A stretch of DNA of 64,000 nt, from NCBI GenBank assembly GCA_021234155.1, contig JAJEKV010000025.1:7826531-7890530 (forward strand), in the 5' to 3' direction. This document shows, one piece after another, positions 1 to 64,000 of this stretch. Each line of letters starts with the position of its first letter. Position 1 is the stretch's first letter. The stretch is from Isoetes taiwanensis (Eukaryota; Streptophyta; Lycopodiopsida; Isoetales; Isoetaceae). The notes beneath the pieces were generated by a model. The model was not told the DNA's origin. It searched no databases and worked only from the letters and a program-made list of their open reading frames with translations. A program made the translations under genes and the position numbers.

Positions 1-1934
1 TAGCCAGTGACATCAAAGGCTTCACATGACTCTTGTAGACTACCACACTTGGCTTATATCAGCGAGGTATATTCTTAGATAGAAGCTGGTGAAGCCCCAA
101 TTGTAAATCGGGCTATGTATAAACCTGCCATGCTTTGTTTCTGGAATTTTACATGCTTTGAAGATGCATAAAAATATAAGTTTAGATTTTTCTCTTGCAT
201 GCACATTAGCAATATAAAGCAAAATAATTTACACTATATTGTGCATACATTGCAATCCCATTGCTCTCCGGTGGACAACATATCATTATAAGCTTTTCTA
301 CGTATTGCTCATTTAGCATATATATTCGTATAATCAATCTCCATGCCAATTCGAGATCTATTAACTTACAATTTGGATACCTCCTACTACCGCTAGGATG
401 CTTGAGACTGAACTTTAATCGGTTTTACGATTGTTCTATGTCTGCCTCTGATGCAAGCCCAAGCATAACATCTTCATTATTGCGCTTAGAAAACTTTGCA
501 AATAGCTTCCATAATACAATGAGGCGCTTAGGAAACTTTACAAAGATCGCTAGAATCCCTAAGCTACTACATTTAACATACATATTGGATAAGAGCGCAT
601 CCTACAACTAAAGCTCATTACCTTAGACAGATTGAGGCCCAAGAAAGAATCATACCTAAATTGCTATATGTATTTGCATGATTTTGATGGCGGTCATTAA
701 CTCTTATGTACTAAGATAAGAGTATGTTCCAATTTAAGATATAATGCGTCGCTTAATCGACGAGGCTTAACATATTAGAAAAGCAATTTATAATGAGTAT
801 AAACAATCGCTTTGAATGGCTATAACAATTTGCGGCAACCCTTCAAGTTCAAAGAAATTTTGTATCTCGAGAAGCAGTTTACAAAATTATGAAATAAAAG
901 CCATACATGCAATGTGATATTATACTAGATACCTATTTTAGTCGTGAACCTTATATAAGAGCCTAACGCTATTTATCCTCGCACTCATACAAGATGCAAA
1001 ACTATATGCTTAGTTCCCTTCAACATTTCAAAACCTTGTACATGTACAAGTGATCATGCTATTTATTGGCCAGGCTGCCTAGATGGGTTACATAGCGATA
1101 TAATAAAGTGCTAAAGTCATAAAGCTTTTATTTTCGATGCTATCGTGTTGATCCACTCGGCCAATGAAGATGATGGGTTCCATTATGGATGTAAAGAAAG
1201 TTGAAGTTTTTTACAAGTTTTTATTTTGATTGATATATGTTCAACTATAGGCCCGCAAAGATAGGAATGTATATTACAAGGGGCTATTCAGTAACTCTGT
1301 ATTGTTTTCTGTAGATGGGAGGCATACCTATCGTTGATTTATTTTCTTTCTTTCGGGTCTTGTTATAAATGAACATTGACAAAAATTGCTGAAATACTTA
1401 TTTTCACAACATACATAAGTTCTGTATCAATCAATCTTGTTAATTTGAAAGTTTCCGTTTGATGAAAATATTTTTGGATTTTTTAATCGATTTCCAAAGA
1501 TTTAAATGCTTAGATGCTGCCCAATATTTCCGACAATCCACAACCGATATGTTTTCGTTTGTATGATTCGAATTTGTTTTTTGCTTCGTGTGGCTATCTA
1601 TGCTCTTTATCCGATTCTGCATGCTCAGGTCGAAGTTCGTTCTTTCTGGCTGCATCGTGGCATGCATGCCACGACTACTTAATACCTCTGTATTTCATGA
1701 ATCGGCATGATGTTCTTATCCTTGGCATGTTTGCCATTGTTTTAAATCATGCATCGGATTTTCTTAATTTCAGGGTGGTTTCGCCAAGTAATGGCATCTA
1801 CGTGCACTGCAGAAGACGATTCATGGAAATTTTGGTTTGCTATACATCTGTTGTGTGAATCCTTTCTCCAATTGTTTTTTCTCAAAAGCATTAGAGCAGT
1901 AGAAAATTGATACGCCTGCATAAGCTAGTTAGGC
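1..1934. other. AT-rich intergenic DNA, no gene seen
   Basis: Reading frames here are short, AT-driven and show no family motif, splice pattern or repeat partner that I recognise. The longest open frames (about 115 codons) have the skewed composition of chance frames. Confidence 0.5.
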
Positions 1935-1940
1935 TTGCCT

Positions 1941-2016
1941 TAATGAAGGCTGAGCTATGTGTAAGGAAGACTCAGCCATTTTAACGAAGGCTGAGCGCAT
2001 GTAAGGAAGAGCTTGG
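1941..2016. repeat. short tandem duplication, about 40 bp unit
   Basis: Two adjacent copies share the pattern 'gaaggctgagc..atgt' followed by 'gtaaggaaga'. They differ by a few substitutions, so the duplication is not recent. No coding potential. Confidence 0.6.
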
Positions 2017-3924
2017 CTTCCATGCAAGATTACTATCTGAATCCATGAATAACACAAGTCAGAAACTATGAACTCGATGAAGAAGCTTCAGCATTACAAT
2101 AAATTCATCTTGATATGCGCAGGTGATCATAACTTCAGTTTTCTTGGCAGGTTTGTGTATACATGGCTGTTTCATTTTTATTAAATTATTTTGAAAATCC
2201 ATGTGATCCAGCAATTGCCCATAGCTAAAGATGCAATCTGGCTTGCCACAGTTTAGGATTTCCAAAGGTCATAGATTATTTTGATCTTATCTCATATTAT
2301 TTTGTATATATGCAAATGCCTGTAATATACCTATTATTCCCACTTTCTGTGAAGCCTTATGTTTTCTCCCCTGAAGACAATTTGCTATTGCAGATCACAT
2401 ACCTATTACATTTGAAGGGGCTTTGTTGAAGCTCATTGGGATTTGGGAGTTTTGCCTCAAATATGAAACTTGAGGTATGATTTCTTTGGAGTCTTGTACT
2501 TTCTGTTATAACAGGACCTCAAATAAAACCAGTAGTTTTTTCAACCATTCAATTTTTCAATCTTTTTATGGTTACTTGAATTGTGCAGTGTCAAACATAT
2601 TGGAGAAATTGGAGTTGACAAGTGAAAGCTCAATGTAAGTTTGTTCAGCTTTCTTAACATTTCACCACACTTCTCATTCAATTTTCATGATGCTTTGTAT
2701 GAAATTGTAGACAAACTTCCTTCTTGAAGGTCATGCAGCTGCCATACTGCAACACTTATGACTGGATAGATCTTTTGCACTAGTTTCTTTGGCTTGTATA
2801 TAGCTTGGAATGTTGTGAATTGATTGCAAATCTTATGTAGAAATGCTTCCCATGATGTAGCTAGATGTTGCGTATTGAATGCCTTACACATGCAAAAGCC
2901 CACTGCTTGCTTTACTCTTACCCTACATAATAATGTTTCTTTTTAATGGAGGCTTACTTTTCCTAGCTAAAGAAGCAGGCTTCAAGTGTCCTTTTATGTA
3001 GCCCCTAAATTATTAATACAAACGCACTTTACATAATGCGGGAGGAGCCGGGTTTTCGTGTGACTGTCCACCAAAAGAAAAAGGTCAATCTATTTTGGAC
3101 AATTTAATATTCATAGGGCATTCAGTAAATGGCCGCATATCTAAAAGCACATGGAGGCTTTTAAGATGATGACGTAATGGCATTGTACCAATAGCAGATC
3201 ATTTTACTTCCATAGTCCATCCTTTTCATGCTCGCATCTATTTGAGGCAGAATTTTGCAAATGTCTAGGTTCAAAGAAGCATGAAATTGCATTGCTCAAT
3301 GCATGTAAAAATTACTGCATGAGAATGTTTCCAAATATAGTTCGTAATGATATGAAATATGCCCTTTATATTTCCTCATGGCAAACATCTTCTTCAAGTG
3401 CTGAAGGGGGTCATATAAATGGATTTTCGGAGACAAACAAAGCAAGCAGTTTTTAAATAATCTTAGAGACTTTGAATTTACTCCATGTCTGATGCAGCAC
3501 CATTATGTGATGGATATTGCATAGGTAAGATTATAAGGAGAACTGCATGTAGTAACATCCAGATGACTATTGATGCAAATTGAGAGAAAGCTGGTCTTCC
3601 ACATTTCACCACTAACTAGCAGTGATTGCAAAGCAGATTGTGCATATCACTGAGCTACAATCAAGGCCAACTTTCTCCCTCAAGCAACAAGTTATATTAT
3701 CACCCTTAATTTGTTGCCAAAGATCTTTAGGTAATAGACTGCAGCATAGATGGTTCCAACTGTGTAACGTATTACCTTCAGCTTACTGCTCTAAGGTGTG
3801 GAAAGTGCATTATATGATGGCCTTTCCTGTTCATGCATCATACCTTCAGTGGTTTGACAAAACAAATTGTAGATCCACATATTTCATAAGCACTATTGAT
3901 GCCCTGAACAATAGTATACTTGGT
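2017..3924. other. AT-rich intergenic DNA
   Basis: No convincing gene, RNA or element end. Open frames at 2059-2265 and 2685-2903 (minus) and 3622-3978 (plus) lack recognisable motifs and are treated as chance. Confidence 0.45.
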
Positions 3925-3985
3925 AGGCCTTGCACTCCTATAATTAATATTTCCAGGCCTTGCACTTCCTATAATTAATATTTTC
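3925..3985. repeat. 30-bp tandem duplication
   Basis: Two nearly identical head-to-tail copies start at 3925 and 3955 with 'aggccttgcac'. They differ by an inserted base and little else, so this is a young slippage-type duplication. Confidence 0.8.
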
Positions 3986-5281
3986 CTTCAAAGTTGCAGC
4001 AAATAATTGTTTCAGAATTCCTCTGCAATAGAACATCTTAGTGCTAGCTTGTCCAGCCGGTCATATTCCTTAGGAGACTCATAGTTCGGGCCGCGACAAC
4101 TAGAGACAAATGTCCTGTGAAATACAGTTAATTGTAGCAAAAGCCCTCTGCACCTAAAATGAAACTTCTTCCTGGTTGTCCACATTTTGCTCAGACCACG
4201 TTTACTCTTTTAAGACAGAGTACCCTAAATCTGGGCAAAATCTTTATTTCTATTTTCTATTTTTTTATTCCTAGAACTCTCAGCTTCATAAGCTGTCAAA
4301 CAACCCCTTAATATTGCATGATGCAGGAGATTGTGGTTTGATCAGTCATGCATCTCAAATAACATGTTCTTTTGTACTAGACTTAATATAGGTGCTAGCC
4401 ACTTCTTGGTTTTACTACAAAAACAAGTCTTTGTGTGAAAACTAGCCTGGATGCAGGGGTCGCATATTTCGACACTTCCCAAAGTTGGAAGTTGACACCT
4501 TCATTTTGACAAAATTAATAACCTGTCTAATGCATACTTGTTAAGATATCTTAGGTTTTCGTGACTGTTTTATGGATATTATTCACCATAAAGGATTCGG
4601 CCCAAATAGTCTGTATTGATCTCATATAGTATATATACATTGTGCATGTATTTAATTCCATTCTGTCGTTGTTTTAATTGGCTCAGTCTATGGCATCATA
4701 ATCTTTTAATATGCATTCATGTATATAATTCATTTCACCCGTTGTTGTCCTCTTACTTAGCGCGTTCAATATGATATCCACGTAGTACTATGCATCTTTG
4801 TTCCTCTAGGTTATGCTTTTACAATGACAAATTGATTCGATTTTAAATAATACCCATCAATGGCAATTGTTGGTTTCTGCAAACACAACCTTTAACATGT
4901 CCAGCTTCTACAAGCCCTTTAGAAATTCCAAATTTGGACGATTCTGAGTTTATATTGAGCAATGTCAACTTATAACTATAAGGCTCTTCTTTTCGGGCTG
5001 TAAGCAACCGAACATCGTGCATGGCTGGTATGTGTTGTTCATTATTTGTTCTCTTCCAAGTTCTTGAAACAAAATTACAGTTAAAGTATTAGTCACTTGG
5101 TTCATTGAGCCTGAGGAAATTATTGATACTATGTTTCTAAGCGCGATATTGTAGCTGCGTGATATTGTACCTGCAGCCTAGCATCTTATAATGTTTCCTC
5201 GTAAGCTTCTTTACGAAAGTATTCAAGGTCTTTCTATGCTGCCACTAATCTAAAGTCTAATACATATGTACCTTTGGACCG
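3986..5281. other. AT-rich intergenic DNA
   Basis: Nothing supportable was seen: no motif-bearing frame, no paired repeat ends and no tRNA-like box pair. Confidence 0.45.
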
Positions 5282-5422
5282 GGAGTAGATCGATGTGTGT
5301 CTGCTCAATGCATACACATATTTCTTTACCGTGCAAACCATATGGGAAGAGAAGGAAAGTAGACCGATGTGTTGTCCTGCTCCAATATATACACATATTT
5401 GTTGGATTGTCCAACCCATATG
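5282..5422. repeat. tandem duplication, about 72 bp unit
   Basis: Two diverged copies begin near 5282 and 5355. Each has 'agtaga.cgatgtgt', then 'tacacatatttg' or 'tacacatatttc', and ends in 'cccatatg' or 'accatatg'. The open frames called across it on the minus strand are products of the repeat. Confidence 0.65.
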
Positions 5423-6218
5423 TAATATAGTTGCACAAGGGTAATACGTAATTCGTCATACATTAGAACCCATAGCCCATGGCTTTTAGTTTCTCGTGAT
5501 AATTTGAGTTGGTGAGATGGACGAATTTATTATATGGCTTTTACAATGCCCGTGGGTTGCCATCTAGCTGAATTTGCCTCAAAATGACATCATATAGTGC
5601 CCATTAAGTTGCTCTTCATTGTGGCACACTATTTCATAATAAACTATTACAAGATTTTGTACTATTATGCCTAGCATATGAGCTTGAGAATCATTACATA
5701 GAATTGCAGCTTTGAAGGGAGTTTTATGGATTTCCAACTGCCATGGCCTTTCTATATAGGGAGGTTAAATGGTATGGAGGCGAATACAATCTCATTTTAC
5801 ATCTATTTGAGGTTATCTTTGCCAAAACTTATATCTAGCTCTCATTACTCATTATAGGGTACCTTTTTCAATAAAGATTGGCAAATCATATTAGTGAGTT
5901 GCAGATTCATTTTAGTTTTGAATATAATACAAATGTGTCAGCAGCTTTGGGGTAAACAAGATTCAAGGTCTTCACCCATTCAAGACCTTCACCCTTCTTT
6001 GTATTAATATGTGCCATGCATTCTAAATGGTTCTTCGTAACGAATTATAGATGTAGCTTTGTTTAACAAAGGATATTGCCTATCAACAAATAATTGCGGC
6101 TATTGGTAAAGATATTGTCTGGGCCAGGAGCTTTTTATTTTGTATTTATATAGTTCAAATTTGGACATCCTTGCGCTTTATATTGAGCAATATGAGATGC
6201 CTGGCCTCAACTACGCAT
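5423..6218. other. AT-rich intergenic DNA
   Basis: No gene or element recognised. Confidence 0.45.
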
Positions 6219-6304
6219 CAGGAACTTTAGATAACTTGCAATTAGATTGGGTCTCAACTTACAAGCAGACCGGGAGCTTAGATAGTTTGCAAGTAGATCG
6301 GGTC
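6219..6304. repeat. diverged tandem duplication, about 52 bp unit
   Basis: Copies at 6219-6253 and 6271-6304 share a core of the form 'cttagata..ttgcaa.tagat.gggtc'. Divergence of about a fifth suggests age. Confidence 0.5.
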
Positions 6305-6792
6305 AAGTCACATACATGTGCTATGATATACTCCGCACAGTCACTTTGATATAGTTTGCATAGGCACTTTGTTTCATTGGCAATAGACCACATGAACTAG
6401 AAAGCTACTGACCATTCATATTTCTTGAGCCTTAACACATAGTGTAGAAAGATACACCAAGTAATTTTGTTTTCATAGAGTTGTTTACCCACATTACTAT
6501 CTTGGGTTGTTTTTGCAGGCTTGCTAGGCTTAATAATTTGAACTGCCATTTGGTTTAACCACTCAAATCAAGAGTTGCATTTTAAAAATATTATCAATTA
6601 TGAACCAAATAGTCACTTCAAACTCATTATAACATCTCTTTACATTACGTGACACAACTAAGCAAACATAAATGTCTCTCTTTACATTACATGATCTATT
6701 CACAAATGTAAACATATTTTTCCCATACTATAACAAGTCTTGATGGTTATTTGTCAAGTGTAATTTATTCTCTTTTTGCACTTTAAAAGCTC

Positions 6793-6851
6793 TGGCACCC
6801 TTGAATTTCAACGCCAACAAATGGCACCCTTTGAATTCCAACGCCAACAAA
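6793..6851. repeat. 30-bp tandem duplication
   Basis: Two adjacent copies begin with 'tggcaccct' at 6793 and 6822 and end with 'aacgccaacaaa'. They are nearly identical. Confidence 0.8.
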
Positions 6852-6910
6852 TGACTTTTTAACACTTTTAATCTTCTAGCATTCTTGACTTAAATGATAG
6901 ACCATAGAAT

Positions 6911-7083
6911 AGTCCATCTGTTGAAATATTCTTTTTCTCAACGCAATAATCTTTTCAAGGCAATAATAAGACATTCGTGCCTTTCTATTTATTTCTTTTC
7001 TAGCCCATCTGCTTGAAATATTCTTTTCAATGCAATAACCTTTCATACAATACATTCGGTATTTCTATTTATTTCTTTTCTAT
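6911..7083. repeat. tandem duplication, 80-93 bp unit
   Basis: Copies at 6911-7003 and 7004-7083 share 'ccatctg', 'ttgaaatattctttt' and a T-rich end 'tctatttatttcttttcta'. The second copy carries small deletions. Confidence 0.7.
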
Positions 7084-10000
7084 CTTTCCAAATTTATCCG
7101 CATTGACCATGCTACTAAGATCCCATGGATTGCACATCTAAATCTAATACCAATACATCCAATACTAATCCCAAATGCATGAAATATAAAAGATATTGCT
7201 GCACATGCAAAACATATCCAATTTAGTTAAAACAATAATAGCGACACAAAATCTAAATCTTTTGAATTTGCGTCTAAAAATCTATCCTCATACATTGCAC
7301 TCATCAATATTACCTTTTTTGTTGTCTGATTGATTTTGCCCTTCCGATAAAAAAACTAATAATAACTTGGAAATGTATGTTCGTAAAACCTCGCCATCAA
7401 CATCATAAACCACGAGCATAAATAAAGTATTGCTATGCTCAACAAGGATCTAAATTTGTTTTTGATAATGAAGGAGATGTACCGTAGGCAAAACCTTTTC
7501 AGCCAAGATTTTTGAATTTCCCTTTATTAACATTTCCTTCTACAAATCTCTGCTTTTAAATACCTAGAAACTAAATTAATTGAACTTTAGGTAACTTAAA
7601 ATGCAAGAACGCACCATAACTAGTACCTTTTAATGCCAAGTTTATAGAGTGAATGTTGATTTTAAAGAGGTGATTTGTTCCAATGTTTTATTTCCACAAC
7701 TTTAGAATAGGCCCATATTCATTTTTCCAACAAAAGTTCCTCACATGTTGTAGCAAGTGGGTCATGGCAAATACAAGAAAGACAAGTAATTACGGCCGAG
7801 GGAGATTCTAGGATTTCTATTGCTTTCAAAGTCTTTGCTCCATAAAACCATGCAACGTAGATGACATTCATATTAATCTATATATGATGGTCGCTGCCAC
7901 TTCATCACTTACAATTATCAACTGCCTAAGATTGTAATAGTTGCAAATATCACTTAGTCACAATTGTCTAAGCCATCTTTTAAAAGCAGATACCTTATTG
8001 TCTCTATCCTCGCGACATTATCAAACTACCATATCGATTAAGTTCTTTTGCTTTAGGCACTTGATTTGTGTTAAATAAATTTCAAATCAGCTTTACTCTT
8101 TGTGCACGTAAATGGTATGCTCAACTCTAGTATTTACAAAGTCAAAATAAAATGACAGATCCATGAGCGTAATGTTGTGCTTGTATAACCTAAATAAATG
8201 TATTATATAACCCAAAATACAACACCGCCAATACATATTCAATACAATTGTTCTAATAATGTATGCCCATTTGTGACCAATGCTAACAATAGATCGATAT
8301 ATTTGCTTACCTTCATCTAATGCCATACCACTGGCAAGATACCTAAAGAATGCTAATAAACCAATGTTATCCAAATTTTAATTCATGTAGTTGTAGAACA
8401 ACATAGAGGGTTGCTTTAATTTGTCGGTTAAAGTATAAGAGACACCTAGCATCTCCAAGTCATTCCAAGTCATGACATAATTTTCATATGTATTTTCAAA
8501 CACAACCTTTGTTTCTATGAGACTTCCACGCTGTATCAGGGCAGGGTGTTTGTATTACTTCCACACGGTTGGCTATCCTATGAATATGACTGTCCAAGAA
8601 ACTACGTTAAGTAGAGAATGTTGTTTCACATGTGCTTTAGAATCTTCTGCATACTACCGCTAAGAACATTATCACTTCGCGGAACCATAAAGAAGTACTA
8701 AAAGCTTGCATAAATAAAACCATCATTTAAGTCTGTGCAAACAATGAATGCGTTCCTGTGATATATGGAGCCATCTACTCCACGCTAAGAGGACATTATC
8801 TGGTTCTCCTGCAGGTAAATCCTCACCAATAATAATTTTGTGAGAATTCTCACAACCCCAAAAGGCATACATAGTGCTCCTACAAGTAGCGTTCCTATGA
8901 GCCTGAATTTACTCTTGACCCATGCCGCCTGCATAGAACTAAAATTTCTACCTAATAGAGATTAAATCATATTTATTGGTTTTGAATTATGTTACTTTAT
9001 GTTTCCCTCAGAACGGAGAGATGGACAATTATCATTTACACTTTTGTAACTCATAATCTGTGCATTTTTATGCTTAATGTAGCGTATTAGCAAAGTTCTA
9101 GTAAAAATGCACAATAATTTTCAAATATATTCACCTGAAATATGCAGCAAGTGTTCCGGGCGAATAGAAGAAGCTAAGGCAAAGGAGGATAAATTATGTA
9201 TGGAACAAATCAGGTTGTTTACAAGGCCCATGCTATTACTGATGATTAAACTCAAACACCCTACAGAAACTGCAATATCATTTCATAGCTCTAAAACCAT
9301 ACTCATCAAGAACCAGTAAGAGTAATATCGACGCGATTTCAAACCTCGTGGTGCTCAAGGTGACAAAAGAATTGCTGCTTAAATATTTAATTTGAATTTT
9401 ATTATGTTTGGACCTTGCACGCATCTATCGAAAGCACTGCAATAAACAATAAAAGACTACTGCAGTGGCCCTTTAACTAGCTAGCACTTTTAAAATGGGT
9501 CAAAGAGGAAAGCAATTGATAATGTCCATGCCCATCCACCAGATGCAAAACATTTGCTAATCCTAAAGATACCCACGGCATAAACAGAATTCTGAAACAA
9601 CTTTTCCTGTAAATTGTAAGTTGGATCTCACCTCCATCAATGTGGCGCCATAACTGCAGCAGCGATTTTCCAATCGCCTGAGCCAAGTGAGAGAAGTACT
9701 ACAACCATTGCCACTATGGTAATCCACAATAGTTGCAAATCTATATTCAAAAAGTAGCCATTAAAAGTGCAAGAAGACTAGAAAAGATAAAACCAAAACT
9801 GAATCTGAAACACAGCAGTCTCCAATAATGTTGGCATTACTTCAACTTATATTAAGCAACTTAAATTGATATTCTAAGCAGAATTGACATCAATTTGACT
9901 CTGCTTGGTTCAGTAAAAAATGACTACTGAGACCTTCCTATCTACATAGATATCTACCTATCTTTTACCATGGATTATGAACATTATAAAACGTATATGT

Positions 10001-10303
10001 CATGAAGTATGCACTAAAGTAATCCTAGGAAATTCAATCAGTGGTAGAGAATGCATTGCCTTCTAAGAAACAAAAAGATGTATAAACGAAGATAAATGTT
10101 CATATAGACAACTATGAGATCCAATCCAAAAGCAAACTAAAAAGCTTTTCGGTTGATGTCAAGACCCATTTATATCTAGTATACAGCAGCAGTGGTACGC
10201 TAAAGGAAGTAGGTAACTGTTCACTATGTGCCATAGACATGACCCTGCAATTTTTATAGATTGGTGAAACAAGCAGAGAAACAAAAATATTATGAACTTT
10301 AGA
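7084..10303. other. AT-rich intergenic DNA, possibly with old element remnants
   Basis: No gene can be supported. A minus-strand stretch at 8500-8960 reads faintly like a PIF/Harbinger nuclease core but is too broken to call. Minus-strand frames at 9477-9686 carry splice-like signals ('gtgag' and 'ttacag') but I could not join them into a model. The part nearest 10.3 kb may be the 3' UTR of the minus-strand gene that follows. Confidence 0.4.
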
Positions 10304-11205
10304 TTAACCTTGATATACTGGCTCTAGCTTCCTAGCTCCAGATGCAATCCCCTGCACGATAAACAGAGGTCTCAGGGAAAATATAATGAAAAGGGATGAC
10401 AAATATAAAAGGGGAAGAACATCTCTGCTATAGACATCGTAGTTTCTTACAGACCTGTTTTTTGAAGTAAACATGAAAAAGAAGATTCCGGCAGCTACAA
10501 CATTCTCAAAGCGAAAGGATTTGTCTGCTATAGCTGAGCACCACTCTCCATACCCGAACTTATATGTTGCTCAAAAGATTTTGTCCTCTAGTTATAACTA
10601 GTGCATGTACCTCAAGGCAGCCAAGCAGAGCTTCAAGAGCTACGCTACCGCTATATAGCAAGAAAGAGAACGAGCTATGAAAGGCACGCAGAGAATTTTA
10701 GAGTTTTCTATTCTTTCCTGGCCGTACGATTCGAAATAGAGAATCGGACGGCTCAAATTGATTTTGGGTGACGTGGCACGACACCTGGCATAGCTAGAAT
10801 TGCAGCCTTTTGTGCAGGGGGGGTTACGCAACCCTGCTAATAAAAAAAAAAAAAAGATTTAACAATTTTTCCAATCTCATCTTTTTCCCAGGCAACTCCT
10901 TAATCCTTATACCCCAATTTACTGCATCCATATAGCATACCAATCTTAGGCAGCCAGTGTGTTTCCATACTGTGCATTCTCACCCTATATGTAATAAGTT
11001 GTATATTAGCCTCCCTTTCTAGAGGAAGAAGACATGTTTCAGCTAGCATCATAGCATATGTTGTTCGTATTTTAATGCACATCTTTGTATGTAAAAATCT
11101 TCATATTTTTCCAGTGGCTGCACATCGAGACTTGTAAAACTCAACTGCATGATCTAATGCTTTAAAAAGCTTTTCTTTCATTGTGCAATCCACAGAAGAT
11201 TTCAT
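10304..11205 (-). CDS. small membrane protein gene, partial exon model
   Basis: Three 3' exons fit together in frame on the minus strand: 10611-10644, 10451-10558 (36 codons) and 10304-10351 (15 codons then TAA). The 10558-10451 exon ends at a clean GTAAG donor, and the last exon starts after 'gtgcag'. It encodes one hydrophobic segment (core VVAAGIFFFMFTS) followed by a short tail ending KLEPVYQG. A likely first exon starts with ATG at 11205 and runs about 90 nt (MKSSVDCTMKEKLFKALDH...), but its donor and any middle exon are unresolved. The first ATG lies only 172 bp from the divergent eIF2B delta start, suggesting a shared promoter region. Family not recognised. The intron between 10558 and 10611 would be only 52 nt, which is short. 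The TM and tail exons are the most secure part. Confidence 0.5.
10720..10855 (+). mobile_element. candidate SINE-like retroposon with hairpin head and A-tail
   Basis: It starts with an inverted repeat (ggccgtacgattc at 10720 against gaatcggacggc at 10741, one mismatch) and ends in a run of 14 A at 10842-10855. It lies inside the probable intron of the minus-strand gene. Retroposed origin is inferred from the A-tail; no pol III boxes or target duplication were confirmed. Confidence 0.35.
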
Positions 11206-11376
11206 CCAACCATTCCAAGGCGTATACTAGAAGCAAGGTATTTCAAGGGCGAATTACTAGAAATTCACTTAAGTAAAAAAGAAAAAGAAATAGGGCACAA
11301 TATGGCGAGGACGATTTTACACTGCCAATGTTTCTAGCAAAAACCATACCATAGAGCAGGAGGAGGAGGTCTGGCT
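11206..11376. promoter_or_regulatory. divergent intergenic region, probable bidirectional promoter
   Basis: It separates two head-to-head start codons (minus-strand ATG at 11205, plus-strand ATG at 11377). It includes an A-rich stretch at 11274-11290 and 'acaatatgg' at 11298-11306, but no perfect TATA box. The role is inferred from position only. Confidence 0.4.
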
Positions 11377-14246
11377 ATGGAGGCACGGCGAGGCCAAAGG
11401 GTGGTGATCGATCCAAAGGTTCGGCAGGTAGGCTTCGTTACTCCATGTCCAGGCTCTGATTCTGATCCTATTGTAGCACAATCTACAACAACATTATCTA
11501 CAGTTGTAGTATCCACGGCAATATCATCTCCATCTCCGGTGATCATTCCACCTGCAAGGATTGCAGAACCCCCAAAAGCCGCTCCCATGCCTGTTCCTTC
11601 CCCACCTTCTGCTGCATCCGCTGCAACACGTAGAATGAGGGATAGGGATGGGGAAGCCCATATGCCCATGGGAAGCTATAATCCTGTAGAGAATGTTCTG
11701 GCTACCTCAGTTGAATCAGGTGATAAGGGAAGTAATAGTGATATGCTTGGAAGCAGCCTTCAGACGGATGCTATTGATGATTTGGGTTCTAGTGTTATGT
11801 CAAAATTGAATGGCAGCTTGATGGACCTGAGTATGGGTTCTGGGAGTCCACAATCGGTTTCAACACAATTGTCTGTTGTTGCTGTTGGAAAGGGTCTAGA
11901 GACCCAAAAACCTCAACTGCCATCTGTGGTAGTTGAAAATAATGTTATAACCTTAATTTCCACAGCGCAGGTAGGGGATGCCATGCAGGGTGGAATTGGA
12001 TCGGGAATTTCACAACATCAGGCAGGTAGACATCTGGAGTTGATCTTGTTGATGGCAGATTGCTGTTTCATAACACCTTGAATCTTATTCTGTTCTCAAT
12101 TGGCAGAAGCTGATAAGTCTAGCAAGTCAACCAAGGAAAAAACCACAAAGGCAGAGCGAAGAGCACTACAGGAGGCACAGCGTGCTGCAAAGGCTGCAGC
12201 CAAAGAAACAGGTAACTCATTGTATATCCTGAAGCAGTTCCTTTATATTTTTGCCTTTGCTACTTGTAGTTGAATGGCACTATTCAGAATACTTTCAGCC
12301 GTTAAGTTTAATATGTAATCTTCACAGGTGCTAATAAAGGCGATGTAAATAATTCCCAGAAAGAGGGTAAAAAGAGTTTACCACAAAAAAAAGAGAGCTT
12401 GCCACAAAAGAAAGAGAGTTTACCAGACAAGAAACCCACTGCACCTGAGAAGAAGCCAGCCTTGCTGGCTGAAAAGAAGTCCGCAGAAAAGGCTCCTGAA
12501 AAGGATAAACGGAAGGACGTACCAGCACCTCGAATGCAGTTCGATGATGAACAGCGTGTGGCCAAGGCTAAAAGACGTTCTTTGGTTGAACAGACTGAGA
12601 CCAAAAACAGAGTTGAATTGTTCAGGCACTTGCCACAGTTCAAACACAGCACCCAACTTGCTTTGCTGGAAGCGAAGTTTCTTCATAATGACATGAACCA
12701 ACTGCATCCCGCTGTTTATCAGGTTAGTTTAAAAAATCCAATTTGTTGTCCCTTGATCACTTTGCAGGCAGTGTCTTTTCTAAAAGGGGCATCTTAGCAT
12801 TTGGCTTTTCATGGATTCTCTTATCGTGTTCCAGGCCAACTACCCAACATTGTCTGAGTCTTCTAGGAAATGAATAAGATGGAATACAGTGTTCCCATCA
12901 CTTTCATGTCTTCTTTGAACCAACTAAATGTTTTGTTATTAAGTACTAATATGGGATGCAAAATGCTGGTTTATGAGGTTAAACTAATTGTCATTTTCTT
13001 GAGCACCTTATGCAGGTTGGTTTGCAATATCTAAAGTGGGACATTGTTGGTGGTAACGCACGATGCGTAGCATTGTTGATGGCATTCAAGGAAATGATCA
13101 AAGATTACAGCACCCCTCCTGAGAAAGTTCTAACCAGGGACCTGACTGCCAGGATCAACAGTCACGTTTCATTCTTAACTACGTGTCGGCCACTTTCTAT
13201 AAGCATGGGCAATGCAATTAAATTTTTAAAGGCAAAAGTTGCTAAGATACCAGTAGCTCTTTCAGAGCCAGAGGCAAAGTCCTTATTAATTACGCAGATT
13301 GATACATTTATTCAAGAAAAAATAGTGCTGGCAGACAAGGAAATTGTAAAGCATGCTATGACGAAAATCAAAGATGGAGATGTTATATTGACACATGGTT
13401 CCTCGTGTGTTGTGGAGATGATCCTTATTCACGCACATGAGATTGGGAAGAAGTTTCGTGTTGTGGTTCTCGATTCAAGGCCTAGACTCGAAGGTAGAGG
13501 TCTGCTGCGCAGGCTCTATAGTAAAGGCATTGAATGTACCTATACACACATCAACGCTGCTTCATATATTATGGAAGAGGTTACACGTGTGTTCCTTGGA
13601 GCTGCATCTGTTTTATCAAATGGAGCTGTGTATTCAAGGGTCGGCACTGCATGCGTTGCAATGACAGCTAATGCATTTCGAGTGCCAGTGATGATCTGCT
13701 GTGAGACTTACAAGTTCCATGAGAGAGTACAGTTAGATTCGATTTGCTCGAATGAATTAGGTATGTTTTGCTTGTTTATACAATTTCGTCTATTAAATGA
13801 CAAAGGCTGTATTTTTTTTCGTGGGGGACTGTAGGTGACCCAGATGCTCTTACATCTTTCCCAACCGGTCATAGACCTAGTGTATTGGAAGGTTGGTCTG
13901 AGAATGAGCACCTGCAGTTACTGAATTTGACGTGAGTTGCTCCCAGGCATTTTTGCTCTTGTTGGTTTCTTTTTATGTTCTCGTCTTCTGATGTATTTGG
14001 GCGGATCTTGATCACAGATATGATGCAACACCTTCAGATTACGTGTCCGGGATTATAACAGAACTTGGAACAGTAAGGGAATTGTTGCCTCTATGTAGTT
14101 ATTTAGGATTTGGGATGCTTACTCTTTAGTAAACTCGGATACTTCTGCAAGTTTTCTGATGCATAAAATTTATTGTGGTCCAGGTTCCACCTACAAGTGT
14201 TCCAGTTATTCTAAGAGAGTACAGGAAAGAGCCAATTATGATATGA
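11377..14246 (+). CDS. translation initiation factor eIF2B subunit delta
   Basis: Subunit of the guanine-nucleotide exchange factor that recycles eIF2-GDP to eIF2-GTP in the cytosol, so it sets the rate of translation initiation. Seven exons join in frame: 11377-12025, 12107-12211, 12328-12722, 13016-13760, 13835-13931, 14018-14072, 14184-14246, giving 702 residues. All introns are GT-AG. The start MEARRGQRVVIDPKVRQVGF matches the plant-type N-terminus. Residues about 1-380 are low complexity and basic, with KTTKAERRALQEAQRAAK near 227 and a KKESLP repeat (three copies) near 265. From residue 384 the conserved eIF2B alpha/beta/delta fold begins (GGNARCVALLMAFK, THGSS near 509, VLDSRPRLEGRG). 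It ends with the usual SVPVILREYRKEP tail. No frameshift or internal stop, so it looks functional. Divergent from the minus-strand membrane-protein gene. Confidence 0.96.
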
Positions 14247-15188
14247 CATCGTTGTCTTCCAATTATCATATGAACTCCTTGTTTTTGAGTTCAAAATTTT
14301 GATGAGAAGAATACCAGGAGAAAGCTGTATAATTTACGGATGGTATGACAAAATGTACACATTCTACTGTGGGCTATAATGAGAATGTTCCAGCCCATGT
14401 GTGTGGACAATTATCCAAGACATGTTAGGGGAACGGAGGGTGGTTAGCTACAAATGGCAAATTTTGTATCGCTATGCGACTCGAGCTTTGTTACCATGGT
14501 TATTCCTTTTAGTGAAATAAAACGTGAGATGGATTTTTGACAGGTAATAATGCCTTCGTTTAAGTTAAAGGTTGTAAGAAGAGAAACGCCCTTTCAAAGG
14601 ATTAGGCGTCATGTTATGAAGTCATCATCAGAGACTGCAATGGCTGCTTTTATCTACTTTTAACTGTAGAAGCAGTACATCTACAATAATAAATTTCTCA
14701 AAAATGGTTGTGGCCATAAAACTGCTCTTTCGGGCAGGGTTTACAAATCTAACTCATGTTGTTTATAGTTCTTTGTGTCTATATCAGAGGTGCATCCATT
14801 TATAAGGGTAATCAATTCTGAATGGTTCTTGGGGATAATTTTTCTTCTCCGAGAGACGAGCAAGAAAAAAGATGACAATTAAACAAAAAAACTAAAGAAA
14901 AGCTCATAAAGACAGGACATTTTTGAAGTCATAAAGTACTTAATAAAATGACTTTTAAGATGTTATTATAAATAGACAAAGTTTAAAATAATTAACGACA
15001 CGTACATGGTAAATCATTCCTAACAATCATCTCACATTCCATTCTTAAAAAGAACTTGAAATTGGTCATTATCTTAAGTCATTCGACATAAAAGTGAGAA
15101 CTTTCCATTTTAAAGTTAATTAATTATTAAATTAATGTTAGTCATTTGTCTTGGAATATCCCCTTGAGAATATTCCCTCGACAACCAA
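14247..15188. other. 3' UTR of the eIF2B delta gene and AT-rich spacer
   Basis: AATAAA-type signals occur near 14515 and 14690 and could end the eIF2B delta transcript. The rest is AT-rich with no gene seen. Confidence 0.5.
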
Positions 15189-15514
15189 TGTTACGCACTA
15201 GCACCTTAGTGATAACCAACACGCCAAAAGGGCAGATCCTTCAAGGAAATCATTATTCAACGCGCCCCAACCTTTTCAGGCTTTATCCCATGCCCCATAG
15301 ACCATATCAATTCCTCCGAGATGCTTGCCCTCAAGCATGTGGAACACACCAATGTTGTCACATGGAATTGTACCTTGGCTCTGATACCAAATGTTACACC
15401 TAGCACCTTAGTGATAACTAACATACAAAAAGTGCGAATCCTTCAAGGAAATCGTTATCCAACGGGCCCCAACCTTTTGAGGCTTTGTCCCATGCCCCAT
15501 AGACCATATCCTCA
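15189..15514 (-). mobile_element. TRIM (miniature LTR retrotransposon)
   Basis: Two direct repeats of 121 and 123 bp (15189-15309 and 15392-15514) flank an 82-bp centre. Read on the minus strand each repeat starts TG and ends CA. The right repeat (the 5' LTR) is followed within a few bases by tggtatcagagcc, the standard plant primer-binding site for initiator-Met tRNA. The left repeat (the 3' LTR) is preceded by a purine-rich tract (tcggaggaa). The LTRs are roughly 85% identical, so the insertion is old. It encodes nothing and depends on another element's proteins. I could not find an intact target-site duplication. Confidence 0.8.
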
Positions 15515-16814
15515 CACACTCCTGGTATACCAGTAACTTTGTCGCTTGGGCTTATTAATCTCGAGAAATTTCATGGAATTTCCCCTAACTGAACTTTAAT
15601 AAACAATTAGTCAAATTACCTTCAATACCTTGTTGCCACATATGGTTCCCCTCTCGACTATGGCGAGCAACGAATCTATTGGCAACGCCAGAGTTGGCTC
15701 CAGAAAACATAAAGCTTAGCAATAGAAGGCCTCAGAGCAAAGCCCCATACCGCATCATATGAAATTTTATTGACGCAGAACAGAGATAAAAGTTGATGCA
15801 CTTGGAAAAGCAGAAGAGCTAGGAAAGATAATACAAATTGCTTTGATCCTAACCTGCTTGTTGAAAAAAATGGCCTAAAATGGCTCAACGGATTCCTCGC
15901 GAAACTCATCATAGCCGCGATCTGGCGCGGCTAAGAATCGTGTTTTATTGTCCAAAAACAACTCTGGGTAGAATGTATATGCATGAATGATAAGCTTATC
16001 CTTATTCTTATACCGTAAATTTCATAGATGAATCATATTGATCCTTGCTTCCACGGAGCATTTGTAAGCACAAAATACTTAATGATGGCCCCTTTAACCC
16101 TCGATTAAAACAAACCTATGGAAAACCCCGTGGACGCCAGGATAATAAGTAGCGCCGGCGGACAAGCAGGAACAATTATGTAAAATAAAAATGATGCGAT
16201 ATTACAGATGCCTGAAACGGTTATCACATGGGCTTTCATTCTCGAAACGGAATGGAGAATGGCTCCTGCATACGAGTTTTTGACTTCCGTAGGGTATGGT
16301 CGTCACGCTGCGGACCCCCACCTCGCAGCGACGGTAACCCCCGGCCCCTACCGGTTATCACGCAGCCATGGGTATCCCCGCCTACTTGTCAGTTTGGGCT
16401 TGTGGCCGTGTGTCGCATTCAGGGTTCCACAACCGAGACACCGTGCTCCATCATCCGCGTTCTAATGGCCTCTCGTCAGATCGAATGTCCGCACCGCGTT
16501 CCGGGTGACCAACTGCATTAGATGACCACGTCCGTGTTGAAGAAAATACTCGGCATGCCGATTTGAAAGAATTCACGCGGGTTTGAAACCATTTGCCTTC
16601 CAAAGCTTGCACCGGACAGTATTCTTCGAAATTCAATTCCTCCGACACTCAGCTATGGCTTCCATGGCTATAAAATCTCGCCCTCCTCTTCAGTTCAAAT
16701 AAAGACGAGAGGAGGCCGTGAAGAGCACGAAGTGTAGCCATGGTTTCAATTTAGGGCACTAAGAGAATCCGGCGTCAAAGGGGTTCCAGAGAACGATCAT
16801 CCAAGAGGGTTCAT
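15515..16814. other. spacer with a TATA-like box
   Basis: There is a 'ctataaaatc' box at 16668-16677 followed by purine-rich DNA, which may be the promoter end of the transposon to its right. Overlapping open frames at 16208-16521 are GC-rich but carry no motif. Confidence 0.4.
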
Positions 16815-18570
16815 ATGAGAGGAGGGCACCACAGGTCGCTGGCCGCTACTCAGTCCAATGCCAAGGAGGCCGAAAGTAGGGAGAGGGCAAATGCGCCGAC
16901 ATCCTCAAGAGGGCAATTTGGTACTTCCCACCCAGAGAGGTTTCTAGAGGTCCGTATACCGAGTCCACAAAGGATTGGCTATACTCTACCAACAAGCCAC
17001 AAGCAAAACAAATAATTCACGTATATTGGACAACTTCCAAGAGGAGGAGTTTCAATTGGGCTCCAAGATAAGTGTAGCAAGGGATGGGGTCAGCACTATC
17101 TCACGTCAAGGAAAAAGGGCAAAGAGAGATGGCTAGAGCAGTGGGCTCATGTGGTGAATCCGAGTACCAAAGTGCAAGGTGGTGTTTTAAACAAAGACAC
17201 TCAAGTGGTCAAGGAGTCTCAGAACCCTAGATGTGGGCTGCGGCTCGTACATGACACAGAGAACCTCGACAACTTCTATGCCGCTTGGGCGCATTTATGT
17301 TTAATTTGCCTTCCCTTCGAAGTATATGGAACGTCGACGGTAGACCGGAATTCAGCAGTGGAGCGAAGGTTGAAAATCATAGCTAGAAAGGGGAGAATAG
17401 GTGAGGGAGGTAGTTGCGAACAATAGGGAATGGGTTACTATTTTGGTTTGTGTTAATGCCAGATCCCCAACATGTATATTTTAAAGGTAATCGTGATGAG
17501 GCAAAAGATCATATTGCAAGATGTGAAGAAGGTACACCAGCGTCCAATCTTCGCTTGGATGACATCGAATCAAGTTAAGTCATGGCCGCTACATTTGCCA
17601 AAGAAGAGTCTCCTGTGTGGTGTATCCTCGCATCAGCCTCACCTTATCATATTACGGTCATGGCGTTTCATGTGAGCCGGGAAGTCATATTGGAGGCAAA
17701 AAGAGAAGGGCATCCACTTTTGCCTTATTGCCTCCACACACATCTCTTCATAGGCTTCAGCCTCTAGATGTGGCATGCTTTGCCTTTTAAGGCAAAGATT
17801 CAAGAGGCATGTAGCTGCCTCTACATACAGTGTAAAGGAGGGCGTAACCAAAGAAGGAGGAGAGATAGTAATTGATTTCCTTCAATTGCATGCGGCCCTC
17901 ACACCCCAAAACACGGGCAAGGTGTTTTAGGGCAACCATATATGGCTCCTTTTGACCAGGAGAAGGTTAAGCCGTGTCAAGAATGTACCAAAGTTTGGGA
18001 GTGCATGTTGAAGACATTACGTTGTTGTGAGCAAGCCGAGAATATTTTACCATCCGTGATATGGCACAAGTGGGAGGGGCCTTTGATTACGGCGTATGTG
18101 CACCACCTATGGAGGCCTTACCAACTCCCAAATGAAGTGTGAATGACCAAATGCCACACAATCCGCCAGGATCAAGTGCCACAAGTCAATTCACGGAACA
18201 TAACCCATGAATCAGCCCATTTGAGGTGTCAGCCAGAGGAGGTGTCGTGTGCATGCCAATTACGCGGAGGCCCAAACATGTGGCATGCCATCACGCCACA
18301 TAAGGGCAAGGGAAGAGAGGCTTTGCCCCCGTGACCGAGGGAGAGTTCACATATCGGCGATGGTTTTGTGGAGGCATTGAGAGCTGAACATGCTAGAAGG
18401 GCAGAGGCCGGAGAAATTGAAATTGGAGCAACCGACAAAGAAGGAAGGTTGAGACTGCAAGGAGGAAGGCCGAAAAGGGAGGAGGTCACAAGAGGGCAAT
18501 AAGCACAAAAGGAGGAGAGAGAGAAGATAGTTGGTCGATGCAAGGGAAGCCGCAAGTGCCGCAAGGCTTA
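16815..18570 (+). pseudogene. decayed pogo/Tigger-type DDE transposase
   Basis: Fragments in all three forward frames line up in the order of a pogo-like (Tc1/mariner superfamily) transposase. EWVTILVCVNA lies at 17428-17460, FKGNR...IARCEEGTP from about 17480, LQPLDVACF with upstream PPHT remains near 17731-17783, and PFDQEKVKPCQ near 17948-17980. A charged, Arg/Glu-rich tail near 18370-18560 suits the coiled C-terminus of this family. Many frameshifts and stops break it, and the catalytic acidic residues cannot be placed. It would have cut and pasted its own DNA in the nucleus; it is now inactive. Terminal inverted repeats and TA target duplications were not found. Confidence 0.65.
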
Positions 18571-20598
18571 GGGAGTTTATGTACCCAAGGGGACTAGAGT
18601 GGCATCCATATTTGGTTTTCAACCACCTCTTTTTTGTTCCCAAGAATTTTTGTTTAAGAAACGTGAAGGTATTTGTCTTTAGTCATAAGAAGGGTCACAT
18701 AAATGATTTGCCTTAAAAAAATTACTTACATGTAATATTTTGAAGACCCGGCCGCATAAATTAACATTATTTTTAGAGCACTCTAGTAGGAGGGCTCGCT
18801 TCCCGTGGATCGTTCGTGATTGTCCCATAGGACAGTGAAGTCCCAAGCACCTCGCACTCCATGTAGTGAAGAATTTGTGACCAAAGGACAAACATTCCGG
18901 CACGCTTTATGAAGATGTATGCTTGATAGAAAACCATCGTCATAATTAGAGGACCGAGTGAGTATACATTCTTATCAACCCGGTGCGTACCTGGGCCTAT
19001 GTTACCTCCAAGCAGAACAAAACTAGTGAGTAGAAATATGTTATACCTCAAGCAGTAACAAAACTAGTGAGAATAGTGCCAATTTTGACACTCTAAGCAT
19101 TGACTTCAACGTAATAACGTGCTGATCTTCGATGTCGCCAGCCCTTTGATTTCGTGAATATGGAATCAATCTAATATCCAAAGAATCTTCAATGTCCTTT
19201 GACTTCAAATATGGCATGCTCAGAACCAAGGTGGAAATTGAAGGTTGCAAAGGCCTTGCAGGATACCTCAAATGAAATTGCCGCAAAATAAAGACCTTTA
19301 AAACAAGTCTATGTTTAATGTAGCCTTCTACCTTGCAGATACGCCACTATGCAAATGAAGTCTATAGAGCCTTGCAACATCCCTTTACTCATGCAAATGA
19401 AGTCTTCATAAAATAAAACCCCAAAATGGTTCTCCTTATTGCTCACTCCTTATTGCTCACTTTTGGATCATCGATCCGCAGATGATTAGAGCAAGGTGGT
19501 GTTAAGGAAGATGTGAAAAGTTTGGGTCAAGAATAATTACACTCTTGATTACCATCCATGTTCAAGACATTTTTTGCTACAACTGAGGACATGAGGTAAT
19601 TTCGCACCATGTCGCCATTGATGCAAAAACAATGGCAATAGTGCGTGTTCAACTCCTCGTGACGCTCTTCGCATCGCAAGGATGTCCGTAATTTAAATTC
19701 CATTTGACTTAGCACAAAACTTCGTACCGGTTGAGAAGAGACTTATACCGCTTATAAATTTTCAGATTGTGTAAATTTTGGCCTATGCAAAGGTAGTACC
19801 TAACTATTGTTTGGTACAGTATCTCAAGGTATAAATATCAATGTGAATAAAGTAGTTGCATAAGCCATTTTCGCGAGAACCTCCTATATTATGCCCTAAA
19901 GGAATACTTTGTGCATGATCATAACAACATACCTTAGATTGTATTAAAAATCGCTGACCTCAATATAAGAGGGAAGAAAGAGATACATGCAAATCTATCC
20001 TTGCCGTAAATTTTTGCACATGGGCATAATCTATGCTCTTTCGTCCACACGGCCATGACTCTCAAGGCTGCTAGCCTTAAGTGAAGAACAATAAATTATC
20101 TCTACACAAAACATGGGGAAATTTTATATTGGATAGAGATGTTGCAAATGCTTTTGAAAGCAAGATGGAACAAGATGGACAAATGTTTTCCATATATTCC
20201 ATACATATATTCTCATCTTCCATTTTAGACATGGCTAAAACCACTCAACTTTAGAACATGTATCGACATTTGTTTCTAGTTCACACAAAATCGTATAATA
20301 GTTTGCCCATGGTTTTAAAGTCAACAATTTGTTCTAAGCATTTAAGTTTTTTTATTATGAAGTTTTGGTTCCATTTTACTCACCTCATTGGGCATCAAGA
20401 TGAGAACATACATTAGAACACGTTCCTCCATCCTAGAACTTTTTGTTAGAAATGTTATAAATAAGTGAACCTAAAAGCAAAGCCTTGATAGCATGAAACA
20501 TATTATGCGTATATCGTGCATAAAAGACCTTAAACTAGGTTTTCCTTATTGTCTTTGACAAAAATTAGACTTGCATGGCATTTTGGGGAAAAAAATAA
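18571..20598. other. AT-rich spacer, no gene seen
   Basis: Short chance frames only. It holds a 14-bp doublet (ccttattgctcact) near 19436-19463. No element ends were recognised. Confidence 0.45.
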
Positions 20599-20725
20599 AT
20601 GATGAAGACTTTTGTGTGAAGTGCAAAGAATAACGCATTGAAACCAACTATAAGTTGGAATAAATAAGAAATGACGAAGACTTCCACGTGAGGTCTAGAG
20701 AATAATGTATTGAACCCAACTGCAT
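20599..20725. repeat. diverged tandem duplication, about 73 bp unit
   Basis: Copies begin near 20599 and 20672 with 'gatgaagactt' and 'gacgaagactt'. They share 'agaataa.g.attgaa.ccaac' further on. Confidence 0.55.
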
Positions 20726-20837
20726 GCAAGTGTTGTATAGGCACCCTATCCTTGCAATGAAATATGATCTGTTGCATGACACTTTTATGGCATTTTGAAC
20801 AAATGTTCATGCAACATACCTAAGGTTTATTATAACT

Positions 20838-21178
20838 AGGGTTGATATGGTTCATAGAAAATGCAATTTTGCACTATTACTTGCTAAAATCATCAAACAT
20901 AAATGCCAAAGCTTCGACAACTAGTTTTATGTCCACGATCTGACAATATATAATGCTTAAAAGATATAAGGCTTGCGTTAGATAAATTTGCAAATCCAAA
21001 CCATTCTCTATCTAAGCTTGACATAGTTCATAGAAAAATGCAATTTTGCATTGCTATTTAAAGAGAAAAATCATCAAAAAGAGGTGCCAAAACTTCAGCA
21101 GTTAATTCCATTTCCACAATTTGACAATATATTGCTTAAAAATGTTAGATAAATTTGCATATCTAAACTATTCTCTAT
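20838..21178. repeat. tandem duplication, about 175 bp unit
   Basis: Two diverged copies start near 20838 and 21011. Both contain 'ttcatagaaaa.tgcaattttgca', then 'aaaatcatcaaa', 'gacaatata' and 'gttagataaatttgca', ending 'attctctat'. It sits just before the Helitron remnant and may be part of its 5' flank. Confidence 0.6.
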
Positions 21179-21397
21179 AGACAATTGCTCAATTGCTTCT
21201 TTTCGTATTTCAGTTGTTAAGAAAACATGCTCTTCAGCAATAGGAAGGAGAAATATGGATAAGAAAGCGAAAAGTGGGTAAGCTACCTTCTTATATATAT
21301 ATTTATTTTGGCATCTCAAGATAAATGAACAGATAGATAAATAGATAGGGTTCTTAACATAAGGGCGTATTAAATATCACTTAGATAAGACAAAACT

Positions 21398-24300
21398 ATG
21401 GAGGGCAATGATAGAACTATATTAGAGAGGTATAGGGAGGGAGAACGAAAAAGAGCTAGAGAACGTTACGCAAATCTGGCAGAGGATGATAGGGAGAGGA
21501 TTCGAGAAAGAGCTAGAGAACGTGGGTAAAAGACAACCGCCGAAATGCAGAATGATAAAAGAGAGGAATCCATTATCCTATGGCTACAAAATTAATGATG
21601 AATGTAACCCAACAATTATAGATTTAAATAGCTCATCTGTAGTTGTAGATGGGCAAAGTGCAGATGGTAGAGAACAATACATGAACTCATTTGAAGGTGG
21701 AGATATTGCTATAATCGAACAAGGGAATGCAGTTGAAGGTCATAGAGATATAACACGACGGACAAGCAGAGAGCCTTATGCAAATTTATCAGAAGAAGAT
21801 AGGGAGAGGATACGATGTAGGAGACGAGAGCGATATGCCAATTTGTTTATCAATGATAGACAGAGAATTCTACAAAGAGCAGCGGATAGATATGCAAACT
21901 TGCCCGAGGAGGTGAGAGATAGAATACGACAGAGAGAGAGAGAGAACGCTACACAAATTTACCCTCAAGACTAAGAGAAAGAGTTCGAGAACCCAGAAGC
22001 AGACACTGGCGCAAATTTATCTCGAGGAGGAGAGAGATACCAAGACCGCTAGGCGAGCGTAACGCTATGAGTTGCCTCAGACGAGATAAGATTAGAATGC
22101 GAAAGGGCTAGAGAACGTCGACTCCATCCTAATCGGAGACTTATATAGTAGACGGGGTGAGATCCAACATTTGCTCATGTAGATAATATTGGATCATCCA
22201 GCCAAACACATACGCAAGAAGAAATTAGGGTGTCGAAAACAATGCTATCCGCTTCAACCCATTGGCAAGCTCAAGCACAACAAATGAATTTGGCCATACG
22301 TCAAAGTTATGTGATGTGTACATGTAATAAACAGTGTACATATTGTCAAATCCCGTTGCTCAATGTTGAACGTGATGGATTTTGTTGCAATAGAGGGAGA
22401 TGATTACTACCACATTTACCCCCTTTGCCGTGACGTTAAAATACTATCTACCTATCTATCTATGGCACTACAGAACCTTTACAATAGACAAGAATTTGCT
22501 GTGATATCGAGAAAAGTGAACAGGCTTTTTTGTTTTAGTGTGCTCGGAGTCAGAGGCAGATTTGTAAATTTGGATTTTCCTTCATTAGTGACTATCCGTG
22601 ATTTAACTTTTACCATCGACTACGCCCTATCAAGCAGAAGTCGACATCCGGCGCATTGGTATATCTATGACTAATCGTAATCTGCGCATACTGACATGCA
22701 ATCTAAAACCAAAGTGTGCTTACCAGTTGGTGGCAATTGTTGGTCTAACTTTGACCAAATAACCATTTATCCTAAATCTCCAAACTATGGGAAGTATGGA
22801 TTTGCCATATCAGCATATATGCAACCATTGAAGGAGCAAATGGTAAGCAATGAGATTGGGTACCATTGTGGATGCTGATAATACTACCGAGATTGCACCA
22901 CGAAATGCAGGATTTTGCAAGAAATGAAGGGGAGCCAACCTCAAGTGAATATCCTTGATCCTATGTATGAGCTATTACAATACCCTCCTATTCCCTCACG
23001 GCACTTAGGTTGGGGGTCCTAGAAATGAATTTGGCTTTTACACAATTACAATGGTACAAGGCAAGATTGCTACATGAAGACCATTTCTCCACTAGGTCGC
23101 TTTATGTGGGAATATTTGCTGACATGTATTCAAGAGTTGAAGATGCTCGATTGAATTATTTTAGAACGCCAAATATTTCGAACTCAAGGGTGCAAGACGC
23201 ATGAGGACTATTCGTAACGGAGAATGACTCCATCAAGTGACATAATCTTGCCCCTCATCATTCTTGGGATGTCAATGGTGGTGCTCGCGTAAAGTCGCAG
23301 ACATTGGCACCGCCAAGATCCAAAGGTCGCCCAAATATTTATCACTATGACTACAAACACAAAGATTGGCTGCAGATAAGAGATAGACTTTAATTCGACG
23401 TAATAAGGTCCGGATATTCCTAAGTGATCGCTATCCGATGTTTTCATGGACGCATTACGCCGTTGAAGGAGCTTTTCATAAATTCTTCCAACGATATCAT
23501 ATATAATAATAGTCATAAATTCCAAAACGTGGATTGCCTCTAATATGCCCATCTCTGCCTTATGCGACTAAACCCGACATACCAATTGAATGTATTAGAT
23601 CTAGATCATCTCGACCGCTTACTCGGATCCTCGCTTCTTCGAGCACAAGTCCAAAAATTCATGATACATAAACATACGTAAAGGTGCTCTCCAAATAGAA
23701 ATTCTCTGTTGTTATAAATATCCAAAGGATGTTAACCCAACAATATATCTTGATTCTAAGGGTTACGCATAATATAGAAGGAGAAGTATAGACGATGTAT
23801 GGGTGATTTCTATAATGCTTTCCTTCTTCGTGAGTTGGCTTGTCACATTATGGTAGACATTTATTCTACACCCATTCTCTTACCTTTATAGCTATATTTA
23901 TATGTACTTTGATAGTGCCACAAAAATCTTAAAGATAGACACTCAACTTTCTATACCATCGCCTTAAGCAAATGAACATGAAATGGTTGGAAGAATTTTC
24001 GGTGAACAATGACTGCGAAAAAGTACCACCTATCTCGAACAAGCCGCTAACCCACCTCCTAGAGATGAAATACAAGATTATTTGAGGGCATGTTCTTCAC
24101 AAGAATGTATAAAAGATGGAGAAATAACAATGTCATATGAAATAACAAGTAAGTCTCCCCGCCAGAAATGTGCCTACCCCTACATCTACTACATCCAAAA
24201 CACAAGATCTTTATTAGATAGATATTTCTTAATGCCTCTCAAGACCTTTGGAATTTGATGCCTTCACATACATTGAATATTATGAACAAATATACATTGA

Positions 24301-26290
24301 CCGTGATATAATCCAACATTGGCAATCGAATCTCGAACACATGTGGAACAAGAGCGTAAGGGTTTATGAGGAATGAAGTGAAGAAGAGAGTCAGCAACTA
24401 ATTGTATGTAGGATACGCATTGCTATTACCTCGAGTAGGAGAAGATTCTATCCGAGACAAATTGCTAACATCGCTCAAGCGAGAACATGGGATGAGCTGA
24501 AAATTGTTAATGAACAAATGCGATGAGACATATCAGCAAGTCGCAGAGGCGTATGATTGCTCGCAAAGACATAACGGCAAGATATTAGTCACTAAGAAGT
24601 TGTTTCATCATTAGGTCCCACAACCGCATGGATTCCTTTTACATGCTATTGCTTGATCAAGGTCCGGAAGAATTGAGCTTATGGACCAAGTTCAAAATAA
24701 TACCGATCAGTGTAGATTTCTAACTAGATGAATATTCAAATGATGAGACAAATAAGCCAATGAATCTCTTCATTTAATCGAGCAATATTCTAATATAAAG
24801 TATAGTACTAAATATCATGGTATTTGGTCTACAACTACAACCTCGTCTCTAAGAAATGCCGTGTATGAATTACGTAAATTTTCTCTGACCATGGGAGGTA
24901 TTTAGATACTATGATGCAAATGGGAAAGAATAATGAATAATGACCAACAAGAAATATACAACTTCATTCGTGAATGGTTAGAATTATCTGAAAAGTAAAC
25001 TCAACCCATATTCATCGGCGGGAAAAGCCGGCAAGAGGAAAGACTTTTGTTGAATTGCATATGCCCATTCATAATGCAGGCAACAAAGGTATAGTGCTTC
25101 CATGTGGTACCCACAACATTAGCCGCCTCCAATAATTCGTGGGGATCTAACAGCCCACTGCTGTTTCAACTCGTGAAGAAAATAACTAGTGTCTTCACTC
25201 AATGATAGAACGTAATTGAGTAGCGCATCTACTTATCATGATTTAAGGTAATTATCCGAATGAATTCCCAATGGCTAACAAAGCCGCCATAGAAAGTTTC
25301 ATCATCTGGCTTTCATAAACGACTATATAGAAATAGCCTCCCTTGGAGGCAAACACTTATTGGTGTCGGAGATTTCGCATTGTGTCAAGAGATGTCAAGC
25401 CAAGGAGGAGGAATGCAAAGATATAATGCGCAAAAATCCTCACATCGCGGGACAAAGTTTTCGCGGCGCTGAGATTGAACAACCAATACGTAATGACCCT
25501 TAACCGGGATGCATTTTGCTGATAAGATAGGAGAGAATTGGGAAGCATCCACGCCTCATTGATATCTTCAACATAAATTACTAGCATACAAGATAGCATT
25601 GACTTTCTATCCACCATGTTCTTCGAGATTCAACAACATGCAAGAAACGCAACATTTTGTCACCAATCAATAAAAGCCGCTGATAGTTTCTACCGATCAG
25701 ACTTAGTAGAGTTCCTAATCATGTCAAACCATATTATAGCCATGATCATATCATCAACAAGACGAAATCATATATGACCACCCCTATGCTACATCGCATT
25801 TCCTTAATAACTTCTACATTCCCCAAATACCTAACCATGAACTCAAACTTAAGGTAGGTGCTATATGTCGCTATGAAACGACTAGACATGGAAAAGGGTC
25901 CGTGAAAAATGCGAGAGTTATGGTCGGTTGACGCAATCTAAAAGTTTGTGGATGGTAAAAGTATTGTGATGAGCTAAATCAGAGGATGCATGCGGCCTAC
26001 CCAATCTCTAGACCTAATTTCTTTATCACCGTAGAATCGGGCCCTGACCATCCACAAAGCAAGAATTACCCCTTCGATTGTCTTATACACCACCTTCAAC
26101 AAATGTCAAGGATTAACATTGATCAAGGCTATTACCTAATCTTCATACCAATGTGTATTCAGACATGGCCTATACACCCAGACTTACACGCGATGCAGAC
26201 AAGACAAGATTCCACTCATCCTCCTCTTTTCACCGTGAGTACACTTACCAGTGCACTTGTGCTAATGAGGCACGCTTAAATCTTCTTTTA
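21398..26290 (+). pseudogene. decayed Helitron Rep/helicase
   Basis: A rolling-circle transposon protein broken by many stops and frameshifts. Order of recognisable parts: an Arg/Glu-rich N-terminus of repeated RERYANL..EDRERIR units (21400-21960); the Rep region with KRGLP at about 23524-23540, VQKFMIH at 23648-23668 and a YNAFLLRELACHI stretch near 23814-23850; the TWDELKIVNEQM block at about 24487 and TYQQVAEAY at about 24527; then the Pif1-type helicase with a damaged Walker A region (about 25020), PMANKAAIESF (about 25269), NHELKLKVGA (about 25830) and TTFNKCQGLTL (about 26089-26120). The His pair expected after KRGLP (H-x-H) is lost, so the nuclease is dead. Helitrons nick and peel single strands and often capture host DNA. 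The 5' TC and 3' hairpin-CTRR ends were not found. Confidence 0.85.
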
Positions 26291-26584
26291 TGCATCACAT
26301 AAGATAGACATCAATACTCTTTTAAAAGATATAACCTTCTTCTTTTATGAGTATCACATGTAAAATTTTCTCTCAATCCTCCCTCTCGTGATATGTCTTA
26401 GTAAAAAAGAAGAAAAAACCGGACTTCAAATGAGGTAATGATTCTTTGCCTTTGCTGTGCACCTACTATGTGCTCTTATGATACATGGTTTGTTGTTCGA
26501 CCACCATGAGATTCCTTCATCCATGTTTTATCATACTAAGGAAATAATACAACAAATACATAAATAAAAAATAAATAATGAAAA
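26291..26584. other. probable 3' flank of the Helitron
   Basis: AT-rich. It contains a near-repeat of 'tcttcttttatg' (26281 and 26338). I looked for a terminal hairpin plus CTRR and did not find a clear one. Confidence 0.4.
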
Positions 26585-27095
26585 ATCATCAGCGGTGTTG
26601 GTCTAGGTGGTTGCTGGTTATGGACGCACCCCCACCCAAAGCTCAAACCCACCGACTCAACACGCGATGGTGCAAAAAAGGAAACAAAAATATAAAGGAT
26701 ATACATCACAAGTAGCCTAGTGGTCAAGCTATTGGTTATGGGCCACCCCACCAAAGTTCAAAACCCAATCGACTACCACCTGATGCTGCAAAATCAAAAT
26801 AATAAATGAAAAGATATCCATCGCAGCGCCAGTGGTTGCCATTGGTTCCGGGCTACCCCACCCAAAGCTCTCAAAAGCCATTGGTTTCGGGCCACCCCTA
26901 CCCAGTTCAAAACCCACCACTACCATCGATGGCAAAAATCAACAATAAAATGAAAAGATATCCATCGCTATGCTCTAGCAAGTGGTCAAGCCATTGGTTC
27001 TCAAGCGACCCCCATCTAGTGGCCGCTTCATTGGTTCCGCTTACCCCATCCGTGCTTAAAACCCACCGACTACCATCTCCGATGGTGCAAAAAAT
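26585..27095 (+). repeat. tandem array of tRNA-derived SINE-like units
   Basis: Four head-to-tail units, roughly 115-145 bp each, begin near 26590, 26710, 26825 and 26969. Each has an A-box-like segment (best copy: tagcctagtgg at 26713), a B-box-like segment about 40 nt later (gttcaaaaccca), a 'gactacca...gatg.tgcaaaa' tail and an A-rich joint with 'atatccatcgc'. Units three and four carry an internal duplication of the 'ccattggttc' portion. Tail and box spacing fit a tRNA-derived SINE; tandem organisation is unusual for SINEs. No exact tRNA parent was identified. Confidence 0.6.
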
Positions 27096-27284
27096 ATAAA
27101 GAACTAGAAAGAATCGGTCGTGAAAACATTGCTACAACAAATGGAAAATGGTGGGAATCGCATGGTCGCCGCACTACGTACCCCATGGGGATCCTATGGG
27201 CAAATCTAAAACACAAGGCAATTATAGCGCAGGTTCAAATCCCGCATGTTTTCGAATTGATACATAATCAAAGAATATCTTTAG

Positions 27285-27470
27285 TCTATAAGCGACAGAA
27301 AACATGAATAACAGGAAAGAGAAATCTATAGCCTATATGTGATCCTTATCCTTAAACATGAATATCCGGAAAGGGAAATTTATAGCTATATGTGATCCTT
27401 ATCCTATAGCCTATAAGTGATCCGTAGCCTTATATAAGTGACTGAGAACATGAATAGCTGGGAAGAGAAT
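27285..27470 (+). repeat. minisatellite, three diverged units of 65-90 bp
   Basis: The units share 'aacatgaata', 'ggaaag.gaaat.tatag' and 'tatatgtgatccttatcct'. Unit length varies through internal repeats of 'cctata.gtgatcc'. No coding potential. Confidence 0.65.
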
Positions 27471-27789
27471 ACCAAGGCGCCTTTGGCCGTACAAGGAGCA
27501 GTTCTCTTGTAGGTATTAAGATATTGCCAAAATTTATTGAGCTTGCTTGCATAGCGAATACTGTAGCATCAAGCATCAAACATCTGTTGTAGTATGAAAT
27601 ATCTACATCACGATAACTAGCATGCGAGGTAAACATTAGCAAGCAATGGAATATGAAGCATAAAGAAGGCAATCAATGCAATAGGACATGGTACAAGTCT
27701 TCCATAATTTAATCGGTTCTGAATACATATAAAGGTAACAAAATATAGGAAGAAATGATCTCATACATTGTAGTACAAGCATTTAGAAT

Positions 27790-28645
27790 CAAGTAGAATA
27801 TGCAGAGTCAATGTCACAATGCTTGCTACATGTTCTCCTCGTATTGGTCGTTCTTGGAAAACAGGAGAACAATGAGATGTGTTGAGCCCATATGTTGCTT
27901 AAGTCATGCATTTGAGAAGACGGTTCTGCAAATTTATCACATTGTGATTCTTCCGCACAAATGCCTCGTCCTTCCCGCGTAAATACCACTTCAAATATAA
28001 TACTTCTATCCATATCCTCAATCTAAAATGCAAAGTGTACAAGGCGAAAAGGTGCCATCGGTAAATAAGCTTGTTATCCATCAATGCCTCCACAGTCATG
28101 GCCCTGTCCTGTATGAATCCAATTAGTTGGCTCGAACTTCGGCAAAATAAGTGATGCCCATCGACATTTTCATCTCAAATCCACTCCAAAACCCCTAACA
28201 AGTCAATTAATTTCAATCAGCAGTTGCACAAAACCGAAACCGATGACATCCTCTTGGAACTCGTATGAGTATCAAAGATTAAGTCCAAAGATTTTTATAT
28301 AAAAGATTTCAAACCAACCTTTGTACATAAACATACAAAAAGTCCTGCAAAATTTGAGAAATGGCACGTAGATTTTCTCTCGTTGTAGCCTCGTGTGGGA
28401 AGCCTTCCCAACAACACTTTGTTTCAAGGCCTCGTGAAGAACCAGAGGCCTATTTTGCATCAAGCATGCTACCGCGATTCAGTATAAATTCCATATGGGC
28501 CATAGGATAGTTGGGCATGTTGATTTCCAAGCTAACTTCAAATCCTCCCCGCATAGAATCCAATGGATGTTTTAATATCAAGTATGATGCAACAAGCTTG
28601 GCTTCATCTTTCACACTTTATTCCTTTATGAAATATTACTGATAC
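27790..28645 (-). pseudogene. decayed coding region, family not recognised
   Basis: On the minus strand a long frame runs from about 28610 to 28320 with a single internal TAG near 28448. It follows an acceptor-like 'ggaataaag' and reads DEAKLVASYLILKHPLD, then EINMPNYPMAHMEF, then TTRENLRAISQIL. Further down the same strand, fragments such as EDMDRSIIFEVVFTREG (about 28010) and CAEESQCDKFAEPSSQMHDL continue in other frames. Amino-acid usage looks like a real protein rather than a chance AT-rich frame. I cannot name the family. It may be a dead host gene copy or an accessory gene of the neighbouring mobile DNA. Confidence 0.45.
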
Positions 28646-29688
28646 ACATCTCGCATTGTAACTTAGGCATCAGAGAGTCCGCTTTAATTTGTCTACATCT
28701 TAATCAATACATACCCAGCCTCAGTGACATTCTAGAGAATTGGTAGTGACCAAAATCACAGATCAGTAGGATCAAGACTCGATTTACAAACAAAACTAAA
28801 CCTTGTCAATTTAACTCAATACGCCACTTTCTAAACCTTTATACGCTTAGAGGTCACGCGACAATTCAAAGATAATTCCGGAAAGACAAAAGAGAAACAA
28901 AGGGGTGAGGTTCAACCTTTGGCGTGGCCCGGACATCGACAGCTGTGGATCCTGCTTAGTTCATGTGTCTCTACATCAATTTTCCATGGATTCCGCAGTA
29001 AGACACAAGATGGCATGTTGATAACCAAAACATTCGTGAGAGCATGTATATATATAATTAGTTCAATTCATGTCTCTGTTTTTCATCAAAACATTCTTTT
29101 AGAGAAAAGGCTTCGTATATTTACTCTGGCTAAATGTGGCGGATGCACCAGAGCTTTGAAGCTTAGCGGATGATTGGGGGATATCTTGAAGCAGCATCTT
29201 CCTCTGTTGCTCTTTAAAATCTTAAAACAAATCTTTCATTTTGAAAACAGACGGAATCAGTCTTATAAGAGTGGTCCAATCTGCTGGCCAAATATGCATC
29301 CCTTGAATCTGTCTGCAGCATAACATAGTGTCTTCACAACCCGAAAATAAACCCAGAACCCGCAGCACCTGCATACCTTAGACAGAGAATGCTTCAGATA
29401 ACCCTAAAATAACCCTAAAGTGAAAGAGCTCGATGCTTGCATGTATGGAATTTAAACAATAAAATACGGAGTGCACTCTCCTCGTGCAGTACGACTAACA
29501 AATCATATAAAAAGCATAGGAAAAGATGTATAAAAATACAAAAGAAACCCCCTGTCATTGTGCTACATATTGGTCTTTTTTAATGTTTAATATTGATGTG
29601 AAATTGGAACAAGAATGAGGTTTTCGATTGTTTAATAATGATTGTTTAGTTGAAGATGAAGCCTATCGATGTTTTCAACATGTTTGCA
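28646..29688. other. AT-rich spacer
   Basis: The plus frame at 28919-29173 has no motif. No repeat pair or element ends seen. Confidence 0.4.
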
Positions 29689-29724
29689 AGTGTGTGTGTG
29701 TGTGTGTGTGCGTGTGTGTGTGTA
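29689..29724. repeat. (TG)n microsatellite
   Basis: About 17 TG dinucleotides, interrupted once by TGCG near 29710. The Cys/Val-rich frames across it are artefacts of the repeat. Confidence 0.95.
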
Positions 29725-30109
29725 AGTTTTTTGAAGAACGCGGTTTTACTTCAAATTATACACTCAAAATATTACGTACCTGCAGTAAGAAATGTCCCAA
29801 GCATCAATCACTTTTTAGATGATCACTCCATATTGAATTTAATAACATCAGCCAATTGGAGATCCTAAAGCAATTATACAACTTCTTACTTAATTCTTGA
29901 AGCACCACTTGAGAAGAAATATACGCTATCATAAAAGACCTTCTTCGCCTCGCTCCATACACCTATATTAGCCAAGACTTGTTATGTGAAATGCAATCCT
30001 TTTTAGAAGTGTACCAATCGATTTGGATAAATAATTCAAAAGAAAGTGCCGACTATCCAAAAGATACTCCAAAAAGAGAATGCAACCAGACCTAATACTA
30101 CTCACCAGA
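29725..30109. other. probable 3' end region of the split LINE
   Basis: On the minus strand this would follow the zinc-knuckle coding of the LINE to its right. Frames are broken and no poly(A) tail was pinned down. Confidence 0.35.
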
Positions 30110-30254
30110 CACAAATAAATGCTTGCCCAATGTTTCAATGCACCGCCTCACACATTGGGCAAAGTGGGCTTACTCCCAAGGCTTAAAGCAATGAACCATC
30201 CGATTAACTCTCAAAGAGCTTATGAATCACCCGCCAAAGTAGAACATTTATCTT
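30110..30254 (-). mobile_element. LINE copy A, C-terminal zinc-knuckle piece (left of the insertion)
   Basis: On the minus strand, reading away from 30254: INVLLWRVIHKLFE, then stops, then SPLCPMCEAV. This matches residue for residue in spacing the zf-RVT tail of LINE copy B at 49.6-49.8 kb (STLWWQLLHRCL ... CPLCKRQVES). It is cut exactly where the DIRS-like block starts, and the preceding piece of the same protein is found at 39899 onwards. Dead: several stops. Confidence 0.75.
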
Positions 30255-30304
30255 TGAATTTATCTTCGTGATAACGGCAAGAAGATAAATGTAATTGTCA
30301 AAAC
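30255..30304 (+). repeat. left end of the DIRS-like element
   Basis: About 50 bp, from gaatttatcttcgtg to aattgtcaaaac. It is the left-end part of the palindromic site and lacks the outer 'gttttgacaat' present in the complete sites, because the flank here is LINE sequence ('acatttatcttt'). Confidence 0.75.
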
Positions 30305-31469
30305 TATCAAGATGCGCTTTGGCGCTAGGTTTTCCTACCTTTTTATATACCCCCTTCTCTCTCTCCATCCCCATCAGCTCATCTCCGCGATCTCCTTCCG
30401 CCATTTTACCAGCCTTCCCCACGTTCTCAGAAATTCCTTCGAAAGTGTTTTTTTCTTGCTTACCTTGCCATTCTCACCACCTCGCCTATCCTTTTGCCTA
30501 ATTTTGTGTTGCCATTGGTCTTCTTACTCCAATCGTTTTTCCCTTTATTCGGGCTTTGCTCTGCTTTGATTTCACCGGGGTTCTACTCTCTCGCTTTCCT
30601 CTGCACCAAAGGCGCTTTGCTAGCTTTCCCATTATCCTGGGCTTTTGGTTTTCACGCTGATTGTCGCTCTTGTGGCACTTAAGTTGGGTATCGGAACCCT
30701 AAGATTTAGCTGTGGTATGATCTTGGCTGCTGAACTCGCCAGCAAAGCAATCACCGCTTGCCCTTCTCTCGACATCCCACTTGTGTTTATTTTCGCTTCC
30801 CGTTTGTGGCTGCTCCATGGTTAAGTGCAGTTTTTTCTCAAGATTGTTCTCTTTGATGCCGCTAATAGGAGAGCCTGGTTTTTAGAAGGCAAATCAAGTG
30901 GCTGGGCACTGTCATGGTTTTCGCTGCACAGTAGGCATTTTAAGTTCAAGGACCCTTATTTCAGAAGGCAATACACCGCTTCAAATTTTGTTTGAATCTC
31001 GGCCGATTGTGAAGGCGACTCCGCCTCGCCCCTGGCGCGTGAGCAACCTCGTGTGGGTACGTGCCATTTAGTTTCTTTGCAGACCGTTCTAGACTTTTGT
31101 GATCTGCATAATGCCCGTGACATTGCTGGCGGTAACGTCCAAGGTCGAGGCCATTAGGGCCGGGTAAACGCCTCTAGGGGAGACCTCGACCCATCGGCAG
31201 GATGCTTTTAGCTGACTTCCGATGATCACCCTGCCCGCCTTGGGCCAAAGGGATGGAACAAATGGGCCGGCTCCAATAGGGATGATCAAGGTGAGTTGAT
31301 GCTAAGATAACAAATGCTGCAGCTTAAAGAGATCGAGAGGAAAAGCAAGAAGTCCGTAACCCAAATAATGGGGTTTGAGAGCAACATGAGATATTATTCA
31401 TTTCTATAATGAAGTTGAGGATGTCTTGTTGATATTGAGAGCAAATTCCAGGATTTATGAACTTATGAT
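30305..31469 (+). other. 5' leader of the autonomous DIRS-like copy
   Basis: It carries a 'tttttatata' TATA box at about 30338-30347 and then 'ctctccatccccatcagctcatct', shared with the leaders after 34596 and 38556. The rest contains short broken frames. A DIRS element would usually have a gag-like ORF here; none is intact, though 31089-31290 might be a remnant. Confidence 0.5.
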
Positions 31470-32954
31470 GTGGTTATATTTTGCATTGATAAAGATGTTG
31501 ATGCTAATTCTATTGCCTGCACCCATGCCCTTAGCAGTCGCTTGAGAGATCATTTTCCATTTTGGCAGTCTATTTGTAATAGCTCTATGGTGTTGGATTG
31601 GATAAAGAATGGTTACAATCTCCCTTGGCTGTTTTCCCCTCCTTCACAACCTTGGTCTAAACCAAACCATAAGCTTGTTGCTCGCCACTCTTCCTTTGTG
31701 CACTCTGCCATTCATGACTTGATTAAGGCGGGTGCGGCCGTTGAGTCTCTTTCTACCCCTTTCATTTGCTCTCCCCTAGGGGTGGTCCCCAAAGCAGGTA
31801 ATAAATTTCGTTTGATCTTGGACCTCCGTTATGTAAACCAATTCTTAGAGTGTAAGGCTTTTAAATACGAAACCATCAGTGAGTTGCCAACAGTTTTGAG
31901 AAGGGGTGATGGCTTATTTACCATAGACCTTCATTCCGGCTATCACCATGTGGCTATGCATCCTTCAGCTTGGACTTATTTGGGTTTCCAATTTCAGGGC
32001 AAGTCTTATATGTTCACAGCCCTCCCTTTTGGTCTATCCACTGCTTGCTATGTGTTCACTAAACTGATCCGTCAGATTGTTAAACATTTTAGAGCTAACT
32101 CCATTCGTTGTATTCCCTATGTGGATGACTTCATTTTTGCAGTGGCTGCTGAACATTTTTACTCCTCACGTGCTTTTGTCTTACAAGCTTTTAACTCTGC
32201 TGGGTTTGTTATTGCTCCACACAAGTGTCAACTTGAGCTCTCTTTTGAGGTGAAGTTTCTAGGGTATATGGTCAATTCTAAGTCAGGACTCTTATCCATT
32301 GCACCACAACGCCGACAAAAGTTTTTGGATTTGGCCGGGTCGCTTTCTAAAGAGACTAGGGTGCCTGCTCGCAAATTTGCTTCCTTCCTGGGTATGATTG
32401 CTTCATTCAAAGCTGTGTTTGGTCCCTTTTGTAAACTCCTTAGTTTTAACCTTTTGAATCTTTATGCTTCCATTGCCTCTTGGTCCCAGATTGTTCACTT
32501 GAACCCACTTGCTGTCGTTGAGATTGATGCTTGGTCGCAGTGGTTCGATTTGTTGAATTATGCTCTCATTTGGGAACCAGCTTCTCCTGCAATTTCTTTA
32601 TCCTATGATGCCAGTGGCTCTGGGTGGAGTGTGTGGGTTCATGATACTGCTATGTGTAATGAGTTTAGTGGAACTTTTGATGAAACCGAGCGATCTTTAT
32701 CATCTACAGCCAGAGAGCTTTCAGCCCTGGCTCATTTCCTTGAGTTTCATGCTGTGAACCTTGCTGGAAGACGCCTGCTTGCATATGGAGACTCCTTAAA
32801 TTGCTTCTATATTTTGAACAAAGGGGGCTCTCAGATCCCGGCCCTCCATTGTCTGTGTCTTCAGATCTTTACTTTATGTCTTCGTCATAACATCATCCTG
32901 AAGCGCTTGGATTCCCGTGGCCTCAATCGTTGGGCGATTATTTGTCTAAGCTGA
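31470..32954 (+). CDS. reverse transcriptase-RNase H of a DIRS-like element
   Basis: 494 residues; the open frame begins at a GTG, so the true start is uncertain. Reverse transcriptase: STPFICSPLGVVPK near residue 92-106 and FRLILDLRYVN; the first catalytic Asp in FTIDLHSGYHH (about 153); LPFGLSTA; the YVDDFIF box at about 216. RNase H: SYDASGSGW near 378, ARELSALAHFLE, then AYGDSLNCFYIL, all with expected acidic residues. The motifs PFICSPLGVVPK and DASGSGW are of the DIRS/Ngaro kind rather than copia or gypsy. The frame breaks at about 32935 (a one-base loss inside the final RWAD.LS motif). Coding resumes in another frame with DFDDYSLTPEVFRI, then DRFANLDNHLLPNFNCWHP, the conserved linker seen in DIRS proteins before the recombinase. 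It copies element RNA to DNA in the cell. Confidence 0.9.
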   Translation: MVIFCIDKDVDANSIACTHALSSRLRDHFPFWQSICNSSMVLDWIKNGYNLPWLFSPPSQPWSKPNHKLVARHSSFVHSAIHDLIKAGAAVESLSTPFICSPLGVVPKAGNKFRLILDLRYVNQFLECKAFKYETISELPTVLRRGDGLFTIDLHSGYHHVAMHPSAWTYLGFQFQGKSYMFTALPFGLSTACYVFTKLIRQIVKHFRANSIRCIPYVDDFIFAVAAEHFYSSRAFVLQAFNSAGFVIAPHKCQLELSFEVKFLGYMVNSKSGLLSIAPQRRQKFLDLAGSLSKETRVPARKFASFLGMIASFKAVFGPFCKLLSFNLLNLYASIASWSQIVHLNPLAVVEIDAWSQWFDLLNYALIWEPASPAISLSYDASGSGWSVWVHDTAMCNEFSGTFDETERSLSSTARELSALAHFLEFHAVNLAGRRLLAYGDSLNCFYILNKGGSQIPALHCLCLQIFTLCLRHNIILKRLDSRGLNRWAIICLS

Positions 32955-33401
32955 GGGATTTTGATGACTATAGTTTGACGCCTGAGGTTTTTCGCATTAT
33001 TGACCTAGCCTGGGGACCCATGATTGGGATCGTTTTGCTAACTTAGACAATCATCTCCTACCTAATTTCAATTGTTGGCACCCTATCCCGGGAGATCCTT
33101 GCCCTCCGGATGTTTTTCTCTCCTCTTGGAATGGTGCAAATAACTATTGCTTCCCCCCCGGCCTTGACTTTTAAAGCGTTTACGTTTGCTAGAGCACGCA
33201 AAGCCGTGATCTTTCATACCACATGGTGGTTTTTCATTGGGAGTGGGACTCCATGGTGGCCAGCCCTTTCACGGCGATCTTTGGAGAATGGGATTCAAAG
33301 ATTATAGATCATTTGTACTTTAGGTGAGGTGGAAAAGATGTTTTTGTTCAGGAGTTTTGGCTAATGTTGGATGGTGACAATGACTTGCTTGAGTTGAAGA
33401 A
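32955..33401 (+). pseudogene. frameshifted linker between RNase H and recombinase
   Basis: It continues the polymerase protein in other frames: KLRDFDDYSLTPEV, then after a second shift near 33018 DRFANLDNHLL and DVFLSSWNGANNYCFPP. Further breaks follow near 33165. At least two small indels separate it from the reading frame upstream, so this copy probably cannot make the whole protein. Confidence 0.75.
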
Positions 33402-33419
33402 TTGTTTTCAAAGTTGTTG

Positions 33420-34313
33420 ATGTCTTCTAGATCTGGAAGTACTTTGAGAGGTTATCAACATGCTTGGAATCTTTTCAAGAATTGGTGCAAGTCCAAGAAC
33501 CTAGCTTACCCCACCACGATTCTTCTACTATTTGCCTTTTTTCTCACATTCCTCATGTCTTCCTTTTCTAATCCATTGGCGCGTGTCAGCTCCACCATTG
33601 CTGCTGTTGCTTTTTATCACATTCTTGCTGGCTACCCGAAGCCTACAGATCATCCTCTAGTTGCTCTTGCCCGAGACGTGGCTAAGAGGTTATCCACCCC
33701 GTCGCTTAAGAAGAAACAACCCATTCTTCCTCATATGATCCGCAAGCTTTTCGACCAATTTGCTCATCCTGCAGCTCCTCTTTTGGACATTATGAGATGT
33801 ACAGCTATTGTGCTTGCCTTTGTCGCATTCCTACGCAGTAAGGAGTTGCTATCTTTGCTTTGGAATGAGATATTGATTCTGGATACCCACGCGAGCCTTT
33901 TCATTCATTCCTCAAAGACAGACCAGTTGGGGGTTGGTGCCTGGGTCTCTATTGCACGTCTTTCTGGTCCTTATTGCCCTGTTAGCCTTCTGGAAAGATT
34001 GTTGAATTTGGGTAATTTTGCTGAAGTAGATGGTGCGGCTGGTGGCCATTTGATCAGAGGTGTCCGCGTGACGCGTCATGGTTGTTTTTTGAGGAGAAAA
34101 TCTGTTTCTTATTCTACTCTGAGGACTTGGTACAAGCATTGTCTTTCTGCTATTGGTGAAGATGCTAGTATCTTTGGTACCCATTCTGCAAGAAGGGGGG
34201 GAGCCACTTCGGCAGCCGCTTTGAATGTTCCAGATAGGATCTTCAAGGCACATGGTCGCTGGCGTTCTGAGTCTGCTAAAGATGGTTATATTTGCCCTTC
34301 CTTGCAGCAGTAG
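33420..34313 (+). CDS. tyrosine recombinase of a DIRS-like element
   Basis: 297 residues from the ATG at 33420. An N-terminal core-binding-like part (STLRGYQHAWNLFKNWC) is followed by the catalytic part. Visible active-site residues: Arg about 139 in FLRSKELL, Lys about 166 in SSKTDQ, His about 255 and Arg about 258 in HSARRGGAT, His about 278 in HGRWRS, and Tyr about 290 in DGYI. This is the full R-K-HxxR-H-Y set, so the enzyme looks intact. It would join a circular DNA copy of the element to a target by cutting one strand at a time through a covalent tyrosine link. It lies 3' of the polymerase ORF, as is usual for the DIRS order, and was probably made from the same RNA. No methyltransferase domain seen. 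Confidence 0.92.
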   Translation: MSSRSGSTLRGYQHAWNLFKNWCKSKNLAYPTTILLLFAFFLTFLMSSFSNPLARVSSTIAAVAFYHILAGYPKPTDHPLVALARDVAKRLSTPSLKKKQPILPHMIRKLFDQFAHPAAPLLDIMRCTAIVLAFVAFLRSKELLSLLWNEILILDTHASLFIHSSKTDQLGVGAWVSIARLSGPYCPVSLLERLLNLGNFAEVDGAAGGHLIRGVRVTRHGCFLRRKSVSYSTLRTWYKHCLSAIGEDASIFGTHSARRGGATSAAALNVPDRIFKAHGRWRSESAKDGYICPSLQQ

Positions 34314-34534
34314 TTGCTTGTTTCCCGTTCCTTAGGTTTAGGTTCTACAGAACCCAGTGCTTTAGCCCTTTTGTTGGACTCCTCTTTCCCTCCTCCTCCC
34401 CATAAGTGACCTGCGACTTGGCTGCCTCTATTTTCAGCATTTGTATCTCTTGTTGTTGTTAGTGGAGATGCCCAGATGTGGCTTTCTTTCTCTTGTGCTT
34501 TCTTCTACCCTTTACCTCTTCTAGTTAGCTTGCT
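34314..34534 (+). other. 3' tail of the autonomous DIRS-like copy
   Basis: It contains 'cagcatttgtatctcttg' and 'gtggagatgcccagatgtgg' (34437-34485), then a pyrimidine-rich run ending 'agttagcttgctggttttgacaat'. The same tail recurs before the site at 38495 and at 39830-39898, which marks it as the right end of the family. Confidence 0.75.
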
Positions 34535-34596
34535 GGTTTTGACAATTGAATTTATCTTCGTATAACGATAAGAAGATAAATGTAATTGTCAAAACC
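34535..34596. repeat. palindromic site B (complete)
   Basis: An imperfect palindrome of 62 bp with arms of about 26 bp: ggttttgacaatt...atttatcttc reads back as gaagataaat...aattgtcaaaacc. It is the junction between the right end of the coding copy and the left end of the next copy. Symmetric arms around a short spacer are what tyrosine recombinases bind. Confidence 0.85.
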
Positions 34597-35442
34597 ATTC
34601 CCATCTTTGGCGATTTTAGCGATTAGGTTTTTTCCTCGCCTTTTTATACCTTTTGCTTCTCTCCATCCCCATCAGCTCATCTGCATCTCCTTCCGTTTAG
34701 CGGCCAGTCTTCCCCACCCACCCGCCCACCCTTTCCGTCCATCTCCTTGTGCAGGTTGTTGGTGGAGGCAGCATTAGCATGTGGCTAATGTGTGGCTTTC
34801 TTATTGTGGTGCATGTTATGCTTGTGTGAAGCCTTGTGGTTGGGCAGCATTAGCAGATGGCTAATGTGTGGCTCTGGTTTATGGCAGACTTGTGGTGTGA
34901 GCAGCATTAGCATGGTGGCTAATGTGTGGCTTTTGTTTGGCCCTCGTGCCAAGGATGGATGGCCCTCATGCAGGTTTTTGGGAGAGACCATGGTGTCTTG
35001 TGTTTTTACTGCAGGATTTTGCTGAGGCTTTCTTCTTCCATTTGCTTATTTGGAGTTGATTTTTGTGGGGTATCTTTTGGCATTTCCTAGTTGACTTGCA
35101 GCTTGCTGGCTTTATCAGTCTATGCAGAGATGCGGCCACGGCGATGGTTAGAGTTTGTTTGAAGACTTGCGACCCAACTATTTGCAGAAGAGCTTGCACT
35201 GTGTTTCTTTCGCGTGATCGGTTTATTCAGTTTGTTGTTACATTTGTACAGTTTAGATCCCTATTTGGTTAGTGCCACTATTATGGTCAGGGTTTTTCCT
35301 CGAAAACCCGAAAGGGCGAGGTTTTTTAATCCCGTCCATAATGGTTTCACTGACCAATCAGCATTTGTATCTCTTGTTGTTGTTAGTGGAGATGCCCAGA
35401 TGTGGCATTTGTATCTCTTGTTGTTGTTAGTGGAGATGCCAC
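34547..35442 (+). mobile_element. non-autonomous DIRS-like derivative, plus orientation
   Basis: It starts with the left end and leader (TATA box about 34643, shared 'ctccatccccatcagctcatc'), a C-rich run at 34715-34731 and repeated 'cagcattagca..tggctaatgtgtgg' units at 34768-34930. Its interior codes for nothing. Near 35290 it has 'gtttttcctcgaaaacccg', also present inverted at 35607-35625. It ends in a doubled tail motif (35380-35400 and 35424-35436) and meets its inverted relative at about 35440. Confidence 0.7.
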
Positions 35443-36644
35443 ATCTGGGCATCTCCACTAAAAGCAATAACTAGAATACAATGCAGAAAAGCCACATCTG
35501 GGCATCTCCACTAAAAGCAATAACTAGAATACAATGCTGATACAATGCTATGCTTTGAAAGTGTAACTATTTTAGCCGGGATTAAAAAACCTTGCCCTTT
35601 CGGGTTTTCGAGGAAAAACCCTGACGATAATAGAAACACTAAACAAAGATCTTTATCTGAACACAATTGAGTATAACAAGGCTTAAATAAGCCGATAATG
35701 CTGCTTGAGAAAAACTGATAGTCATGACTCTCTGATCCGTGTATACACCGATACTTGAATCTCCAGAAGCTCACGAACTAACAACCTGCACATGCCGTGA
35801 GGCTATTACATCAACCACATAGCCTAGCATGGAACTCACAAACTGCAACCATCATCTGACAACCATCAAACTAGGCATAAGGGCCTCTCACAACCAATAA
35901 TACTAGGCACGAGGGCCTTCAATCTCACAACCAACCACTGGCACGAGGGCCACAAAACTCACAAACCTCCACTGGCACAAGGGCCACCATACACAAACAT
36001 CTATATGCAAAAGGGTCACAAAATCATAATCAATACTTGTCACAAGAAGCATGAAGGTCTTTCATAAATAAGCATATTAGCGGGAGGGTTGAAGGGATGG
36101 GTGGGTGGGGGTACAGGATCGAGAAAGCAACGAGGCATAAAGCAGATGTGCAATCTAATGCTAGAATATAATGCTGCCACTATTTTCCTCCAAACAAGAG
36201 CCTGCCACAATACACATTAACCATGATGCTAATGCTGCTCGAACCACAAAGCTTCACCAAAACATAAGATGCACCACAGCATGCGAGCCACACATTAGCC
36301 ACATGCTAATGCTGCTCGAACCACAAAGCTTCACCAAAACATAACATGCACCACAACATGCGAGCCACACATTAGCCACCTGCTAATGCTGCTTGAGCTA
36401 CTATGCTCCACTAACAAACTTGCACATATGAGGTGGACATATGGGTGGGGTGGGTGGGTGGGAAGCAGGGGATCAAAACCTAAGCGTGGAGATGAAGATG
36501 CGCTGATGAAGAAAAAAGGAAGACTAGAGGGGTATATAAGAACAAGAAAACCTAACCGTCAGGTAACCTAACTAACTAAATGGCACTGGTTTTCGACAAT
36601 TACATTTATCTTCTTATCATTATACGAAGATAAATTCAATTGTC
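35443..36644 (-). mobile_element. non-autonomous DIRS-like derivative, minus orientation
   Basis: It reads from its left end at 36644 downwards: leader with TATA (about 36530), G/C-rich run (36434-36462 and again 36090-36108), two 'agcattagc..gctaatg' units (36226-36395) and 'ccctcgtgccag' minisatellite (35880-36000). It ends in two copies of the tail motif (35441-35460 and 35490-35515). It is an inverted partner of the copy to its left, with diverged interior. Confidence 0.7.
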
Positions 36645-36651
36645 AAAAACC
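36588..36651. repeat. palindromic site C (complete, inverted)
   Basis: Same palindrome as sites B and D read on the other strand, with one extra base in each outer arm ('ggttttcgacaatt' and 'caattgtcaaaaacc'). It joins the left end of the minus copy at its left to the right end of another minus copy at its right. Confidence 0.85.
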
Positions 36652-38505
36652 AGATAAGGGAGAGAGTGAAGAGACAAACTGAAAGAAAAGCCACATCTGG
36701 GCATCTCCACTAAAAGCAATAACTAGAATACAATGCTGAAGAACAGAGGCAGCAAAAAGCTAAAGGTTAGTGTTGCAGGAGAAGCAGGCCAATAGAAGTT
36801 CCATGGAGCTACCATAAAAAGGTCCCAATTGAATGAACGGAAAACCAATATTGCTGCCGACGAGTAGGTATATCTCATGACATTAGAAGGGGAACTGACA
36901 AGAAGTCCAAAGTGCAACTACACACAAAAGGATAGGTTATTTTTGTTGTAAACATAGGGATGGATAAGTTTCTAAGCATATATCAGATGAAGTCAACAAA
37001 GGACGTTCTAAATGTAGTGGATATCCAACAATAGTGAAAAAACCAACAACAGAAACATTGGTAATGACATAGGTGGCGGATTGGAATGGTAAAAATATGT
37101 AATGGCACGCATTAGAACCCTCAACAACTAGGCGGAAATGGACCAATTCAATGAGGCCAAGCATGTTAATAACATCACAACTAATATCAAATCTCTACAA
37201 CTCCAAAACTATCGGAGAAACTCCTCTTCAACCCAAGAATTGGTTAGTGTTCAGAATAGTTGAAATGCCTCAGATCTACAAAATGCCTTGAATAGTGACA
37301 TTTGATTACTTGAGTGGAAGAGGAGTTTTCTCCGTTATTTTTGGAGTTGTAGAGGTTTGACGTTAGTTGTGACGATAGTAGCATGCTTGGCTTTATCGAA
37401 TTGGTCTATTAGCCTGCTTGTTGTTGTCTACATAATTTTTCCATTCCAATCCGCTGCCTATGTCAATATCAATATTGCTTCTGTTGGGTTTTCACTATTG
37501 TTGGATATCCACTACATGCAGAGTATCCTTTAGTTGACTTCACCTATGTGCTTAGAAACTTGTCACCCCTATGTTTACAACAAATATAACCTATTCATTT
37601 TGTATATGGTCTCTCTTTGGATTGCTTCTTTGCGGTTCCCTTCAGAATGTCATGAGATCTATAACTACCCGTCTCTTAAGAACAATGTTGGTTTCTCATT
37701 CATTCGATTCGGGACCTTCCGATGGTAGCTCCATAGAACTTTACCTCGTCTCAACTTGCCTAACTATGATACATATTTACGAGATGCTTGGCATGTTAAG
37801 CATTAATTGGGAACGTTTATAGTTGATGTGTGCCTTTGAACTTTGATGTTGAGGGAGAGTTAGGATAGCTCTTCCTAAAGTCGCAGATTATGGCAAGCTC
37901 TAAGTTGTCTACTTTCCTAATTATAAGGTTTGACCAACTTTGCAATTGTAATTTTAGCCCTTTTTACAACTCTACCTTACCCCATACTACTTAAAATGCA
38001 ACTTCAAGACGAGCTTTCTTGGATAAAACATGTTGATGTTGAATTTGATAGGTTGCCAAATCTTGTGCACGTGTAAGGAATCATTACACTTGGTATGGGT
38101 CCGCGGGCATCGCTAGGTCTCATTTTATCCATCTTTATCTTAAAGAAATCGTAGCTACCTTAGCAATATTTATAGTTGCTTACGGTTTTCTAGTCTATGC
38201 TTGTTTGGTGATATTCCCTAGTTGGGAGCAATATTTGCCTATTTCGTGGTCTTTATTGTAGTTTGAGATTCATGAGAGTCTTTAATCTTGTAAGAGTCTC
38301 TTCACCATGGGCCATTTTGCTGCTTGATGTTACTATTTCTCTCAACTTTCTTGTGGGTCCAATATTTTGTCATTGTAGCTCTTGACTCTACTGCCTCTGT
38401 TTTTCAGCATTGTGACTCTTGTTGTTGGTTTTTGTGGAGATGCCCAGATGTGGCTTTCTTTCATTTGCATTCTCTCTCTCTTAGTTAGCTTGATGGTTTT
38501 GACAA
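36645..38505. mobile_element. inverted pair of DIRS-like fragments with right ends outward
   Basis: Left arm about 36775-37230 (minus) pairs with right arm about 37300-37745 (plus). For example 'tggatatccaacaatagtg' at 37018 mirrors 'cactattgttggatatcca' at 37491, and the two arms meet around a loop of about 70 bp. Both outer sides carry the family's right-end tail (36686-36770 inverted and 38388-38505 direct). The right side has about 640 bp (37750-38385) with no partner in the left side. No coding sequence seen. A long fold-back like this would form a strong hairpin RNA if transcribed. Confidence 0.7.
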
Positions 38506-38556
38506 TTGAATTTATCTTCGTATAATGATAAGAAGATAAATGTAATTGTCAAAACC
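38495..38556. repeat. palindromic site D (complete)
   Basis: Same palindrome as site B with one change in the centre (cttcgtataatg instead of cttcgtataacg). It is the junction of a right-end tail and the left end of the last copy. Confidence 0.85.
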
Positions 38557-39898
38557 ATTCACATGAGTTAGTTTTGGCAGTTACAGCCCTTCTGACGTCT
38601 ATTTATACCTTTCTTTCTCTCTTCCTTTTTCATCAGCTCATCTGCATCTCCCTTGGTTTTTTGCCGTAGAACGTCCTCCTATAGCACCCACCCACCCACC
38701 CACCCACCCTACATCTGTTATGTCAGCTTGCCTGAGTGTTGCTTTGGACCTTTTGTTCCTCCTTAACATCGCATCCGCTAATCCATTACTGTGTTTGGAT
38801 TTCTACATTTGTCTTGAGGGTGTTGTGAGCTTTGTGGCTTGGGCAGCATTAGCATGTGGCTAATGTGTGGCTCTTTGTGGCATCGTGGCCTTGAGTTGGG
38901 CAGCATTAGCATGGTGGCTAATGTGTGGCCTTTTTGTGGCATGATGGCCTTGAGTTGAGCAGCATTAGCATGATGGCTAATGTGTGGCTCTTTGTGTGGC
39001 ATTGTGTGGCTATTATTGTGGCTTTGTGGCTCTTGAGCTGAGCATTGTGACTTTTGTTGTGGCCTAGTGCCTAGTTGGAGGCCTAGTGCCTGGTTGGGGC
39101 CGTTGTGCCTGGTTGAGGCCTGTGTGCCTGGTTGAGGCTTTTGTGCCTGGTTGAGGCTTTTGTGCCTGGTTGGAGGCCTTCGTGCCTGGTTGGAGGCCTT
39201 CGTGCCTGGATGGCCTTGGTGGCTTTTGGTTCGTCTTTCTTGTGTATGCAGGCTTTAGCGTGGCTGTTTGGAAGAGAGCTTTGGATTCGAAGCACAAGAT
39301 GAAGATCTATGGAGAAGACAATTCAAACATTTTTCGTCTTTGGCAACTTCATTGCTGTAATGTATTTTCACCCAATAAGGCTAGTCAGCATGAGGGTACA
39401 AGATCTATTATGTTTTTGGACCTAGCATTGGTTAGTGATCCGAAATCCCCGATCAACCAATTTTAAATATATTATTGGGATATCATGCAAGAAATCTGTC
39501 AACAGTAGAGCTCTATATTCCAACTCTATATTCGAACTGACTAGGCCTTCTTACCTTGATTCACAGGAGTCTCTTCCTCCTCTGATAGATACCTACAATA
39601 CTATGTATTGAACATGTTGATGTAACGGAGATTTCTTTGAGAGAATGATGGTGCAAGATGGTCCTAGAAATTACAACCTTAGGTGTTTATCCTTTGCTTG
39701 ATTCCTTTCACAAATCTAGAAAATCTTGAAGTCGGACAAATTAATTTCATATTTGAGCAGAGATTGCTTCTGCCAGGTGGAGTCTCTTGTATCCTTTGGT
39801 CATTTCAGTATTGTTTACAAGTGTTTTTCACAACTGTCTTTCTCTTGTGCTTTCTTCTACCCTTTACCTCTTCTAGTTAGCTTGCTGGTTTTGACAAT
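38506..39898 (+). mobile_element. non-autonomous DIRS-like derivative, last copy
   Basis: Complete from left end to right end, about 1.4 kb. It has a leader with TATA (about 38603), a C-rich run at 38688-38710, three 'cagcattagca..gtggctaatgtgtgg' units (38842-38990), a minisatellite (39062-39220) and a unique interior of about 600 bp. It ends in the family's right-end tail, 'agttagcttgctggttttgacaat' at 39875-39898. Immediately after this the LINE resumes. It has no enzyme genes and would need proteins from a copy like the one at 31.5-34.3 kb. Confidence 0.75.
39062..39220 (+). repeat. minisatellite, 20-24 bp unit
   Basis: About seven copies of a unit like 'ggccttcgtgcctggttgga', with more identical copies at the right end. 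Related units occur inverted at 35880-36000, so the repeat belongs to the element family. Proline/Gln/Thr-rich minus-strand frames here are artefacts. Confidence 0.8.
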
Positions 39899-40365
39899 GG
39901 AGGATTATATTTAGACCAAACAAGGTTCCAGATGGATTGCCATTGAGAAGGCAAAGTCTGTAAGTGCCATTTTCGAGAAGGTGATAAAATACTTGAGGAG
40001 GTAAGCAATCTGTAGCATGAACTTACTAGCTTCTTGCCTTCTTTAATACCTTGAACAAAGTTCCAGCATCTCTTGTTACCCACCTTCTTAATTAGAGGAA
40101 GAGCACTTGCTGTTCACCTTCCACCAATAATAATCCCTTTACCAAACCATCCTTTTCAGCCTCATGCAATAGTTGCGAAAGTCCTTCTGCCACTATAGTA
40201 AACAAAAAAGGAGCTAAAGGGCAACCTTGCCTTATTCCACGTTCAATTGGAAAAAGCACCAATGGTTCTCCATGATATAGTACTACCCCCTTAGCAGAAA
40301 TCAACATTTTATGCATCATAGATCGGAAACCAGACCCAAATCCCAATTTCAAAAGCATGGAGATC
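39899..40365 (-). mobile_element. LINE copy A, 3' segment (right of the insertion)
   Basis: Minus strand. From 40365 downwards the middle of a LINE reverse transcriptase reads MLLKLGFGSGFR, then GEPLVLFPIERGIRQGCPLA and LFTIVAEGLSQLL. Sequence then jumps near 40090 to the C-terminal part with PSQWQSIWNLVWSK, so the YADD box and thumb are deleted. The frame is cut at 39899 by the DIRS-like block and continues left of 30254. Confidence 0.85.
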
Positions 40366-41105
40366 GTTGTAATAAGTTGTTTTTTAGAGCTCCAAAGCAG
40401 AAGAGGTATGCCGCTACTATGCATTCTTTATCTCTGCCAGATGGGAGGGTAATGACAGAGCCAAATGAGATTAAGCAGTCTCTTACTCAATACTTTGAAA
40501 CTTTTTTTAAGGTCAAACACTTGCCTCATGAAGATGTAATGCAGGATATTGTGCTTTCTAAGGTTCATGCAATTCTTTCACAAGAGGAATCTCAATTGTT
40601 AGAGGCCCCACTGTCCATGTCTGACTTGCGAGCAGCAACATTTGAGTTGGCTTCAGATAAATGTCCAGGTATGGATGGTATCCCTGTAGAATTTTTTAAA
40701 AGGTATTGGGAATGGACGCCAGTGAGCATTATGGAGGCATACAAAGATTTGTGTACTTCACATCAATTTGATAGGATTTTGAATACGGGTTTGATTTCTC
40801 TTATTCCTAAAATGAAAGAACCTGTGAGCATTCATGATTGGCGCCCAATAACTCTTCTATCTACTATCTATAAAATTATTGCAAAAGCCTATGCAGAAAG
40901 ACTTAAACAGGTTTTGGGATTGAGAATAGATGCGGCTCAGTCAGGCTTTCTTCCAGGTCGGCAAATTTTCATAATATAGTGGCAGCATATGAAGGAGTTC
41001 ATTGGGCTCAATGTTCAGGTCAAAATCTTCTATATTTAAAATTGGATTTTGCTAAAGCTTATGATAGTGTGAAGTGGACTTTCTTGGATGCCATGCTTTT
41101 GGGTT
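40359..41105 (+). mobile_element. LINE copy A, inverted 5' segment
   Basis: Plus strand. HGDRCNKLFFRAPKQKR, then KCPGMDGIPVEFFKRYW, LISLIPKMKEP, DWRPITLLSTIYKI and QSGFLPGRQ cover the fingers of a plant LINE reverse transcriptase. After a frameshift near 40975 comes LKLDFAKAYDSVKWTFLDAM, which holds the first catalytic Asp. It stops at about 41100 at 'ccatgcttttg', the same bases at which the minus-strand segment begins. This head-to-head layout is the signature of twin priming during LINE insertion. Confidence 0.85.
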
Positions 41106-41247
41106 TGCAAGTGTGTTTTGTTTAGTAATAGGAAACATTGTAAATTGGTCTCATCAACATTTTAGCCGACTATAAATTGGTCTCCTAGTATTTTACGATA
41201 CATTAATCTCGTCATTATCTTTCTTTGATTTAAGGGTGAAGGCATAG

Positions 41248-41805
<558 letters not shown>

Positions 41806-44800
41806 TGCAGTGACCATGACAGCTTTTGGAAGAGATCATATTGCATTGATTCATATTGCATTGCCCCCATTAACCATGATAGCTTCTAGCAGCAAAAATC
41901 CGGTACTTATATGGACACAAATAAGATACAATTTCTTTTTGTGATAAATTTGGGATGCAAACTCAATCCAGAGCCTTCACTAGCGGCATGGTATATTGCT
42001 TTGGATTATGCTTTCTCAATTTATGTCTCAGCAGGTTACTCCAGCCTTGTTTCTGCCCATGCACTTTTTTGGATTTCAAGATAAAAGGCTATGGCCCCTG
42101 TTTCTTGCATTTTCTTGCATCTGATTCTTAGATATTCTAGATTTCCATATCTTTGTGAACTTTAATACCATACCTTCTCAAATTCATGTCTTAATGCATA
42201 AGTCAAGTTTACAAGCAGAAAAAGAAATAATAATTGGCCCAGGGTAGTTTCTAAAGCCATCAAATTCAACAGACTGTAGAGAATGTTGAATTTGTTGCTA
42301 CTTGGGCTATTGCAAATTGGTGGCAGAAATACTGTTGTGATTGATTTCTGCTAATATATCACAAAATCGATGTACTTAATTCTTCTTTTTTTTTTCCATA
42401 TTATGTAAACGTTATTTCTGGTACCATATAATTGTATACAGCATGCAGAATACAATTTCCATGTTAAAAGTTGGAAATAAGTACTGGCATGGATGCTCCT
42501 GGGTTGAAAAAGTGGGTTGAAAGAGTATGTACGATGTTTTGTACAATGATGATCCATCATGACAAGAAAGTTTTCTAAAAACTTTGGTGTATCCATGCAC
42601 TTATTGAATTTGGTACCTTCCTTGTATAATACTCAATTTAGTCCTTTACATATTGATCGGCAAATATCTTGTATACAAAGATGAACAATGACACAAGAGT
42701 TGACCCTCCGGGTTTAGGTGAACTAAAACCACAATATAAGCATCTCAAATGCACAGACTTGCTTCAACAAGTCATGGAGGGTTGTATCAAGCATTATTAA
42801 TGTAATAAACAATTATGGATGTTATGTGAAGTAATGCTTGATGGTTTACGATCAATTGGCCATGTGTTTGCTATGTTCTAGGTATTTAAAAGGATATGTA
42901 GTTAATCCATATACAACTAAACAAAAATTTCAAACATAATTCTTAAAGTATGCAACTCTAATGTTGTGCATTGCAATGTGAAATGCTAAAGGATCACAAA
43001 AACTTTTTCTTACATAATTCATGCCATGAAATAAGAATTATTAATATATTAAGGATTATTAATATGGAAAAAGTAAGGAAATTGGATTGTGGAAAAGCTT
43101 AAAGTTAATTGGATTCTCTCGATCTATTTATCTAATATATATTTCTATATGAGCACAAAGTTTTCAATGTTCAAAAGAAATTTAATATCACCACAATTTG
43201 TTTCATATATATTTGCTTTAAAGTGTTTCCCTTGGCTTTCCATAAATAATGTCATTATGGACAGTGAAATCATACAATCCTGTAAACCTTCTAGCAAAAA
43301 CAACATTATGCCAATTTCAAAAACATTTTATAGGTTTCCATCTAAATACACACTCTGGAAAAATATTGAATACAATTATTTTGCTCTTCATATGTTCACA
43401 ACTTAAAGCCACCATCTTTATTAGCTTTTGAACCATCTTTAGTTTTGTTTTGGTGTGTTATGGGAGATGTTATTTTTTTGGTTTGGAAAAAAAAATAAAA
43501 ATTCAAAAAATATGGGTAAGTTCATGAATCACATATAAACTATTAAATATAGCACAAATCCCATAACAAACTAAAACAAAAATTTTCAATCTTTTTAATA
43601 CAAAGTGCGGTTGCATTTTTGCTTTTTAGCACAATAGCCTAACCCCTGGGTTCCCCCCTTTTTTTTCAAACTAAAAAATACATCTCCAATTCTTTTTTCC
43701 AAAGCGGAACTATAGCTATCGATCCTGAAAACAAAGTGCCTAGGCTCCTCCAAGTTGCAAATCATCGCCATAGCCAGGAGCTCCAACTCCGGCGCCCTGT
43801 TTGTGAGACTGCTGCAAACAACCACTCCAAATGCATGAGGAAGGATGGACCACGAACTGTACCAAAACGATGTAGCATATAGCAAAAAAAATTTGCGGAC
43901 ATAAAAGCTTTCCTTTATTCGCTTCGATGTCCACCTTTATATGCATTCTATACTTTATATAAAGATTCCTCTTTTATATATAGATGGTGGTCCCTAGATA
44001 TTTTAGTGGCCTTAGATAAGGTCCTTAAAACCAATGCTCCATCTGGGAAAAACAAATTTTTTATTAAAAGCATTTTCCTAAAATTTTGCAAAAAAGCATT
44101 TGCCAACGTAATAGCTTTTGAACTTATGCCTGATAAAAAGCCCAGCAATGTTGGGCACTTTTCTAGTAGACTCTAATAAATCGAGCAACCTGGATAAAGA
44201 CAACTACAAGGATAAGAAAGCATGAACGTTTGACTCGCAAGGCCAATAGAACAAGTAAAACCTGAAGGTCAAGAAGATTAGCAATGAAACGATGAGGAAG
44301 GAAAAATGAAACAACAAAACCAAACAAGAATAACGAAACTAAAAGAACAAACCCGAAACAAATGAACCCAATCAACCAGCAAGCGAAGCAAGATGACACA
44401 AATGTGATTAAAGGCAATAGAAACTGACCGCTGGCCATGGAAGGGCGAGAGGCAAATTTACTCCTTGAGAGGGAGGAGGTTGTCTTAAAGGGAAGGTTTG
44501 ATTGTGTTTGTAGAAGATGCAAATTTCCAAGTCCATGCTTTAAAATTTTGAGGTTTTATAATCCATAATGGAATTTTCATAACAAGAGATGCCTAAAATT
44601 ATTGACATGTATAAATCAAACAAGAATAAGCACGAAATGTTTGCCCCTCACGTCACTGGATTTGCCTTCGTCTCTCAAGAAAGGCATTTGCTCTACTTTC
44701 AAAGAATGCGCCATAAAGCTTGCCATATATTCGGCTTTTCTACAACATATCGTAAAAAAAGATTTTAGGCAGCTATTACAACATACTATAAAAAGGATTT

Positions 44801-45633
44801 TGTCTTCTGCCTAAATTCTGGCAAGCCTCATTCTAAAAACAAACTTTCAGAGATTGAAGCATGTTGGCTTCTCTGAGTAGTGCAGGAGATTGTTCAGGTT
44901 ACTCTTCATCTCTTTTCTCTTCATTTCTATTTTTGCAAGAGGTTTCTTGGAGCATTCAAGATTTATTTGCAGCTTGTGGAAAATTGGAATTCAACTCCTG
45001 TATATTCTATTTAAATGGGAAGATGTTCATATTGTAGTACTAGTTAGATAGAAGAAGAGGTTGAGATATAACTGCAGATATGGTTCAGATCCGTGTGGGA
45101 TCCTTTGTACTTAAATTATATCTGATCCATGAGGGATTTTTGTATTATAATTCTTCCAATCTGATCAATACAAAAGGTTTCTTACCTTTAAAAAGAAAAA
45201 AAAAAAAAAACTTCCAACCTAACGTCGGAAAGGTCAATTCTCTAAAAAAAAAACAAAGCAAAAACAAAAATTAGGGCAAAATGAATTTTCGATCGCGGTA
45301 AAAAAAAATTGGCATCCAAAAAGCCAAAAACCTTAGGCCCATATTTATATGGGAAAATACAAAAATATTTTTCACCAACATAAAAATAATCAGTAATAAT
45401 AGCCATCAGATCATGAGAGATGCCTATAATATGCCTTAAAAAGATACCCAAATCCACTCTTCCCCTAACGAATTGCCCCAATCCAAAAATATGCAGCAAT
45501 GTTAAAAACTTCCATCTTAAGACCCAATTTCCCCATTTAATTGATACTAACCATGGAAATATGGAAATGACAACTTCAAAGAAAATATCCTATTTGCTTA
45601 AACTTGGTGTCAATTTGGTTAGAAGTGGGCGCC
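41806..45633. other. AT-rich spacer
   Basis: No gene supported. It holds T- and A-runs (42385-42397, 45186-45209, 45245-45252). The A-run at 45191-45209 follows AT-rich sequence and may be the tail of an old retroposon. The hydrophobic frame at 44163-44522 (minus) and the frame ending GAPGYGDDLQLGGA near 43740 (minus) are noted but not modelled. Confidence 0.4.
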
Positions 45634-46614
45634 ATGGCTGCGGGCGCTTTTTATCGCCAAACTCCTCTCGTGTCGTCTGGTATATCCAGCCACACAGATT
45701 CTTCTGTAGCTCGATTTTCGCCTGCCTTTCTAAAGCATGCTCATAGCTTATCTACTACGACCAAGGCAGCTCTACACAAACATTCTTCTCTCGCTCATTT
45801 TCATGGTATGTCTTTATGAATTTCTCATGTGCTGTGTTGCATGTAGGCAACATCTATAGTCCTACATTATGGTATTGTATGTTATTTTGATATGCCTACC
45901 CAGTTCTTGACCAAATTTCTAAGTAATTGGTTGGTTCATTTTGAGCCTTGTCCTTTTCTTCGCTTTCTTTGAGCCTTGCAAATTTCTTTGCTTACTCTTT
46001 GGCAAGCAGCTGCATTTTGCCCTTATATTCTCAAGGTCACTCATTGATTCGCCTTAACCATTTCTTTGCTTGCTTTTTGGTAAGCATCCCTTATTCTCTG
46101 CGCTGATTTTGGTAAGCAACCCTTATATTCTGTGCTAATTTTAGTAAGCATCTCTTATATTCTGATAAGGTCTTCAGTTACTACCATACTTTTCACATTG
46201 TTTAATTTGTTTTATGGCTTCCCTTTGATCTTCACTGGGGAATGTGTTCCTGTTATTTACCAGTTCCGTTAACTCTTATATACCCTTGTGAATTGTAGCT
46301 TTATAATGTCGCTGCTTCTCTTTGCAAATTCTTGTGTTTCTTATTAACTTAGTCTACCCTATCTTAATATGATTTCTATAATGGTTGCAGGGTTATGTTT
46401 GAGAATAAAAGCGAGAAATCGGCAAGTAGTATGTTTTGCAAATGAAAATGTGAACAAGGAATCTGAGGTCCAGGATATCCCAAAAAGTACTACTAGGGAA
46501 GGCCAGAATCCACCTATACTCACAATTGCAGCAGGTGTCTTAGTTCTTCTTCTTGTCTTATGGCCAATTGTGTCAATCCTTTCTTGGCTGGTTAGATTCC
46601 TATGGCAAAGGTAG
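45634..46614 (+). CDS. small plastid-targeted single-pass membrane protein
   Basis: Two exons, 45634-45805 and 46391-46614, join in frame (GT-AG) to give 131 residues. The ATG sits in 'gccatggctgcg', a good plant start context. Residues 1 to about 70 are rich in Ser, Ala, Thr and His with few acids (MAAGAFYRQTPLVSSG...), as in a chloroplast transit peptide. After a short charged stretch (NENVNKESEVQDIPKS) there is a hydrophobic segment of about 28 residues near the C-terminus (ILTIAAGVLVLLLVLWPIVS...), ending in WQR. I do not recognise the family. Likely a nuclear-encoded thylakoid or envelope protein, by inference from the leader and TM. Frame intact. Confidence 0.7.
45985..46170 (+). repeat. 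intronic tandem repeat, about 45 bp unit
   Basis: Within the intron of the plastid protein gene. Three to four diverged units contain 'ttggtaagca.c.cttat.ttct' and 'gct.attt'. Each carries a 'ggtaagca' that looks like a 5' splice site, so false donors could arise. Confidence 0.6.
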
Positions 46615-47018
46615 ACAAATGTCCTAACATACTGTTCCACTTATGAGAGCTAATGGCTATGGTAAGAAAAGATGCTGTGCATGAAATAAGCCTGGATTGC
46701 TTTGGAAGCAGGCAGGTTAATGGGGCAGAGAATCAAGAAGCAAAAATCTCACGCTTCTGCTCTACGATATTTTAGTTGGGAAATTCCAGGAGATGTGCTA
46801 TAAGGTATCTTGTCCCTCATAGAAATAAAAGATGGAAATATTAACTGCTAGTAAACACACAATCTGGAACTCAAAATATGTTGAGGAATATTTTTATAGG
46901 TCATGACATGTTTTTCTCATTTATTAATTCTAAACTTCGTTCATTGTAACTCTCATGTCTGGCCTTGGTGCCTTTGTGAGTTTGGATCTTGGGTTGAGCC
47001 ACAATTCTACTTAACCTT
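46615..47018. other. 3' flank of the plastid protein gene
   Basis: Probable 3' UTR. No poly(A) signal stands out beyond AT-rich stretches; no second gene seen. Confidence 0.45.
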
Positions 47019-47426
47019 ATGGAGCAAAGTTTTTATGCATCAACTTCAACTTTAAGTGAGATTCTTGTTTCTTATTTTCTTTTATTATTACAAGAAATCT
47101 TGCAGGGTGCTTGGTTGCCAGGTGAAGAGATTTTTATGTACAAGAAGGAATATGTGGGTGATTCCAGTTTTGTAGCATGTGGATTGATTGAGGGTTCCTC
47201 AGGTGTGCTATTCGATTCCTTGATTGTGGAACGATTTCTTCCACAATCTGTATTCTCTGTGCTAGAGACGGTTGTGACGCATCAATCATTTGTTGCATCC
47301 ACGGATTTGCTTGTGAAGTATATTGGTTGTGCTGCAGCTGCTCCAATCACTACTGTGTGGATGGAGACATGGTTGTTAGAGGCTCGAGGCGAGGTGGAGT
47401 TGTACAGTTGGAGTAGTATGCTTTAG
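47019..47426 (+). CDS. hypothetical ORF, 135 codons
   Basis: An uninterrupted ATG-started frame encoding a neutral, hydrophobic-leaning protein (middle part SSFVACGLIEGSSGVLFD). No motif, splice signals or family recognised. It could be chance or a fragment. Confidence 0.2.
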   Translation: MEQSFYASTSTLSEILVSYFLLLLQEILQGAWLPGEEIFMYKKEYVGDSSFVACGLIEGSSGVLFDSLIVERFLPQSVFSVLETVVTHQSFVASTDLLVKYIGCAAAAPITTVWMETWLLEARGEVELYSWSSML

Positions 47427-47615
47427 GTCTGGTTCCTGCAAATGGAAAGCCATGTAATTGTGTTTTGGTTTGCTGTTTTGTGAGGCCACGGCTACGTTGT
47501 GTGAATGTAAAAATTTGATGTCTTTTTTCTGATGCAAATTTTGTGTGATGTGGTTCTACTGCTTATTTTGTTGGGTATACGTATGTGAGGCATATGGGGA
47601 GCGTGTTCATATACG

Positions 47616-47825
47616 GGGGTCTGAGGTGTAAAAGTTGACACCGTTGATCCAGCATATTCTGAGAATCATACCTTCATCTAATGGACATAAAAAAACATTA
47701 GCACATATAGCCATTAACCCATGCTAATGCCTATATGTGTTAATGTTTTTTTGTGTCTATTAAATGAAGGTATGATGTCCAGAATATGCCAGATCAAGGC
47801 TCTCGGAATTTACACCTCATACCCC
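47616..47825. mobile_element. fold-back MITE
   Basis: A 210-bp element made almost wholly of an inverted repeat. The arms of about 95 bp begin ggggtctgaggtgtaaa on the left and mirror as tttacacctcatacccc on the right. They also share catattctg, catacctttcatttaat-like and aaaaaaacatta segments. It has no coding capacity. The family is not assigned because no clear target duplication was seen. Confidence 0.8.
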
Positions 47826-48452
47826 AGTAGCAGATCCAAGAGCCTTGGCTGTATTGAAGTTCAACACCAAACCTCTATTAGAATCATAGTTATTATCTAA
47901 ATCCTCATTGAATTCTTCTTTCCCGTGCCAAGGTCTAACACCATAACATCAACACCTTGCGGACCTCCATTGACTTCGTAGCCTCCTTATTTTCTGTATG
48001 CGAAATCATTCTGACTTGTTAAAGAGCTTCTATGATACTCGCCATAGAATAAAAATGCAGATAATCAGGCTAGTATCCACTTTTACATTTCATAATGCCA
48101 ATGTGTCCATGCCATGCTTTACCTTTACACGGCTGCAAGCAACAAAAACCATGAGCAGTTTCAGAAGCAAGAACAACAACATGAACAAATAATTTGGATT
48201 CATCCTGCATTTGGCTGTGTGGCTGGGCGGATGAGAATGCTACGGTGGAAGAACGCTGAATGCCTTATTTTCCAGGAGCTTTTCAAGATTTTTGGGTACC
48301 TTGAAGATATCAGCGATGGCGCTGGCTCTTGAAACATGCCTAAAGAGGCCATGACGGACACCTGTCCAGCCGGCTCCATCGGGCTGTTCTTAGCAGCCCT
48401 CGTGAACATAATCACTGCTATTTCCGACCATGCATGGGATACAAACAGAGAA
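47826..48452. other. spacer
   Basis: Overlapping frames on both strands (48200-48484 minus; 48114-48542 plus) show no family motif and cannot both be real. Nothing supported. Confidence 0.4.
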
Positions 48453-48554
48453 CTGGAACTCCCCTCAGACCATAAACGAAACAAAAAACAGGCCCTTTTT
48501 TTTCTGGAACTCCCCTCAGACCATACACGAAACAGAAATTAGGCCCCCTTTTTT
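48453..48554. repeat. 51-bp tandem duplication
   Basis: Two copies (48453-48503, 48504-48554) begin 'ctggaactcccctcagacc' and end in a T-run after 'ggccc'. They are nearly identical. Confidence 0.85.
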
Positions 48555-49204
48555 GGGCCCACCTATGCCAAAATCATAGAGAAATGATATTTCGAGGCGG
48601 CCGCCTTTCGTTCAAAACCTGTGCAATTAATGTCCAACATTTGATAATGCAATACCCAAGATTTTGGATTGATATGAAACAACTTAGTAGCATCTTGTGT
48701 TCTAACCCTAATTTGGAAATTATACAATATATAGTATTTAGTTTAGTCTTTTAAAAAGTCGATCAATATTTTTTGTTATTGAAGGTTCATGTGTTCATAA
48801 CACATCAAATATCACGTAGAATTATCAATTTGCAAATTTAACATCATTTATAACTGAAGATGCCTCATCATCACTAGAATGATATTTTTTCGAATAATAT
48901 AAATTTAGAAAGAAATCCAAAAGGAGCTCCAATACAACATCTCTCGACACAAAGGCTGGTGAATTACCGAAAGTGCTCATCCGCCATCCATAAAAGTCAT
49001 CTATATTTAGCTCAACGATGTAGTCTTTTTTCATCTGTGCCATCTCTGTAAACGTCAAAATATAATTGCAAATCAAATCAAATGTTAGCTACAATATCAC
49101 ACAATAATAGAATCTATAGAAGCATAATGCCAAGATTAAGAGGCATTGATCTCTAAATAACGAAGAAAGCAAATATGGTTTATAGACAACATATTTGCAA
49201 GTGT
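48555..49204. other. AT-rich spacer
   Basis: No gene or element recognised. Confidence 0.45.
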
Positions 49205-51850
49205 TTTTTTTTTTTTCCAACTCTTATTCAATATTCCAGAAGAAGTACACACATAGATGCAGAGACAGGAATAAAATCTCAGCAGACAAAGATAATCCAT
49301 CGTGTGCAGCCTGTCTATGCATACGATAAGATACCCAAATATTCCTCAAAAATCAAACGTTTTTTCTCAGGAGCAAGCTGAGAATATAGGTATGCTACAC
49401 AATCGCCTTCTTTTCCAAATAGACCACAACAACCAGCCTGAAGCTAAGTGGAAAGCCTGTTGCTGCAAGCTGTTTCAAGTGGAAGGATAGATGGCGAGAA
49501 GCACCTACTGGCTAGTCAAGACCACATGGAAGAGAGATAGTAACCATGACCAAACTGGCTAAACTTGGTCACATAGAAAGAAGCAGTGCTTGATACTCTC
49601 AACTTGCCGCTTACACAGTGGGCAGAGTTTTGAAATGCGGGGATAAAACTTATGAACCAGCACATTAACCCGCAGACATCTGTGAAGGAGTTGCCACCAT
49701 AAGGTAGAAACTTTGGTGGGATGCAGCAATTTATTCCAGACCCAGGACCACATACGCTTCCACTGAGGAGGAGGAATGCGGAGCTGCCAACCAGCCCGAG
49801 GGGGAACAATGTCAACATCAACCAGCTTTTGATATAATGAATGCACAAGATGTTGTGCATTGACAATTTGGGGACCAGTCCAAATAGGCACATCAACTGA
49901 TTGGTGAAGGAGAATGACAGCCAGCTTTTGCTACAGAGCTCTGTCCCATCGAGATAGCATAAACTTAGTCTGAAAAGCATCCCAAGTCAACAAATGTCCT
50001 GCCTCATACCAAGCACCAACTGTGAGAATAATAGCATGCCTCCAACGCCGCTGAGTCAATGGATATACAGTAGCACACAGAGGCATGTGATTATCCAGAG
50101 GAATCCACCAACACAGAGAACCTGCCTGTGGACACACACCTAGATTAATCTTAAATAGCACACGAACTGTTCCCCAAAGAATCAAGCAGTCCCTTCAAGA
50201 AGGGGGAAGCATTCGGATATGGACAAAGCTGATAAAAGAGACCCCAGGGAAAAATTGCCCTAAGTGTCGGTTTCCCAAAAGGAATACACTGCCCAAGTGC
50301 TTGCGTAACCAATCTCATTCCAGGCGAATGTACCATACCCACCAATTAGCGACAAATGAACTTAGATATCATAATTTTACTCTGTAAATGAAAGTGAATC
50401 ATACCTAGACCTCCAGCAAACTTTGGTTTGATACATGTGGACCAAGCGACCTTCACAACTACACCTGTCTCAGTACCTGCCCAAAGAAGTTACGGACAAT
50501 TGCGACAACCTCTTTAAACTTTGTTTGTGAGGCAAGCACAGCAGATGCCATATACACATGAGTGTTGCTGAGAACCTGCTTAGCAACTACTATCCGCCCT
50601 GCTAGAGAAAGCTTAGCTGTATCCCACCAAAAAAGATGATTACGCGGCCTTCCACTATAACATCGCATGCATCTGAAGTAGAGATATGTATACCTACAGG
50701 AATGCCCAAGAGTTTAGTGGCCTTCCCTTGAGGAAGCACTTTCCACGGATACTCGTAAACACAGGGAGGAGCATCCACATCCAAAGTCCATAAAGTAGAG
50801 CACTTTAGCCACCCAACAAGAACCCCTGATGCCAGGGAGAAAGAATCCAGCAAAAGCTTAGCATTCTGAAGACTATCATCCTCAGCCACTAGAAAGAGAA
50901 ATGTATCATCGGCATACTGATTACACACTTCTTGAGAACCATCCTCCATAGTCAATCCCTGAATTACGCCATCTTGAGTAGCCGAAGAGAATAGCTGGAC
51001 AATACCTCTGCAACAATAGTGAACAATAACGGGGCAAGGGGACATCCTTGTCGAACTCCTCTACCAACAGGAAACACAGCCGACGGTTCTCCCTGAAAAA
51101 GCACAGTAGACCGAGCAGAAAGATGGAGCTTCATAACATCTCTAGTAAACAACTCTCCAAATCCCAATGTCAGAAGGCATTTTTGTAGGAAATTCCAATC
51201 TATACTGTCATAAGCTTTAGCAAAATCCAATTTGAGATATACAATGTGTTGACCCTTAAGACGCGCCTAATACATCCCCTCATAAGCGGCGGCCACATTA
51301 TCAAGAATACAGCGCTTAGGTAAAAAAACCTGATTGCGTGAAAGAGATACACTCTGCCAAGATATCCCTCACTTTCTCTGCCAAGGCCTTAGTAAAGATC
51401 TTGTACACCGTAGATAACAAAGTTATATGGCGCCAATCCGAGATAGTTTTAGGCTCTTTGTACTTCGGAATAAGGGAAATGCAACCAGTGTTGATGATCT
51501 TATCCAAGCTCCTGAACCGACGAAACTCAGAGAAAGCATTGAAGAAGTCATCACCAAGCCAATTCCAATAAGCTTGGAAAAACTCTGCAGGAAAACCATC
51601 CAAGCCTGGGCACTTATTCTTCTTTAAAGAGTCTACAGCAGAATGCAAGTCATCGACAGTAATAGTTGATTCCAATTGAACACGCTGCTGTGGGGAAATA
51701 ATAGGATGAATCTTAGATAAAACTGCCTCGTGCATGTCCTCTTGGAAGGGCAGAGACTGGTCAGCAAAAAAAAAACAGAGAAATGATAAAAAAGAAACTG
51801 CTTTAACTGTGCCGCCCTAAAGAAGATGTTGTGTCAATTTTTTCCACTTA
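49205..51850 (-). mobile_element. LINE copy B, 5'-truncated non-LTR retrotransposon
   Basis: Minus strand, in order: FFRAAQLKQF (about 51810), then HEAVLSKIHPIIS, KCPGLDGFPAEFFQAYW, SLIPKYKEP and DWRHITLLSTVYK (51735-51320). Next come LDFAKAYDSIDWNFL (51230 onwards), VGRGVRQGCPLAPLLF, the YADD box within NQYADDTFLF (about 50910), then LFWWDTAKLSLAGRIVVAKQ, PPQWKRMWSWVWNK and the CPLC...H...C zinc knuckle (about 49620). A T-run at 49205-49217 is a possible poly(A) tail. Upstream endonuclease and gag parts are missing. At least five frameshifts or stops make it inactive. It belongs to the same broad family as copy A but is clearly diverged, so it is a separate insertion. Confidence 0.9.
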
Positions 51851-52309
51851 CTTTCTTGCGACTTCTAATAGCACTACTCCTGTTTCTCCTATATCTATGA
51901 ACTGATGAACGAGCATTCATGACCAATGTAAATAAAAGCAATCCCTACGTTTTACAACTTCCAAGAAATAATGAGACAACTCACAAAAATCAAATAACGG
52001 AAACTCCAAGCATCCGTGTGCCATATACTAATACAACATATAATGGATTTTTTAACAACTCGTCACACCACATATAAGACTATATTATTTTGATGTTCAA
52101 GTTGTGGTGAATAAAGTTCTATAATTTAGGCTATTATATGAGGAGCTAGAAAAAGGGGAAATAGAGATGGTGGGCATGGACACAAATAGCTCATGTTCAA
52201 TAGTCTTATATTGATAACAAGTCTCTATCTATGCTAACAAGTCAACATTGTTGACAGATCAAAATAAGGATTGACTATCCTTTTGATGCTCCACTTTCCA
52301 ATGTGCTTT
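51851..52309. other. AT-rich spacer
   Basis: No gene supported. It separates the LINE from the decayed FtsH-like gene. Confidence 0.4.
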
Positions 52310-52471
52310 CTATCTGGAGGTGGTGCATCTCCTTTTACCTCCTACACCACCTGGGGTATTGGATGTTGTAGAAAGTCCTGTTTCTAATGTGCATAGTTTT
52401 AAATGGTTCAATGAGCTACATGCGGTGCGATGGATCACTGAAACAAATAAAGAAGCCCACGCGAAACTTAC

Positions 52472-53835
52472 ATGTACGGCTTTGGTGAGAGCTGCCTCAC
52501 GTGACTGAAGAAGTGAAATAGTTTGTTGATATGTCTTATTTAAAAGGTTATGCATTCTTACTGCAATTTCGTGATCCATATTTGGATTGATTGTCTTACC
52601 AACAAGATTATAATCTGTGTAAAGCTTGGCCTCAGATAGCATGGGAGGTCCAAAAGGTGATTCCCTTTCCCATGCACAGAGCACCCATGAATAGTTATCT
52701 CACTTCAAGGTTCCATCTGTCAAAAAAATGCCATTTGAACTAACTACGTTATTCAAAAGGTGATAAAGGCTCCGAAATTCCAACATTTGGCTTACATGGA
52801 CAGTACTTTCAGCGCAAGCCAACTAGCATCTGCCAAGTACAGAGCTGCCAATGATGATATCTCATGTCCATCCATTAATTCCTCTGCCATACGTGTTGCC
52901 GACATCACCTGAACAGACATTTTATGGTGCTGACCCTTCCTATCTAGATCCTCTAACTTATTAGTAGCAATTCAACTAAGAACACACATACTTGCATACG
53001 CTGAATTATTGTGAACCGCCTGAGAAACATGTAGGAGTCTTCAGCAAACAAGTTGAAAATAGTCCTAGTGAAAGACTAGAATAATAAAAGTAACGTAAAA
53101 ACATAAATGCCTTGCCGAACAACAGAAGAAACCAAATTAACACTTAATATGAGAATTTTAAAAGGGCCATTAAGTCTAAGCTTATTTTCTTTAGTGCTGC
53201 TTGCTCTAGACGCCGCATGTGATTGATGTGAATGCACAATGGCATGGGAATGCACATACTACTAAGCTGCATGCATACCCATGGAAGAGTTTGTCTGTCT
53301 GTCATCAACGTGGCCATTTATAGGGAATTTAATAGACTGCCAAGTCGTGTTCTCCATCCAAAAACCTATAATTTATGACCTGATTTAACCCTGGCCAGTG
53401 TGATGTCCAATCGCAATTTCATTCTCGCTCAAAGCTCATGGCTCAGACCAGAGTATAAGTTCGAACAATTACCAACAAAGTTAAAAGAATCAAAAGTAAT
53501 CTCTTCATATGGAACAATTGAAACATGGTTGCAAGTTTCTATCTCTGCACTTTCAATTCTCCGCAAGAAGATGAGTTGTAAACACCATTCCAAGTTCAAC
53601 TAGTGCAACATCAAAATCCTCTTGCAAGCTTGATGACCTTGCCTCAATGCTACTAAAGTTGCCTCTTGTACAAACTAGGCAAGTTCGGCTCCACTCCAAC
53701 GTGATGGATTCACTGTTGGCAGGTCAATGTAGATGTTTTAAGCAAGTTCACTTTTATCATATCAAGTGTGAACTTTTGTTCGCAGACGTTGGTCTTCTTT
53801 TTACAATTGATCTCTACAAAAACCAAATATAAAAC
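52472..53835 (-). pseudogene. decayed FtsH-like (FtsHi-type) plastid protease relative
   Basis: On the minus strand: RWSGAELA, then a stop, FVQEATLVALRQGH (53715-53650), the AAA-domain C-terminal helix region of FtsH proteins. Further on come EELMDGHEISSLAALYLAD (about 52880), then after a shift MLEFRSLYHLLNNVV, and SPFGPPMLSEAKLYTDYNLVG through HEIAVRMHNLL and REAALTKAVH (52650-52472). The last exon ends at a perfect GTAAGT donor, so introns are kept and this is not a processed copy. Full FtsH proteins are membrane-bound AAA zinc proteases; FtsHi forms lack the zinc site and act in plastid protein import or quality control. The HExxH region is not in this fragment, so FtsHi rather than FtsH is inferred. 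Several stops and shifts; dead. Confidence 0.6.
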
Positions 53836-54059
53836 ACAAAAGCAACGAGACATCAAGAGGAAAGCAACCTGAGATCAACCCAGCACAAACTTTTTATTAT
53901 ATATACAAAACTTCACCTATACATATATATCATACAAAAGAAGCCTTGGAGACAATGCTACACTTACATACAAAACTTCATAGATTTCATATAACTGGGG
54001 ACAAAGCTACATAGAGCTATGGCAGAAACATCGCTGCAAAAAGTCACGCTTAGAACAAA

Positions 54060-54480
54060 TAAAGGTACCGGTTTTCATTCTTGATGTAGCTATGAGAAGG
54101 CTCCTGATAATGGACTCCAAACTTTTCTTCAAGAATAGAATCTATCATGGCACTGAAGGTTGCCTTAAGCTTCCTAAGATTATCTGCAGCAACCCTAATG
54201 TAAGCTTATGGCACGTTCTTTGGTAACGGGAAAAGGACCAGAGACTCTGTGCCTGCGAGGAAGGAATAGAGACGAAGAAACATGCCATTTATTTCTGCCA
54301 TAGGCACGATGCTCTTCGTGCCAATATTCCATGTTAGACTGGAATTTACCTATGGATGAGCTCTTCCATTACCTTCCCACACTCCCAAATTTAGGGAACT
54401 ATCTTCGAGAGCTTCTGCTCATCACCGACCACCACTAATGGTTGGATGTAAAGAATATTGTTTTTGTCCCATAGCCTACG
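54060..54480 (-). pseudogene. decayed coding stretch, family unknown
   Basis: Minus strand. LWDKNNILYIQPLVVVGDEQ (about 54470), then after a break TWNIGTKSIVPMAEINGMFL, SLVLFPLPKNVP, a stop, AYIRVAADNLRKLKATFSAM and IDSILEEKFGVHY (down to 54100), ending at a TAA near 54059. Composition is that of a real soluble protein. Its position upstream of the FtsH-like remnant on the same strand might mean one larger gene, but this stretch does not resemble an AAA domain. Unidentified. Confidence 0.45.
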
Positions 54481-54823
54481 GGCTCCCGCGGACGTTAATA
54501 GACTTTATTATTATTATAAGTGTAGATAGGCTAGCTCCATGAATGTGAAAATGTTTTTTTTTAGAGTTGTACAAAGTCTAGGCCCTCTACGTCAAAGATT
54601 GAATTAAATAGTGCTCATTAAATAACACTAACACCCTTCCTTTTTTTTAAGAAAATCACCCTAAATTGTGGCCCAGTACGAAAATCACACTAAATAGTGT
54701 CATATATCAATGTGACATTCTTATGTTATGACTCTATTGGAAAACCACCCAAATAATTACATTTAGAACCAGAAAAATATTTTTAGTCGAAGACTTGTGG
54801 CTTTCTTTGCCACCCTAATTGCC
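54481..54823. other. AT-rich spacer
   Basis: It contains T-runs and a doubled phrase ('aaaatcac.ctaaat' at 54653 and 54681). Nothing else seen. Confidence 0.4.
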
Positions 54824-54972
54824 CTGCATAGTTCAAATACTTTGTGACTCTTTCGACCTCGTGAAAGCATTTGGCACATCTAGCTATAGCTCTATAACTG
54901 CATGGTTCAAATACTTTGCGTTTCTTTCGACCTCGTGAAAGCACTTGCCACATCTGGCCATAGCTCTCTAAT
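54824..54972. repeat. tandem duplication, about 75 bp unit
   Basis: Two copies (start about 54824 and 54900) contain 'gttcaaatactttg', 'ctttcgacctcgtgaaagca' and 'catagctct' or 'tatagctct'. A minus-strand frame across both is made by the repeat. Confidence 0.8.
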
Positions 54973-57189
54973 TTTGAAGATTGTGTACCTCGAGAATGGC
55001 TTGCATACATGACTAACGGGACCACATTTGAAGCTCTCAATGTTGGGATATATGCCTTTAATCTTTTGCAATTATCTATTTTCCTTAATATGTTAATATT
55101 TGTGATATTAGATCCAGGCAGACAAATGATAAAGGGATGGGAGTCGCAAACAGAATCATGAAGGCGTAGGATAATCTTATCCTAGTCTGGGGTATCTAAA
55201 GGTATTTTCCTAAACCCTGGGAACCCATCGTACTACATAGTAACCGTGCAAAATTTTGGACCCTTGTAGGGATTTTGAGGTTCTTTTTGATGGATCGATT
55301 GATTCTATGCAGGTCGATCCTAGGCATGGGTAGGAGCGAAGAAGGAAGAAAGCGAGCGCCTACATGGCAAGGGAACTCCAATCCGGCCAAAAAATGACTC
55401 TAAATAGCACAGTAAGCATTTGACTACACAATTGACTGTGGGATCCCCAAGGAGAGGATTATTTTGGGATTTTGAAGGCCGAGATCCAAACAAAGGTAAA
55501 TATATCTTCGCCCATTAATCGTCACATAAAGATAGTTTGTTTCAAATCTTTATTGCACATAGTCATTAATTCTAAGTTTGAAAATGCACTGCAAGCTTTC
55601 TATATGAAATTAATGTTTGTTATAATGAGAATGAGAATGATTTTTTATCGTTAGATAGATAGATGTTATAATGAGTGATAAGAGTGAAGTCAATTCTTGT
55701 CCTTTGAAATCTAATAATAATTATGTGATGTTTCACGTATTTTATACGTTATATGTACAAAATACATGACATGTCACCATTGGTATGTAGTGGTATATTA
55801 ACCATTTATGTGATGACCTAATGAAGCAAAGTTAGCCATGCTAAGTTGACATTAATTAAATAAGCTAGCTATGCAACGTTAGCTAATTAATAACTAATTA
55901 TGTTAATTATATATTAACTAAGTTAATTAGCAAGTGCCACTTGGGCCAAATCGATTGGCTCTCATGAACTTGCTAACCTAGGGTTAGTTAAAATTGGGGC
56001 TCCATCCCCAATTTGCCCCAAATCATCAAAAGCCTATTCAATCAGCAAAGCATGGAGAACACGAGAGAGAGTGGATCCAGGTCAGATACCATTTAATAGG
56101 CTTAGTTGGCTTGAGATTCTAGTTAAGGATTAATTCTTGTGTGCGTAGATGAATGATTAATCTTATGTTGATGTTTTATTTGAAGTTATGAATGGATTTA
56201 TGACTTATAGTAGTTCTATTGCTGCATCTCTTGTGCTTGTCAGATTAGGGAGGGTAGAGGCCTAAAGACTATAAGGAAAAAAGATATTTCTAGCTCGGAT
56301 CCCATAAATCCCAATAAATGCGGCATGTGCACAAGAGCCCACCTGGCTGTGGAGGTTATATTGTAATTGAGCACCAGACAATGGACACAATGGTGATATG
56401 GAAGTGGAGTTTTGTTGATCATAAGGTTTCCTTAGTGTGCTAGACTTATAGCCGGTCACTGCGGGTCACAGGCACCGTCCTGAAGGGACGTCCTAGGCTC
56501 GGTAGGTATGGGTGAGCTTATCCTATGCATTTCGGGGCATTCAAGTCAGGTACAGACATGCGTCGCATGATCTTCTAGCCACCTATGGGACCCTTGCGCT
56601 CTGGGAAGAGACTTGTCCCATTCCTACCTCATCGGACTGGGGAGATGCAACTTGGAGTAGTCTCATAGGGTGATTCCATGAGATTATGTATCTGAGAGGC
56701 TACAAACACAAGTCGTATTTAATTAAAGTGGGACAAATCTTGAATTTTGGGACTCGGACTGAAAATGGGACTCACACCATAAAAGAAATTTCTGAATTGA
56801 TTGCTTGAATAGAATTACACATGACACACATAGAATTGGGTTACTTGTTTTCCTCATAAATTTTACAAACCACTAGTTGAGAAAGTTTTCAAACTTCTCA
56901 ATATTATGTACCCTCATACAATGATATAGCATGGAGGTTGCTCATGGCCTTGTCCATCTCCCTTCTTGGGATCTTGTGTGTGTTGTCCTTTGCAATGTGA
57001 GAACTTGGATATGACCATACCACACACTCCACCAATTCCCTCCTTTGAGGGTCAACATGATTTGCCCTCTACTTCTTCTCCCAGCAGTCAGTGTATTGCT
57101 CCTTCAAGTTGCCCTTCTTGTGTCTCCCAATGGGCTCCCAATATTGAATTTGGAATCCAGGACGCAACTCCTCTCCATCAGGCATAGTG
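54973..57189. other. spacer with AT palindromes and possible LTR debris
   Basis: 55850-55935 is a dense set of 'ttaatta' and 'ttagctaa' inverted motifs. 56460-56700 is more GC-rich ('gaagggacgtcctaggctcgg') and may be a decayed LTR, but no primer site or partner repeat was found. No gene supported. Confidence 0.4.
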
Positions 57190-59810
57190 GTGGTTACATC
57201 AGAGAGTGCCACCCCTAACCATATGGGACAGATCCTCATCATGGGGCCTTACTAGCACAAAGTATCCTTCCTTGATGTCCTCAAAGGGATCCCACTCAGG
57301 AAGATCAAACCACTTCGGCTTTGAGGCCTTACTTCCCACAAACCACTTGGAACCCTTGTTGGGACCCAAGTGAGGATTCTTAGACGTGCTTGCACCTTGA
57401 GAACCCTCCCATCTTGACTCGGCAAGAACCCGTCTCTTAGCTCCCTCCCACATGGTCGCATTGGGTTTCCAAGCATGTCACAACTTTCTCCCCAAGACTT
57501 GATTAGGGAGTCCATTTGATTTTTCTTAAGAGTGGAGGTGTGCTTTCCATTTTGAACATCATCCCGGTCGTTATGTCCTTGATGCCCTTCACCGGTTGGC
57601 TAGAGTCTTTGACCTGTCTTGAAGGGAGGTAGTGGTTTTGGCTGCCCTTTAGGAATGAGAACTTCACCAAAGAAGCACCCTTTTGCCACAACTCGATACC
57701 TTGTACTGAGGCATCCACAACTTGTCACCTGGTCTCCACTTATATTGCATGATTGGTATTCCATCCCTAACCCAAAACTTGAACCAAGTGGCTTTGTGTG
57801 TCGTCAATGGTCCTTACCATCTAGCAAGTATCCTTCTACAAATGATTTCTAATCTGCAACCTCATCCATCAAGAAAGCCATTGGGTTGGGGTCAATGCAG
57901 CTCTCAAACACATCCATTAGTTCAGGGAGAGTGGTCACGTTTTCTCTCTTGAGTTTGGTGGAGAAAGTTCCAAAGAATCCATCTATATCATCATCGATGC
58001 CCAACTATCATGAATCCCACTTTCACAACTTTGAATACTCCCCTGTTTGTCAAGTATGACATTGCCCCAAACATCCATCTATTCTTGTTTTCTTTCCAAC
58101 AGTTGTCCAACTCGAACACATAGCTCCTCAGGCAGTGATTTCTCAAGTAAGGGGAAATCATCCCAAGTCCTCCTTGATTCACTAGACACCTTGGATGTGA
58201 GCTTTTTTATCTGCCTTTGGTAACAAAGCGGTTGATCATCCATCAAAGCCTCAAAAATGGGTGCTGAAGGGGAATACCTCCTCCCTTCTATCGATCCTTT
58301 CTCTAGTGTTCTCAGGCACTTGAAAATAGAGCTCACATGGAAGTTTGGATCATCTCTCCATAGATCAAGCACAAAATGACCATATGTTCCAGTTCCATGA
58401 CCATGTGTTAATACACCCGCCAGACTTACTTTCATCTGAAAAGCGTTTTGACAACGCTTGGGTAAAGGATCTAGCTTTGGCAAGAAAGTCTTGTGTTGGT
58501 CCATCTTATCATGAATTATACACAAAATTTGTCCGTTGCATCTCGAAAATGTTCTCCCTTTCGCCAATACAACTGTCTACATGATATTTGGTCCCTTTGG
58601 TGATCTGCAAATTGCTCTCTAATTGCCATTCTTTCTTTCTCTATTGCAGTTGATGCAAGTGTATCCTTGAGTTGAATTTGAGAATGGCATGTGTTGTAGG
58701 ACACTCACGTCTGAGAAGTGAGTGCTCCATAACTTGCTGAAATGTGATTGAGAAAGAGGCCTACCTCCAAAAGTGGTTTCGGGATGGAGTTGACCTCTTT
58801 AAGGCACTCCTTTTGGATATAGTGTTGTGGCAACACTCTTTGCACCACTCGCACACCGTGCTCGTTCACCTTCGACTTGTGGGGCATAGATTGAGACATG
58901 TATCTCACAAAGCTCTCGAAGACTGCAATGGCCTTTAGAGTATTTGCTCTAGGTTTCAAAGTGAGTGCATTACCATGTTGGAACAAACTGTGCCCTTTTC
59001 TAACCTCGCCCCAAAGATATCACGTAAAATGAAGACTTGCTCACCCCAAGAATCCATCTCAATGCTCTCATACATACCTTCGTGCCCCTCAATTGATATA
59101 GTAGTCGTCCTGTGTTTTCATCATAGCTGGAATTCCTACACAAGGAGTAAATGAAATTAATCCTATCTTTTGAAGTCGCCCAATGTATTGGGACCTTATC
59201 GCCAAGACGAGGTCATCCACATTGTCTTTGCCTTTGTGCAATCTAGGTTGCAACACTCTTGTCCCCTAATTGCCTCCGGTTTTTTCTGGTTGGTGCCATA
59301 CTTTCCATCCTTTCTAAATATTTGTCACTTCTAGGCCTCTTGGGCACCCTTTGCCTTTTATGAAAGACATAGCGTCTCTTCCTTGTGATCAAAGGATGCT
59401 CATCGACCACCAAATCTTCCACATGGCCTTGGGTGGGCCTTGGGGTGTGTAGTTCAGTAGGGCATTCTAGAGTATCACCATTCTTGTGTGTAATATATCT
59501 AATTGGCCATCTCAACCGAAGCTTGGGACTCCAAGGAGCCCCAGCACACAATGCAATCACTAGAGCTTCCCAGGACATGATTGTATCAACTTCGATAAGA
59601 AGCTTCACAATGCCAACTCCAAGATGTTCATCTCCCAGCCTCTCATCATTCACACTATCAAATGGATCAACTGCAGTTATTATGCCCTCTGCAAATACCG
59701 TCTGGTTGCAAGGGTGCAACAAAAGGCAACCCATCTTCCTCCATTGGAGCCTAGGGCAATGGCCTCTGCTGGACTTCCTTGGCTCCATTTTACTCATCTC
59801 ACATGCTCCC
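57190..59810 (-). pseudogene. decayed coding region, transposon-like, family unknown
   Basis: The minus strand holds a run of broken frames that together look like one protein. It starts near 59790 (MEPRKSSRGH), with GCLLLHPCNQTVFAEGIITA and VNDERLGDEHLGVGIVKLL, a pattern like the small beta-rich domain found near transposase genes in plant CACTA elements. A basic Arg/Lys-rich stretch follows (TRKRRYVFHKRQRVPKRPR). Later parts include TRKDEMIQTS-like remains, IPIMQYKWRPGDKLWMPQYK (about 57760) and a C-terminal YFVLVRPHDED segment (about 57260) reminiscent of a BAH-type module. At least ten stops or shifts. The CACTA comparison is weak and no terminal repeats were found. Confidence 0.45.
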
Positions 59811-59825
59811 TGAATGAAAAAGCTC

Positions 59826-60070
59826 ACATTAAAACCATATAGCCCCAAACACCACAAATATGACCATATGAACCATATAAAACCATACAAACATATTAAA
59901 TATAACCATATTAAATCATACAACCATATTAACTAAAATCATATAACCATATTAAAGCATACAACCATACTCATTCTAAACCATATGTAAACATTGTAAC
60001 CATATATAACCATTGAAACTATTCAACCATTGAAACCATATTAAATACATAAGATAACATATATAAACAT
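59826..60070. repeat. (ACCATATTAAA)-like degenerate repeat tract
   Basis: About twenty diverged 'aaccatat' or 'accatatt' units with A/T spacers. It gives a false Tyr/Trp/Leu/Phe-rich frame on the minus strand (59810-59923). It lies just upstream of the G-box promoter. Confidence 0.8.
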
Positions 60071-60097
60071 ATAACCTAACCTTTCATATCTTGTCAT

Positions 60098-60110
60098 GGC
60101 CACGTGGCGC
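60098..60110 (+). promoter_or_regulatory. G-box (CCACGTGG)
   Basis: A palindromic CACGTG core in 'ggccacgtggc', about 270 bp before the ATG of the candidate small gene. G-boxes bind bZIP and bHLH factors in light, ABA and stress responses. Function here is inferred from sequence and place. Confidence 0.5.
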
Positions 60111-60374
60111 CTCTTCAGAGGCTGAAAAGTGGCCATGTCGGAATCCCCAATCCCGCCGCCGTCATGGAGGGCATGGCCCACACGCGATGAAGTTTATTAT
60201 TGCACTTTTACGAGGGTTCGAGGGTGCAGCCGGAATTAATCGCACCCTCTTCCTCTCCCCGACCATTCTTCCTCCCCTGTTTTCTCTGATCACTCTTCGA
60301 GCTCTGTGTTTTCCTTAAGCGCCCGCTTTTCCGATCAGGCGATCGATCGAACCGAGCGATTCCAAGGCCATCTT

Positions 60375-60878
60375 ATGACAGCAGCTTGGTCGACGGATCA
60401 GGACGCTTCCAGCGCCGAAGTTCTCGCGCAGATTGATTGTTCGAGCGGGCGTTACCGCCTGAGAAGAAAGTGAGGCCCTTTTAGTCTTTGCTTTTTAGTT
60501 TTACAGAAGTCCTTTAGTGCATTTTACTTATATTACGTTGTTAGAGGCTCTTATTAATCCCTGATACAATTTACAGCCCGACAAATCCTTATTCATGCTT
60601 TGCGAACGACTATATCCACATGGAAGCGAACACGGAAGCCTCCTCCTCATCCACCAAATCTTCCAGGTATGTTTTTGTAATATCATACCCTTTTTTAATC
60701 TCATTTCTCTGTATTGTTCTCTGATTTCTCATTAATCTCATTTGTCTCCACTGTTCTCTGTTTTCTCATTAATCTCACTAATCTCTCTGTTATCTGTTTT
60801 CCCTTTGTATTGTTTTCTGTTTTTGTTATCTTTTTCTTGCTTGTGGTTGAATTGAATACATTGTACAGGCACAAGTGA
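60375..60878 (+). CDS. candidate small spliced gene, 64 residues
   Basis: Exons 60375-60469, 60577-60666 and 60869-60878 join in frame through GT-AG introns to an ORF ending RHK-stop. It begins MTAAWSTDQDASSAEVLAQI; the middle reads GRYRLRRNPTNPYSCFANDY and the end is Ser/Thr-rich (EASSSSTKSSRHK). The exons are clearly more GC-rich than the introns, and a G-box lies upstream, which supports a transcribed gene. No signal peptide, TM or known domain. The second intron holds an 'tctcattaatctcat' tandem repeat. It could instead be a 5' part of a longer gene whose later exons I missed. Family not recognised. Confidence 0.45.
60690..60835 (+). repeat. T/C-rich tandem repeat in the second intron
   Basis: Repeats of 'ttctctg.tttctcattaatctca', two to three units of about 45-50 bp, give a long pyrimidine tract before the 'ttgtacag' acceptor. 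Confidence 0.55.
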
Positions 60879-61261
60879 GAATAAACCGAGATAGAAATCA
60901 TCAGAGACTGGTGTTAGGAAGTAAGATATTGCAGAGCTGTCTAAGAATGTTTCATAACAGAACATAACTAGGAATGTCTTTCTCCCAGCAAGAACTAAGA
61001 ATAGGAATTGCTTCACAGAATCTGCATTTCTAACTCACAGCATATCCTCCACTGCAGGAGACATGCAGAAGGGAGTGGCGAGTTGAGAATACTTGACTTG
61101 CCAACAAATCCGGAAGTACAGGGCCTTCTTCTCGGCATGAAGTCGAGAACTTCTCGACTGAGGAATAGAAGAGGAGTGTACACTCTGGACTGTTGGCCGG
61201 TTGAGGGATTCTCGACTCGCATAATCGGATTGCACACAGCTACCCAATGTCTTCACATTCT
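60879..61261. other. spacer with 'ctcgact' motifs
   Basis: 3' flank of the small gene, then the first 'agtcgagaa' and 'ttctcgact' motifs (61140-61215) that recur through the hairpin array. Confidence 0.4.
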
Positions 61262-61302
61262 TTAGAAGCCTGCTGCAGGCTTCTCGACTCGTGAGTCGAG
61301 AA
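61262..61302. repeat. two abutting perfect or near-perfect palindromes
   Basis: 'gaagcctgctgcaggcttc' (one central mismatch) runs straight into 'ttctcgactcgtgagtcgag' plus 'aa', a perfect 22-base palindrome at 61280-61301. Confidence 0.85.
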
Positions 61303-61344
61303 TGTCATACCCCGCCAATGGCCCTTTGTGCGACAAGCGCGGGT

Positions 61345-62489
61345 GCCTCCACCCGATCACGAGCCACTCTCCGAACCATGTTCATCGAATATTGCGAAGA
61401 GGACTGGCTCCACCGGGTGGAGGCCGGCGACTAACCGCGAAGGTGCGCGCTTTTCTCGACTTCGTGAGTCGCAGAAAACGCAGCTCTAGTGCCTCTAGAG
61501 CTCAGCTGCAGTGATCTTAACCACTCTCCTTCTATCTTCCTCGGACATTGCAAAGGGAAGTGGTTTTGACCTGTCAAGCGAGCCAACTCTTAATTCTCAA
61601 TTCTCGTGGTCGAAGGATGGCCTCTACCCAATCAAAGACCCGTCTCCCTTCAACCATCTTGCCGTGAATATTGCGAAGGGATGGGCTCTGATTAGTGGAG
61701 GCCTCACAACTAACCTCTGAGGGAAACCACGAGCTTGTTTGTATGCATTCTGGGCTCGCTGAAGCTCCGGGAATGCCTTACCCAACCCAAGCACTCCATG
61801 TGTACCATCCGGGAGTTGGCATGGCTAAGGCATTCTCGACTTGAGTGTAGATTGGCCGAAAATGTCGTCTCGACTTCGCTAATTAGGAATCCTCCTAACC
61901 GGCCATTCTTGTGTGGTCCGCAGGTGGCCTCTACCGGTCGAGCCACTCTCCTTGAACCATCTTCGGCCAGGCATATCAGCGAAAGGGGAGGGGCTCGGTG
62001 GAGGCCTCACAATCTTTCCTCTGAAACCATAGAAGCTTGCTTTAATGCATTCATAAGCCCTGCGAGTCGGGGAATCCTTAACCAGCCACTCCATGTGTAC
62101 TAACCCGGTTCTGGATGGCCAAGGCATTCGACTTTAAGTCGAAAATAATGAGCAATAACATCGCATTCTCATTTCCGAAGTCGAGAATCCTTAGCCAGCC
62201 AATTCTCCTGTGTATGGTAGCATTTGCCTCGACCCAGTCAGAGTCACTCTCCTTCGAACCATCTTCGTCGAATATTGCGAAGGGGAGGGGCTCGGACTGG
62301 GTGGAGGCCTCTACAACTAACCACAGGGAAACCACAGAGAGGAAGCCAAGGCTTGCATTTCTACAACAACCGCACTTTGTATTCTCCTGCTTTTAGTCCC
62401 AAGTGCCTCTAGCCTGCCTCGAGCCACTCTCCTTCGAACCATCTTCCTCGAATATTGCGAAGAGGAGTGGTTCGGACTGGGTGGAGGCC
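61345..62489. repeat. array of long hairpin units
   Basis: Hairpins at 61345-61434, 61619-61703, 61926-62005, 62226-62309 and 62405-62489, plus a shorter relative at 61521-61563. In the 62226 unit a 31-nt arm (gcctcgacccagtc...ctccttcg) pairs with cgaagggg...gactgggtggaggc with only three mismatches and two G-U pairs. The loop is about 21 nt (aaccatcttcgtcgaatattg) and is conserved between units. Spacers repeat 'aaccacag.gaaaccac' and 'ctcgact' motifs. Unit spacing is about 180-300 bp. No protein frame runs through. The shape is that of tandem inverted repeats able to give miRNA/siRNA-like precursors. Confidence 0.8.
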
Positions 62490-62847
62490 CCTCCGACTAA
62501 CTACAAGAGGATGCATTTGAACCGCATCTCCTAGGCCTTAGACCTAGCCTGATCTATGTACAACATTCCAAGAAAACACTCCATAAAAGACACCTAAACG
62601 GAATCGTTCTTTAACCTCGATCCATTGTTTCCTTGCCGAGCATCTCTCAACCCAGTAGAGTAAATCATCTCGAAGCTGAAAAATGTCGGACAAGGAAACA
62701 ATGAATCCGTTGAGCTTATCGGCCAGTTCCATTATTTAAACACGGCGGCATGTTCTACAAAGTTTAAATAACATAGGTATCTCTCAAACTCACCTCTTCA
62801 CGCAGTAATTCCTTGGGGCCATCAGATCACGGATCCCGCGGCCTCAC
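62490..62847. other. spacer
   Basis: The minus-strand frame 62544-62732 (reads LADKLNGFIVSLSDIFQLRD) looks protein-like but has no partner exons I could prove. It might be a 3' exon of a minus-strand gene. Confidence 0.35.
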
Positions 62848-63097
62848 CTAGAGTCTTTTGCTTCTTCCGCCGGTCTCATCAAGAGTGTATTCGCATCTAA
62901 TACTTGTATCCACTGCGATTCTCGCGTATCCCCGTTCCATGGCGCAAAGAATGTAGAGTTCCCGTGTCCGCAGCTCCTCTCCGCTTCCTACCTTAGCTCC
63001 GTGCTCATCGATCAAATCAATCGCTTGCACAGGACGCGGTCAGGAAAAACACACATATGCAAGGCGCTGTTAGCAGCTTACCGCGTCGCGGCGCCAT
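62848..63097 (-). CDS. tentative two-exon minus-strand ORF, 63 residues
   Basis: Exon 63082-63097 (ATGGCGCCGCGACGCG) and exon 62848-63023 join across a 58-nt GTAAGC...CAAG intron to give an in-frame ORF. It begins MAPRRAIDLIDEHGAKVG and ends GGRSKRL-stop. The AIDLIDEHGAKV piece resembles the ClpB/ClpC 'AIDLIDEAG' segment, but no other part of a Clp protein is near, so that link is doubtful. A GTAGG donor after HGAK is also possible. Confidence 0.28.
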
Positions 63098-63387
63098 TCC
63101 GGAAGTCGCTTACAGTCGATGCTCCCCTCCGAACTCGAGGTCGCCAATGCCGCAGTGAAGATAAACTACGCTCCGCTCACTAAGTCCCTTGATGTGATTA
63201 AATTTCGAAATAGTGTTTGGGCGGGCTAAAGCCGACCGCTTTGTACTTTAGCCCGCTTTTTTTCATAAATGATTGCATGTCCTTAAATTCAAACTAAAGA
63301 ACACGCCCGATCTTTTTTACATGCAGTCCTAAAACTCACAACGCGCGGAGGAAACTTAATTTACAGAGGGGTCCGATCAGGAAGAGG
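63098..63387. other. spacer, possible promoter of the right-edge gene
   Basis: It has 'gcgggctaaagccgac...tagcccgc' (63220-63256), an inverted repeat of 'gcgggcta' around a short loop. No gene. Confidence 0.4.
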
Positions 63388-64000
63388 ATGAGAGGGCATA
63401 CAGACATGACGACTCCGTCCAAGAAGCGAGGCGCCGGAGGGGATGCTAGTTCTAGCGGCAGCAAGAAGAAGAAGACTAACACCCCAGGTGAGCTCTGAGG
63501 TTTTTCTTTTGTCGGAATACCTTAACTGATCCATCCTTTCTTCTTGCAAAGATTCACCCCGGACTCACTAGTGATCCGAACTCCGTTCGGGGCCATCGAG
63601 GGACTGGAGACAGAGCTTCTTGACACACCAGCAGATTCTTGGTGGTATGTCGAGGTATCAACAAGTGGGAAGGAGAAAGATCTGTTTCTCCACCAAAGGG
63701 ACAAGAAGAGCTCCGGAGACAAGTACAAGAAAATCGGTGTTGTGCTCTCCGTCTCAGCGCCAGATTCGAAGCATTTAACACTACATGTCGAGGACTGCCA
63801 GAAGAGTAAGTTCTATCACACCAAAAAATTAGCAGTTTCAAATTATTCTCACTCTTCCATGAGCAAGGCGAAGGGCACCGAAAAAAGGCAGGCGCCTTTA
63901 AATTGTCAGAACCTTGGGTGGAAGGATCTGGAAGGGATGAAGGAGGCCGGAACCCTAACATCCAGGGAGCTTGGAATGGAGATTTCCAGAGTCAGGGAAA
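63388..64000 (+). CDS. partial gene at the right edge, family unknown
   Basis: Exon 63388-63487 (basic and Gly/Ser-rich: TPSKKRGAGGDASSSGSKKK) joins in frame to an exon starting at 63572 after 'ctcactag'. This gives TNTPVIRTPFGAIEGLETEL, then DTPADSWWYVEVSTSGKEKD, KKIGVVLSVSAPDSKHLTLH and a Gln/Lys-rich continuation open to the window end. An alternative acceptor at 63551 ('cttgcaaag') would put a stop in frame, so 63571 is preferred. A GTAAGT-like donor at 63808 suggests a further intron may start there. The Lys-rich start suggests a nuclear or DNA/RNA-binding protein, or a retroelement ORF1; I cannot tell which. Confidence 0.42.

Follow-up and report, generated by a model that had tools for sequence, protein, structure and literature searches.

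A probable PAT-like tyrosine recombinase retroelement family in the lycophyte Isoetes taiwanensis

Our initial question was what kind of retroelement lies in a 64,000-nucleotide stretch of the Isoetes taiwanensis assembly (the window), and whether it belongs to its host. A preliminary description had proposed an almost intact DIRS/Ngaro-type copy, of a kind little described in land plants. A 2022 review of land-plant transposons, according to which DIRS elements are known only from green algae, states this gap; against it, plant genome papers, in the parts available, name DIRS in repeat tables or text without an element description. The kind of element is known, but its host was not expected: it is very probably a PAT-like member of the DIRS order that resides in a lycophyte and is inserted conservatively by its tyrosine recombinase (YR) at a B|A junction, with an old and broken copy in the window. 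The features of this copy and of its neighbors, all in window coordinates, are as follows.

30254-35421, plus strand: decayed YR-encoding retroelement, followed downstream by an inverted and then a direct partial copy
30254..30422, plus strand: A1 left terminal repeat, inner palindrome at its left end (76% to A2 over 178 aligned columns)
31248..31451, plus strand: gag remnant of 66-68 amino acids (tblastn, 41-45% to gag of copies L014, L017 and L018)
31470..32954, plus strand: reverse transcriptase (RT) and RNase H frame, 494 amino acids (RVT_1, 8.8e-16; RT_RNaseH, 0.026, under its Pfam cut-off; YVDD at 32118, DASGSGW at 32607)
32921..33342, plus strand: methyltransferase (MT)-like end of pol, broken, in shifted frames (tblastn with L014 and L018 pol)
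33304..33411, plus strand: remnant of the YR N terminus in another frame (tblastn with L014 YR)
33402..34313, plus strand: YR frame, 303 amino acids (catalytic motifs; at least 136 genome matches)
34434..34545, plus strand: B1 repeat (95% to B2 across 64 nucleotides)
34534..34598, plus strand: nested palindrome at the B1|A2 junction (inverted repeat; single-strand fold of -23.1 kcal/mol, z -10.8)
34546..34717, plus strand: A2 repeat (repeat comparison)
34718..35358, plus strand: 3' tail from A2 to B2, with no long reading frame in the list (95% identical to sister copy L010)
35359..35421, plus strand: truncated B2 repeat (sequence comparison)
35439..36864, minus strand: inverted partial copy with YR 3' end, B1, A2, tail and B2 (blastn with L010, L011 and L019)
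38374..39901, plus strand: direct partial copy with the same parts (sequence comparison; junction fold)

The first proposal of an almost intact copy was rejected, since the member of the family in the window is old and broken: gag is mostly lost, the pol and YR frames are interrupted, B2 is truncated, and 44 of 165 sites distinguish A1 from A2 (K2P 0.335). Its YR frame has an out-of-frame N terminus and a premature end, compared with open frames of 363-364 amino acids in L014, L018 and L019. The proposed RT and RNase H nonetheless stand, on the motifs and the Pfam matches listed above, of which that to RNase H is weak, and the full R-K-HxxR-H-Y recombinase set is present in the YR frame (FLRSKEL, SSKTDQ, HSARRGG and HGRWRSESAKDGY), which by itself has no Pfam family match. 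The absence of a DDE integrase was likewise borne out, as Pfam finds no such family in either window frame or in the scanned frames of L018, L020 and L027. In place of LTRs, which the first reading had also found missing, there are split direct repeats. Of the several derivatives thought to lie beside the copy, we could confirm one inverted and one direct 3' part. The inverted part abuts the first copy in a head-to-head arrangement, and the direct part is 92% identical to L011 across 38374-39441. The earlier view that the family has been mobile is upheld.

A count of copies in the host assembly, suggested by the preliminary description, returned at least 92 RT and at least 136 YR matches, and elsewhere in the genome there are copies in which gag, pol and YR stay open over long stretches. 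The family is large, and it is recently active. Complete split direct repeats in the order A1-gag-RT/RNase H/MT-like-YR-B1A2-B2 were found in 11 of the 24 loci fetched, completeness not being demonstrated for the other 13; the repeat analysis took in 14 of the first 20 loci, the remaining six having no A pair. K2P distances between A1 and A2 (12 loci) are 0 in three loci and 0.005-0.022 in seven; in L030 A1 and A2 are 89% identical yet B1 and B2 100%. Of 48 comparisons, 16 have a finite dS, and in these omega is 0.10-0.26. Several copies are young, with no difference between their repeats, and purifying selection acts on their genes. Proteins diverge by up to 59% between copies, and the main branches are ∼41% identical. 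L012 carries an inverted 3' duplication, which we read as a rearrangement, and five of six genome matches that contain only B end at query position 148-149.

The gag frames contain a zf-CCHC zinc finger in L018 (1.9e-5) and L020 (1.1e-5); none was seen by eye in the L026-L028 frames. The MT-like region of L018, L020 and L027 matches PF05869 only at E 0.07-0.17, below the Pfam cut-off, and it aligns with relatives, six of the 12 aligned proteins matching PF05869 at E 0.01 or better. At the six catalytic positions of the YR, conservation is complete or reaches at least 90% in an alignment of 35 relatives, which includes four Isoetes copies other than the window copy. An ALOG-type recombinase was considered and rejected, as the L018 and L020 recombinases have no zinc-ribbon match with an E value of up to 1; no paired cysteines were seen by eye in the N terminus of the L014 recombinase.

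With an E value of at most 1e-3, there are 280 and 176 related proteins, and many of these are listed with RT and Dam matches. Named relatives are from algae and aquatic animals; a scan of viral contigs returned no relative, and a scan of genome contigs gave two distant matches, in contigs labelled as bacterial metagenome-assembled genomes (MAGs). The pol proteins of the streptophyte alga Klebsormidium nitens (P0124-P0127 and P0129, annotated as reverse transcriptase or hypothetical) share the RT-RNase H-MT-like order and are 40-41% identical to L018 pol across 84-93% of its length. P0124 and P0126 have a gag-like stretch before RT in the same chain, with no zinc knuckle listed, in which they differ from the Isoetes family. 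In a pol tree of 11 Isoetes copies (L010, L011 and L021 left out) and 38 of the 218 listed pol relatives, the Isoetes sequences form one clade (support 100/99) with a Klebsormidium clade as sister (99/95), and Closterium follows; these are streptophytes, with unnamed sequences among them. The YR tree omits 15 of the 120 YR matches, those shorter than 250 amino acids, and later trees were rooted on animal and environmental sequences. A single Isoetes clade sister to Klebsormidium suits vertical descent within streptophytes. Horizontal transfer from an alga into the Isoetes lineage is a less likely history, to which we give perhaps a quarter of our belief: the 2022 review has no DIRS elements in other land plants, and both Arabidopsis rows are 0 in the portion of a YR-element survey available. 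Against transfer stand the streptophyte branching order and the depth of the Isoetes clade, whose main branches share ∼41% protein identity, so that it has long been resident.

Nested palindromes were found at all 12 B1|A2 junctions folded (z -3.6 to -11.8), and the crossover lies close to the boundary between their outer and inner arms. Palindromes also occur in two further window junctions (36591-36648 in the inverted partial copy, which folds with z -9.2, and 38497-38554 in the direct one) and in two junctions of L032, where the folds have z -5.6 and -8.0 with the full outer arm and -1.2 and -3.2 when it is cut. Folding took the place of an ungapped palindrome score, whose results were mixed because the arm spacing differs: between 0 and 85 of ∼280 control windows equalled or exceeded the observed values. 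Across nine junctions, changes on both sides occur at three of 11 inner-arm pairs; this covariation analysis is limited to the inner arms, since from one subfamily to another the outer arms are shifted by one position in the alignment, and its count of further pair types is no better than shuffled (157/500). We read the window palindrome at 34534..34598 as the image of a circle junction.

Of 336 candidate places 40 were scored, and the joined flanks of L028 match every one of them, with 236 or more of the 240 bases covered and an identity of 93-96%. In three aligned empty sites of this copy no base is gained or lost, which fits an exact reciprocal exchange. Such sites, known here for this one copy, are as expected of a tyrosine recombinase; no empty sites for the flanks of 11 copies were found among the fetched loci. 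The B2 break lies within 1 nucleotide of an AA in all 12 B2 ends read, AA being common in such DNA, and at the crossover we see no overlap in L019 and L025 and a gap in L027. The nested palindromes at B1|A2 junctions and the exact empty site are new here.

By the PAT/Ngaro model in the literature, a complete copy (A1, gag, RT/RNase H/MT-like pol, YR, B1|A2, tail, B2) would have its RNA copied into a circle by way of the internal B1|A2 repeat, so that the circle junction would have the B|A sequence. The empty sites of one copy, together with the ends read in 12 copies, support a further step in which the recombinase joins circle and chromosome by one conservative crossover. Exchange would take place at a short core of 0-2 bp, at or beside an AA and near the outer/inner arm boundary, with the palindrome arms as putative recombinase binding sites, and would leave A1 at the left, B2 at the right and no target duplication. 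The YR of a sister copy matches Cre in the PDB (E 2.4e-4) and by sequence belongs to the same superfamily. The exchange at loxP, too, neither adds nor removes bases and takes place at a short core next to inverted arms; the Isoetes site differs in its nested double palindrome, where the crossover could lie at either of two positions, and its enzyme serves a retroelement. A more speculative reading, which we hold to be improbable, is that the B|A junction resembles an integron attC site, the YR cutting a single-stranded cDNA circle, folded as the nested hairpin, close to where the outer helix gives way to the inner one. If so, the element would be a eukaryotic retro-cassette that could also insert at the B|A of earlier copies and build arrays; L032 has two gag'-YR units in tandem, 97% identical and each bounded by B|A.

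The element has RT, RNase H and a tyrosine recombinase, with no DDE integrase in the scanned frames. It is placed in the DIRS order by its repeats, by the YR that it encodes and by relatives such as an Amphiura protein that combines RT, RNase H, MT-like and YR parts. Within this order the family is best described as PAT-like rather than DIRS1-like or Ngaro, types set apart here by their descriptions; the DIRS part of the original DIRS/Ngaro-type label thus holds, and the PAT-like plan fits better than Ngaro. The Pat1-like sea-urchin form shares with it split direct repeats, a Gag zinc finger and a direct YR, and has an MT-like region, whose Isoetes counterpart is below the Pfam cut-off, according to the available text of PMC4157794, from which we also read that its internal repeats lie downstream of YR; it has an animal host and was compared by description. 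In the same text the green-algal PAT elements Toc3 and Kangaroo share the split direct repeats and are without the Gag zinc finger, and Kangaroo has an inverted YR with internal repeats before it. A Kangaroo type was rejected, the Isoetes YR being in direct orientation with B1A2 downstream. That the family is Ngaro-like or DIRS1-like instead is unlikely. Ngaro, in the descriptions available, also has split direct repeats downstream of YR, but it has no methyltransferase region, whereas the Isoetes family has a homologous region, below the Pfam cut-off. DIRS1-like elements have inverted terminal repeats and an internal complementary region, whereas the complete Isoetes copies have direct A and B repeats.

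That the family is an LTR retrotransposon with a captured recombinase, outside the DIRS order, is very unlikely. The best PDB matches of its RT are Ty3 and retrovirus-type RTs, as expected of the whole RT class, and Ty3, the sole LTR outgroup in one RT tree, fell beside the Isoetes sequences on a branch of 4.91 and could neither be placed firmly nor root the tree. Against this origin are the repeat structure, the lack of an integrase in the scanned frames, the many related proteins with RT and Dam matches, and a YR that follows the MT-like part, as in the Amphiura protein. Contamination by an alga or animal, hardly conceivable even though the plants were grown under water and non-axenically, non-plant contigs had to be removed (from the available part of the genome paper) and the named relatives are aquatic, is refuted by L028 nested in a repeat found at 40 other scored places of the Isoetes genome, and is further opposed by matches on many scaffolds of up to 53 Mb and by strongly divergent copies of which the 11 in the pol tree form one clade; the land-plant host first assumed is therefore upheld.

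The family fills a gap stated outright in the 2022 review, and suggests that PAT-like elements of streptophyte algae reached vascular plants and have remained active in them. The plant ALOG DNA-binding domain has been reported to derive from a DIRS recombinase, with no complete streptophyte element known at that writing; the Isoetes family bears on the plant source of this domain, though its recombinase is not of the zinc-ribbon kind. With the nested palindromes and the exact empty site, the DIRS integration step becomes directly testable in vitro, and annotators gain signatures for such elements in other seed-free plants.

The window copy (30254-35421) contains a 494-aa reverse transcriptase (RT) frame at 31470-32954 that matches RVT_1 (8.8e-16) and, weakly, RNase H (0.026) in a Pfam scan, and both motifs that the preliminary description had assigned to RT and RNase H, YVDD and DASGSGW, are found in it. 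Taken alone, the 303-aa tyrosine recombinase (YR) frame at 33402-34313 matched no Pfam family. It does hold the full catalytic set claimed earlier: all six tyrosine recombinase positions are present, and across 35 aligned relatives each of them is either unvarying or conserved to 90% or more. A PDB search with the sister YR from genome piece L018 returned Cre (E 2.4e-4), with HSAR of the two proteins in register. Contrary to what had been proposed, the copy is not almost intact. Compared with sisters that have longer open frames, most of gag is gone, both the methyltransferase-like region and the YR contain frame breaks, the YR ends early and B2 is truncated. A1 and A2 of this copy differ at 44 of 165 sites. 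The derivatives reported beside it comprise one inverted and one direct 3' part. Other features of the window are as follows.

12983-13831: open frame that encodes a domain of initiation factor 2B (PF01008, E 1.2e-68)
37038-37492: fold-back repeat with arms of 64-84 nt that are 83-85% complementary, located between the inverted partial copy and the direct one
40281-40976: separate RT fragment just past the last partial copy (RVT_1 5.9e-6, under the Pfam cut-off), probably a LINE

Genome searches, in which 87 of 9208 RT candidates and 130 of 1487 YR candidates were scored, returned at least 92 RT matches and at least 136 YR matches; one copy can yield more than one match. We fetched 24 genome pieces of 8-10 kb each. 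Eleven contain the full set of A1, coding region, B1A2 and B2, and the remaining 13 are incomplete, rearranged or without resolved structure.

Complete loci: L011, L019, L020, L022, L023, L025, L026, L027, L028, L030, L032

Nine of the complete copies measure 5.2-7.6 kb. Stop-to-stop open frames among the loci span 266-341 aa for gag, mostly 561-717 aa for pol (one fused frame has 815 aa) and 331-367 aa for YR. Both gag copies scanned have a zinc knuckle. RNase H is followed by a region with homology to the Dam-like part that relatives have; in Isoetes it falls under the Pfam cut-off. For PAT, Toc3, Kangaroo, Ngaro and DIRS1 we follow the definitions given in PMC4157794 and PMC6681497.

We dated insertions on the premise that A1 and A2, and B1 and B2, were identical when inserted, as is implied by the published repeat model (PMC6681497). 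The repeats show zero differences in three of 12 dated loci (265, 153 and 114 sites); K2P is 0.005-0.022 in seven, 0.139 in one and 0.335 in the window copy. With a rough rate of 6.5e-9, borrowed from a fern paper, the ten youngest loci would be less than about 2 million years old. L030:1902-7422 is a poor fit to simple repeat dating, because its B1 and B2 are 100% alike yet A1 and A2 only 89%. Of 48 comparisons of pol, YR or gag, 16 had a finite dS, and in these omega is 0.10-0.26; dS is high in several of the 16 and saturated in the other 32.

Among the matches listed in our protein searches (about 8000 candidates scored each, best 120 listed, most nameless), pol proteins of Klebsormidium nitens are the nearest that carry a name (40-41%), followed by those of Coccomyxa and Closterium; more distant matches include an Amphiura protein with RT, RH, methyltransferase-like and YR parts in a single chain. 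No named land-plant protein is among them, though annotations often omit repeat proteins. All 11 Isoetes rows in a 49-row pol tree form one clade (100/99), with a clade of Klebsormidium and unnamed sequences as sister (99/95) and a Closterium clade next (93/93). In the YR tree, two JGI proteins stand next to six of the seven Isoetes rows (support 91); the remaining row, from L026, has a long branch and an unsure position. DIRS-type proteins also occur on contigs labelled as bacterial MAGs (genome pieces L033 and L034, database protein P0004), likely eukaryotic contamination of those bins.

According to a 2022 review, green algae are the only group in which DIRS have been found (PMC9033089), and a 2011 survey describes green plants as devoid of DIRS1-like elements (PMC3266345). 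Neither the I. taiwanensis genome paper (PMC8566536) nor that of I. sinensis uses the word "DIRS" in its main text, and our literature search, which covered few subscription journals and preprints, returned no paper linking Isoetes with a tyrosine recombinase. Repeat tables or text list 361 elements under DIRS in Ceratopteris and DIRS at 8.26% in Chinese fir, and DIRS is also a class in a plant repeat database; these are labels that may not denote real PAT elements.

Locus L032 has the order A, gag', YR, B-A, gag', YR, B-A, tail, B. Its two gag'-YR units (L032:2788-8187) lie in tandem, are 97% identical and are each bounded by B-A; the tandem has no RT match. The array may have arisen when a second circle inserted at the B-A junction of an earlier one, or by slippage between A repeats during copying. 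At window 35350-35500 and in L012:7640-8297 the 3' tail is duplicated head to head, with the turning point within B2; in L012 the end of the inverted duplication coincides with the A crossover or lies close to it, which leaves the A ends inverted. Short additional partial B copies occur near B2, downstream of A2, in L015, L016, L030, L031 and L032, and look as if the B end had slipped in copying.

All 12 B1-A2 junctions tested, including L009, the first in the window, fold as nested palindromes (z -3.6 to -11.8), as do both further window junctions and both L032 junctions. In most of them a short unpaired step separates the outer from the inner helix; the step is nearly absent in L023 and L024, and the inner helix is weak in L027. 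In all 12 readable B2 ends the break lies at most one base from an AA, counted without a chance control, and, judged by eye, a few bases at most from the boundary of outer and inner arm (left-hand in ten, right-hand in L011 and L019). A B1A2 genome query (40 of 582 candidates scored) gave six B-only matches. Five of them end where L011 does, at query position 148 or 149; the other match, a B piece of 48 bases, lies next to one of these five.

Inner arm sequence is kept within one large subgroup of nine junctions, where three of 11 inner-arm pairs have changed on both sides and seven are invariable, as expected for a putative recombinase binding site. Integron attC sites offer a point of comparison for the junction hairpin. 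By this analogy, the YR would cut the hairpin of a folded single-stranded cDNA circle at B-A, which we consider improbable: the conservation of arm sequence counts against it and favours duplex binding, and the crossover, though close to the helix step, does not always coincide with it.

L028 is flanked on the left by a retroviral-type protease match (PF08284) and on the right by a weak RT match under the cut-off. Its joined flanks, two bases short after trimming of chance matches, match all 40 places scored among 336 candidates (at least 236 of 240 bases, 93-96%). Three aligned empty sites (L035-L037) read left flank, T, right flank. Cutting the junction just 3' of AA and the target just 5' of T yields the exact ends of L028, with no base gained or lost. 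For this one copy, the sequences point to insertion by conservative exchange, in which the target recombined with a circle bearing a junction that would equal B1-A2.
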